From a virus: DNA of 34,513 nucleotides. The position numbers and the translations under genes are program-made. The stretch covers positions 1 through 34,513 of the IMG/VR virus record IMGVR_UViG_3300034355_000047; one strand, given 5' to 3'. A model generated the notes under the pieces. It made no database searches. It was not told where the DNA came from and saw nothing but the letters and a program-made list of their open reading frames with translations. Shown piece after piece: positions 1 through 34,513 of this stretch (position 1 is the stretch's first letter; each line of letters begins with the position of its first letter).

Positions 1-127
1 ACGGCACAAATGGCTTTGAACTGAACTTTAGCGATAACAGCAACAACACAGCCGCCACTATCGGCAAGGACTATTCTGGCAACGGCAACAACTGGACACC
101 TAACAACATTAGCGTGACTGCTGGTGT
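1..127. repeat. Terminal direct repeat, copy 1 (circular-closure overlap)
   Basis: Bases 1-127 are identical to bases 34387-34513. The repeat lies inside a coding sequence, and the frame entering the right end (33753 onward) continues in phase at the left end. This is what a circular or circularly permuted genome cut at an arbitrary point looks like. The length of 127 equals a common assembler k-mer size (inference). A genuine physical terminal repeat inside a tail gene is less likely. Confidence 0.95.
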
Positions 128-1820
128 GACCTACGACAGCATGGTGGACTCGCCTACTGTGGGTTCGCTGAGTAGTAATTATGCGGTGATGAACCCGCTT
201 GATTTTAAAGGTTCAAACGCCCCAACGCTGGCTAACGCTAATTTACGAGTTAATGGTGTATCAACTGCCGCATGGAGAGCGTCTGCTTCGACCATTGCTT
301 TTTCTAGTCAAAAAATTTATTGCGAGATAACTTTAAATGGCGCTGGTTTGACAAGCGGAGGCTCACGAACTTTTGGAATAATTGGAACTAGTTCAAACAT
401 TGGAGCATCAGGCGTTGGTTTTGCATCTAACACGGGATGGGGCATTGCCGCCACAACTCTAACTAACGATGGAGCATGGACAAACGGCTCAAAAACAACA
501 TTGACAGGCATTAGTACGGCAAGCGGTACTGTGTATCAAATAGCGGTTGATGGAACAATTGGTTCAGGTTCAAACAAAATATGGTTTGGGCAAAATGGAA
601 CTTGGTTTAATAGTGGCGACCCCTCGTCTGGGACAAGTTCAATTTTTAGTAATCTGCCATCAGATATGCAGTTTATTGCGGCTATTCTGACTGACTCTGG
701 TTATGACTTAGATGTTAACTTCGGTCAACGCCCATTCTCCTACACACCCCCAACTGGCTTTGTTGCACTAAACACATATAACCTACCCGCATCAACCATC
801 ACTAATGGTGCGGCTTATATGGCGGCTTCTTTGTGGACAGGCAATGGTACTGCTAGGTCAATTAGCAACGCTGTTGGTTCTACATCATTTCAACCAGACT
901 TGGTTTGGGTTAAGTCTAGAACACAAGCCATTGCACATCGCTTGATTGATTCCGTAAGAGGCGCGGGAAATACTCTTGCAAGCAATTTAACAAATGCTGA
1001 ATTCTCAGACCCTCAAGGTGTAACAAGTTTTAACTCTGGTGGATTTGGTGTTGGAACAGACACCTCTTATAACCAATCATCTGACACCTATGTCGGCTGG
1101 CAATGGAAAGCGGGTGGCACATCCGCATCTAACACTAACGGTTCTATCACATCAACTGTAAGTGTGGGTGCTACGCAAGGCTTTAGCGTGGTGACTTATA
1201 CGGGTACGGGTGCTAACGCTACTGTGGGGCATGGACTAGGTGTTGCGCCTAATATGATTATTGTTAAGTCAAGAAGCACAGCAGGAACTGATTGGCCTGT
1301 TTATCATTCAAGTTTGGGCGCAACTGGCATTGTTGCTTTAGATTCAACAATAGCATTTACTGTAATTAGCACTCCTTGGAATAACACAGCACCAACATCT
1401 TCAGTATTTTCTGTCGGAACATCAGGCGATACAAATCTTAGTGCTAGAACCTATGTAGCCTACTGCTTTGCCGCAGTAGCAGGGTATTCAGCCTTTGGGT
1501 CATACACGGGTAACGGGTCTGCTGATGGGCCTTTTGTTTACACGGGGTTTAGACCGAGGTTTGTTTTGCTCAAGCGCACAGACAGTACTGGCAACTGGAA
1601 TATGTTTGATTCCTCAAGAAATGGCTACAACCAAACAAATCCTTTGCTTTTTGCTAATGCGTCAGATGCAGAATACACAACTGCTGGTGCATTTGAGTAT
1701 GACATTCTTTCAAACGGATTTAAAGTAAGAAATACTGGAACTGGGGTTAATGCAAATGGCGCAACAGTGGTGTACGCTTGCTTTGCCGAAGTGCCGTTTC
1801 GTAGTGCTTTGGCTCGCTAA
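1..1820 (+). CDS. Large tail/receptor-binding protein, C-terminal part (continues from 33753-34386)
   Basis: This is the C-terminal ~606 residues of an 817-residue protein whose N-terminus is at the right end of the window. The joined gene is 33753-34386 plus 1-1820, in one frame. Residues ~310-450 of the whole protein look like a SPRY/concanavalin-type beta sandwich (motif GFASNTGWGIA). Residues ~478-815 hold three tandem repeats of about 100 residues, each opening with a W/YTGNG-type motif, then a VWVKSR, IIVKSR or VLLKR strand, and closing with YVGWQW, YVAYCFA or VVYACFA. This repeat type is known from phage tail proteins (DUF7483-like). The role is probably host-surface recognition at the tail tip. 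The HNH and fibre-assembly genes follow. Base composition is lower in G+C than the adjacent fibre gene, suggesting an exchanged module. Confidence 0.85.
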   Translation, partial: GTNGFELNFSDNSNNTAATIGKDYSGNGNNWTPNNISVTAGVTYDSMVDSPTVGSLSSNYAVMNPLDFKGSNAPTLANANLRVNGVSTAAWRASASTIAFSSQKIYCEITLNGAGLTSGGSRTFGIIGTSSNIGASGVGFASNTGWGIAATTLTNDGAWTNGSKTTLTGISTASGTVYQIAVDGTIGSGSNKIWFGQNGTWFNSGDPSSGTSSIFSNLPSDMQFIAAILTDSGYDLDVNFGQRPFSYTPPTGFVALNTYNLPASTITNGAAYMAASLWTGNGTARSISNAVGSTSFQPDLVWVKSRTQAIAHRLIDSVRGAGNTLASNLTNAEFSDPQGVTSFNSGGFGVGTDTSYNQSSDTYVGWQWKAGGTSASNTNGSITSTVSVGATQGFSVVTYTGTGANATVGHGLGVAPNMIIVKSRSTAGTDWPVYHSSLGATGIVALDSTIAFTVISTPWNNTAPTSSVFSVGTSGDTNLSARTYVAYCFAAVAGYSAFGSYTGNGSADGPFVYTGFRPRFVLLKRTDSTGNWNMFDSSRNGYNQTNPLLFANASDAEYTTAGAFEYDILSNGFKVRNTGTGVNANGATVVYACFAEVPFRSALAR

Positions 1821-1828
1821 GTAATACT

Positions 1829-2317
1829 ATGAAAAACCCCAGCCAAGTTAAAGATGAAATAGGCAAGAAGTACAGTCGTTTGACTGTGCTTTCCTATGAC
1901 GGGGCAGATAGATTTGGAAATGCTAAATGGCTATGTTTGTGTGATTGTGGAAACCATAAATCTGTAGTTGGCATGAGTTTGAGAAAGTCTTTAGTTCAAT
2001 CTTGTGGTTGTTATAGAAAAGAAAAGTCAGCACAAACTCTTGCAAACATGAACTTTAAGCATGGTCTTTCTAGAACAAAAGCCTATAAAACTCACTATGC
2101 AACCAAACATATGGTGGCAAAAAGAAAACAAATGCCAGCATGGGCTGACGAACAAAAGATTAAAGACATATACGCAAATAGACCAGACGGCTATCATGTT
2201 GACCACATTATTCCATTGCAAGGCGAATTGGTGTCAGGACTTCATGTAGAAAACAATCTGCAATATTTAACACCAAAAGAAAATTTTTCCAAACATAACC
2301 ATTACGAGGTAATTTAA
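1829..2317 (+). CDS. HNH endonuclease with N-terminal Cys-rich domain
   Basis: 162 residues. The N-terminal part resembles the small zinc-binding domain found on many phage free-standing homing endonucleases: WLCLCDCG at residues 34-41 and SCGC at 58-61 supply five cysteines. The C-terminal HNH core is visible as YHVDHIIPLQGE (residues 122-133), followed by GLHVENNLQYLTPKEN, with D125/H126, H139 and N142/N143 as candidate catalytic and metal residues. It would nick or cut DNA as a mobile-element or packaging-associated endonuclease. The intact gene lies between the tail protein and the fibre-assembly gene and ends immediately before the next ATG. Hand counts of two 60-base lines gave 35-40% G+C, lower than the phage core, which fits recent acquisition. 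The specific target is unknown. Confidence 0.85.
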   Translation: MKNPSQVKDEIGKKYSRLTVLSYDGADRFGNAKWLCLCDCGNHKSVVGMSLRKSLVQSCGCYRKEKSAQTLANMNFKHGLSRTKAYKTHYATKHMVAKRKQMPAWADEQKIKDIYANRPDGYHVDHIIPLQGELVSGLHVENNLQYLTPKENFSKHNHYEVI

Positions 2318-2857
2318 ATGTTTTTATTAAATGGAAAACCGCTTGCTGTGGATACCCCATTTCAAATTGATGGTACTTCGTATCCAGCAAATTGGCTTAG
2401 GTTAACTTCATTGGAAGAGAAAAATGCAGTAGGTATTACTGAAGTGCCTGATGTAACAGAAACCTATGACTCGCGCTTCTATTGGGGCGTAGACAACCCT
2501 AAACTCTTGAACGACAGGGAAGAGTCAGACGAAGACGGCAACCCCATGTATGTCAAAGTGCTAGGCACAGTAGACGGCAAGCCAGCAATGGTTGACTCCA
2601 CAGAACGCTTGGTCACCAAGGGCTTAAAGTCAAACTGGACTGCACAAGTGAAAGACACGGCTAACAAGTTATTGGCTCAGACCGATTGGATGGTCATTCG
2701 TAAGGCAGAGCGTGATGTTGCTATACCTACGGCTACGGCTACCTATCGTGCGGCTGTGATCACAGAGTGTTCACGCTTGGTGACGGCAATTGCAGGCTGT
2801 GCCGATGTGCCTGCCCTCATCGCTGTGGTTGGCGCACAAGGTTGGCCAAATGCTTGA
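2318..2857 (+). CDS. Tail fibre assembly-like protein
   Basis: 179 residues. The C-terminal half carries the pattern TDWMVIRKAERDVAIP (about residues 127-142), typical of caudoviral tail-fibre assembly chaperones, where a TDW...R..E motif precedes a helical end. The N-terminal half resembles short virion-associated proteins with an acidic linker. Such proteins help fold or trimerise receptor-binding fibres and may stay on the tip. It lies two genes after the large tail protein, with only the HNH gene between, which supports the assignment. The ATG directly follows the HNH stop; translational coupling is likely. The family assignment rests on the C-terminal motif only. Confidence 0.65.
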   Translation: MFLLNGKPLAVDTPFQIDGTSYPANWLRLTSLEEKNAVGITEVPDVTETYDSRFYWGVDNPKLLNDREESDEDGNPMYVKVLGTVDGKPAMVDSTERLVTKGLKSNWTAQVKDTANKLLAQTDWMVIRKAERDVAIPTATATYRAAVITECSRLVTAIAGCADVPALIAVVGAQGWPNA

Positions 2858-3047
2858 AGATACTGACACACGCTTGGCCGTACACGAAGCTCTGTGTAGT
2901 GAGAGATACAAGCGGATAGATGAATCGCTATCTGTTGGCGACAAGCGCATGGCCAAGATTGAATACCTGATCTATGCTGTCATGCTATGCGTCCTGCTTG
3001 GGCCGGGTGTGGCGGCAGACTTTGTTAAGAAGTTGCTAGGCCTGTGA
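2850..3047 (+). CDS. Small coiled-coil plus single-TM protein (XhlA-like)
   Basis: 65 residues from ATG 2850, which overlaps the end of the previous gene by 8 bases; an upstream in-frame ATG at 2790 lies deep inside that gene and is less likely. The N-terminal two thirds is a charged helix (TRLAVHEALCSERYKRIDESL), followed by one transmembrane segment around YLIYAVMLCVLLGPGVAA and a short basic tail. This helix-then-TM plan resembles XhlA-type proteins that assist holins. It opens a run of five small membrane or secreted proteins leading into the lysis genes. The role is inferred from architecture and position only. Confidence 0.65.
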   Translation: MLEDTDTRLAVHEALCSERYKRIDESLSVGDKRMAKIEYLIYAVMLCVLLGPGVAADFVKKLLGL

Positions 3048-3048
3048 T

Positions 3049-3780
3049 GTGGATCCATTCAGCTTGCTCATGCTGGCACAAGGTGCGGTCAGCTTTATCA
3101 AGCAGGGCTGCGATTATTTACACCAGGGTAGGCTTGAGCTGGAGGGCGCTAAGAAGACTATCGATGGCGTCATGGCAGACGTTAAAGCAATCAAAAGTAT
3201 TTTTAGTTGGTTCATCGGACTATTCACACCTAAAGAAAAAACTGCAAGTGATACGACAAAGCCTGTGGCGAAAGCGCCAGCCAAGTCAGCAGCCAAAACA
3301 GCAGCAACCAAGCAAACCTATGAGCAGCTCGAACTCCAACTAATCAAAGACATTGGCGATAACCTTGGCGTTCTATTTGACACACAACAACAGATCAACA
3401 ACTACTACATTGAGTTAGAGGAAACAAGCAAAGCCAACTATGACCCAACCCAGAACACCAGCAAGAAAGCAATTGAGCGGGTACTGGTTGAGCTGCAGAT
3501 GGAAAAGCTAATGGAGCAGACCAGAGAGGCAATGGTGTATGCGCCAGCAGAGTTGAAAGATTTGTATGGTAGATTTTTGGTGATGCATGGCAGGATTGAG
3601 CAAGAGCAGGCGTGGGCTAGATCAGAGATGATTCGCAGAGCCAGGCTTGCACGGTGGCGCAAAGAGCAGGAAGAGATCAGGTTTGTTGAGTTGACAAGTG
3701 GAGCGGTTGCGATAATGTTTATCTCTGTAATTTTTGGGTGGCTAATGTGGCAACTGCAAAACTTGTCGGATGGGTTTTAA
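3049..3780 (+). CDS. Membrane-anchored coiled-coil protein, unknown function
   Basis: 243 residues from a GTG start one base after the previous stop (TGA 3045-3047). A hydrophobic segment around residues 49-58 (IFSWFIGLFT) is followed by an Ala/Lys/Thr-rich linker, a long central helical region, a strongly charged coiled coil (RRARLARWRKEQEEIRF) and a C-terminal transmembrane segment (AIMFISVIFGWLMWQL). The downstream small membrane gene overlaps its end. I do not recognise a characterised family. Location between tail-tip and lysis genes allows a virion, membrane-entry or lysis role; none is shown. Confidence 0.75.
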   Translation: MDPFSLLMLAQGAVSFIKQGCDYLHQGRLELEGAKKTIDGVMADVKAIKSIFSWFIGLFTPKEKTASDTTKPVAKAPAKSAAKTAATKQTYEQLELQLIKDIGDNLGVLFDTQQQINNYYIELEETSKANYDPTQNTSKKAIERVLVELQMEKLMEQTREAMVYAPAELKDLYGRFLVMHGRIEQEQAWARSEMIRRARLARWRKEQEEIRFVELTSGAVAIMFISVIFGWLMWQLQNLSDGF

Positions 3781-3914
3781 TGGGCGTGATGCTATGCGTT
3801 GTCGTGGGTGCAACAAGTATGGCGTATGTTGAAACGCTATACATGAAGGCGCAGCTCAAGAAAGAGATCAAAGAATTGAGAAAGCTAAAGCAAGAACTGA
3901 AAGAGAGCAAATGA
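3747..3914 (+). CDS. Small single-TM protein with basic helical tail
   Basis: This gene is too short for ordinary ORF cut-offs. From GTG 3747 it encodes 55 residues; from ATG 3780, whose A is the last base of the preceding TAA (TAATG), it encodes 44. One membrane segment (VLMGVMLCVVVGATSMAYV) is followed by a strongly charged helix (KKEIKELRKLKQELKESK). The stop at 3912-3914 overlaps ATG 3911 of the next gene (ATGA). Tight overlaps at both ends and the membrane-plus-helix pattern support a real gene. The longer start gives a complete membrane span and has a weak GGGTGG upstream; either start could be right. Possible lysis accessory. Confidence 0.55.
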   Translation: MATAKLVGWVLMGVMLCVVVGATSMAYVETLYMKAQLKKEIKELRKLKQELKESK

Positions 3915-4138
3915 AATATCTATTGTTGCTGTTACTGCTGCTCACGGCCTGCGATGATCGCTACCGATATTGGTGCCAGGATCCTAAAAACTTTTCTGCT
4001 AAGAGATGCCAGCGACCTGACTGCCTGTTCACCCAAGATTGTCCCGATTACCTTGTAGCCCCCGTACTGGAGAAAAACATTGTCCAACAACCAGCCCAAG
4101 TTTCATCCGAACCGATTGCTAACCCAAGAGGAAATTGA
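3911..4138 (+). CDS. Small cysteine-rich lipoprotein
   Basis: 75 residues. The N-terminus MKYLLLLLLLLTAC is a classic lipoprotein signal peptide with the lipidated cysteine at residue 14. The mature part has further cysteines in the pattern WCQD...RCQRPDC...DC, suggesting disulphides in the periplasm. It overlaps the preceding gene by ATGA and the next gene by 59 bases. Phage lipoproteins may be outer spanin subunits, but here a separate Rz/Rz1 pair exists downstream, so another envelope role such as superinfection exclusion is possible. Lipoprotein status is clear from sequence; function is not. Confidence 0.75.
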   Translation: MKYLLLLLLLLTACDDRYRYWCQDPKNFSAKRCQRPDCLFTQDCPDYLVAPVLEKNIVQQPAQVSSEPIANPRGN

Positions 4139-4592
4139 GGTACGCGTCTGGGCTTTTGTAGTCCTAGTCGTTACCTTTATCCTGGCCGGCATAGTCTTCT
4201 TTATGTTGTACAGCCTGGCCTTTGTCGTGCAGCCAATCAAGAGCCTTGCACCACTAGACCAGGCGTTTGCCAAAATGCTCAACGACGTGGTCTTGCTGAT
4301 TGTCGGTGGCATCGGTGGCGTGATGAGTCGCAAGGGTGTGCAGTCTGTAGCAGACAAGTTGTCTAGCTCATCTACACCACCAGCAGCAGCACCGTCTACC
4401 CCGCCTGCTCCAGCTGCAGCGCCTGCCACATCTACCTGGACAGCACCAGCTGGTGGCCTGCCTGCTTGGGTGAACCCAGTACTAGATGAGGAATGGAGAG
4501 CGCCACCTCCACCGACTACACCACCAGACTTCATTGATCCAGCCAAGGAAGAGATCGCACAGGAACGTGCAGCAGCGAGGTCTGAGACATGA
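4080..4592 (+). CDS. Two-TM membrane protein, holin candidate
   Basis: 170 residues from a TTG start at 4080, chosen because GGAG at 4069-4072 is correctly spaced and the reading frame has no nearby better start. Two hydrophobic segments are visible: FVVLVVTFILAGIVFFMLY (about residues 26-44) and DVVLLIVGGIGGVM (about 69-82). They are followed by a long Ala/Pro-rich linker and an acidic/basic C-terminal tail. Two membrane spans directly upstream of spanin and endolysin genes fit a class II-like holin or pinholin, though the ~90-residue hydrophilic tail is unusual for one. It ends in an ATGA overlap with Rz. Confidence 0.6.
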   Translation: MSNNQPKFHPNRLLTQEEIEVRVWAFVVLVVTFILAGIVFFMLYSLAFVVQPIKSLAPLDQAFAKMLNDVVLLIVGGIGGVMSRKGVQSVADKLSSSSTPPAAAPSTPPAPAAAPATSTWTAPAGGLPAWVNPVLDEEWRAPPPPTTPPDFIDPAKEEIAQERAAARSET

Positions 4593-5083
4593 TCCCAAAC
4601 CCCTGGCTAATCATTGGCGCCATTGTGATGGCTGCCAGCGTCTACTTCTACGGCCATCACAAAGGCTGGGCAGAGCGCGACGCAGAGATGCAGGCAGAGA
4701 TCGCCATCAAGAATGAAGAGGCTCGCACCAAAGAGCAGGAACTAACCAAGCAACTCAATGACAACTCAACCAAATTGCAGGAGGCCAACAATGCCATATC
4801 TGAAAAACAGTCTTCTCTTGATCGTGCTATCAGGGCTGGTAGCGTGCGGCTCCCGTCCACAAGTTGTGTACAAGCCACCCCAAGTGCCGCCGCTCCCAGC
4901 GGAGATAGCAGCAAAGCGGGAAGTCAACCTGACAGACAGGCTAACCAAGCTGCTGATGCCGACCGAGCAACCCTCGCAGCCATCGCTGAAATTGTCGCCC
5001 AAGGAGATAGGAATACAGCCCAGCTCAACGCCTGCATCGACAGCTACGCCAAAGTAATGGAGACCATCAATGTTAAACGCTGA
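4589..5083 (+). CDS. Rz: Rz-like inner-membrane spanin
   Basis: 164 residues, start ATG 4589 overlapping the upstream stop (ATGA). An N-terminal signal-anchor (WLIIGAIVMAASVYFYG) is followed by a long periplasmic alpha-helical domain rich in Glu, Lys and Gln (residues ~28-80). A Pro/Ser/Gln-rich middle and a second helical stretch follow. This is the i-spanin plan: anchored in the inner membrane, it pairs with the outer-membrane Rz1 lipoprotein to fuse the two membranes in the last step of lysis. The Rz1 gene is embedded in another frame within it, the diagnostic arrangement. The endolysin gene overlaps its last 14 bases. Confidence 0.9.
   Translation: MIPNPWLIIGAIVMAASVYFYGHHKGWAERDAEMQAEIAIKNEEARTKEQELTKQLNDNSTKLQEANNAISEKQSSLDRAIRAGSVRLPSTSCVQATPSAAAPSGDSSKAGSQPDRQANQAADADRATLAAIAEIVAQGDRNTAQLNACIDSYAKVMETINVKR
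4791..5057 (+). CDS. Rz1: Rz1-like outer-membrane spanin lipoprotein, nested in Rz
   Basis: 88 residues entirely inside Rz in a different frame. ATG 4791 was chosen over an upstream in-frame ATG because GCAGGAGG ends six bases before it. The signal peptide MPYLKNSLLLIVLSGLVAC ends in the lipobox LVAC, with lipidated Cys19. The mature protein opens with a proline-rich stretch (VVYKPPQVPPLPAE), as usual for Rz1, then a short helix and a Ser/Pro-rich tail. About 70 mature residues is somewhat longer than lambda Rz1. With Rz it would form the envelope-spanning complex needed in a Gram-negative host. Confidence 0.9.
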   Translation: MPYLKNSLLLIVLSGLVACGSRPQVVYKPPQVPPLPAEIAAKREVNLTDRLTKLLMPTEQPSQPSLKLSPKEIGIQPSSTPASTATPK

Positions 5084-5666
5084 GAAACTTGCCAAGCTGC
5101 ACATCAGTGCCGATTGGGTTGACCCGCTCAACGAAACCTTTGAGCGCTTTGGTATCGTGACACGCAACCAGCAGGCTGTGTTCATTGGCCAGGCTAGCCA
5201 TGAGTCTGGCAACTTCAAGCTGCTTGAGGAAAACCTAAACTACAAGGCTGCAACGCTGATGCGGATCTGGCCCAAGCGCTTTCCAACTTTGGAGAAGGCC
5301 AATGAGTATGCGGGAAATCCTAAGAAGATTGCAAATAGCGTCTATAGCTCGCGCATGGGTAACCGTGACGAGAATTCTGGTGACGGTTATAGGTTTCGCG
5401 GTCGCGGAATTTTTCAGCTCACTGGCCACTCAAATGTATTCCATGCTGGCAAGGCCTTGGGTGTGGACTTTGTTAAAGATCCTGACCTTATTGCTACTCC
5501 TAAGTACGCTGCTCTTACAGCTGGATGGTTCTGGTCTACCCACAACCTCAATACACCAGCGGATGCCCTTGACCATGCGCGGGTGACCAAGATAATCAAT
5601 GGTGGACAGATAGGCCTGGAGCATCGCATTAGAGAAACTCAGCAGGCCTTGATGGTGCTAGCCTAG
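5070..5666 (+). CDS. Endolysin, GH19 chitinase/lysozyme-like
   Basis: 198 residues, the usual size of phage GH19 endolysins. The catalytic glutamates are visible in ASHESGNFKLLEENLNY (residues 42-58; E45 and E53/E54), and the substrate-cleft motif YRFRGRGIFQLTGHSN spans residues 107-122. It would cleave peptidoglycan glycan strands after the holin opens the membrane. No signal peptide or membrane anchor is seen, so release depends on a holin. GGAG lies about 9 bases before ATG 5070, inside Rz. It is the last gene of the rightward lysis cassette; its TAG lies in the CTAG shared with the stop of the convergent recT. Confidence 0.9.
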   Translation: MLNAEKLAKLHISADWVDPLNETFERFGIVTRNQQAVFIGQASHESGNFKLLEENLNYKAATLMRIWPKRFPTLEKANEYAGNPKKIANSVYSSRMGNRDENSGDGYRFRGRGIFQLTGHSNVFHAGKALGVDFVKDPDLIATPKYAALTAGWFWSTHNLNTPADALDHARVTKIINGGQIGLEHRIRETQQALMVLA

Positions 5667-5672
5667 CTAGCA
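5656..5672. terminator. Convergent hairpin spanning both stop codons
   Basis: GCTAGC (5657-5662), CTA, GCTAGC (5666-5671) can form a 6-bp stem, extended to 7 by T5656-A5672, with a 3-nt loop. The stop codons of the rightward endolysin (5664-5666) and leftward recT (complement of 5663-5665) both lie in it. The position suits a bidirectional terminator, but there is no U-tract on either side, so termination strength is doubtful. Confidence 0.35.
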
Positions 5673-6610
5673 GCCAGCGACTCGGTGCGCTTTTGATAGG
5701 CGGCCAAGTGTCGGATGCGCTTGGTCATGTCGATCTTGAGCAGCGTCTGCTTGTTGATCTCACGCAGCTGGGCTAGCGCCGTCATCCGGTCTTGCGCGCT
5801 GCGCTTGCCGGCCGTATAGGTTTTCTCAGCCAGGTTCTCATAGGCGTCTTGCCACTCCTCTAGTGTGGCGTGCGTGCTGAAGGGCTGCTCCTTGCCTGGC
5901 ACCATCACAGCAAACCCAACATCTGCAGCTGGTGCCTGCTCTTGGATAACCTCTGGCTCAACCGTGTCGGCCATGTCTGCCTCGATCTGTATGTGGTTAC
6001 CGACAGGCTCACTGGGTGAGCTTGTGATCCGATCTAGCGGGTTACGTGGCGGTGTAATGTCAATGGCTGGCTTGGCCTCATCTGGATAGTCTTGCGCCTC
6101 CTCTGCTGTGATCAATCCCTTTAGCACATCGGGGAAGGCGTCGCGCAGGGCAAAGCCACGGGCACGCATCTGCATCATGCGCTTGGGGTACGCCTGCCAC
6201 GGGCCTTGCTTGCCCCACAGGCCAGCGCGCTTAGCGTCTTCAACACTGAAACGCACAACCACAGGGCTGCGATTTTTTCGCTTGGCAACGCAGACTGCTA
6301 CTGGGTTGGGCGTGCCCTCGTCTTCCATGGTTTCTTGCACATCTTCACAGACAGAGCTGGCCTGCACCAGGGCGAGCGCTGCGTCACCGTAGACGCTGGG
6401 CTTGCCATTGATAACGGCTATGTTCTGCAGCGCCTGCATGGGTGCCAGACCCATCTCATAGCCCCATTGCACGCACACCAAGATATCTTGTGGCTTGCCC
6501 TGGTAGGCCTTGGGCACCATGCTGGAGTTGGCCAGCATCTCTGAGAACTGAATGGCCTCGGTGAGGGTGGCTGGGGCAAAGCCCTTGTTATTTGTCGCTG
6601 TTAATTGCAT
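5663..6610 (-). CDS. recT: RecT-family single-strand annealing protein
   Basis: 315 residues. The N-terminal ~170 residues carry the RecT core: LVCVQWGYEMGLAPMQALQN (about residues 44-63), then GKPSVYGDAALALVQAS, then a WGKQGPWQAYPKRMMQMRA segment before FPDVLKG. RecT proteins coat single-stranded ends made by a partner exonuclease and anneal them to complementary strands. The C-terminal third is acidic, then basic, and less conserved, as usual. The YqaJ-type exonuclease lies one small gene upstream in the same operon, completing the pair. The start overlaps that small gene by 23 bases. The stop lies in the convergent CTAG hairpin. Confidence 0.9.
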   Translation of the reverse strand: MQLTATNNKGFAPATLTEAIQFSEMLANSSMVPKAYQGKPQDILVCVQWGYEMGLAPMQALQNIAVINGKPSVYGDAALALVQASSVCEDVQETMEDEGTPNPVAVCVAKRKNRSPVVVRFSVEDAKRAGLWGKQGPWQAYPKRMMQMRARGFALRDAFPDVLKGLITAEEAQDYPDEAKPAIDITPPRNPLDRITSSPSEPVGNHIQIEADMADTVEPEVIQEQAPAADVGFAVMVPGKEQPFSTHATLEEWQDAYENLAEKTYTAGKRSAQDRMTALAQLREINKQTLLKIDMTKRIRHLAAYQKRTESLAAS

Positions 6611-6776
6611 GGATATCTTTCTCGGTTAAGTAGGTTTGCATGGTGGTGAAAATCAAGTTGGTCATTGCATCGACAAAGGCCTCGGCCTCTATCTCATTGC
6701 AATCAGTTATGTTGAGCAGCTCGACCACGGCCTGCTCATAGGCGTGCCGGATCGCTGGCTTGTCTGGCAGGTTCAC
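6588..6776 (-). CDS. Small acidic protein between exonuclease and RecT, unknown
   Basis: 62 residues, rich in Ala, Glu and Asp and predicted helical (QAVVELLNITDCNEIEAEAF). Its start overlaps the exonuclease stop by 4 bases (6773-6776) and its end overlaps the recT start by 23 bases, so it is embedded in a translationally coupled recombination operon. No catalytic motif is visible. Genes in this position sometimes encode nuclease inhibitors or annealing accessory proteins, but nothing in the sequence shows that here. Confidence 0.7.
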   Translation of the reverse strand: MNLPDKPAIRHAYEQAVVELLNITDCNEIEAEAFVDAMTNLIFTTMQTYLTEKDIHAINSDK

Positions 6777-7729
6777 GACTTCAACTCCTTAATGTTGAGC
6801 GTTGATTGACGCACAGAGTAGGCGGCCTTGGCTGGCATCACGCGCTCTGCTGCCGCTTTGAAGTTACGCATTGGCCAACCAATAAGGTACTGGCCAGCAC
6901 GGCCACGCTCTGCCTCGCCTAGTCTGAGCTTGATCTGTTTCTCGCTGCGCTCAATGGCGTCCTCGGCGTCTCGGATGGCTGCCTTGCTAGCGAGTATTGC
7001 TTGGGCTAGATTAGCCACGTCGTCATCGAGCTCAATCTCTGCTTTGCTAGCGTAGGGATAGATGCGGTCTACTTCTTTGCTGGACTCTGGTGGATACCAG
7101 TCGGTTGCGCCAGTGTCGCGGAAGGTCTGCAACTTGTGCTCAAACTCCAGCACCGCTTTGATGATGGCTTTCTGTGTGTCGTGGTGTGGCGCAAAGAGAA
7201 ACACGCGCAGCTCGATGCCCTGATACAGCACGCAGACTGCGCCCCACTTGTGGCCGGTGACTAGCATTTGGCCTTGTAGCTGGATGGGGCCACGCGCCAA
7301 GTGAGGGGTATCCTCTGGCATGGTCTTGGTTAGCTTGGCCTCCAGCACGCCAGGCCCATCGAGCTTGATGGAGTCTTGGCCAACAACGTATATGCCATTG
7401 GCTGGATCGTGCGCGATCTCTTGGTTTTCGCCGTAGCCAATGCCGTCCAGGCTGCAGGATAGCTTGCAGCTGGTGTGGGTGAATGCCTGGTTGATCTCTA
7501 CGTCAAACTTGGTGAGACCCAGGCGCTTGGCTGCCTCGGTCAAGATCACAGGCTCCAAGGTATTGCCCCAGCCCATGGCCTCGTTGCCAATGTCGGGGCG
7601 CTCTAGTTCTTTGATCGCGTTGATCGAGAACTGCAGCTCGTCATTAGGCGTGCTGTACTTGCTAAAGCCCATAAGGCCGGGTAAGCGCGAGGCGCTCATC
7701 TCTTTGTCGCTGGTTAGTTTGCCTGCCAT
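6773..7729 (-). CDS. YqaJ/lambda-type 5'-3' exonuclease
   Basis: 318 residues. The PD-(D/E)xK core of YqaJ-type recombination nucleases is visible: GWGNTLEP with E59, LSCSLDG with D95, VLEAKLTK with E130 and K132, then PIQLQGQM with the conserved Gln. SASRLPGLMGFSKYSTP at the N-terminus is the usual opening. The C-terminal ~100 residues are helical and charged, longer than in the minimal lambda exonuclease. The enzyme would digest 5' strands of double-stranded ends to make substrate for RecT. The start directly abuts the preceding gene's stop, and the stop overlaps the next start (ATGA type). Confidence 0.9.
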   Translation of the reverse strand: MAGKLTSDKEMSASRLPGLMGFSKYSTPNDELQFSINAIKELERPDIGNEAMGWGNTLEPVILTEAAKRLGLTKFDVEINQAFTHTSCKLSCSLDGIGYGENQEIAHDPANGIYVVGQDSIKLDGPGVLEAKLTKTMPEDTPHLARGPIQLQGQMLVTGHKWGAVCVLYQGIELRVFLFAPHHDTQKAIIKAVLEFEHKLQTFRDTGATDWYPPESSKEVDRIYPYASKAEIELDDDVANLAQAILASKAAIRDAEDAIERSEKQIKLRLGEAERGRAGQYLIGWPMRNFKAAAERVMPAKAAYSVRQSTLNIKELKS

Positions 7730-8032
7730 TTATTGCTCCTGTGAAGTGGCTAGTGTGTATACGCGCACAATGCGTGCGTGTGCCTGGGGGTGATTGGCCT
7801 CGACAAGGCCAACCTTTTTAAATTGTTTGGTACGAAAGACCGCTCCGAGCACTGAGGGGTGCAGGTTGGCGGGTAGTTGGATGCGCTCGCGCACATCGTT
7901 GATGCTGACGCTGCCTTGCTGGCGGCAGACGTCGGCTGCAATGGCTCTGCAGCGTGCCAGAAAGGTCGCATCGCGCTGCTCAAAGAGGTTGAGCTGGGCG
8001 TCGCGGATTACTTGGCCGATGTTGGCTGTCAT
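7730..8032 (-). CDS. Small protein, possible winged helix, unknown
   Basis: 100 residues from ATG 8032, chosen because it shares its A with the preceding TAA (TAATG); an ATG at 8038 adds two residues. The sequence CRQQGSVSINDVRERIQLP followed by LGAVFRTKQFKKVGLVEAN looks like helix-helix then a strand hairpin, the order of a winged-helix domain, but this is a weak structural reading. Charged and hydrophilic throughout, no membrane segment. It sits directly upstream of the exonuclease with no gap, so it belongs to the recombination operon, perhaps as a DNA-binding accessory. Confidence 0.7.
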   Translation of the reverse strand: MTANIGQVIRDAQLNLFEQRDATFLARCRAIAADVCRQQGSVSINDVRERIQLPANLHPSVLGAVFRTKQFKKVGLVEANHPQAHARIVRVYTLATSQEQ

Positions 8033-8109
8033 TAGCATGTGAGCCAGACAACCAGCACGGCCACCAGGCCGAGCCAGTAGATGACTATGTCGTACAGTTG
8101 ATTACGCAA
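8032..8109 (-). CDS. Very small TM peptide with TTG start
   Basis: 25 residues, far below usual gene-finder limits: MRNQLYDIVIYWLGLVAVLV then VWLTC. It starts at TTG (complement of 8107-8109), with AAGGAGA (complement of ~8115-8121) six bases upstream, an ideal Shine-Dalgarno. The start overlaps the end of the serine recombinase and the TAA overlaps the next ATG (TAATG). Nearly the whole peptide is one membrane span. The ribosome site could instead serve only re-initiation, so real production is uncertain. Confidence 0.45.
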   Translation of the reverse strand: MRNQLYDIVIYWLGLVAVLVVWLTC

Positions 8110-8770
8110 GTGAGGTCTCCTTTAGGTTAAGACGTTTGAGAAGGTTAGACACTTGGGTTGTGCCCCAAGTTATATTGCCACGGGGCGTGGTCACTGAGCG
8201 AGCTTGCAACGCTGCAGCAATATCTCGGATGGTGCGTGCGCCGGTGATGGCGAGAATGTCACGCACGATTGGACCAACGCGGTGGCAGTAGCTGTCAGCA
8301 TTGGCCTTGATGACTAGAACACCGGCTGCGGAGCCGATCTCTGGTGTCGGGCACCCAAGTACTACACCGCGTGCTTTGGCCGCTTGTAGGGCTTGCTTGG
8401 TGCGCTTGGAGATCTCTTCACGCTCATGCTGGGCAACCACTGCGCGCACACCAAACTCAAGAGTGCCTGCGTGTGGCATGTCGGCAGCCACAATGTCTAC
8501 GCCTGCTTTGCGCAGTGTCAACAGGAAGGCTGCATCGCGGGAGAGGCGGTCGATCTTGGCAATCAGGATGGCTGCACCATGGCGACGGCACTGCTCAAGT
8601 GCGAGCTCGAGTTGTGGGCGGTTGTCGATCTTGCCGGACTCGATCTCGGTGAACTCACCGATGATGTCTGCTTGGTATGAGCTGACCAGCTGGCGCTGTG
8701 AGTCAAGGCCAAGGCCAGAGTGACCTTGCTTGGCGGTAGAAACGCGGTAGTAGGCTACGTATTTAGTCAT
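8102..8770 (-). CDS. Serine recombinase (resolvase/invertase type, short)
   Basis: 222 residues from ATG 8770, preceded by AAGGAG at proper spacing; the open frame extends further upstream but crosses the promoter region. The N-terminal catalytic domain shows YYRVSTAKQG with nucleophile Ser11, GLGLDSQR, ESGKIDNRPQLELAL, AKIDRLSRD, and the EREEISKRTKQAL long helix. The C-terminal ~80 residues end in a short helix-turn-helix-like DNA-binding part (RTIRDIAAALQARSVTTPRG). It would cut and rejoin DNA at specific sites as a resolvase, inverter or small integrase. It is much shorter than large serine integrases. No att or inversion sites were identified. It heads the leftward recombination operon. 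Confidence 0.85.
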   Translation of the reverse strand: MTKYVAYYRVSTAKQGHSGLGLDSQRQLVSSYQADIIGEFTEIESGKIDNRPQLELALEQCRRHGAAILIAKIDRLSRDAAFLLTLRKAGVDIVAADMPHAGTLEFGVRAVVAQHEREEISKRTKQALQAAKARGVVLGCPTPEIGSAAGVLVIKANADSYCHRVGPIVRDILAITGARTIRDIAAALQARSVTTPRGNITWGTTQVSNLLKRLNLKETSLA

Positions 8771-8829
8771 GTCTGCAACTCCTTGCGCTTTATCTGCGCG
8801 TTGAACATGAACGTATGTTACACGATCTT

Positions 8830-8837
8830 TGTATATC
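8830..8837 (-). promoter_or_regulatory. Candidate leftward -10 element (GATATACA)
   Basis: Read on the minus strand, 8837-8830 is GATATACA, containing TATACA as a possible -10 box. A transcript would start near 8823 and give about 53 bases of leader before the recombinase ATG at 8770. No good -35 is seen; the palindrome 8844-8860 lies in the spacer/-35 area. Confidence 0.4.
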
Positions 8838-8843
8838 GCTTTT

Positions 8844-8860
8844 CTAGGGAGTTTCCCTAG
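8844..8860. promoter_or_regulatory. Operator-like palindrome
   Basis: CTAGGGA GTT TCCCTAG: perfect 7-bp arms around a 3-bp centre. It lies about midway between the two divergent starts and overlaps the spacer of the candidate leftward promoter. This is the expected form of a dimeric repressor site. The binding protein is unknown; the adjacent ribbon-helix-helix protein is one candidate. Confidence 0.55.
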
Positions 8861-8874
8861 TACTACTTCTTGAT

Positions 8875-8894
8875 TGATATCGCGGTGATATACA
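8875..8894 (+). promoter_or_regulatory. Extended -10 promoter overlapping palindrome (site A)
   Basis: TGATATCGCGGTGATATAC (8875-8893) matches site B at 15593-15611 in 15 of 19 positions. It has ATATC and GATAT arms around GCGGT. It includes TG-A-TATACA, an extended -10 form, at 8886-8894, pointing right. A start about seven bases later falls near 8901, only about three bases before ATG 8904. Confidence 0.5.
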
Positions 8895-8903
8895 CTCAGC
8901 GCT

Positions 8904-9098
8904 ATGAAACCCAAACTCAAACCTTTTATGATGCGACTGCACCCACTCACGCGGGAGCTGTTAGACAAGGCGGCTGCCGACCAGGGGCGCAGTGTGTCTT
9001 CGTTGATTGACCAGAGTGTGCGCGAGCAGCTGCAGCCCAAGTACGGCGAGCTGCAACCCAGACTGCAGCGCTTTCTCTCTGGAGTGCGCCAGCCATGA
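8904..9098 (+). CDS. Ribbon-helix-helix (Arc/CopG-type) DNA-binding protein
   Basis: 64 residues. KPFMMRLHPLTRELLDKAA gives a short strand then helix 1; GRSVSSLIDQSVREQL gives the turn and helix 2, the ribbon-helix-helix pattern of Arc/CopG/MetJ-type dimeric repressors. It is the first gene of the rightward operon and lies directly next to palindromes at 8844-8860 and 8875-8894, so autoregulation is likely. There is no Shine-Dalgarno before ATG 8904, and the predicted transcript begins about three bases before it, so translation may be leaderless. The next gene overlaps by ATGA. Confidence 0.75.
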   Translation: MKPKLKPFMMRLHPLTRELLDKAAADQGRSVSSLIDQSVREQLQPKYGELQPRLQRFLSGVRQP

Positions 9099-9271
9099 CC
9101 TATGAAGAGGCGGTGCGCTTGCTGGCCAGAGTGCGTGAAGGCATCTACTACCCTGTGGAGCTGGTCTCCGAGGCCTTGGCCATGACTGGCGACAGGGACT
9201 ATGACTACCAGGTGCCACCTGCAGACATGATTGATTTTGTGCAGAACTTACGCAGAGCGGGGCAGCTATGA
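9095..9271 (+). CDS. Small acidic protein, unknown
   Basis: 58 residues, not seen by length-limited gene calling. It starts at ATG 9095, overlapping the regulator's stop (ATGA), and stops at 9269-9271, overlapping the next ATG at 9268, so it fills the operon exactly. Begins MTYEEAVRLLARVREG and has a Tyr/Asp-rich middle (DRDYDYQVPP). Probably a small helical protein. No family recognised and no motif visible. Confidence 0.7.
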   Translation: MTYEEAVRLLARVREGIYYPVELVSEALAMTGDRDYDYQVPPADMIDFVQNLRRAGQL

Positions 9272-9738
9272 GTGAAACAATACTAGCGATTGACTTAGGC
9301 ACCACGACAGGCTGGGCGTGCCGGCCACTGAATGGTCCTATTGCATACGGGTACGCCACATTTAAGCCTGGCAGGTACGAGGGTGGCGGCATGCGCTACC
9401 TGCGCTTTAAGCAGTGGTTGACTGAGCTGAAGGGCACGGTCGGTGGCGAGATCCAGTCCATCTACTTTGAAGAGGTGCGCCGGCATGCCAGCACAGACAG
9501 CGCGCATGTCTACGGCGGCCTGATGGCCACGCTGACCAGCTGGTGTGAGCACCACAAGATCCCATACCAAGGCGTGCCGGTTGGCACCATCAAAAAGCAC
9601 GCTACGGGAAAAGGCAACGCGAGCAAGGAAGACATGATTGCTGCCATGGTTGGCATGGGCTATCAGGTAACAGATGACAACGTAGCAGACGCGCTATCGC
9701 TGCTGCACTGGGCACTATCGGAGGTGGACAATGCTTGA
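9268..9738 (+). CDS. RuvC-like Holliday junction resolvase (RNase H fold)
   Basis: 156 residues, the usual size for phage RuvC-like nucleases. The first strand LAIDLGTTTGWA holds Asp9, the second acidic site is IYFEEV (E68/E69), and the C-terminal site TDDNVADALSLLHWAL supplies D136/D137 and D141. These four acidic positions match RuvC-type two-metal catalysis. It would resolve branched recombination or replication intermediates before packaging, fitting with the RecT/exonuclease pair. Start overlaps the preceding stop and end overlaps the next small gene. Confidence 0.85.
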   Translation: MSETILAIDLGTTTGWACRPLNGPIAYGYATFKPGRYEGGGMRYLRFKQWLTELKGTVGGEIQSIYFEEVRRHASTDSAHVYGGLMATLTSWCEHHKIPYQGVPVGTIKKHATGKGNASKEDMIAAMVGMGYQVTDDNVADALSLLHWALSEVDNA

Positions 9739-9838
9739 GACTGTATTGATCGTGGTCGCGCTGATGTTGATTGGCGTGATGGTCGGTGTGTTTGTGGCCA
9801 TAGCGCTGATAAACAGCTGGATGGACAGGGAAGACTGA
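9731..9838 (+). CDS. Very small single-TM protein
   Basis: 35 residues: MLETVLIVVALMLIGVMVGV continuing FVAIALINSWMDRED. Nearly all of it is one membrane span with an acidic end. ATG 9731 overlaps the resolvase end by 8 bases and its TGA (9836-9838) overlaps the next ATG at 9838. Exact overlap at both ends supports a real gene. Role unknown; small membrane peptides in early phage operons sometimes alter host membrane functions, but nothing shows that here. Confidence 0.6.
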   Translation: MLETVLIVVALMLIGVMVGVFVAIALINSWMDRED

Positions 9839-10059
9839 TGCACATTAGTTACGTGAAGATTGTCAGAGATGACGAGGGCACGGTCATTGATACGCAGGAG
9901 GCCAACGGCGAGATGCGCAGGCTCAACTACCAGATCGAGGTCTTGAAGGCTGCGCTCGAGATCGAGATGGATCGGGTGTACGACTTGAAGGAACTGCTAG
10001 ACCAAGTGCGCCGGTTGGCCTTTGAGCTTAACGAGGAAGTCTTGAAGGTGCAGCCATGA
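9838..10059 (+). CDS. Coiled-coil protein, unknown
   Basis: 73 residues. A short strand-like N-terminus (ISYVKIVRDDEGTVID) is followed by an almost continuous heptad-rich helix (NYQIEVLKAALEIEMDRVYD then LKELLDQVRRLAFELNEEVL). It is acidic and soluble. It overlaps the small membrane gene by one base and the zinc-ribbon gene by four (ATGA). It probably forms a dimer; no enzymatic motif. Confidence 0.7.
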   Translation: MHISYVKIVRDDEGTVIDTQEANGEMRRLNYQIEVLKAALEIEMDRVYDLKELLDQVRRLAFELNEEVLKVQP

Positions 10060-10280
10060 AGTGCCCGATCTGCAGCACCTGGACGTCAATCAAAGAGACA
10101 CGCAAGCGAGAGAACAACATTACAGTGCGACGGTATGAGTGTGCCAACCTGCACACATTCAAGACCACCGAGCAGATCACCCAGATCTTGGACGCTACAC
10201 ACATGGAACAGCTCAAGTTAGCCAGGCTAGAAAACCTAGCCAAGGCCAGCAGGAGCCGCAAGAAGGCAAGCAATGCATGA
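10056..10280 (+). CDS. NrdR-like zinc-ribbon protein
   Basis: 74 residues. The opening CPICSTWTSIKETRKRENN followed by VRRYECANLHTFKTTE matches the pattern of the NrdR zinc ribbon (CPxC...DTR...RRRxxC...FTTxE), with C3, C6, C29 and His33 in place of the fourth cysteine. NrdR's ATP-cone domain is absent; instead a basic tail follows (ARLENLAKASRSRKKASNA). It probably binds DNA or RNA as a phage regulator. Known NrdR represses ribonucleotide reductase genes, but without the ATP cone that function cannot be assumed. Overlaps both neighbours by four bases. Confidence 0.65.
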   Translation: MKCPICSTWTSIKETRKRENNITVRRYECANLHTFKTTEQITQILDATHMEQLKLARLENLAKASRSRKKASNA

Positions 10281-10501
10281 AGAGGAAGTACATCTATCGC
10301 AAGGCAAGCAACGCGCCGTCACCCAGCCTGGAATGCCTGCTGATGGCGTGTGGGCGAGAGTTGTTGACGACTTGGGAAGTCTTGCGGGACAAGGAGTTGA
10401 TCGAGAGGCATCTAAAGGCGCTAGACGGTCGATATGGCGCAAACGCAGAGGCCAAGGTAAGAGCGTATATGCACGAGATAAAGAAGAGCGAGCGTAGTTA
10501 A
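10277..10501 (+). CDS. Small basic helical protein, unknown
   Basis: 74 residues from ATG 10277 (ATGA overlap with the zinc-ribbon gene) to TAA 10499-10501 (TAATG overlap with the methyltransferase). These couplings make this frame preferable to a competing frame starting at 10273. Opens KRKYIYRKASNAPSPSLECL, then a helical region ending AKVRAYMHEIKKSERS. No known motif. Confidence 0.65.
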   Translation: MKRKYIYRKASNAPSPSLECLLMACGRELLTTWEVLRDKELIERHLKALDGRYGANAEAKVRAYMHEIKKSERS

Positions 10502-11772
10502 TGAAGTACTTATCTGTTTGTAGTGGCATTGAGGCAGCAACTGTGGCATGGCATCCATTGGGATGGCAGGCAGTTGGTTACTCAGAGATTGAGAAGTTTC
10601 CATCTCAGGTGCTGGCGCATCACTATCCAGACGTCACTAACTACGGTGACATGACTAAATTTAAGGAGTGGTCAATTGATACAACTGTCGATCTTCTCGT
10701 TGGAGGAACCCCTTGTCAGTCATTCTCAGTCGCAGGACTTAGAAAGGGACTGGATGACCCACGTGGCAACCTCATGCTTACCTATCTTGCCATTGCTGAC
10801 AAATTTAAACCCAAGTGGCTTGTATGGGAAAACGTCCCTGGCGTCTTGTCATCTAACGAAGGAAAAGACTTTGGAGTCTTCCTCGGGGCGTTGGGGGAAC
10901 TCGGGTATGGGTTCGCATACAGGATTCTTGACGCTCAGTACTTTGGAGTGGCCCAAAGACGCAGACGTGTGTTCGTTGTCGGATACCTTGGAGACTGGAG
11001 ATGTGCAGCAGCGGTTCTTTTTGAGCGCCACAGCTTGTCAGGGGATCTTGCGCCGCGCAGAGAAAAGAGGCAAGGTGCTACCGCCAGCTCTGAAGATTGC
11101 ACTGATGTCAGTAAATGCCTAACTGCCAGAGGTGCTGGCAGTCAAAACCGTGATCCAGAAACTTCAAACTTACTACCAATTGAATTAGCAGAGAACACCA
11201 TTGGTAGACAGCCAGAGAACGGTGGCAATGGCGATGGGTTTACTGATGGCGGCCCGATGTACACGCTTAACGCTACTGGTGTGCACGGTGTAGCACAGCC
11301 TATATTCTTTGAACCTAGATCACCAGATGGTGTGCCAAGAATCTACCCAATGGAAGGCGCAGCACCTACGCTAAACACAATGGGCGGTGGTCAAAGAGAA
11401 CCATGTGTTACTCATTCGGTGGCTCAAGCAATGGCATTCAACATTGCGCCTGGCAAAGGCATATTAAAAGACGATATCCACGTTACTAATGCTGATGCCA
11501 CAAAGACTTTAGATGCGTCTGGTAGTAATCCAGCAATGCATCAAGGCGGCGCAGCGATATTGCAAGCCATGGCAGTACGCAGACTCACACCAATTGAATG
11601 TGAACGTCTCCAAGGCTTTGGCGATAACTACACAGACATCCAACCAAAGGGCAAACCAACCCCAGATGGACCAAGGTACAAGGCTTTGGGCAACAGCATG
11701 GCAGTGCCAGTCATGGCATGGATTGGCAAAAGAATACAAGAAGTGGAGCGGTTAAGTGAGCGCAATGGCTGA
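10501..11772 (+). CDS. dcm-like: C5-cytosine DNA methyltransferase
   Basis: 423 residues with the motifs in order: SAM-binding SVCSGIEAA (residues 5-13), catalytic GGTPCQSFS with Cys72, ENV at 110-112, AQRRRRVFVVG from 151, a target-recognition region (~180-360), then RLTPIECERLQGFGDNY and ALGNSMAVPVMAWIG. It transfers methyl groups from SAM to cytosine C5 in an unknown site. The recognition region contains several TLNATG/TLNTMGGG/TLDASG-type segments, a feature of many phage enzymes. No restriction partner is nearby, so it probably protects phage DNA from host cleavage. Starts by TAATG coupling. Confidence 0.9.
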   Translation: MKYLSVCSGIEAATVAWHPLGWQAVGYSEIEKFPSQVLAHHYPDVTNYGDMTKFKEWSIDTTVDLLVGGTPCQSFSVAGLRKGLDDPRGNLMLTYLAIADKFKPKWLVWENVPGVLSSNEGKDFGVFLGALGELGYGFAYRILDAQYFGVAQRRRRVFVVGYLGDWRCAAAVLFERHSLSGDLAPRREKRQGATASSEDCTDVSKCLTARGAGSQNRDPETSNLLPIELAENTIGRQPENGGNGDGFTDGGPMYTLNATGVHGVAQPIFFEPRSPDGVPRIYPMEGAAPTLNTMGGGQREPCVTHSVAQAMAFNIAPGKGILKDDIHVTNADATKTLDASGSNPAMHQGGAAILQAMAVRRLTPIECERLQGFGDNYTDIQPKGKPTPDGPRYKALGNSMAVPVMAWIGKRIQEVERLSERNG

Positions 11773-12640
11773 CAATGTGGTGAGCTTTGAGATACCCAAG
11801 CTATCCAAGCTAAAGCTACAGGATGCGCCACAAGATGGCCGCAAGGTCGCTGTGCTGCCAATCAGAGCAGGTAGCGACAGGCGACTGCATGGTGGCACAC
11901 TGCGCACGCTCATAGTGCTATGCAGCTACTGCAACCGAGCTGGCCTGACATGGGTAGGACAAGAGAGGCTAGCCCAAGACCTGGGAGTCAGCCGGCAAGC
12001 AGTTGGCAAGCAGATAGCGCTACTGCAGACAACAGGCTATGTGCAAGTGCACAGGAAGGGATATCGCAAGGAGTATGCGAACACGCTCAGAGTGATATTC
12101 GATAAGAGCATAGACATGGAGACAGCTATTGCAATCACATCGGCACAGGAAGACACAAGGCCACCATACATGCAAGACACAGACCCAGTAGGACAAGCAA
12201 GGGTGGCCAGCATAGTCAACCAAGTATTCAACAAAGACACAAAGGAGAAGACCATGTCAACAAGAAAGAAGACCAAGACGCAACCACTAGAGGTTGCACC
12301 CAAGCCTGCGGACAAGGTGTTAACAAGTAGTGACATACGCAACCTCCAGAGGTTGCGTACTCGGCAACTCCCAGAGGTTGCGCTAACTAAAGAAGAAGAC
12401 ATGAGAGGTCTACTTGTAATAAGTAAACATGTAACAAGTAAACTTCTTAAAGAGAAAGAAGCAGACATGTTAGTTCTGAGCAACTTAGAAGTTAACGAGT
12501 TGAAGTCTGATGGTATGACAGCCAAGCAGATCGCAGACAGCCTCAACACGCTGCTGCCGCTGTACAAGGCCGAGGGCATCACACCAACATCCAAGGTCTT
12601 GATGGCTGGCATACGTCAATTGCAGGCAGATGCCCGATGA
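11756..12640 (+). CDS. Lambda-O-like replication initiator containing the probable origin
   Basis: 294 residues from GTG 11756 (GGAG eight bases upstream); ATG 11765 is an alternative. Residues ~45-115 form a winged-helix domain: TLIVLCSYCNRAGLTWVG, then QERLAQDLGVSRQAVGKQI, then LLQTTGYVQVHRKGYR. The rest is charged, with a helical C-terminal segment (ADSLNTLLPLYKAEG). Three 18-bp iterons and an AT-rich tract lie inside its second half, the layout of lambda O, whose N-terminal winged helix binds iterons inside its own gene. It would open the origin and recruit host or phage replication proteins; no helicase loader was recognised. A strong internal start site lies at codon 167. Confidence 0.7.
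   Translation: MSAMADNVVSFEIPKLSKLKLQDAPQDGRKVAVLPIRAGSDRRLHGGTLRTLIVLCSYCNRAGLTWVGQERLAQDLGVSRQAVGKQIALLQTTGYVQVHRKGYRKEYANTLRVIFDKSIDMETAIAITSAQEDTRPPYMQDTDPVGQARVASIVNQVFNKDTKEKTMSTRKKTKTQPLEVAPKPADKVLTSSDIRNLQRLRTRQLPEVALTKEEDMRGLLVISKHVTSKLLKEKEADMLVLSNLEVNELKSDGMTAKQIADSLNTLLPLYKAEGITPTSKVLMAGIRQLQADAR
12241..12256 (+). promoter_or_regulatory. Internal ribosome binding site and in-frame ATG
   Basis: AAAGGAG (12241-12247) lies six bases before an in-frame ATG at 12254 inside the initiator gene. Translation from it would give a 128-residue C-terminal product beginning MSTRKKTKTQPLEV, lacking the winged helix. Such nested products exist in other phage replication genes. It may also mark an old fusion of two genes. 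Confidence 0.45.
12280..12297 (+). repeat. Iteron 1
   Basis: GCAACCACTAGAGGTTGC, an 18-bp element with 6-bp inverted arms. Member of the set GCAAC-Y-N-C-Y-AGAGGTTGC. Confidence 0.75.
12339..12356 (+). repeat. Iteron 2, centre of a longer palindrome
   Basis: GCAACCTCCAGAGGTTGC with perfect arms. The symmetry extends to 10-bp arms over 12336-12359 around CCAG (12346-12349). It begins 59 bases after iteron 1, a distance not divisible by three, so it is read in a different frame and the repetition is not protein-driven. Confidence 0.8.
12364..12381 (+). repeat. Iteron 3
   Basis: GCAACTCCCAGAGGTTGC, with 5-bp inverted arms, beginning 25 bases after iteron 2. It borders the AT-rich tract. Confidence 0.75.
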
Positions 12641-12993
12641 TTGAATGCCATTTAAAAGGCTTTAGAGATACCTACAAGCCACGATCGATGGTCGGTCTAG
12701 GCAAGGGTAGCCACTCGACCTCTCAGCGCGTTGTAGAGGCTCTGGCAGATACCTGTGCAAAGCCCAAACGAACGTATGGATTGTGCACAAGGCTGGACAA
12801 GGGTGTGCCAGGCTACAGGCAGAGCGGTCAACCTATATGCGCCAGCATGCGCGCAGGCGTACCGCGCTCGACGACGCGCCCGGAACGCGACCCTTGCCCC
12901 CCCACCCCTCACCGTAGCGGTCGGGGGCACCCCTCAATTTTTCCTGTCTTTTTCCTAGAAGACTTTTCTGTGTGTAACCAAGGAGTTGTATGA
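12637..12993 (+). CDS. Doubtful ORF between initiator and SSB-like gene
   Basis: 118 codons, with ATGA overlaps at both ends (initiator stop 12638-12640; SSB-like ATG 12990), as in real operon genes. The translation does not look convincing: Pro/Arg-rich low complexity (PCPPTPHRSGRG) made by C-runs, and the last third runs through a hairpin and pyrimidine tracts. Another frame (12776-12958) gives NLYAPACAQAYRARRRARN, which faintly recalls small treble-clef zinc proteins but lacks a full set of cysteines. The stretch may be largely a leader for the SSB-like gene rather than coding. Confidence 0.3.
   Translation: MIECHLKGFRDTYKPRSMVGLGKGSHSTSQRVVEALADTCAKPKRTYGLCTRLDKGVPGYRQSGQPICASMRAGVPRSTTRPERDPCPPTPHRSGRGHPSIFPVFFLEDFSVCNQGVV
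12895..12945 (+). terminator. GC-rich hairpin followed by T-run (weak terminator or leader structure)
   Basis: TGCCCCC (12895-12901) can pair with GGGGGCA (12923-12929), and ACCG/CGGT (12911-12914, 12918-12921) forms the apex; the left arm has an unpaired bulge. CTCAATTTTT follows, then more T-rich sequence. The 8-base gap before the T-run weakens a terminator reading; it could attenuate the SSB-like gene. Confidence 0.35.
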
Positions 12994-13259
12994 CTGATGA
13001 TCGTGAAATGAAGCCTAGTGAGGGCAAGTGCTGGAAGAATGCTGAGAAGACTGAGTCTTGGCATGGAGACTACAAGGGCACCTTTGTGATGCCAGACGGG
13101 ACTAAGCACTTCCTTGACCTGTATGTGAACAAGACGGCTGATGGCCAGGCTTGGTTCAAGATCAAGGTGGGCAAGGCCAAGACTGTGGCTGCTGCTGTGC
13201 CGAACGCTGCGCCTGTGCAGGCTACTGGCATGGTGCTTGACGAAGATCTACCGTTCTGA
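12990..13259 (+). CDS. Small SSB-like protein with acidic DEDLPF tail
   Basis: 89 residues. The body (KCWKNAEKTESWHGDYKGTF, then HFLDLYVNKTADGQAWFKIK) is a short series of beta strands with aromatic residues, consistent with a reduced OB fold. The final residues DEDLPF match the acidic tip with terminal Pro-Phe used by single-stranded-DNA-binding proteins to recruit partners. It probably binds single-stranded DNA during replication or RecT annealing. AAGGAG lies at 12979-12984, six bases before ATG 12990. It overlaps the terminase gene by one base (TGATG). Assignment rests on the tail and context, as whole-domain similarity cannot be measured here. Confidence 0.6.
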   Translation: MTDDREMKPSEGKCWKNAEKTESWHGDYKGTFVMPDGTKHFLDLYVNKTADGQAWFKIKVGKAKTVAAAVPNAAPVQATGMVLDEDLPF

Positions 13260-13696
13260 TGGCACGCATTAAATCTCGCTTATCTGAGCAGATCCCCAGT
13301 GTGAAGAACTGGGGTGGTGTGCGCTCGATTGAGAGGCGGCTGGAGCGCAGTGCTACGCTTGAGAGCAACCGTGAGGCTGTGGCTTATGCGTTGCTGTCTA
13401 TGGCCAACACCAAGCTGACAGACATCATGTCTTGGGATGAGGCCGGCAATGTAACGGTGAAGGCTAGCCACCAGATACCGGAGCATGCGTTGCACGCGAT
13501 CAAGTCTATCAAGGTCAACAGCAAGAAGGACTCCGATGGCAATGTGTACTCCACGCTTGACATTGAGCTCTACGACAAGGTGGGAGTCTTGAGATTGCTG
13601 GCCAAGGCTAGTGGACTACTTGACAACCCAGATGATGGCAGCAACAAGCCATCTGTGATTGATATCAATGTGGTGGCACCGAGGGGTGAGACATGA
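13259..13696 (+). CDS. Terminase small subunit-like
   Basis: 145 residues. The C-terminal part shows the small-terminase pattern: SWDEAGNVTVKASHQIPEHA, then IKSIKVNSKKDSDGNVYS, then IELYDKVGVLRLLAKASGLL, where a beta hairpin is followed by the D-K-xx-x-L-xx-L helix. The usual N-terminal helix-turn-helix is reduced to a short basic region. This subunit recognises the packaging start and regulates the large terminase encoded 345 bases downstream. Starts within the SSB-like stop and ends in ATGA with the next gene. Confidence 0.75.
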   Translation: MARIKSRLSEQIPSVKNWGGVRSIERRLERSATLESNREAVAYALLSMANTKLTDIMSWDEAGNVTVKASHQIPEHALHAIKSIKVNSKKDSDGNVYSTLDIELYDKVGVLRLLAKASGLLDNPDDGSNKPSVIDINVVAPRGET

Positions 13697-13851
13697 TCGA
13701 TGAGTACGACATAGAGGAGCTCAAGGCGCAGGACAGGCACGAGCGCAGGTATAGGGGTATGCTTATGGCTCACCCTAGCTGCAGGGATCCGGATCACCCA
13801 GGTTGCGACTTATGTGAGGAGATTGACGATGATGAAACAGCACATAACTGA
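13693..13851 (+). CDS. Small acidic protein with Cys/His cluster
   Basis: 52 residues, missed by length limits. ATG 13693 overlaps the terminase stop; TGA is at 13849-13851. The cluster SCRDPDHPGCDLCEE provides three Cys and one His, possibly binding a metal. N-terminal half is charged helix (DIEELKAQDRHERRYRG). The next gene begins inside it. No known family. Confidence 0.6.
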   Translation: MIDEYDIEELKAQDRHERRYRGMLMAHPSCRDPDHPGCDLCEEIDDDETAHN

Positions 13852-14038
13852 CAGTCACCCAACGGTGCGCGTGTTCCCACGCACGCTGCAGGAGGCCTAT
13901 CCCAAAGAGTACGTCAATGAAGACATCATTACTGGACCGCACCGAGACCCACCACTAAGTGACTTTGCAATACTCATGGCGCTTATTGCTGTGGTTAGCT
14001 TTTTCTTTTACATGTTTAACAAATACATTTGGATCTGA
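13829..14038 (+). CDS. Small C-terminal-anchored membrane protein next to terminase
   Basis: 69 residues from ATG 13829, chosen because GAGGAG lies seven bases upstream. The N-terminal segment HPTVRVFPRTLQEAYPKEY is a pattern I associate with short proteins encoded near terminase in podoviruses. It is followed by one C-terminal membrane span (FAILMALIAVVSFFFYMF). Function unknown. The large terminase starts just after or within its end. Confidence 0.65.
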   Translation: MMKQHITDSHPTVRVFPRTLQEAYPKEYVNEDIITGPHRDPPLSDFAILMALIAVVSFFFYMFNKYIWI

Positions 14039-14040
14039 GC

Positions 14041-15591
14041 GTGAAAACAAAAGAGCATTCAACTAAAGCTATTCCCGTTGGTGGGCTAAACCTCGACTTC
14101 AGCGAGTCGCCTGTCATCTATGACTTCATCCAGAGCAAGAACTTTGTACAAGGCATCATGGGGCCGGTGGGATCTGGCAAGAGTTACGGGTGTGCGGCCA
14201 AGATCTTTATCAAAGCTGTCCAGCAAAAGCCCTCACCCATTGACAACATACGCTATTCACGCTGGGCTATCGTGCGAAATAGCTATCCCATGCTCAAGAC
14301 CACCACCATCAAGACGTGGATTGACCTCTTTCCAGAGGCTACGTTTGGTAACTTGCTGTGGACGCCACCGATTACACACCACATTAGACTGCCAGCTAGG
14401 GGAGATGCCGCCGGCATTGACTGCGAAGTCATCTTTCTAGCACTTGATCAACCCAAAGACGTCAGAAAACTGCTCTCGCTAGAGCTAACAGGCGCTTGGG
14501 TTAACGAGGCGCGTGAGCTGCCCAAGGCTGTGATTGATGGATTGACCCACCGTGTCGGCCGATACCCCACCCAGCGCGACGGTGGTGCCACTTGGCACGG
14601 CATCTGGATGGACACAAATCCGCCAGATGATGATCATTGGTGGCATAGGATGGCCGAGAGAGAGAAGATGACCGGCCCGTATGCGTGGAAGTTCTTTAAA
14701 CAACCTGGTGGCGTGATACCCGTGGACGTTGAAGAGCTGCCAGAAAACCCAGAGGCCAACGATCACGTCTTCTCGGCTAGCAAATGGTGGAAACTAAACC
14801 CCAAAGCTGAGAACATCAACAACTTGCCACCCGGCTACTACCAGCAAATGCTGCTTGGCAAGAATCTGGATTGGATCCGCTGCTACGCTGGTGGCGAATA
14901 CACCTATGTGCAAGAAGGCAGACCCGTCTGGCCAGAGTATGAAGACAGCACCATGTCTGGCGACACCGATATCGACCCCAATACGCCCATCCAAGTGGGT
15001 TTGGACTTTGGTTTGACCCCAGCTGCCACCATTGGCCAGCGTCTGCCCAACGGTCGGTGGCTAATTCATCAGGAGATCGTCACCTTTGACATGGGTCTGG
15101 AGCGCTTTGGCCACCAGCTGCTCGGAGAACTCAACCAACGCTACCCCAACCACCAGGTAATGATCTGGGGCGACCCAGCCGGTATGGCACGCGACGGTAT
15201 ATACGAGGTCACAGCCTTTGATTACCTCAAAACACTGGGCTTGCGCGCACAACCTACGGCCAGCAACGACTTCAAGGTACGACGTGAGGCGTCTGCCGCC
15301 CCCATGCAGAGGCTAATCATGGGCAAGCCTGGTCTCATAGTCAACCGAGAGTGCAAGCTGCTGCGTAAATCACTTGCCGGTGGCTACCACTTCAAGCGCG
15401 TTGCCATTGGCGCAGGCCAAGAGCGTTTTAGAGACGCCCCAAACAAGAATGAGCACTCGCACATTGGCGACTCCTTTGGCTATCTTATGCTAGGCGGCGG
15501 TGAATACAACCGCATGACACGCACACACCAGCTCGGTGGTAGACCCATGGGGCAATCAAGCGCCAACACCGACTTTGACGTGTTTGCTTAG
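14041..15591 (+). CDS. terL: Terminase large subunit
   Basis: 516 residues from GTG 14041; an in-frame TTG at 14029 would add four residues and overlap the previous gene. ATPase domain: Walker A GPVGSGKS at residues 41-48, and Walker B-type LTGAWVNEARE at about 149-159 with the catalytic Glu. RNase H-like nuclease domain: GLDFGLTPAATIG, WGDPAGMARDG, and HSHIGDSFGYLMLG supply three acidic positions. It is the packaging motor and cuts concatemers, docking on the connector encoded at 17689. The sequence does not tell headful from site-specific cutting; a circularly closed contig fits headful packaging. Confidence 0.93.
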   Translation: MKTKEHSTKAIPVGGLNLDFSESPVIYDFIQSKNFVQGIMGPVGSGKSYGCAAKIFIKAVQQKPSPIDNIRYSRWAIVRNSYPMLKTTTIKTWIDLFPEATFGNLLWTPPITHHIRLPARGDAAGIDCEVIFLALDQPKDVRKLLSLELTGAWVNEARELPKAVIDGLTHRVGRYPTQRDGGATWHGIWMDTNPPDDDHWWHRMAEREKMTGPYAWKFFKQPGGVIPVDVEELPENPEANDHVFSASKWWKLNPKAENINNLPPGYYQQMLLGKNLDWIRCYAGGEYTYVQEGRPVWPEYEDSTMSGDTDIDPNTPIQVGLDFGLTPAATIGQRLPNGRWLIHQEIVTFDMGLERFGHQLLGELNQRYPNHQVMIWGDPAGMARDGIYEVTAFDYLKTLGLRAQPTASNDFKVRREASAAPMQRLIMGKPGLIVNRECKLLRKSLAGGYHFKRVAIGAGQERFRDAPNKNEHSHIGDSFGYLMLGGGEYNRMTRTHQLGGRPMGQSSANTDFDVFA

Positions 15592-15612
15592 GGTATATCG
15601 TCGTGATATACA
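15584..15612 (+). promoter_or_regulatory. Promoter with palindromic operator (site B)
   Basis: TTGCTT (15584-15589), 17-base spacer, then extended -10 TG-A-TATACA (15604-15612). The perfect palindrome GTATATC GTCGT GATATAC (15593-15611) covers spacer and -10. Its start would be near 15619, upstream of the cupin and virion genes. A second possible element, TTGCCT (15617-15622) and TATAAA (15638-15643), has a short 15-base spacer. Site A at 8875 is its relative. Confidence 0.55.
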
Positions 15613-15652
15613 GGGGTTGCCTGTGTAGTTTGTGGTTTATAAAATTGGCGTC

Positions 15653-16132
15653 ATGAGTAATGACTTGATTGAGTTGCCGCCAGCCAATTTGCCTGCGCCA
15701 GTTGCACGGCAAAAGATCATGGCTATACAGAAGGCGTGCCAAGCGCTGCCAGATGGCGAGCGTATTGATCCTAATGATGCGCCTCTCAAGCATTGGTTAG
15801 CGCCTGGCGTCTATGCTAGAGAGATACACCTTGCGGGGGGCACCGTGGTAGTTGGCAGAATACACCGGCATCGTCACTTCAACATCATCAGCAAGGGCAG
15901 CATTACCTGCTATACAGAATTTGGCCTAGAGACACACACAGCGCCTGCGTCTTTTATCTCAGAGGCTGGCACAAAGCGGGTTGTACACACGCATGAAGAT
16001 GCGATCTGGACAACGATTCACCCCAACCCAACCAATGAAACAGACATTTCAACATTAGAGGAAATGTTTACCGCTCTAGAGTACTACGAGCTTGGCATGG
16101 AAGTCTACAAACTTGAGGAGCTAACTACATGA
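15653..16132 (+). CDS. Cupin-like protein
   Basis: 159 residues from ATG 15653 (an in-frame GTG at 15632 is possible). The central region forms a small beta barrel of cupin type: GRIHRHRHFNIISKGSIT with three histidines as likely metal ligands, then FISEAGTKRVVHTHEDAIW with two more, in the order of cupin motifs 1 and 2. Enzyme activity or substrate cannot be read from sequence. It is the first gene after the terminase and after promoter site B, ahead of coiled-coil virion genes, so it may be a virion or host-interaction protein. Overlaps the next gene by ATGA. Confidence 0.65.
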   Translation: MSNDLIELPPANLPAPVARQKIMAIQKACQALPDGERIDPNDAPLKHWLAPGVYAREIHLAGGTVVVGRIHRHRHFNIISKGSITCYTEFGLETHTAPASFISEAGTKRVVHTHEDAIWTTIHPNPTNETDISTLEEMFTALEYYELGMEVYKLEELTT

Positions 16133-16578
16133 GCTATTTAATATCTGGCGCAATTCTTTTAAACACTGCAGTGAGTGCAGATCAAGCGCGCAAATCACGC
16201 AAGCAAGCTGAATCAGACCAGCGCACCATGCTAGCGCAGCAAGCTGCTGACCAGGCCGCCATGCGCGTTGAGCTGCAGCGACAAACAGGTGAGTACGCCA
16301 AGCAGGGCGCGTCCCTTGAGCAGCAAGCACAGATCGCTAGACAGCAGTTTGAGGCATCTCAACAGACCTACGCTACCAATAAGCTGGAGATGGAGAGGAA
16401 AGCCAAGGAGGTGCAGGAAGCTGCCGACGAGGAGCGCCGCAAGGCAGCCTCTGCCGAGGCATCTGCGCTTAAAGCACGCACCCGTGGTGGCCGCCGCTCA
16501 CTGCTCTCAGGCGAGCGCATGGACGCAGAGCTGGGTGTGCCAATCAACTTGGGTGGCGCTGGTATGAGGATTCAGTAA
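16129..16578 (+). CDS. Coiled-coil virion-associated protein, unknown
   Basis: 149 residues. A short hydrophobic N-terminus (YLISGAILLNTAVSA) is followed by a very long Ala/Gln/Glu/Arg coiled coil (residues ~20-115) and a conserved-looking end (TRGGRRSLLSGERMD). The latter motif is shared by small proteins in podovirus head gene blocks, to my recollection. It may be a small internal virion or connector-associated protein. Overlaps both neighbours (ATGA; TAATG). Confidence 0.65.
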   Translation: MSYLISGAILLNTAVSADQARKSRKQAESDQRTMLAQQAADQAAMRVELQRQTGEYAKQGASLEQQAQIARQQFEASQQTYATNKLEMERKAKEVQEAADEERRKAASAEASALKARTRGGRRSLLSGERMDAELGVPINLGGAGMRIQ

Positions 16579-17180
16579 TGGCAACACTACCTCAGTTTAA
16601 ACAGCGCCAGCTTGCAAGGCGCAGCACATCTGACATTGATCGCTTGGCTAAACAGTACAAAAGTGCCGTAGAGCAGATCACTGGCGAGTACACAACAGCA
16701 TTCACAGGCTACCAGGCAAACGTGGCCGAGAAGATGAAACCCTTTGAGGCCGAGTTAGCCACATACAAGGAGTCATCTTTGCCGGCCTATGAAGCTCAAA
16801 AGGCGAGCTACCTAAAAAACCTAGAAGACTACAACAAGCTGCTAGCCGATATAGAGGCCAACCCCGTAACTGAGGCCACAGGCATCAGACAAGTTAAGAA
16901 GGCACGCTTTGGCCTTGGTGGTTTAGCGGGTACTGAAACAAAGTCAGAGCCCTTTACCTACTACATACCCAGAGAGATACCTAAGTTCACAGAGACTGCG
17001 CCCACAGCGCCGGCAACACCTATGGCGCCCACGGTAGAGGAGTTTGACTCTGGCCAGTTTGCTGCCAAGAAGGAAGAAGTCGAGAGCAAATTCAAGCGTG
17101 AGCTGGGTGAGAGACGTGCTGCCAAGGTGGGAGCCATATCTCGCAAAGCAACTAGACCAATGCTACAAGGAGCCGAATAA
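16578..17180 (+). CDS. Helical structural-region protein, unknown
   Basis: 200 residues. Basic start (LPQFKQRQLARRSTSDIDRL), a helical region to ~residue 95, a Gly-rich turn (ARFGLGGLAGTETKSEPF), a Thr/Pro/Ala linker, and a charged basic C-terminal helix. It starts on the last base of the previous stop and ends sharing an A with the next ATG. Probably a virion or assembly protein by position; no family recognised. Confidence 0.65.
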   Translation: MATLPQFKQRQLARRSTSDIDRLAKQYKSAVEQITGEYTTAFTGYQANVAEKMKPFEAELATYKESSLPAYEAQKASYLKNLEDYNKLLADIEANPVTEATGIRQVKKARFGLGGLAGTETKSEPFTYYIPREIPKFTETAPTAPATPMAPTVEEFDSGQFAAKKEEVESKFKRELGERRAAKVGAISRKATRPMLQGAE

Positions 17181-17353
17181 TGCCAGAACACTATGAAGAG
17201 AAGTCAACCAAGATGAAAGACAAGGTCGCCAAGGTCATGCGTGAGTACAAGGCCGGCAAGCTCAAGAGCTCTAGCGGCGACAAAGTCACCAGCCAAAAGC
17301 AAGCTGTTGCTATTGCAATGTCTGAGGCTGGCATGTCAAAGGGCAAGAAATGA
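17180..17353 (+). CDS. Small basic protein, DUF6496-like
   Basis: 57 residues, below length limits. KVAKVMREYKAGKLKSSSGD followed by KQAVAIAMSEAGMSK matches the pattern of a widespread small protein family (DUF6496-like), with a KxxxVM.E(F/Y)K.G.L.S motif and a KQA(I/V)AIA.SEAG ending. Its function is unknown. Starts by TAATG and ends by ATGA coupling. It is the first of three tiny genes before the connector. Confidence 0.65.
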   Translation: MPEHYEEKSTKMKDKVAKVMREYKAGKLKSSSGDKVTSQKQAVAIAMSEAGMSKGKK

Positions 17354-17508
17354 AAGAGGTCTGGGACAAGCCAAGGCCTAAAGAGCTGGGAAAGCCAAAG
17401 GAGCTCTCACCCGCTGAAAAACGCAACGCTATGCGCCGAGCTGCCAAGTCTGGCAGGCCATATCCCAACCTAATCGACAACATGGCTGCAGCGAAAGGCA
17501 ACAAATGA
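17350..17508 (+). CDS. Small basic protein with GRPYPNLIDNMAAAKG motif
   Basis: 52 residues. Lys/Pro-rich N-terminus (KPRPKELGKPKELSPAEK), then a basic helix (RNAMRRAAKSG) and the sequence GRPYPNLIDNMAAAKG, which I recall from similarly placed tiny phage proteins. Overlaps both neighbours by four bases. Strongly basic, so nucleic-acid contact is possible; not demonstrated. Confidence 0.6.
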   Translation: MKEVWDKPRPKELGKPKELSPAEKRNAMRRAAKSGRPYPNLIDNMAAAKGNK

Positions 17509-17687
17509 AAATCGAAATTGAAATTGAAAACGAGATGGAAGACAAGGTCGATATCTCTAAGCTCCCTCCAGCCTTGCGCAAGAAGATTGAAAAGTACATG
17601 GCTGCCAAGAAACCAGAAAAGCCAATGAAGGGCATCAAGCAGATGATGCAAGAGGCTACCCTGGAAGAAGAAGAAGACGAGGATTGA
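17505..17687 (+). CDS. Small protein with acidic tail
   Basis: 60 residues. MKIEIEIENEMEDKVDISKL opens with alternating charges, then a basic middle (LRKKIEKYMAAKKPEKPMKG) and a very acidic end (EATLEEEEDED). It follows a basic small protein by ATGA overlap and directly precedes the connector. The charge pattern suggests pairing with a basic partner or a DNA-mimic tail; this is inference. Confidence 0.6.
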   Translation: MKIEIEIENEMEDKVDISKLPPALRKKIEKYMAAKKPEKPMKGIKQMMQEATLEEEEDED

Positions 17688-17688
17688 T

Positions 17689-19305
17689 ATGGAATACGAA
17701 AAAAACAACCCGTCTGGCGGCATGCGCCTAACACCAGAGCAGATCTTAAAAAGACAGATCGCAGCACAGGCTAAGAAGGACGAATTCCAGCAGCTCTATC
17801 AAGACGCCTATGAGTTTGCCCTGCCCCAGCGCCAGCTCTATGGTGTGTGGGAAGGCGGCGCTGTGGGCTCTAAGAAGATGCAGCGCGTCTTTGACTCTAC
17901 TGCCATCAACTCCACCCAGCGCTTTGCCAATAGGCTGCAGTCTGTGGTGTTCCCACCGCAGCGCAAGTGGGCTAAGTTGGAGGCTGGCTCTGATATACCA
18001 CCAGAGCAAAAGCAACAAGCCCAAGCGATCCTTGAGGTCTACCAGGAGAAGATGTTTACCGTACTCAACCAGAGCAACTTTGACATTGCTATGGGCGAGT
18101 TCTTGTTGGATCTGGCTGTTGGCACGGCCTGCATGATGGTGCAGCCTGGCGACGATGTGCAGCCGCTGAACTTTATCCCTGTGCCACTGTTCCTGGTGAG
18201 CTACGAGGAGGGCGCTAACGGCCAAGTAGACAACGTCTACCGTCGCATGCGCATGAAGGGCGAGAGCATACAGCGCCAGTGGCCAGACGCTGAGATAGGA
18301 GACGATCTAGCTAGGCGCATTGAGCACAAGCCAACCGATGACGTTGAGCTGTTAGAAGCCACCATCTATGACCACAAGCGCGGTGACTACTGCTACCACG
18401 TCATTGACAAGGTATCAAAGACAGAGATTGTCTATCGCCGTAGGAAGATGAGCCCGTGGGTGATCTCTCGCTACATGAAGGTGGCAGGCGAGATCTACGG
18501 CCGTGGCCCGTTGATGACTGCGCTGCCAGACATTAAGACGCTAAACAAGACCATTGAGCTACTGCTCAAGAACGCATCTCTTGCGGTCAGCGGGGTTTAT
18601 ACCGCCGCCGATGATGGTGTGCTAAACCCCAACACAGTCAAGATCGTGCCTGGTGCGATCATTCCAGTTGCACGCAATGGTGGCTCCCAAGGCCCAGCCT
18701 TGCTGGCGCTGCCCCGCTCTGGTGACTTCAACGTGTCGCAGCTGGTGATCAATGACCTGCGCTCCAACGTCAAGCGCATCTTGTTAGATGAGTCGCTGCC
18801 ACCAGACAACATGTCTGCTCGCTCTGCCACAGAGATTGTCGAGCGCATGAAGGAGCTGGCTCAGAACCTGGGCTCTGCCTTTGGTCGCCTGATTAACGAG
18901 ACCATGATCCCAGTGACAGCCAAGATCCTTGAGGTCATGGACGAGCGCGGCATGATTGATATGCCATTAAGGGTTAACGGTTTAGAGGTCAAGGTCACCC
19001 CAGTGGCTCCTCTTGCCATGGCTCAAAACATGGAGGAGGTCAACTCCATCATGCAATACATGCAGATCGCGCAGAGCTTGGGCACAGATGGCCAGCTAGC
19101 CATCAAGACAGACATGCTGGTGGACTATTTAGCCGACAAGCTAGGCGTGCCAGCATCTGTGAGAAACACCGCAGCCGAGCGTGCAGTGCTCATGGAAGAG
19201 ATGAAGAACCAGCAGCAGCAGCAAGCTATCGCACAGGCTATGGCCATGCAAGCCCAAGCTGGTGCCGGCATGCCAGCTCTACCCGCACCAGAGGGTGCAA
19301 TGTAA
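17689..19305 (+). CDS. Head-tail connector (portal) protein, T7 gp8-like
   Basis: 538 residues, the usual size for podovirus connectors. The N-terminal segment (YQDAYEFALPQRQLYGVWEG) and FDSTAINSTQRFANRLQSVVFPP are typical openings. NMSARSATEIVERMKELAQNLG marks the long crown/wing helix, and the C-terminal end is a Gln/Ala/Met-rich helix. Twelve copies form the channel at the packaging vertex that first binds terminase and later the tail tube. The next gene starts on its last stop base. Family: head-to-tail connecting proteins. Confidence 0.93.
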   Translation: MEYEKNNPSGGMRLTPEQILKRQIAAQAKKDEFQQLYQDAYEFALPQRQLYGVWEGGAVGSKKMQRVFDSTAINSTQRFANRLQSVVFPPQRKWAKLEAGSDIPPEQKQQAQAILEVYQEKMFTVLNQSNFDIAMGEFLLDLAVGTACMMVQPGDDVQPLNFIPVPLFLVSYEEGANGQVDNVYRRMRMKGESIQRQWPDAEIGDDLARRIEHKPTDDVELLEATIYDHKRGDYCYHVIDKVSKTEIVYRRRKMSPWVISRYMKVAGEIYGRGPLMTALPDIKTLNKTIELLLKNASLAVSGVYTAADDGVLNPNTVKIVPGAIIPVARNGGSQGPALLALPRSGDFNVSQLVINDLRSNVKRILLDESLPPDNMSARSATEIVERMKELAQNLGSAFGRLINETMIPVTAKILEVMDERGMIDMPLRVNGLEVKVTPVAPLAMAQNMEEVNSIMQYMQIAQSLGTDGQLAIKTDMLVDYLADKLGVPASVRNTAAERAVLMEEMKNQQQQQAIAQAMAMQAQAGAGMPALPAPEGAM

Positions 19306-19568
19306 TGAGCTGGGATGAAATCAACGCCATTGGCCAGACTGAAGATATCCGAGAGGTTGATCAAAAGAGAGAAGACTTGGCCAGGCTAACCCTGCGTGTC
19401 TTTGGCTCTGAGGATGGCCAGAAGCTCTTACAGTGGCTCAAAGACATGTATGTGAATGTGCCCATCGCCGTGCCGGGCACAGACCCCTCACACGCCTACT
19501 TTGCTGAAGGGCAGAGGACGGTTGTGCGGGACATCGAGGTACGGATTAACTCAGCAAGGAAACTATGA
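19305..19568 (+). CDS. Bbp19-like small head-region protein
   Basis: 87 residues. LARLTLRVFGSEDGQKLLQW followed by VAVPGTDPSHAYFAEGQ-type sequence (here PIAVPGTDPSHAYFAEGQRT) and VVRDIEVRI matches the small protein family named for Bbp19 of Bordetella phage BPP-1, encoded between connector and scaffold. Its role is not established; it may help head assembly. Start shares one base with the connector stop; end overlaps the scaffold gene by ATGA. Confidence 0.75.
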   Translation: MSWDEINAIGQTEDIREVDQKREDLARLTLRVFGSEDGQKLLQWLKDMYVNVPIAVPGTDPSHAYFAEGQRTVVRDIEVRINSARKL

Positions 19569-20341
19569 CAGACACAGCAGCAGTCGAGCCCGGTGCAACC
19601 GGCCTACTTGACAACGTGCAAATAGGTGATGAGACAAAACAAGACAACCCCCAGGCGGTTGAAATAGACCACAAGGCCGTCCCAAATGACGCGCCAGCAC
19701 AAGAAGATCCACTAGAGCGTCCCGATTACTGGCCAGAGAACTTCTGGAAGAAAGACTCTAACGAGCCAGACCTAGAGGGAATAGCTAAGAGCTGGTCAGA
19801 TCTGCGCAAGCAAATTAGCCAAGGCAAACACAAAGCGCCAACTGATGGCAAATACGACCTCAAGGCCTTTGGAGATGCAGCAGAAGATAACCCAATAGCC
19901 ACAACCCTATCCGGCTGGGCAAAGGAAAATGGACTCTCCCAGGCATCATTTGATGACTTAGTAGTCAACCTACAGACACAAGCCAAAGAGCTCATGCAAG
20001 GCGATATGGTTGATCCAGTAGCTGAGATGAAGCAGCTCGGCCCCAACGGTGGCGCAATCGTCAACGGCATGGTGGATTGGGCACGCGGCCTGGTCAACAA
20101 GGGCGTGTGGTCTAAAGATGACTTTGAAGAGTTCAAGATCATGGGTGGCACAGCCAGGGGCATCACAGCTTTGATGAAAGTCAGAGAGGCCTACGAAGGT
20201 AGAGTGCCAACACAGAGCGCACCGATTGAAGGAGCGCCAAGCAAGGACGAGCTCTATCAAATGGTTAACGATCCTAGATATAAAACAGATGCTGCCTATA
20301 GAAACAAGGTAGAAAAGATGTTTAACGCTACAATCAAATAA
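19565..20341 (+). CDS. Scaffolding (capsid assembly) protein, T7 gp9-like
   Basis: 258 residues, acidic, with a disordered Asp/Glu/Gln-rich N-terminus, then RPDYWPENFWKKDSNEPDLE followed by a KSWSDLRKQI helix, a pattern typical of podovirus capsid assembly proteins. The C-terminal part is helical and ends with a basic stretch (YRNKVEKMFNATIK) that would contact the coat. It forms the internal scaffold around which the coat assembles and later leaves. A strong terminator follows 24 bases after the stop, separating it from the capsid gene. Confidence 0.9.
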   Translation: MTDTAAVEPGATGLLDNVQIGDETKQDNPQAVEIDHKAVPNDAPAQEDPLERPDYWPENFWKKDSNEPDLEGIAKSWSDLRKQISQGKHKAPTDGKYDLKAFGDAAEDNPIATTLSGWAKENGLSQASFDDLVVNLQTQAKELMQGDMVDPVAEMKQLGPNGGAIVNGMVDWARGLVNKGVWSKDDFEEFKIMGGTARGITALMKVREAYEGRVPTQSAPIEGAPSKDELYQMVNDPRYKTDAAYRNKVEKMFNATIK

Positions 20342-20364
20342 CTGCTACAGGAGCAGTTGCCTTT

Positions 20365-20392
20365 AGCCCCTACTTGCTAGGGGCTTTTTTTT
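20365..20392 (+). terminator. Intrinsic terminator after scaffold gene
   Basis: AGCCCCTA (20365-20372), loop CTTGC, TAGGGGCT (20378-20385), then an unbroken T-run to 20392. Perfect 8-bp GC-rich stem with U-tract. Ends the 15.6-20.3 kb transcript or lowers read-through into the capsid region. Confidence 0.9.
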
Positions 20393-20401
20393 ATGTACAA
20401 T
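20374..20401 (+). promoter_or_regulatory. Candidate promoter for the small RNA
   Basis: TTGCTA (20374-20379), 16-base spacer, TACAAT (20396-20401). The -35 overlaps the terminator hairpin loop and right arm. Transcription would start near 20408, at the 5' edge of the folded RNA described next. Match is good at -10 (5 of 6) and moderate at -35. Confidence 0.45.
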
Positions 20402-20407
20402 CCAAAC

Positions 20408-20501
20408 CGTTGTAGTCGTGTGCAACAGTAGAAAACCGTTACTCATGCATTGGCCTCCCTCGCCGGAGGACACGACCCAGTGCAGTAGTAACGGTTTTTT
20501 T
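20408..20501 (+). ncRNA. Putative structured small RNA with pseudoknot and terminator
   Basis: Predicted ~94-nt RNA. P1: AAAACCGTTACT (20432-20443) pairs with AGTAACGGTTTT (20487-20498), 12 perfect bp. P2: TGCATTGG (20446-20453) with CCAGTGCA (20477-20484), 8 bp with one G-U. P3: CCTCC (20454-20458) with GGAGG (20465-20469), loop CTCGCC. The 7-nt bulge ACACGAC (20470-20476), left between P3 and P2, is exactly complementary to GTCGTGT (20415-20421), which lies in the loop of a small GTTG/CAAC hairpin (20409-20412, 20423-20426). The RNA ends in seven T's. Promoter, pseudoknot and terminator together suggest an independent RNA rather than a plain terminator. No known family recognised. Confidence 0.55.
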
Positions 20502-20756
20502 ATTGTCTCGACTCCAGCCGCACCCCACGCGAAAGCAGTGCATTTACATGGATGGCTTGGGATAGAACATAGGGCAGCGCATCACCCCGCTGGTAACCCT
20601 ACCGAACTGTGTGCGAGGTATCGGGCAAGATAGAGGGACAAGGTGAGACAAGACCTCTATCGAATGAATCGCATCCTTATGGGGAAGCTAGTGTGCTTGC
20701 GCACATGGGCTTGGGGGAGTACTTCTCACCCTTGGGGAAGCTATGCCTAAAAATAG
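20502..20756. other. Gene-free stretch with hairpins and a direct repeat
   Basis: No convincing coding frame. TGGGGAAGCTA occurs at 20680-20690 and 20733-20743. GATAGAGG (20629-20636) can pair with CCTCTATC (20654-20661), and TGTGC (20692-20696) with GCACA (20701-20705). Function unknown; possible second RNA, protein-binding region or attachment site. Confidence 0.6.
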
Positions 20757-20787
20757 TTGACAACAAAGCAAAAGATATATATATAAT
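20757..20787 (+). promoter_or_regulatory. Strong promoter for the capsid operon
   Basis: Perfect -35 TTGACA (20757-20762), then TATAAT (20782-20787) at a 19-base spacer, or TATATA (20780-20785) at 17. Transcription would start near 20793. AT-rich surround with a TA run. It suits host sigma-70 polymerase and would boost coat protein above its neighbours. Confidence 0.75.
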
Positions 20788-20834
20788 GTGGCAAGGCATA
20801 TCTGGCAACAGACCCTTACCGCAGTGGATACTGA

Positions 20835-20879
20835 CGATTGGCTGGCGATACCAGCAAGCAATCGGCCCTGACTATCAGG
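20835..20879 (+). promoter_or_regulatory. Structured leader of the capsid mRNA
   Basis: Hairpin 1: CGATTGGCTGG (20835-20845) pairs with CCAGC (20851-20855) and CAATCG (20859-20864), 11 bp with a 3-nt AAG bulge and loop CGATA. Hairpin 2: CCTGA CTA TCAGG (20867-20879). Both lie between the promoter and ATG 20930, in a leader of about 135 bases. They may stabilise the message or control translation. Confidence 0.5.
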
Positions 20880-20929
20880 CTTACCGGCGCGAGAACCCTG
20901 TGTTTTTATCAACCGAATGAGGTATCCCA

Positions 20930-21772
20930 ATGAGCATTTCTTTAAGCAATGCCTTTGTTACTCTATTCGACGCGGAAGTCAAGCAAGCCTACCAAGGCAA
21001 AGCAATGCTTGTTCCGGCGGTTCGCCAGCGTCGTGGAGTCGAAGGTTCTACTGTTAAGTTCCCCAAAGTGGGTCGTGGCGTTGCCACTATCCGCGTTCCC
21101 CAAACTGATGTAACACCTCTGAATGTGGGTTTCAGCTCAGTCACTTTGACTTTGTCTGACTACAACGCAGCGGAATACTCAGATATTTTTTCACAGCAAA
21201 AAGTCAATTTCGACGAGCGCCAAGAGTTGGTGCAAGTTGTAGCTGGCGCTATGGGTCGCCGCCAAGATCAAATGATTTTGGATGCACTCAGCGGCTCTAG
21301 CACTAGCTTGACTGTGAGCAATGACATTGGTGGCTCTGACACCAACATGAACATTACTAAGTTGCGCGAAGCAAAGCGTCTCTTGGACAAGGGTAATGTT
21401 CCACCAGATGGCCGTCACATCATCATTCACGCAAATGGCTTGGCCAACTTGCTGTCTGAGACCAGTGTGACCAGCTCTGACTTCAACAGCGTTAAAGCGC
21501 TGGTGCAAGGCGAGATCAATACATACCTGGGATTCACATTCCATGTGTTGGGTGATCGCTCTGAAGGCGGCTTGCCAATCGACGGCTCACTTGATCGCAC
21601 CTGCTATGCATTCCACAAGGATGCCGTGGGTTACGGTGAAGGTATTGCTATGAGAACTGAGATCAACTACGTGGCTGAAAAGACCTCTTGGTTGGTTAAT
21701 GAAGTCTTCTCTGCTGGCGCTGTTGCGATTGACGATGAAGGTATCGTCAAGATCACCTGCCGTGAAACTTAA
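20930..21772 (+). CDS. Major capsid protein
   Basis: 280 residues. SLSNAFVTLFDAEVKQAYQG, then VRQRRGVEGSTVKFPKVGRG, and later YLGFTFHVLGDRSEGGLPID then CYAFHKDAVGYGEG are features of the compact coat proteins of BPP-1-like and related podoviruses (HK97-like fold expected). It forms the icosahedral shell around the scaffold. It has its own strong promoter and structured leader, and GAGG about nine bases before ATG 20930. It is followed by the small head protein gene. Confidence 0.88.
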   Translation: MSISLSNAFVTLFDAEVKQAYQGKAMLVPAVRQRRGVEGSTVKFPKVGRGVATIRVPQTDVTPLNVGFSSVTLTLSDYNAAEYSDIFSQQKVNFDERQELVQVVAGAMGRRQDQMILDALSGSSTSLTVSNDIGGSDTNMNITKLREAKRLLDKGNVPPDGRHIIIHANGLANLLSETSVTSSDFNSVKALVQGEINTYLGFTFHVLGDRSEGGLPIDGSLDRTCYAFHKDAVGYGEGIAMRTEINYVAEKTSWLVNEVFSAGAVAIDDEGIVKITCRET

Positions 21773-21786
21773 TCTAGGAGATAGAC

Positions 21787-22068
21787 ATGGCATTTTCATC
21801 TACAGGCTTTAACGCAATTGGCGGTCAGTCAAAAGCTGGCAACGCGCCAGCCATCTACACGTATACATCTACTGACGCACAGTCAGTGATTCGTGCATCT
21901 GGCTACTTCAACACAATCGCATCAATCCTCAAGGTTGGTGACATTGTTTTCTGTTACTCAGCAACGGGTGGCACTCCAGTAATGTCTACCGCTTACGTGG
22001 TTAGCAACGCCTCTGGCGTGGTTGATATCACTGACGGTGTGACAGTAACTGCAACAGATACCGACTAA
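21787..22068 (+). CDS. Small head protein, possible decoration/cement protein
   Basis: 93 residues, Ser/Thr/Ala-rich with beta-strand character. FNAIGGQSKAGNAPAIYTYT is followed by SGYFNTIASILKVGDIVFCY, a pattern found in small proteins directly downstream of coat genes in many phages. No cysteine-rich or enzymatic motif. Probably decorates or stabilises the capsid. AGGAG ends nine bases before ATG 21787, and a terminator follows the stop, so it is co-transcribed with the coat gene alone. Confidence 0.65.
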   Translation: MAFSSTGFNAIGGQSKAGNAPAIYTYTSTDAQSVIRASGYFNTIASILKVGDIVFCYSATGGTPVMSTAYVVSNASGVVDITDGVTVTATDTD

Positions 22069-22086
22069 ATCGGGTCTGCTGTAAAG

Positions 22087-22120
22087 AGGCCAACTTCTGC
22101 CAAAGCGGAGGTTGGCCTTT
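22087..22120 (+). terminator. Intrinsic terminator after capsid pair
   Basis: AGGCCAACTTCTGC (22087-22100), loop CAAA, GCGGAGGTTGGCCT (22105-22118): 14-bp stem with two G-U pairs. Only a short TTT then CTC follows, so it probably lets part of the transcription through to the tail genes. Confidence 0.75.
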
Positions 22121-22139
22121 CTCACATTGAGAGGTTTAA

Positions 22140-22754
22140 ATGGCTGCTGGTGACACTGGTGTATCGATCTGCTCTGATGCCTTGCTCTTAATAGGAGCGA
22201 AGGCTATATCGTCTTTTAACGACGGCACCGACGCCTCTAGCGTATGCGACCGACTCTATCCAGATATTAGAGACTCCACCTTGGTGATGTACCCGTGGAG
22301 CTTTGGCATGAAGAAGGTGCAGCTCGCGCAGCTGATCACCACCCCAAATTCTGTTTGGCGCTATGAGTACCAGTTACCAGGCGACAAGCTAGCCAACCCC
22401 CGCGCTGTGTATAACAGTGCCAACTCTGGTAGTCCAGTGCAAAAAGATTGGGAGATCCAAGGCGACAAGCTACTCACCAACTTGACTAGCGTATTTATTG
22501 ATTACCAATTTAGCGTGCCAGAGTTTGCAATGCCCCAATACTTTGTGCAGCTACTTAAATACATGGTGGCTTGGCACATTGCTGAAACCGTAACAGAGCA
22601 GCAGGACAAGGCAACCAAGTGGCAGCGCGTAGCCACTGGTGATGTATCTGAGAACGGCCGAGGCGGGTTTTTTCGCACAGCCGCCCAGATTGATGGCCAG
22701 AACAACCCTGTGCGCGTCATTGAAGATTATTCACTTATTGCGGTTAGAAACTAA
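22140..22754 (+). CDS. Tail tubular protein A-like (T7 gp11-type adaptor)
   Basis: 204 residues, near the usual ~195-200. VSICSDALLLIGAKAISSFN followed by CDRLYPDIRDSTLVMYPWSF is the family's N-terminal signature. The C-terminal part keeps LLKYMVAWHIAETVTEQQDK. Twelve copies would form the upper tail ring between connector and nozzle. GAGAGG lies just upstream of ATG 22140. The nozzle gene starts on its last stop base. Confidence 0.9.
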   Translation: MAAGDTGVSICSDALLLIGAKAISSFNDGTDASSVCDRLYPDIRDSTLVMYPWSFGMKKVQLAQLITTPNSVWRYEYQLPGDKLANPRAVYNSANSGSPVQKDWEIQGDKLLTNLTSVFIDYQFSVPEFAMPQYFVQLLKYMVAWHIAETVTEQQDKATKWQRVATGDVSENGRGGFFRTAAQIDGQNNPVRVIEDYSLIAVRN

Positions 22755-24970
22755 TGCCACGTTTTGTAGAGTTCACAACTAACTTTGCGACGGGCGAGCT
22801 CGATCCATTGTTGCGTGCGCGTGTGGATCTGCAGGCCTACAACAATGCTCTGGCCAAGGCGACTAATGTATTGATCCAGCCCCAAGGTGGGCTGCGCCGC
22901 AGGCCTGGCACTAAGCACGTCTTTCAGCTGCCAAACACAAGCACCGAGTCGGCCGGCAACGGCGTGCGCTTGGTGCCGTTCCAGTTCTCTGTGGACGATA
23001 GCTACATGTTGTGTTTTACCCACAACCGTATGCATGTAATTAAAAACGGTGTGGTGCAGACAAATATCAACGGCACTGGTAATAGCTATCTGACAACCAC
23101 TATTGGCAGCACGATTGTGGACGATATGTGCTGGACACAGTCTGCCGATACATTGATTGTGGTGCATCCTGATTTGCAGCCGGTGCGAATCACTCGGACA
23201 AGCGACACAGCATGGACTGCCACATCAATCACGTTTGATTCAATACCCAAGTATGCCTACGATATTGACTTCCACACCAACACTAGCTCAACATTAACCC
23301 CGTCTGCTGTGTCTGGTAATGTGACGCTGACTGCATCAACCACCCACCATGACTCTGGCACAGCGCAAGCGGGCACCAGCACGACCATTACCCTCAAGAG
23401 CACAGCAAGTGCAACAGATGACATATATGTTGGCATGTACGTCAACATCACAGGCGGCACAGGCTCTGGCCAAACGCGGTTGATTGAGGACTATGTCGGC
23501 AGCACCAAAGTGGCCACTGTGGGTGAGGCTTTTACCACCACACCAGACAACACAAGCACCTACACCACGACAACATTTTCAGATCTGTCGGTCAATCAGT
23601 ACATCAATGTGCAGCCACAGGGACGCGCAAGGATCATTCGCTATGTATCGTCTAGCGTTGTTGAAACGGTGACCGAGTACCCATTTTTTAACACAACAGT
23701 TATTGACGCAGGCCGATGGGAGCTTGAGCACGGTTATGTGGATAGCTGGTCAAGCACCAAGGGGTGGCCACGCACAGTGACTTTCCATGAAGGCCGTCTG
23801 TATTTTGGCGGCAGCAAGTCGCGCCCGTCCACAATCTGGGGCTCCAAGATTGGACTCTTCTTTGACTTTGTGCCAAGCGAGTCGCTAGATGATGATGCTG
23901 TTGAAGCCACGCTAGATACCAACGACCTTAACGTCATCACCGACATAATCAGTGGCCGTGATTTCCAAGTGTTTACCACTGGCGGTGAGTTCTACATTCC
24001 GCAGGCGGGATCTGACCCTGTCACGCCGCTGACCTTTACATTCAAAAATGTGAGCCGCAACGGCATCAAGCCTGGCACTCGAGTGCAATCGGTGGACTCT
24101 GGCTCAATCTACATCCAGCGCCAGGGCAAGTCCCTCAACGAGTTCATCTTCAACGACACTCAGTTGACCTACATCACACAACGCATCTCGCTGCTGTCTG
24201 GGCACTTGCTTAAGGGGCCGCAGCGGGTCGCCCTGCGCAAGGCATCAAGCACTGAAGAGGCCGACCTGCTCTTAATGACCAACACCGATGATGGCAGCAT
24301 TGCGGCGTTTAGCATCATGCGCAGCCAGCAAGTCACTAGCCCTAGCGAGTTCACCACTGATGGCCAGTTCATCGATGTGGGCGTGGATGTTAATACGATC
24401 TATGCGGTGACTAAGCGCACATTCAACAGCGTTGACAGGTACTTTATTGAAGTCTTTGGCTACGAGTACTTTACAGATTGTGCTTTTGTGGGTGGCTCTG
24501 CGTCTGGTGTGGCGTCTGGCCTGCCTCACATTGGCAAGGCTCTTAACGTAATTTGTGATGGCTCACCCCAAAGCAACGAGACTGTCAATGGCTCTGGCGC
24601 TGTGACATTTGATCGCGAGTCAACAACTAGCTATGAGGTAGGATTGCCCATCACTGTCTACGTCAAGACTATGCCTGCCGAGGTCAAACTGCAGACAGGC
24701 AGTCGGGTCTCTTTCAAGAAGCGGATTGTTGAGATTAGCGCGGTGGTCAACAAAACACAAAACCTGATTATCAACAACCAGCCGGTGGCGTTTCGTTTGT
24801 TTGACAACCCGCTGCTTGATGATCCAGTACCAGAGTTCACCGGCATCAAGCGGGTCAACGGCGTGCTTGGCTACAGCCGCGAGCAGAGTATTGAGGTATC
24901 CCAAGATCTACCAGTAAAGATGAATTTGCTGGGCTTGGACTACCGTGTAGCCGTTTTCTCAGGAACATAA
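22754..24970 (+). CDS. Tail nozzle protein (tail tubular protein B-like)
   Basis: 738 residues. NFATGELDPLLRARVDLQAY followed by KATNVLIQPQGGLRRRPGT is the classic start of podovirus nozzle/stabilisation proteins. WPRTVTFHEGRLYFGGSKSR and later ISGRDFQVFTTGGEFYI are beta-propeller-type strands. It forms the lower tail tube and plugs the channel until infection. TAATG overlap with the adaptor gene supports co-translation. Confidence 0.9.
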   Translation: MPRFVEFTTNFATGELDPLLRARVDLQAYNNALAKATNVLIQPQGGLRRRPGTKHVFQLPNTSTESAGNGVRLVPFQFSVDDSYMLCFTHNRMHVIKNGVVQTNINGTGNSYLTTTIGSTIVDDMCWTQSADTLIVVHPDLQPVRITRTSDTAWTATSITFDSIPKYAYDIDFHTNTSSTLTPSAVSGNVTLTASTTHHDSGTAQAGTSTTITLKSTASATDDIYVGMYVNITGGTGSGQTRLIEDYVGSTKVATVGEAFTTTPDNTSTYTTTTFSDLSVNQYINVQPQGRARIIRYVSSSVVETVTEYPFFNTTVIDAGRWELEHGYVDSWSSTKGWPRTVTFHEGRLYFGGSKSRPSTIWGSKIGLFFDFVPSESLDDDAVEATLDTNDLNVITDIISGRDFQVFTTGGEFYIPQAGSDPVTPLTFTFKNVSRNGIKPGTRVQSVDSGSIYIQRQGKSLNEFIFNDTQLTYITQRISLLSGHLLKGPQRVALRKASSTEEADLLLMTNTDDGSIAAFSIMRSQQVTSPSEFTTDGQFIDVGVDVNTIYAVTKRTFNSVDRYFIEVFGYEYFTDCAFVGGSASGVASGLPHIGKALNVICDGSPQSNETVNGSGAVTFDRESTTSYEVGLPITVYVKTMPAEVKLQTGSRVSFKKRIVEISAVVNKTQNLIINNQPVAFRLFDNPLLDDPVPEFTGIKRVNGVLGYSREQSIEVSQDLPVKMNLLGLDYRVAVFSGT

Positions 24971-24973
24971 GAC

Positions 24974-25588
24974 ATGGCAACAGCACCCAATCCATCAGCA
25001 GCAGGAATGGTAGCCGGCGCAGGTCTGCTTGCTACCTATGGCGAGATTGAGGCTAGCAAAGCGGCGGCGATCAACCAGCAGACCAGCTACATGCTGCAGG
25101 CAAGAGACACCCTGGCTGTGGCCGAGGTGCGCGCCGACATGGCAGAGCAGTACTCCACCATCCAAGCCGGTCGCACAATCAAGAAGGCCGAGCTGGAGGC
25201 GCAGAACTACACCATCGCTGGCAACACCTTGCTAAAGAATATGCGCGCCACCAACGCAGCTGTGCGTGCCAGGGCGGCTGCATCTGGCGTGGTGCTTGGC
25301 GAGGGATCTATACAGAGTGTGATTACCCAAAACATCCAAGGCACTATGCGCGATGTTGGCATATCAGACCTAAACGCGCTGACAGCTCGGGTGCTGGGCT
25401 TTGAGGATGCGACGGCTATGCTGCAGTCGACCGAGTACCAAAACACGCTTAACCTCTATAGTGCGAGAAGCCAAGCCGGCCAGCTCACCTTTGCTGGCGA
25501 GGCAGGCCGTAAGACTAGCGGTTTGCTTGCTGGTGCCAAGCTGGGCAAGGCTGGCATTGAGTATCTAAAACTTACTAAAACTGTATAA
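24974..25588 (+). CDS. Small internal virion protein (T7 gp14-type position)
   Basis: 204 residues, Ala-rich and helical. A Gly/Ala-rich hydrophobic stretch near the start (AAGMVAGAGLLATYGEIEA) is followed by long helices and NMRATNAAVRARAAASGVVL, then GSIQSVITQNIQGTMRDVG, a pattern seen in small ejection proteins. It would be stored inside the head and ejected into the envelope to extend the DNA channel. Follows the nozzle gene by three bases. Confidence 0.75.
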   Translation: MATAPNPSAAGMVAGAGLLATYGEIEASKAAAINQQTSYMLQARDTLAVAEVRADMAEQYSTIQAGRTIKKAELEAQNYTIAGNTLLKNMRATNAAVRARAAASGVVLGEGSIQSVITQNIQGTMRDVGISDLNALTARVLGFEDATAMLQSTEYQNTLNLYSARSQAGQLTFAGEAGRKTSGLLAGAKLGKAGIEYLKLTKTV

Positions 25589-25590
25589 CC

Positions 25591-27351
25591 ATGGCCACTC
25601 AAAGACTTGAATCTGGACAAATGCAACTGCGCTCTGTAAGCGGTGTGCCTATGGTGCAGGCACAGCAGCAGCAAGTGGATTATGTTGGGCCGCGTGCGGC
25701 GGCACAGGGCGCAAGCCAACTGGCTCAAGTACTAGAGAGAATGAGTGCTAGCGCTTTCCAAACAGCTGCACCTATGCGCCAGCAAGAGGCTTTCCAGTAC
25801 GCAGCTGATAACCCGCTGACAAGCGAACAAATACAGATGGCCAAAGACGGCGTGCCATTTGGTGTTGGCAGCACAAGCTCTCTGAACTACTTTGACCAGG
25901 CGGTGGCCAAGGCTCGCAGCCTTGAACTGTCTAGCCACTTTGAGATTGAGGGGCGCAATGAGTTAACCAAGTTGCTGACCGACGTCAAAGACGGCAGGGC
26001 TACATCTGCGCAGGTGAGCTCAAAAATTAAGACCATGACAGACGGCTACTCTAAGGCGCTGTCAAACACAGACCCAGAGGCGTCTATCAAGTTTCGCGCC
26101 ACCATGGCAACGCATGGTCACACGGTTCTTAATGCCGCCTACACGGCAGAGCTAGAGCGTGCCAAGGCTAAAAGATCTGCATTGTTTGATTCAGACTTTG
26201 ACAATGGTATACGCCTATTAGAGGAAACAGTGTCGCAGGGCAGCTTTACCGACAAGAATGGACAGCAGCGATCAATTGACGAAATTGCCGATGTGTTTAG
26301 AAAAAACATCTTGACACAGTCTATGCTGCTAGGCGACAAGGCCTTGCAAAAGGAATACAGCACAAAGTTTGAAGTGGCGTTGCGCAATGCCAAGATCAAC
26401 GCTGTGACAAAGGAATTGATCACAGATGCAAATATGGCAGATCCAGAGATTACTTTGCAAAAGCTAAGAAGCGGCGATCTTGGAAAAATGAGCCCTGTGC
26501 TCAAAGACTTAATAACCAACGACTTTGATGCTGTTGCTAAAGTGACTGCCAACTACATGGTGGCCGTCAATAACCGCAAGTCAATTAAGGATGCAAAGAT
26601 AGCTGACGACAAGCGAGCTGGTGAAGCACAAGCCATTAACTTGCTAGAGCAGATCTTTCCGCTGCCAGAGGGTAGCCCCAAACGCAAAGACCTAATTAAC
26701 AAACTCATTGCCCTGCCAGAGGGCTCGGTGCCTATTGGCATGCTAAAAGATATCTTGAAGCCCAGCGGAGAGGGCGACTCAGCTCTCAACTTTAATCTAC
26801 TAGCCGGCATCTACAACAACACGATCACAACCCCAGAGCAGATCTACTCGCTAGTTGGTAAAGGCATCACAGCAAAAGACGCAGTGGCTGCGCTCAAGAT
26901 TATGCAAAGCGAAGACAGACGCGACAGCTCAACACTTGATCGCGGTATATCTCAGCTCTCTGGTATTCCTGTAATACCTGGCAGCGTGGTGGTGATTGAT
27001 CCAAAGGGTGAGGAGTTTAAGCGCCGCACCCAGTTGCAGGCAGAGGCTCTGCAGATCCAATCCGCAGCAATTGCCGAAGGCAAGACGCTAACACCGCGCC
27101 AGATATTGACCCAGCTTGAAGACAACATTGCCAAGCGCAGAAACACTGAAGACGCCAAGGCAGCCAAGAAGCAACTCGAAGAGTTTGCCAAGCGCTCAGA
27201 TGGAACATACAAGCCAGGCCGTGATTGGATTACTGGCCCAGTGACCCGCGACAATTTACCAGCTCTGCGTCAAAAGGCTGGCAACGACCAAAACAAGTTA
27301 AGACAAATAGCAGAACTTGAGAAGCTGCTTACAAGATCGGAAGGTAATTAA
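25591..27351 (+). CDS. Medium internal virion/ejection protein
   Basis: 586 residues, mostly helical with no membrane segment. The opening (MQLRSVSGVPMVQAQQQQVD) and Ala/Gln-rich helices match the position and look of T7 gp15-type proteins. Later parts have charged helices (AKRRNTEDAKAAKKQLEEFA). No enzymatic motif was recognised. Location between the small and large internal proteins, with spacing of two bases on each side, supports a DNA-ejection role. Confidence 0.7.
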   Translation: MATQRLESGQMQLRSVSGVPMVQAQQQQVDYVGPRAAAQGASQLAQVLERMSASAFQTAAPMRQQEAFQYAADNPLTSEQIQMAKDGVPFGVGSTSSLNYFDQAVAKARSLELSSHFEIEGRNELTKLLTDVKDGRATSAQVSSKIKTMTDGYSKALSNTDPEASIKFRATMATHGHTVLNAAYTAELERAKAKRSALFDSDFDNGIRLLEETVSQGSFTDKNGQQRSIDEIADVFRKNILTQSMLLGDKALQKEYSTKFEVALRNAKINAVTKELITDANMADPEITLQKLRSGDLGKMSPVLKDLITNDFDAVAKVTANYMVAVNNRKSIKDAKIADDKRAGEAQAINLLEQIFPLPEGSPKRKDLINKLIALPEGSVPIGMLKDILKPSGEGDSALNFNLLAGIYNNTITTPEQIYSLVGKGITAKDAVAALKIMQSEDRRDSSTLDRGISQLSGIPVIPGSVVVIDPKGEEFKRRTQLQAEALQIQSAAIAEGKTLTPRQILTQLEDNIAKRRNTEDAKAAKKQLEEFAKRSDGTYKPGRDWITGPVTRDNLPALRQKAGNDQNKLRQIAELEKLLTRSEGN

Positions 27352-27353
27352 GC

Positions 27354-29228
27354 ATGGCCTACAGTCCAATCGAAGACAAATACTTGTCGGCGCTGACTGC
27401 TATGCAGTTTCCAGACGAGCCGCCAATGCCAGAGCCAACCGCTCCAGAGCAAGCAGCGCCAGCTGGCCAAAAGCCAGGTGACGTGCTAGTGGCCGAGGCT
27501 GGCTCACGTAATCTTCCAGAGCAGGCCTACAGTGGTCGCTACCCTGACAGCATGAAAGCTATTGAGCCAACCGTGCGCGAGCGTTTGGCTAGCATATTGC
27601 AGTCTAGCTTTGAGGGATTGGGCATGGATCGCTACAAGGCTCGCCAGAACGCTCAGACGTTGATTGGCGGGGGTAGTAGCAACCTACCTTTAAACATAGG
27701 CTTGGCTGACTTTGTGCCGTTTTTAGGCACAGGTTTACAGACCGAAGAGGCCGCCATCATGGGTGGTGAATCTATTGAGTCTGCCAAGCGTGGCGAACTT
27801 GGTACAGCTGCACTGCAAGCTGGTGGTGCTGTGGTTGGCTTGGTGCCTGGTGTAGCTGGAACAGTCAAAGCTGGCAAGACGCTGGTGCCAAAGGCTGGCG
27901 AGATGGCCATCAAGAGCATGGAGATGTTGGGCACACCAGTGCAATTGAATATCGTAGAGCCATCTAAATTTAATCCTAAAGTTGAGTTGCCAAAAGCTGT
28001 AGATGCTGTTGCCAATGATCCAGCTTTAAGCGTCTATTTACCACAAGCGCAGCGAGCACCATCAGTTGCGTTGCGTTTGACTAGGCCAGAGATAAAAGGT
28101 ACTGGAAAAAATGATACGTTGGTTGTGAGTGATATTGGTTTGGTTTTAGAAAAGGCGCAGCTAGCGCTTAATAAAGGCAAACCGCTTGACCCAACAAAAC
28201 CTAAAGATCTAGTCAAGATGGTTGACTCGGCTACAGCAGAAGCTCAATACCAAATGTCGCAGCCAATCAGTGGCGCGACGTGGTACGAAGATGATGTTTT
28301 CCAAGCCTTTGCGCTTGGGTCAAAGATTGTCCCAGAGCTTGCAACAGATGAGCCATTGCGTGTGTTGACAACCGCTTTTGCGGCGTCTACTAGTTACAAC
28401 AAGCGAGCCTCTGAGAACTGGTCTGTAGCAATGCGGATTACTGAAGACCTAATGAAAACTGGCAAGGTCGCATCTAGAAACCCAGACAATGGCAAGCTAT
28501 GGGGCGGCACTACTGGGCCAACTATGGAGCAGCAATTAAAGCTGCATGAATTCATGATTGGCAAAATGGGTATGGATGGCTACGCAGAGTGGCTACTGAC
28601 ACCGCACACCGTCAAAGAAATTAGCGATATGAAGGCGGCGTCTGGGCTGTATAAAACCCCTGGCGTACCTGGTAAAGCAACCGATCTCAAAATGGGCTCT
28701 TTCATCATGGGTGAAAAGGGTGGCGCTTTCTTCCTAAACCTAAACGGCATCAAGGAAACAACCGCAGACAAGTGGTTTACTAGGACATACAACCGACATA
28801 CCGGAACACTAACCACCGGCCCAATCAGCGAGCAAGGCTTGGTTGATGCACCACGCAATGAGGCTGAGCGCTCAGTAATGAAAGAGTTTAATAGATCTGT
28901 TGCTACCAACATGAAGCTAGACGAGCAGGCAAACCAAGCGGTATTGTGGTACTACGAGCAGAGCTTGTACTACAATATGGGAATCAAATCTGCAAGATCG
29001 GAGAGTTTTTCAGATGGAGCAAAAACCTTACTCAATGCCAGAGGAATCACCTTCACAGAAGCAGAGCTCGCTGGAGCTAGAGGCCGCGGCAATGCGGGTC
29101 AAGTTGCAGCAGAATCGCCAAGCACTGCAGGAGCAGGGAATACAGTCGGCGTCGGACAAGCTGCGCCAGCTGAGCCAGCAACAACCGTAACACGGGGCCG
29201 TGGCGCTCCTAAGTCTGGAGCTAAATAA
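27354..29228 (+). CDS. Internal virion protein with unrecognised central domain (DUF7178-like?)
   Basis: 624 residues. N-terminal ~110 residues are Pro/Glu-rich then helical; residues ~120-185 contain hydrophobic Gly-rich stretches (ALQAGGAVVGLVPGVAGTVK), possible membrane-active segments. The region ~290-560 (ISGATWYEDDVFQAFALGS, then AFAASTSYNKRASENW, then NQAVLWYYEQSLYYNMG) looks like a compact all-helical domain I associate with DUF7178 in phage virion proteins. The C-terminus is an Ala/Gly-rich tail. The central coding sequence is visibly richer in A+T than its flanks. Role probably DNA ejection or envelope passage. Confidence 0.6.
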   Translation: MAYSPIEDKYLSALTAMQFPDEPPMPEPTAPEQAAPAGQKPGDVLVAEAGSRNLPEQAYSGRYPDSMKAIEPTVRERLASILQSSFEGLGMDRYKARQNAQTLIGGGSSNLPLNIGLADFVPFLGTGLQTEEAAIMGGESIESAKRGELGTAALQAGGAVVGLVPGVAGTVKAGKTLVPKAGEMAIKSMEMLGTPVQLNIVEPSKFNPKVELPKAVDAVANDPALSVYLPQAQRAPSVALRLTRPEIKGTGKNDTLVVSDIGLVLEKAQLALNKGKPLDPTKPKDLVKMVDSATAEAQYQMSQPISGATWYEDDVFQAFALGSKIVPELATDEPLRVLTTAFAASTSYNKRASENWSVAMRITEDLMKTGKVASRNPDNGKLWGGTTGPTMEQQLKLHEFMIGKMGMDGYAEWLLTPHTVKEISDMKAASGLYKTPGVPGKATDLKMGSFIMGEKGGAFFLNLNGIKETTADKWFTRTYNRHTGTLTTGPISEQGLVDAPRNEAERSVMKEFNRSVATNMKLDEQANQAVLWYYEQSLYYNMGIKSARSESFSDGAKTLLNARGITFTEAELAGARGRGNAGQVAAESPSTAGAGNTVGVGQAAPAEPATTVTRGRGAPKSGAK

Positions 29229-32074
29229 TGGCCATTGAACAAAAGCCCCTAGAGCAGCGACTAGGCCAGATCTTGCCAGGCGCTGAGCCAACCACGCCGG
29301 CCGAAGACGTACCACTAGAGCCAATGCCAGGCGCTGACCAAGGCGTCGTTGAACCCCAGCCGTCTGTCGAGCCTGGTACACCCACCATGGAAGAGGGCGT
29401 GCAGATAGCTGGCCCAATGGACGCCGCCATTCGCAAGCTGATTACCAAGCAAGCAACCAAGGCCGAGCGAAACTTAGTGCCAGAGGCTGCCCGTGCTGTT
29501 GAAGGCGAGCTGCCAGAAGCTGCCAAGGCCGGCCGGTTTAAGCTGATCCCAGAGGCTGACCAGACCCTGACGGATGAAGTCAGCCGTGCGGTCAGTCGCA
29601 GGCAAACATTTGGCATCACACAGGGCAAGCCTGGTGGCACGCCTGATGAGCCATTTAACCTATCGCGTTACCAGACAGAAGATGCCGCAGCCATTGTGGG
29701 TGGCGTGGCTGACGCGCTAAACATTAAGACAAAGGCAGTGACCTTTGACGAGATCAAGGCCAAGGCTGCAGAGTCTGGTATCAGCGAGGCATTCTTGTCC
29801 CGTCTAATTGGCAGCGATGGTCGCATGATGGCTAACGCTGTTGACACCTACAAAGCGCTTGAGGTGTTGGAGTCTAGCGCCAACGAGCTGGATCGCCTGT
29901 TCAAGATGGTTAACAGTGGCCAGGCTACTGATGTAGACAAGCTGGTGCTGCGCCAGCAGATCGCTTTCCATGGCTTGATCCAGCGTGGCGTCAAGGGTAT
30001 ACAAACCGAGACTGCTAGAGCGCTGGCTGTGTTTCGCATTCCACGCGATGGCAACGCTGCCATTGTGCGTCAGGTCATAGACGAGTATGGTGGCGACGCT
30101 GCGCTGTCTGATTTGGCCAAGTCTTATTTGACTATCGAGTCGCGTGCAGCTCGCAATGCTTTGGTAGAAAAGTCAATGACGTCTGGCATAAAAGATGTGT
30201 GGTTTACCACCTACATCAACGGGCTGCTTTCTAGCCCTGTGTCTCACGCAAAGAACATTGTCTCCAATGCAGCCTTTGGTTTGTACCAAATACCAGAGCG
30301 CTTGGTTGCATCCTTCTACAGCAATGTGTTGCCACCAAATGTGCGCTCATTTAAGGCGCTGGTGCCTGGTAGCGAAAACGACAAGATCGCCTACGACGAA
30401 GCGCTGACCATGATTCAGTCGCTGCGCAATGGCTTGGTTGAGGGCTTTGACTTGGCCACTACGGCGTTCAAGAAAAACCAGCCAAGCGACTTGATGAGCA
30501 AGATTGAGGCGCAGCGTGGCACTGACATGCCGGCCATTAGTTCAGCGGCCTTTGGCATCGAGCAAGACAAGTGGCTAGGCAAGGCCATTGACTTCTATGG
30601 CACGGCAGTCACTATGCCAGGCAGAATGTTGATGGCAGAAGATGAGTTCTTTAAGGGCACGCTCTACCGCATGGAGCTCAACACCCAGATTACTCGCCGC
30701 AGCAAGTCGGTATACCGCGATGCAATTGACTCTGGAATGTCAGAGGCAGACGCGCTGGCCAAGGCAGAGGCAGAGGCTGTTAGCCTGTTCCAGAACCCAC
30801 CCCGTGATCTGGATGAGGCAGCAACTGTGTTTGCACAAAAGGGAACATTTACTGCTGAGTTACCACCAGCTCTAAAGAACCTGCAGCAAACATTTAACCA
30901 TCCAGCTCTAAAGATTGTGGTGCCGTTCTTCAAGACCCCAGCCAACATTGGCTTGCAGGTTATTGAGCGCACACCGTTTGCCCCGCTGTCTTCACAGTGG
31001 CGCGAGGAGATCGCTAAAGGCGGCGTGTACCGAGATATGGCATTGGCCAAGGTAACACTAGGCTCGGCAGTGCTGGCCACCTTTGCGGCCTTGTCTGGAG
31101 AGGGCAGCATCACTGGACGTGGCCCAGCTCGCAAGGCAGACCGCGATGCGTTGATACGCGATGGCTGGCAGCCCTACTCTATCAAGGTCGGCGACAAGTA
31201 CTACAGCTACAGCGGCATGGAGCCAGTCTCTGCGCTGATGGCCATTGCTGCGGACTACGCTGAATATGCCAAGCATGAGCAAGACGCTAGCAAGATTGAA
31301 GAGGTTTTCTTGGGTGCTACCTACGGGCTGTATGAGTACCTAAAGGAGCAGCCTTACTTGCAAGGTGTCGCTGATGTGGCCAAGCTAGTTGGCACTAGCC
31401 AGCAGGGTGAAGTAGACGGCAAGAAGATTGTGGATGGCTTGACCAAACAGCTTGGTGGCTTTGTGATTGGTGGCTCGCCAGCTGGCGTCTATAGCTCACT
31501 GCTTGCTGGTATTGAGCGCCTGTCAGATCCAACCAACCGAGACACTCGCGCTAGCCCAGAGCTGCCCATGGGTGTGCGTGGCTTTATTGAGGCATTCAAC
31601 AAGTACAAGTCGCGCCTGCCTTACTTCAGCGCTGACTTACCAGAGATGCTGAACTTGTGGGGAGATCCAACCAAGTCAGGCACAGGCGCAGGCTATGAGC
31701 TGGTGCTGCCTACAAGAGTGACGCCCCAGCAATTCTCTGAGGTGGACGACTTGCTAGTGCGCATGGGCTCACCCATTGGTATGCCAGAGCGCAAGATTGA
31801 TGGCATTGAGATGGACGCCGTCCAATACAACCGATTGCTAACCATCTATGGCAAGGAGCTGCCGGCCAAGCAAGAGGTCTTAAACATGATGCAAACACCA
31901 GGCTTTGACCTGCTGTCGCTAGATGATCAGCAAAAGACAGTGCAGCGCGTGCATTCCAAATACATGGACGCAGCCAAGCAACAACTCAAATCAGAAGACA
32001 CCAGTTTGCAGGCCAAGATTGATGAGCTCAAAGAGCTTAAAAAAGCCAACGGCCTCTATTACAAACCGGACTAA
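29228..32074 (+). CDS. Large internal virion/ejection protein (T7 gp16-type position)
   Basis: 948 residues. N-terminal Pro/Glu-rich tail, then helical domains. TTYINGLLSSPVSHAKNIVS followed by FGLYQIPERLVA, and VVPFFKTPANIGLQVIERTP, are recurrent motifs of the large ejection proteins of podoviruses. A hydrophobic segment (KVTLGSAVLATFAALSG) may enter the membrane. No transglycosylase motif was seen, unlike T7 gp16. It would form part of the trans-envelope channel. The start abuts the preceding stop. Confidence 0.78.
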   Translation: MAIEQKPLEQRLGQILPGAEPTTPAEDVPLEPMPGADQGVVEPQPSVEPGTPTMEEGVQIAGPMDAAIRKLITKQATKAERNLVPEAARAVEGELPEAAKAGRFKLIPEADQTLTDEVSRAVSRRQTFGITQGKPGGTPDEPFNLSRYQTEDAAAIVGGVADALNIKTKAVTFDEIKAKAAESGISEAFLSRLIGSDGRMMANAVDTYKALEVLESSANELDRLFKMVNSGQATDVDKLVLRQQIAFHGLIQRGVKGIQTETARALAVFRIPRDGNAAIVRQVIDEYGGDAALSDLAKSYLTIESRAARNALVEKSMTSGIKDVWFTTYINGLLSSPVSHAKNIVSNAAFGLYQIPERLVASFYSNVLPPNVRSFKALVPGSENDKIAYDEALTMIQSLRNGLVEGFDLATTAFKKNQPSDLMSKIEAQRGTDMPAISSAAFGIEQDKWLGKAIDFYGTAVTMPGRMLMAEDEFFKGTLYRMELNTQITRRSKSVYRDAIDSGMSEADALAKAEAEAVSLFQNPPRDLDEAATVFAQKGTFTAELPPALKNLQQTFNHPALKIVVPFFKTPANIGLQVIERTPFAPLSSQWREEIAKGGVYRDMALAKVTLGSAVLATFAALSGEGSITGRGPARKADRDALIRDGWQPYSIKVGDKYYSYSGMEPVSALMAIAADYAEYAKHEQDASKIEEVFLGATYGLYEYLKEQPYLQGVADVAKLVGTSQQGEVDGKKIVDGLTKQLGGFVIGGSPAGVYSSLLAGIERLSDPTNRDTRASPELPMGVRGFIEAFNKYKSRLPYFSADLPEMLNLWGDPTKSGTGAGYELVLPTRVTPQQFSEVDDLLVRMGSPIGMPERKIDGIEMDAVQYNRLLTIYGKELPAKQEVLNMMQTPGFDLLSLDDQQKTVQRVHSKYMDAAKQQLKSEDTSLQAKIDELKELKKANGLYYKPD

Positions 32075-32103
32075 AACCATACAATTAGGACAGGAGAAAT
32101 ATC

Positions 32104-33753
32104 ATGCCAGTGCCAATTAGTAACGTAACCAGACGTGCAGTCTACTCGCCTACCGGCGCTGGTGGCGCAGGCCCCTATGCGTTTACCTTTGAGATTCTGG
32201 CCAACACAGACATTGCCGTCTACAAAGACGAGGTGCTGCTGACGTTGACCACCCACTACACGGTTAGCATTGCGTCTAACGGCACAGGCTCGGTGACCAT
32301 CACAGCCACCGGCTTGGCCTTGTCTCCAACAAGCCCCACACAATACGCCATTGTCGGCAACCGGACTATATCTCGCACAACAGACTTCACCACCGGCGGT
32401 GACTTCTTTGCTAACACGCTAAACGACGAGCTCGACCAGCAGACCATCTTTGCCCAGCAAAACGCTGAAGGGTTGACCAGGTCTTTGCAAGCGCCGCAGA
32501 CAGACCCGACAACCATCAACATGATATTGCCGCTTGCGTCACTGCGAGCCAACAAGACGCTAGGCTTTGATGCCAACGGCAACCCGGCTCTAGGCGAGAC
32601 GCTAGGCACCAACCGTGGCAACTGGGCTGCTGGCACTGTCTACTATGTGCGAGACATAGCAAAGGACACAACCACAAACAATATCTTCCAGGTAATCACA
32701 GCGCATACATCAAGCGGGTCTTTGCCAATCACAACCAATACTGACTCTGCAAAGTGGACACTGCTGGTGGACGCAGCCTCTGCGACAACATCTGCTACAG
32801 CTGCTGCAGCGTCTGCCTCGGCAGCCAGCACATCAGCGAGTAACGCATCTACCTCGGCAAGCAACGCAAGCACTAGCGCAAGCAATGCGTCTAGCTCGGC
32901 GTCTGCTGCCAGCACATCGGCCAGCAATGCATCAATTGCACAGACAGCTGCAGAGGCTGCGAGAGATCAGACTTTGGCTGTGTATGACAGCTTTGATGAT
33001 CGCTATCTTGGTAGCAAAACAAGTGATCCATCTGTAGACAATGATGGCAATGCTCTAGTGGCTGGCACGATTTACTTCAATAGCGTATCTGGTGTGATGC
33101 GCCTATACACTGGCAGCGCGTGGGTGGCAGCTTATGTCCAGGGCGTGGCATCAAGTATCAGTTTCACTCCAGCTGGCGGTGTGGCTGCTAGCAACGTGCA
33201 GACTGCTATTGAGGAAGTGGACAGCGAGAAGTTGGCAAAGGCTAGTAACTTGTCTGACCTGGCTAGCGCAGCAACTGCTAGGACTAATCTAGGCTTAGTG
33301 ATTGGCACAAACGTACAGGCTTGGGATGCTGACCTAGATACGTTTGCTGGAAAGACTGCGCCCACTGGCACTATTGTCGGCACATCTGATTCACAGACGC
33401 TAACCAACAAGACACTGACAAACCCCACAGTAACCAACTATGTTGAAACTGTGGTGGCTATCGGTAACTCAGGCACAACCCAGACCCTAGCCCTTACCAA
33501 TGGAACTGTGCAGACTGTGACGATGACGGGTAACTGCACATTCACCATGCCAACTGCAACGGCTGGTAAGTCATTCATTCTGATAGCGGTGCAAGATGGA
33601 ACAGGCTCACGCACAGCGACATTCACAAGTGTTAAGTGGGCTGGTGGAACTGCACCAACATTGACCACTACGGCAACCACAGGGCGAGACATCTTGACCT
33701 TTGTTGCTGACGGCACTAACTGGTACGGCACTTACGCACAGGCGTTTGCATAA
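32104..33753 (+). CDS. Tail fibre protein with T7-type N-terminal domain
   Basis: 549 residues. The first ~130 residues (RRAVYSPTGAGGAGPYAFTF, VYKDEVLLTLTTHYTVSI, FFANTLNDELDQQTIFAQQN) match the T7 fibre domain that attaches to the tail. Residues ~222-282 are Ala/Ser/Asn repeats, probably a trimeric coiled coil. SNLSDLASAATARTNLG and DSQTLTNKTLTNPTV are common phage fibre repeats. The C-terminal ~100 residues (NGTVQTVTMTGNCTFTMPTA...) form a beta domain. AGGAGA lies before ATG 32104. It anchors the receptor-binding proteins; the large tail protein follows with TAATG coupling. Confidence 0.92.
   Translation: MPVPISNVTRRAVYSPTGAGGAGPYAFTFEILANTDIAVYKDEVLLTLTTHYTVSIASNGTGSVTITATGLALSPTSPTQYAIVGNRTISRTTDFTTGGDFFANTLNDELDQQTIFAQQNAEGLTRSLQAPQTDPTTINMILPLASLRANKTLGFDANGNPALGETLGTNRGNWAAGTVYYVRDIAKDTTTNNIFQVITAHTSSGSLPITTNTDSAKWTLLVDAASATTSATAAAASASAASTSASNASTSASNASTSASNASSSASAASTSASNASIAQTAAEAARDQTLAVYDSFDDRYLGSKTSDPSVDNDGNALVAGTIYFNSVSGVMRLYTGSAWVAAYVQGVASSISFTPAGGVAASNVQTAIEEVDSEKLAKASNLSDLASAATARTNLGLVIGTNVQAWDADLDTFAGKTAPTGTIVGTSDSQTLTNKTLTNPTVTNYVETVVAIGNSGTTQTLALTNGTVQTVTMTGNCTFTMPTATAGKSFILIAVQDGTGSRTATFTSVKWAGGTAPTLTTTATTGRDILTFVADGTNWYGTYAQAFA
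32821..32940 (+). repeat. Ala/Ser/Asn heptad-like repeat in fibre gene
   Basis: Residues ~240-278 repeat STSASNA-type units of seven residues. The DNA repeats are imperfect, with codon changes between copies, so the protein pattern rather than the DNA is conserved. Copy number may vary by recombination, changing fibre length. Confidence 0.75.
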
Positions 33754-34513
33754 TGTTTGCATCAAAAGATACTCTGCTGACAAGACCTAGCGGTGGCTAC
33801 TCAATAGCCCGTAGTGTGCGTTTTCGTTCTAGTGCTAGTGCGTACTTTAATAGAACATTTGGAACTCCAACAACTCAAAATATTTGGACATGGAGTGGTT
33901 GGATTAAGCGTGGGGTATTGACTGGTCAACAATGGTTTTTTGGTGCTGGTGGAACTTCTAATCCAAGAGAAGGATTTAATTTTCTTTCGGATAACACGCT
34001 TGATTTCACAAACAATACTGGTGGTTCACCATCTTTTAATATAACAACTACTCAAGTATTTCGTGACCCTTCGGCTTGGTATCACATCATTATTGCTTTT
34101 GATAGCACTCAAGCAACTGCATCCAACAGAATTAAAGTGTATGTAAATGGAACACAAGTAACTGCTTTTAATACTGCGTCATACCCATCGTTAAATGCTA
34201 ATGCTCAATACATAAACAGTTCTGGAACTATCCACAATATTGGCGCATTACCTAATGGCACAGGCCCGTTTGACGGCTACCTAACCGAAATCAACTTTAT
34301 TGACGGACAAGCCCTAACCCCATCTTCATTTGGTGAAACAGATTCAATTACTGGCGTATGGAAACCAAAAGCATATTCTGGTACTTACGGCACAAATGGC
34401 TTTGAACTGAACTTTAGCGATAACAGCAACAACACAGCCGCCACTATCGGCAAGGACTATTCTGGCAACGGCAACAACTGGACACCTAACAACATTAGCG
34501 TGACTGCTGGTGT
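33753..34513 (+). CDS. Large tail/receptor-binding protein, N-terminal part (continues at position 1)
   Basis: N-terminal 211 residues before the repeat begins, then continuing in phase into 1-1820 for 817 residues in total. ATG 33753 shares its A with the fibre stop (TAATG). RSVRFRSSASAYFNRTFGTP, then IWTWSGWIKRG, then SAWYHIIIAFDSTQ and DGYLTEINFIDGQALTPSSF form a LamG/concanavalin-like jelly roll (residues ~20-195), a carbohydrate-binding fold. Hand count of one 60-base line here gives 35% G+C against 57% in a line of the fibre gene, so the boundary at 33753 is a composition step. Probably the receptor-binding tip. Confidence 0.85.
   Translation, partial: MFASKDTLLTRPSGGYSIARSVRFRSSASAYFNRTFGTPTTQNIWTWSGWIKRGVLTGQQWFFGAGGTSNPREGFNFLSDNTLDFTNNTGGSPSFNITTTQVFRDPSAWYHIIIAFDSTQATASNRIKVYVNGTQVTAFNTASYPSLNANAQYINSSGTIHNIGALPNGTGPFDGYLTEINFIDGQALTPSSFGETDSITGVWKPKAYSGTYGTNGFELNFSDNSNNTAATIGKDYSGNGNNWTPNNISVTAG
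34387..34513. repeat. Terminal direct repeat, copy 2 (circular-closure overlap)
   Basis: Identical to bases 1-127. Joining the two copies removes the redundancy and restores one uninterrupted 817-codon tail gene. Confidence 0.95.

Follow-up and report, generated by a model that had tools for sequence, protein, structure and literature searches.

The 34,513-nt viral DNA analyzed here (the whole stretch is called the window below) carries, between its scaffold and capsid genes, a predicted small RNA, RNA1. Comparison with relatives strongly supports its fold, and it appears to be a real, previously uncatalogued RNA gene in a large phage RNA family. It is very probably an independently transcribed, pseudoknotted RNA, and, judging from its relatives, it occupies the first slot in a noncoding cassette of two, almost always lying directly before a second structured RNA, RNA2, which it probably controls or partners. 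The explanation that we favor, with rather better than even confidence, is that RNA1 is a stable, pseudoknotted small RNA doubling as a conditional terminator that gates RNA2; both the gating and the function are what we infer. The features in the window are as follows.

20409-20501, plus strand: RNA1, predicted pseudoknotted small RNA of ~93 nt (covariation, tests without pseudoknot selection, and covariance model [CM] match)
20409-20413 / 20422-20426, loop 20414-20421, plus strand: hairpin H1 (covariation)
20415-20421, plus strand: GTCGTGT in the H1 loop, which forms the 5' strand of the pseudoknot helix (covariation)
20470-20476, plus strand: 3' strand of the pseudoknot helix, the seven-base bulge ACACGAC, exact complement of 20415-20421
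20432-20443 / 20487-20498, plus strand: outer stem P2, 12 bp, whose 3' strand runs into the U-run and forms the predicted terminator
20446-20453 / 20477-20484, plus strand: middle stem, 8 bp, closing around the inner hairpin (20454-20469) together with the 3' pseudoknot strand
20454-20458 / 20465-20469, plus strand: inner hairpin, 5 bp
20444-20445, plus strand: 5' side (CA) of a 2x2 internal loop between the outer and middle stems, conserved in relatives
20485-20486, plus strand: 3' side (GT) of the same internal loop, conserved in relatives
20495-20501, plus strand: U-run of the RNA1 terminator, read in the sequence
20374-20401, plus strand: putative RNA1 promoter, with a weak -35 (TTGCTA, 20374-20379), a spacer of 16, and a -10 (TACAAT, 20396-20401)
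About 20366-20392, plus strand: intrinsic terminator of the scaffold gene, outside the cassette; sibling L034, which lacks the cassette, has it as well
20518 to about 20735, plus strand: RNA2, second structured noncoding RNA (15-sequence alignment; aligned and covarying over about 20518-20701)
20402-20736, plus strand: RNA1+RNA2 cassette between the scaffold and capsid genes, present or absent as a unit (gap lengths, L034)

The preliminary description of this locus had read nested stems of 12, 8, and 5 bp, a T-run closing the structure, a bulge fully complementary to an upstream loop, a TTGCTA-N16-TACAAT promoter before the first hairpin, and a second terminator just upstream. Each of these elements is present exactly as read, and the complementarity of bulge and loop is perfect; only the nesting was incomplete, since the 2x2 internal loop had been overlooked. 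The observation is accurate to the base and not chance. Pairing of the loop with the bulge within one RNA is, on the predicted fold, an H-type-like pseudoknot, in which a one-nt loop crosses the 7-bp helix. The RNA1 stretch has a folding energy of -48.9 kcal/mol, compared to a shuffle mean of -31.3 (z of -4.9, 0/200 shuffles), and it matches the CM with 81 bits, the window sequence itself being in the training alignment.

Is this pairing kept when the letters change? Searching viral contigs for the capsid gene yielded 80 loci, and nine RNA1 copies, including that of the window, lie between scaffold and capsid genes at such capsid-anchored loci; in each, the promoter, the hairpin, the terminator stem, and the pseudoknot persist although the letters differ. 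Among the capsid-anchored loci, a nested-only CM, which contains no pseudoknot information, gave these nine copies as its only strong hits, and all carry the pseudoknot. A pattern describing the terminator stem only matched at least 120 contigs in viral metagenomes; alignment A1 comprises the window and 53 of these contigs (54 sequences), pre-filtered for an exact pseudoknot, and, like all counts of relatives given here, this is a sample among the matches listed rather than a total, with redundancy reduced and relatedness remaining. In A1, 93.4% of cells are paired and the covariation score is 0.451, compared to 0.170 for shuffled and at most 0.139 for slid alignments. All 7 pseudoknot pairs form in 54/54 sequences, with 6 of the 7 doubly changed, and at three positions each of the four Watson-Crick combinations occurs; in H1, 99.6% of cells are paired and 4 of the 5 pairs have changed on both sides. 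G-U pairs also occur (one outer pair, for example, is U-G in 17/54), indicating that the RNA is the plus strand, because the opposite strand would have C-A mismatches in their place. The pseudoknot strand (A1 columns 16 to 22) shows the pattern GUNGNAN, an alternation of variable and nearly invariant positions.

Since A1 was pre-filtered for the pseudoknot, unfiltered tests carry more weight. When loci were selected by the outer stem only, complementarity of at least 7 nt between the upstream part, with its loop, and the interior of the stem, with its bulge, was found in 102 of 104 distinct loci, compared to 12% for parts combined across loci and 7% for shuffled interiors. When they were selected by the 5' half only, 91 of 94 complete loci had the exact complement together with the 3' strand of the stem and the U-run; the T-run by itself is retained in 92 of the 94, and the complement occurs in 1.7% of cross-sequence pairs. 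Unpaired changes in the loop-bulge helix beside a retained outer stem, which the preliminary description had named as the pattern that would speak against it, were looked for in the relatives, and what they show does not overturn the fold. With a hairpin loop that pairs outside its hairpin and compensatory changes in that pairing, RNA1 belongs with H-type-like pseudoknotted, terminated small RNAs. It does end in a stem and a U-run, as would a mere terminator with chance internal pairing; that reading, like that of a DNA-level element, is scarcely credible in view of the compensatory helix changes, G-U pairs included, and of a pseudoknot recovered without selecting for it, and both seem refuted as far as sequence comparison can refute them.

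The internal loop is conserved in the 5'-half-selected set, whose loci were not selected on it: its 5' side reads CATGC in 91 of 92 loci (CATAC in the other) and its 3' side reads AGY in 91 of 92. A few relatives elsewhere (e.g., L058 and L080) lack the loop. The linker between H1 and the terminator stem measures 7 to 11 nt in 85 of 88 relatives and is never shorter, which suits a tether within one molecule. In six loci (L097, L123, L139, L150, L158, and L168), an apparent second pseudoknot joins the linker and the inner loop (GATAATTGGT / ACCAATTATC in L097). The pairing sequence of the H1 loop is variable, with 26 distinct 7-mers, each complementary to a segment within its own RNA. Such variable yet self-complementary sequence is what self/non-self specificity would predict for an immunity or autoregulatory RNA like P4 CI or P1 C4, whose loop would pair with the bulge in a transcript still being made from that phage and so force termination, and covariation cannot separate intermolecular pairing from pairing within one molecule. 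P4 CI and P1 C4 are, like RNA1, small phage RNAs using short complementary segments; however, they pair with separate target copies, whereas both strands of the RNA1 helix reside in one RNA. The H-type geometry and the minimal linker length suit intramolecular pairing, and there is one RNA1 copy per record (46/46, weak second matches being the opposite strand of the same stem) with no second one found; we consider an immunity RNA very improbable.

A TATAAT-like -10 element ends 6 to 7 nt before the hairpin in 136 of 138 nonredundant RNA1 loci, accompanied by a weak -35, and this fixed distance predicts a transcript beginning with the first base of H1 or an adjacent one. A promoter at a fixed distance combined with an intrinsic terminator places RNA1, by sequence comparison only, among independently transcribed phage small RNAs; together with the covariation, it bears out the earlier proposal that a promoter and a terminator of its own serve an independent, pseudoknotted small RNA. 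Structured ends, such as 5' hairpins that bear on RNase E attack, should make an RNA stable, and both ends of RNA1 are locked in structure, so stability is expected from general knowledge. The GC skew of the window does not switch at the RNA1 locus.

The genes next to RNA1 vary among records and include those for terminase, replication initiation, RusA, PAPS reductase, portal, and capsid proteins. A type III antitoxin RNA (ToxI-like, with tandem repeats by a toxin gene) was considered and rejected, given the single copy per record and the varying neighbors, and a tRNA/tmRNA search of the region found none. Rfam 15 at the gathering threshold contains no family matching the window or RNA1 of its relatives, in agreement with the first impression that RNA1 is not a recognized family; at E values up to 10, the window gave sub-threshold hits only, nothing real. 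A blastn search with the window region and a typical RNA1 against 50,697 phage records returned nothing useful. Among phage records, only the metagenomic MW202484 (L332) has the RNA1/RNA2 pair, and there the region (MW202484.1, 33533-33892) is annotated as hypothetical protein UOF77725.1, a warning that such RNA loci get annotated as proteins. The outer-stem pattern gave 31 hits in 84,980 bacterial and archaeal genomes, only two of which (L216 and L224) look real by inspection; these are short contigs of betaproteobacterial MAGs that resemble phage loci, and a survey of the family of L224 gave no further copy (1/201). As the only cellular hits that look real are on betaproteobacterial MAG contigs, the hosts are probably betaproteobacteria.

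What lies downstream of RNA1? A noncoding stretch usually follows it, with a median of 414 nt to the next mechanically called ORF of at least 100 aa. In the window this stretch holds RNA2, whose 15-sequence alignment shows many compensatory pairs in stems and beyond which the cassette end was placed by comparison with sibling L034. A related RNA2 subfamily has its own loop pseudoknot (55/67 within the same RNA versus 15% across RNAs) and a terminator-like end. Matches to three RNA2 classes start 8 to 29 nt past the RNA1 U-run in 128 of 226 RNA1 ends. The intervening spacer seldom has a -10 element (TANNNT in 8 of 91, close TATAAT in 1), and RNA2 of the recognized classes appears to have no recognizable promoter of its own. 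Selection on RNA2 only revealed an RNA1-like pseudoknotted terminator upstream in 76 of 79 loci, at a nearly fixed distance and with a pseudoknot match of 7 to 15 bases even where RNA1 is unrelated in sequence; the same test succeeded in 1.7% when applied to other windows and in 5.2% when applied to shuffles. Some RNA1 relatives occur without RNA2 (e.g., L130). The stand-alone RNA of the preliminary description holds as an independent unit, but its close coupling to a structured RNA downstream had been missed.

This coupling bears on the possibility that RNA1 is purely trans-acting, a decoy or regulator of a host factor, with RNA2 a separate gene merely co-travelling. Its own promoter and terminator, its locked ends, and the diversity of its gene neighbors would agree with such a role, as would the lack of a long conserved unpaired segment, which favors protein recognition over antisense. 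We nevertheless regard a purely trans-acting RNA1 as rather unlikely, since RNA2 lies within 8 to 29 nt and has no promoter of its own and since unrelated RNA1 classes occupy the same position before the same RNA2.

Within the capsid clade, the gap between the scaffold and capsid genes is bimodal, at 235 to 253 nt without the RNA pair and 586 to 649 nt with it, and two further loci have 713 to 815 nt. No gap in this clade fits one RNA alone (contig-end-cut and smaller-gap loci aside), and sibling L034 represents an empty site, with the -10 region joined to the capsid promoter; RNA1 and RNA2 appear to be gained or lost together. Most siblings in the clade are without RNA1, and the capsid gene has a promoter-like TTGACA/TATAAT sequence whether the cassette is present or absent. 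A cis-acting antitermination element (HK022 put-like) or a terminated late-promoter leader (lambda pR'/tR'-like) for the downstream operon would likewise occur a single time in the genome, as a short leader that terminates soon after its promoter, but the neighbor genes differ widely, and an optional cassette beside a capsid gene with promoter-like sequence in either case makes this very improbable. The lambda 6S RNA or pR'-tR' leader is also a short RNA from a phage promoter, ended by an intrinsic terminator through which any longer transcript has to run. In lambda, late genes follow and the Q protein governs, whereas RNA1 precedes another structured RNA; we know of no comparable conserved pseudoknot in the lambda leader.

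Other known systems share single traits with RNA1. phi29 pRNA is a phage RNA with functional loop pairing, and a packaging RNA of this kind would fit the loop pairing and the position among head genes in the window; however, RNA1 has neither an Rfam match nor a constant link to packaging genes, is absent from most capsid-clade siblings, and stands beside non-head genes elsewhere, leaving this reading hardly any probability. Terminators of the ZTP riboswitch type also combine a pseudoknot with a terminator stem, but in RNA1 it is the loop of a 5' hairpin that pairs with a bulge inside the terminator, and no constant downstream gene exists whose ligand could be sensed. The pistol ribozyme, too, has a 5' hairpin with a pseudoknot-forming loop; it differs in strand order, the inner hairpin of RNA1 coming before the pseudoknot strand, and Rfam gives no match. 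A ribozyme reading of RNA1 found no support. Of the functions first listed for the element (regulatory, decoy, packaging, and catalytic), packaging and catalysis are thus without support, and the list is only narrowed. Finally, Betaproteobacteria-1 RNA (RF02932) fills the RNA2 slot directly 3' of RNA1 in L083 and the L089 record, but it is a downstream partner in only 2 of 46 records and is not RNA1; its CM matches neither RNA1 nor RNA2 of the window, and a search of one literature library found no paper naming it.

How might a terminated small RNA gate its neighbor? The fold, strand, promoter position, terminator, and RNA2 coupling are each supported by comparison among relatives, and on them the conditional-terminator explanation builds. 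The RNA1 promoter would start a transcript at or beside the first base of H1, whose loop would pair with the bulge inside the terminator stem, the outer stem and U-run acting as the terminator. Transcription would usually end there, yielding abundant RNA1, and would read through into RNA2 only under some condition, probably set by a factor that recognizes folded RNA1. The conserved WCAUGC/GCAGYW internal loop is the best candidate site for such a factor. No conserved antiterminator excluding the RNA1 terminator was seen by eye in A1; a protein-controlled switch would not need a mutually exclusive one. Against gating, RNA2 could be processed out of a longer transcript or start from a promoter of unusual type; the RNA1 relatives without RNA2 and those without the internal loop also speak against this explanation. 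More tentatively, and on balance doubtfully, the locus may be a protein-free, modular two-slot RNA system widespread in freshwater phages, in which a pseudoknotted conditional-terminator RNA and a structured effector RNA fill slots with interchangeable unrelated classes, a new RNA-only means of control or host takeover.

With RNA1, phage RNA genes gain a large family that had no name, linked to a partner slot in which one occupant, Betaproteobacteria-1, is an Rfam family of unknown function. That unrelated RNA classes are constantly paired, each in its fixed position, leads to a clear, testable prediction, namely, that the terminator of one RNA controls another.

Several further observations concern the cassette and its surroundings. 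RNA2 relatives occur in dozens of phages, with different classes filling the slot. In L334, L346, L348, L350, L360, and others, an unrelated RNA1 class precedes the same RNA2 class, ~200 to 300 nt before the RNA2 motif; it consists of a CGTCTGAGTGGCATCAGACG-type hairpin, pseudoknot matches of about 9 to 15 nt, and a GGGGTTTTT terminator. L285 shows an apparent natural deletion fusing the 5' half of RNA1 to RNA2, which may be an assembly error. Downstream of the cassette, window positions 20752-20929 hold the capsid promoter (TTGACA..TATAAT) and a leader, ~80 to 93% conserved over ~135 nt in most capsid loci and possibly a third structured RNA. At 20720-20752, CACCCTTGGGGAAGCTATGCCTAAAAATAGTTGA looks like what is left of the ribosome site and start codon (reading MPKNS stop) belonging to the gene 3' of RNA2 in other phages, and this apparent remnant suggests an origin of the cassette by import from a setting of that kind.
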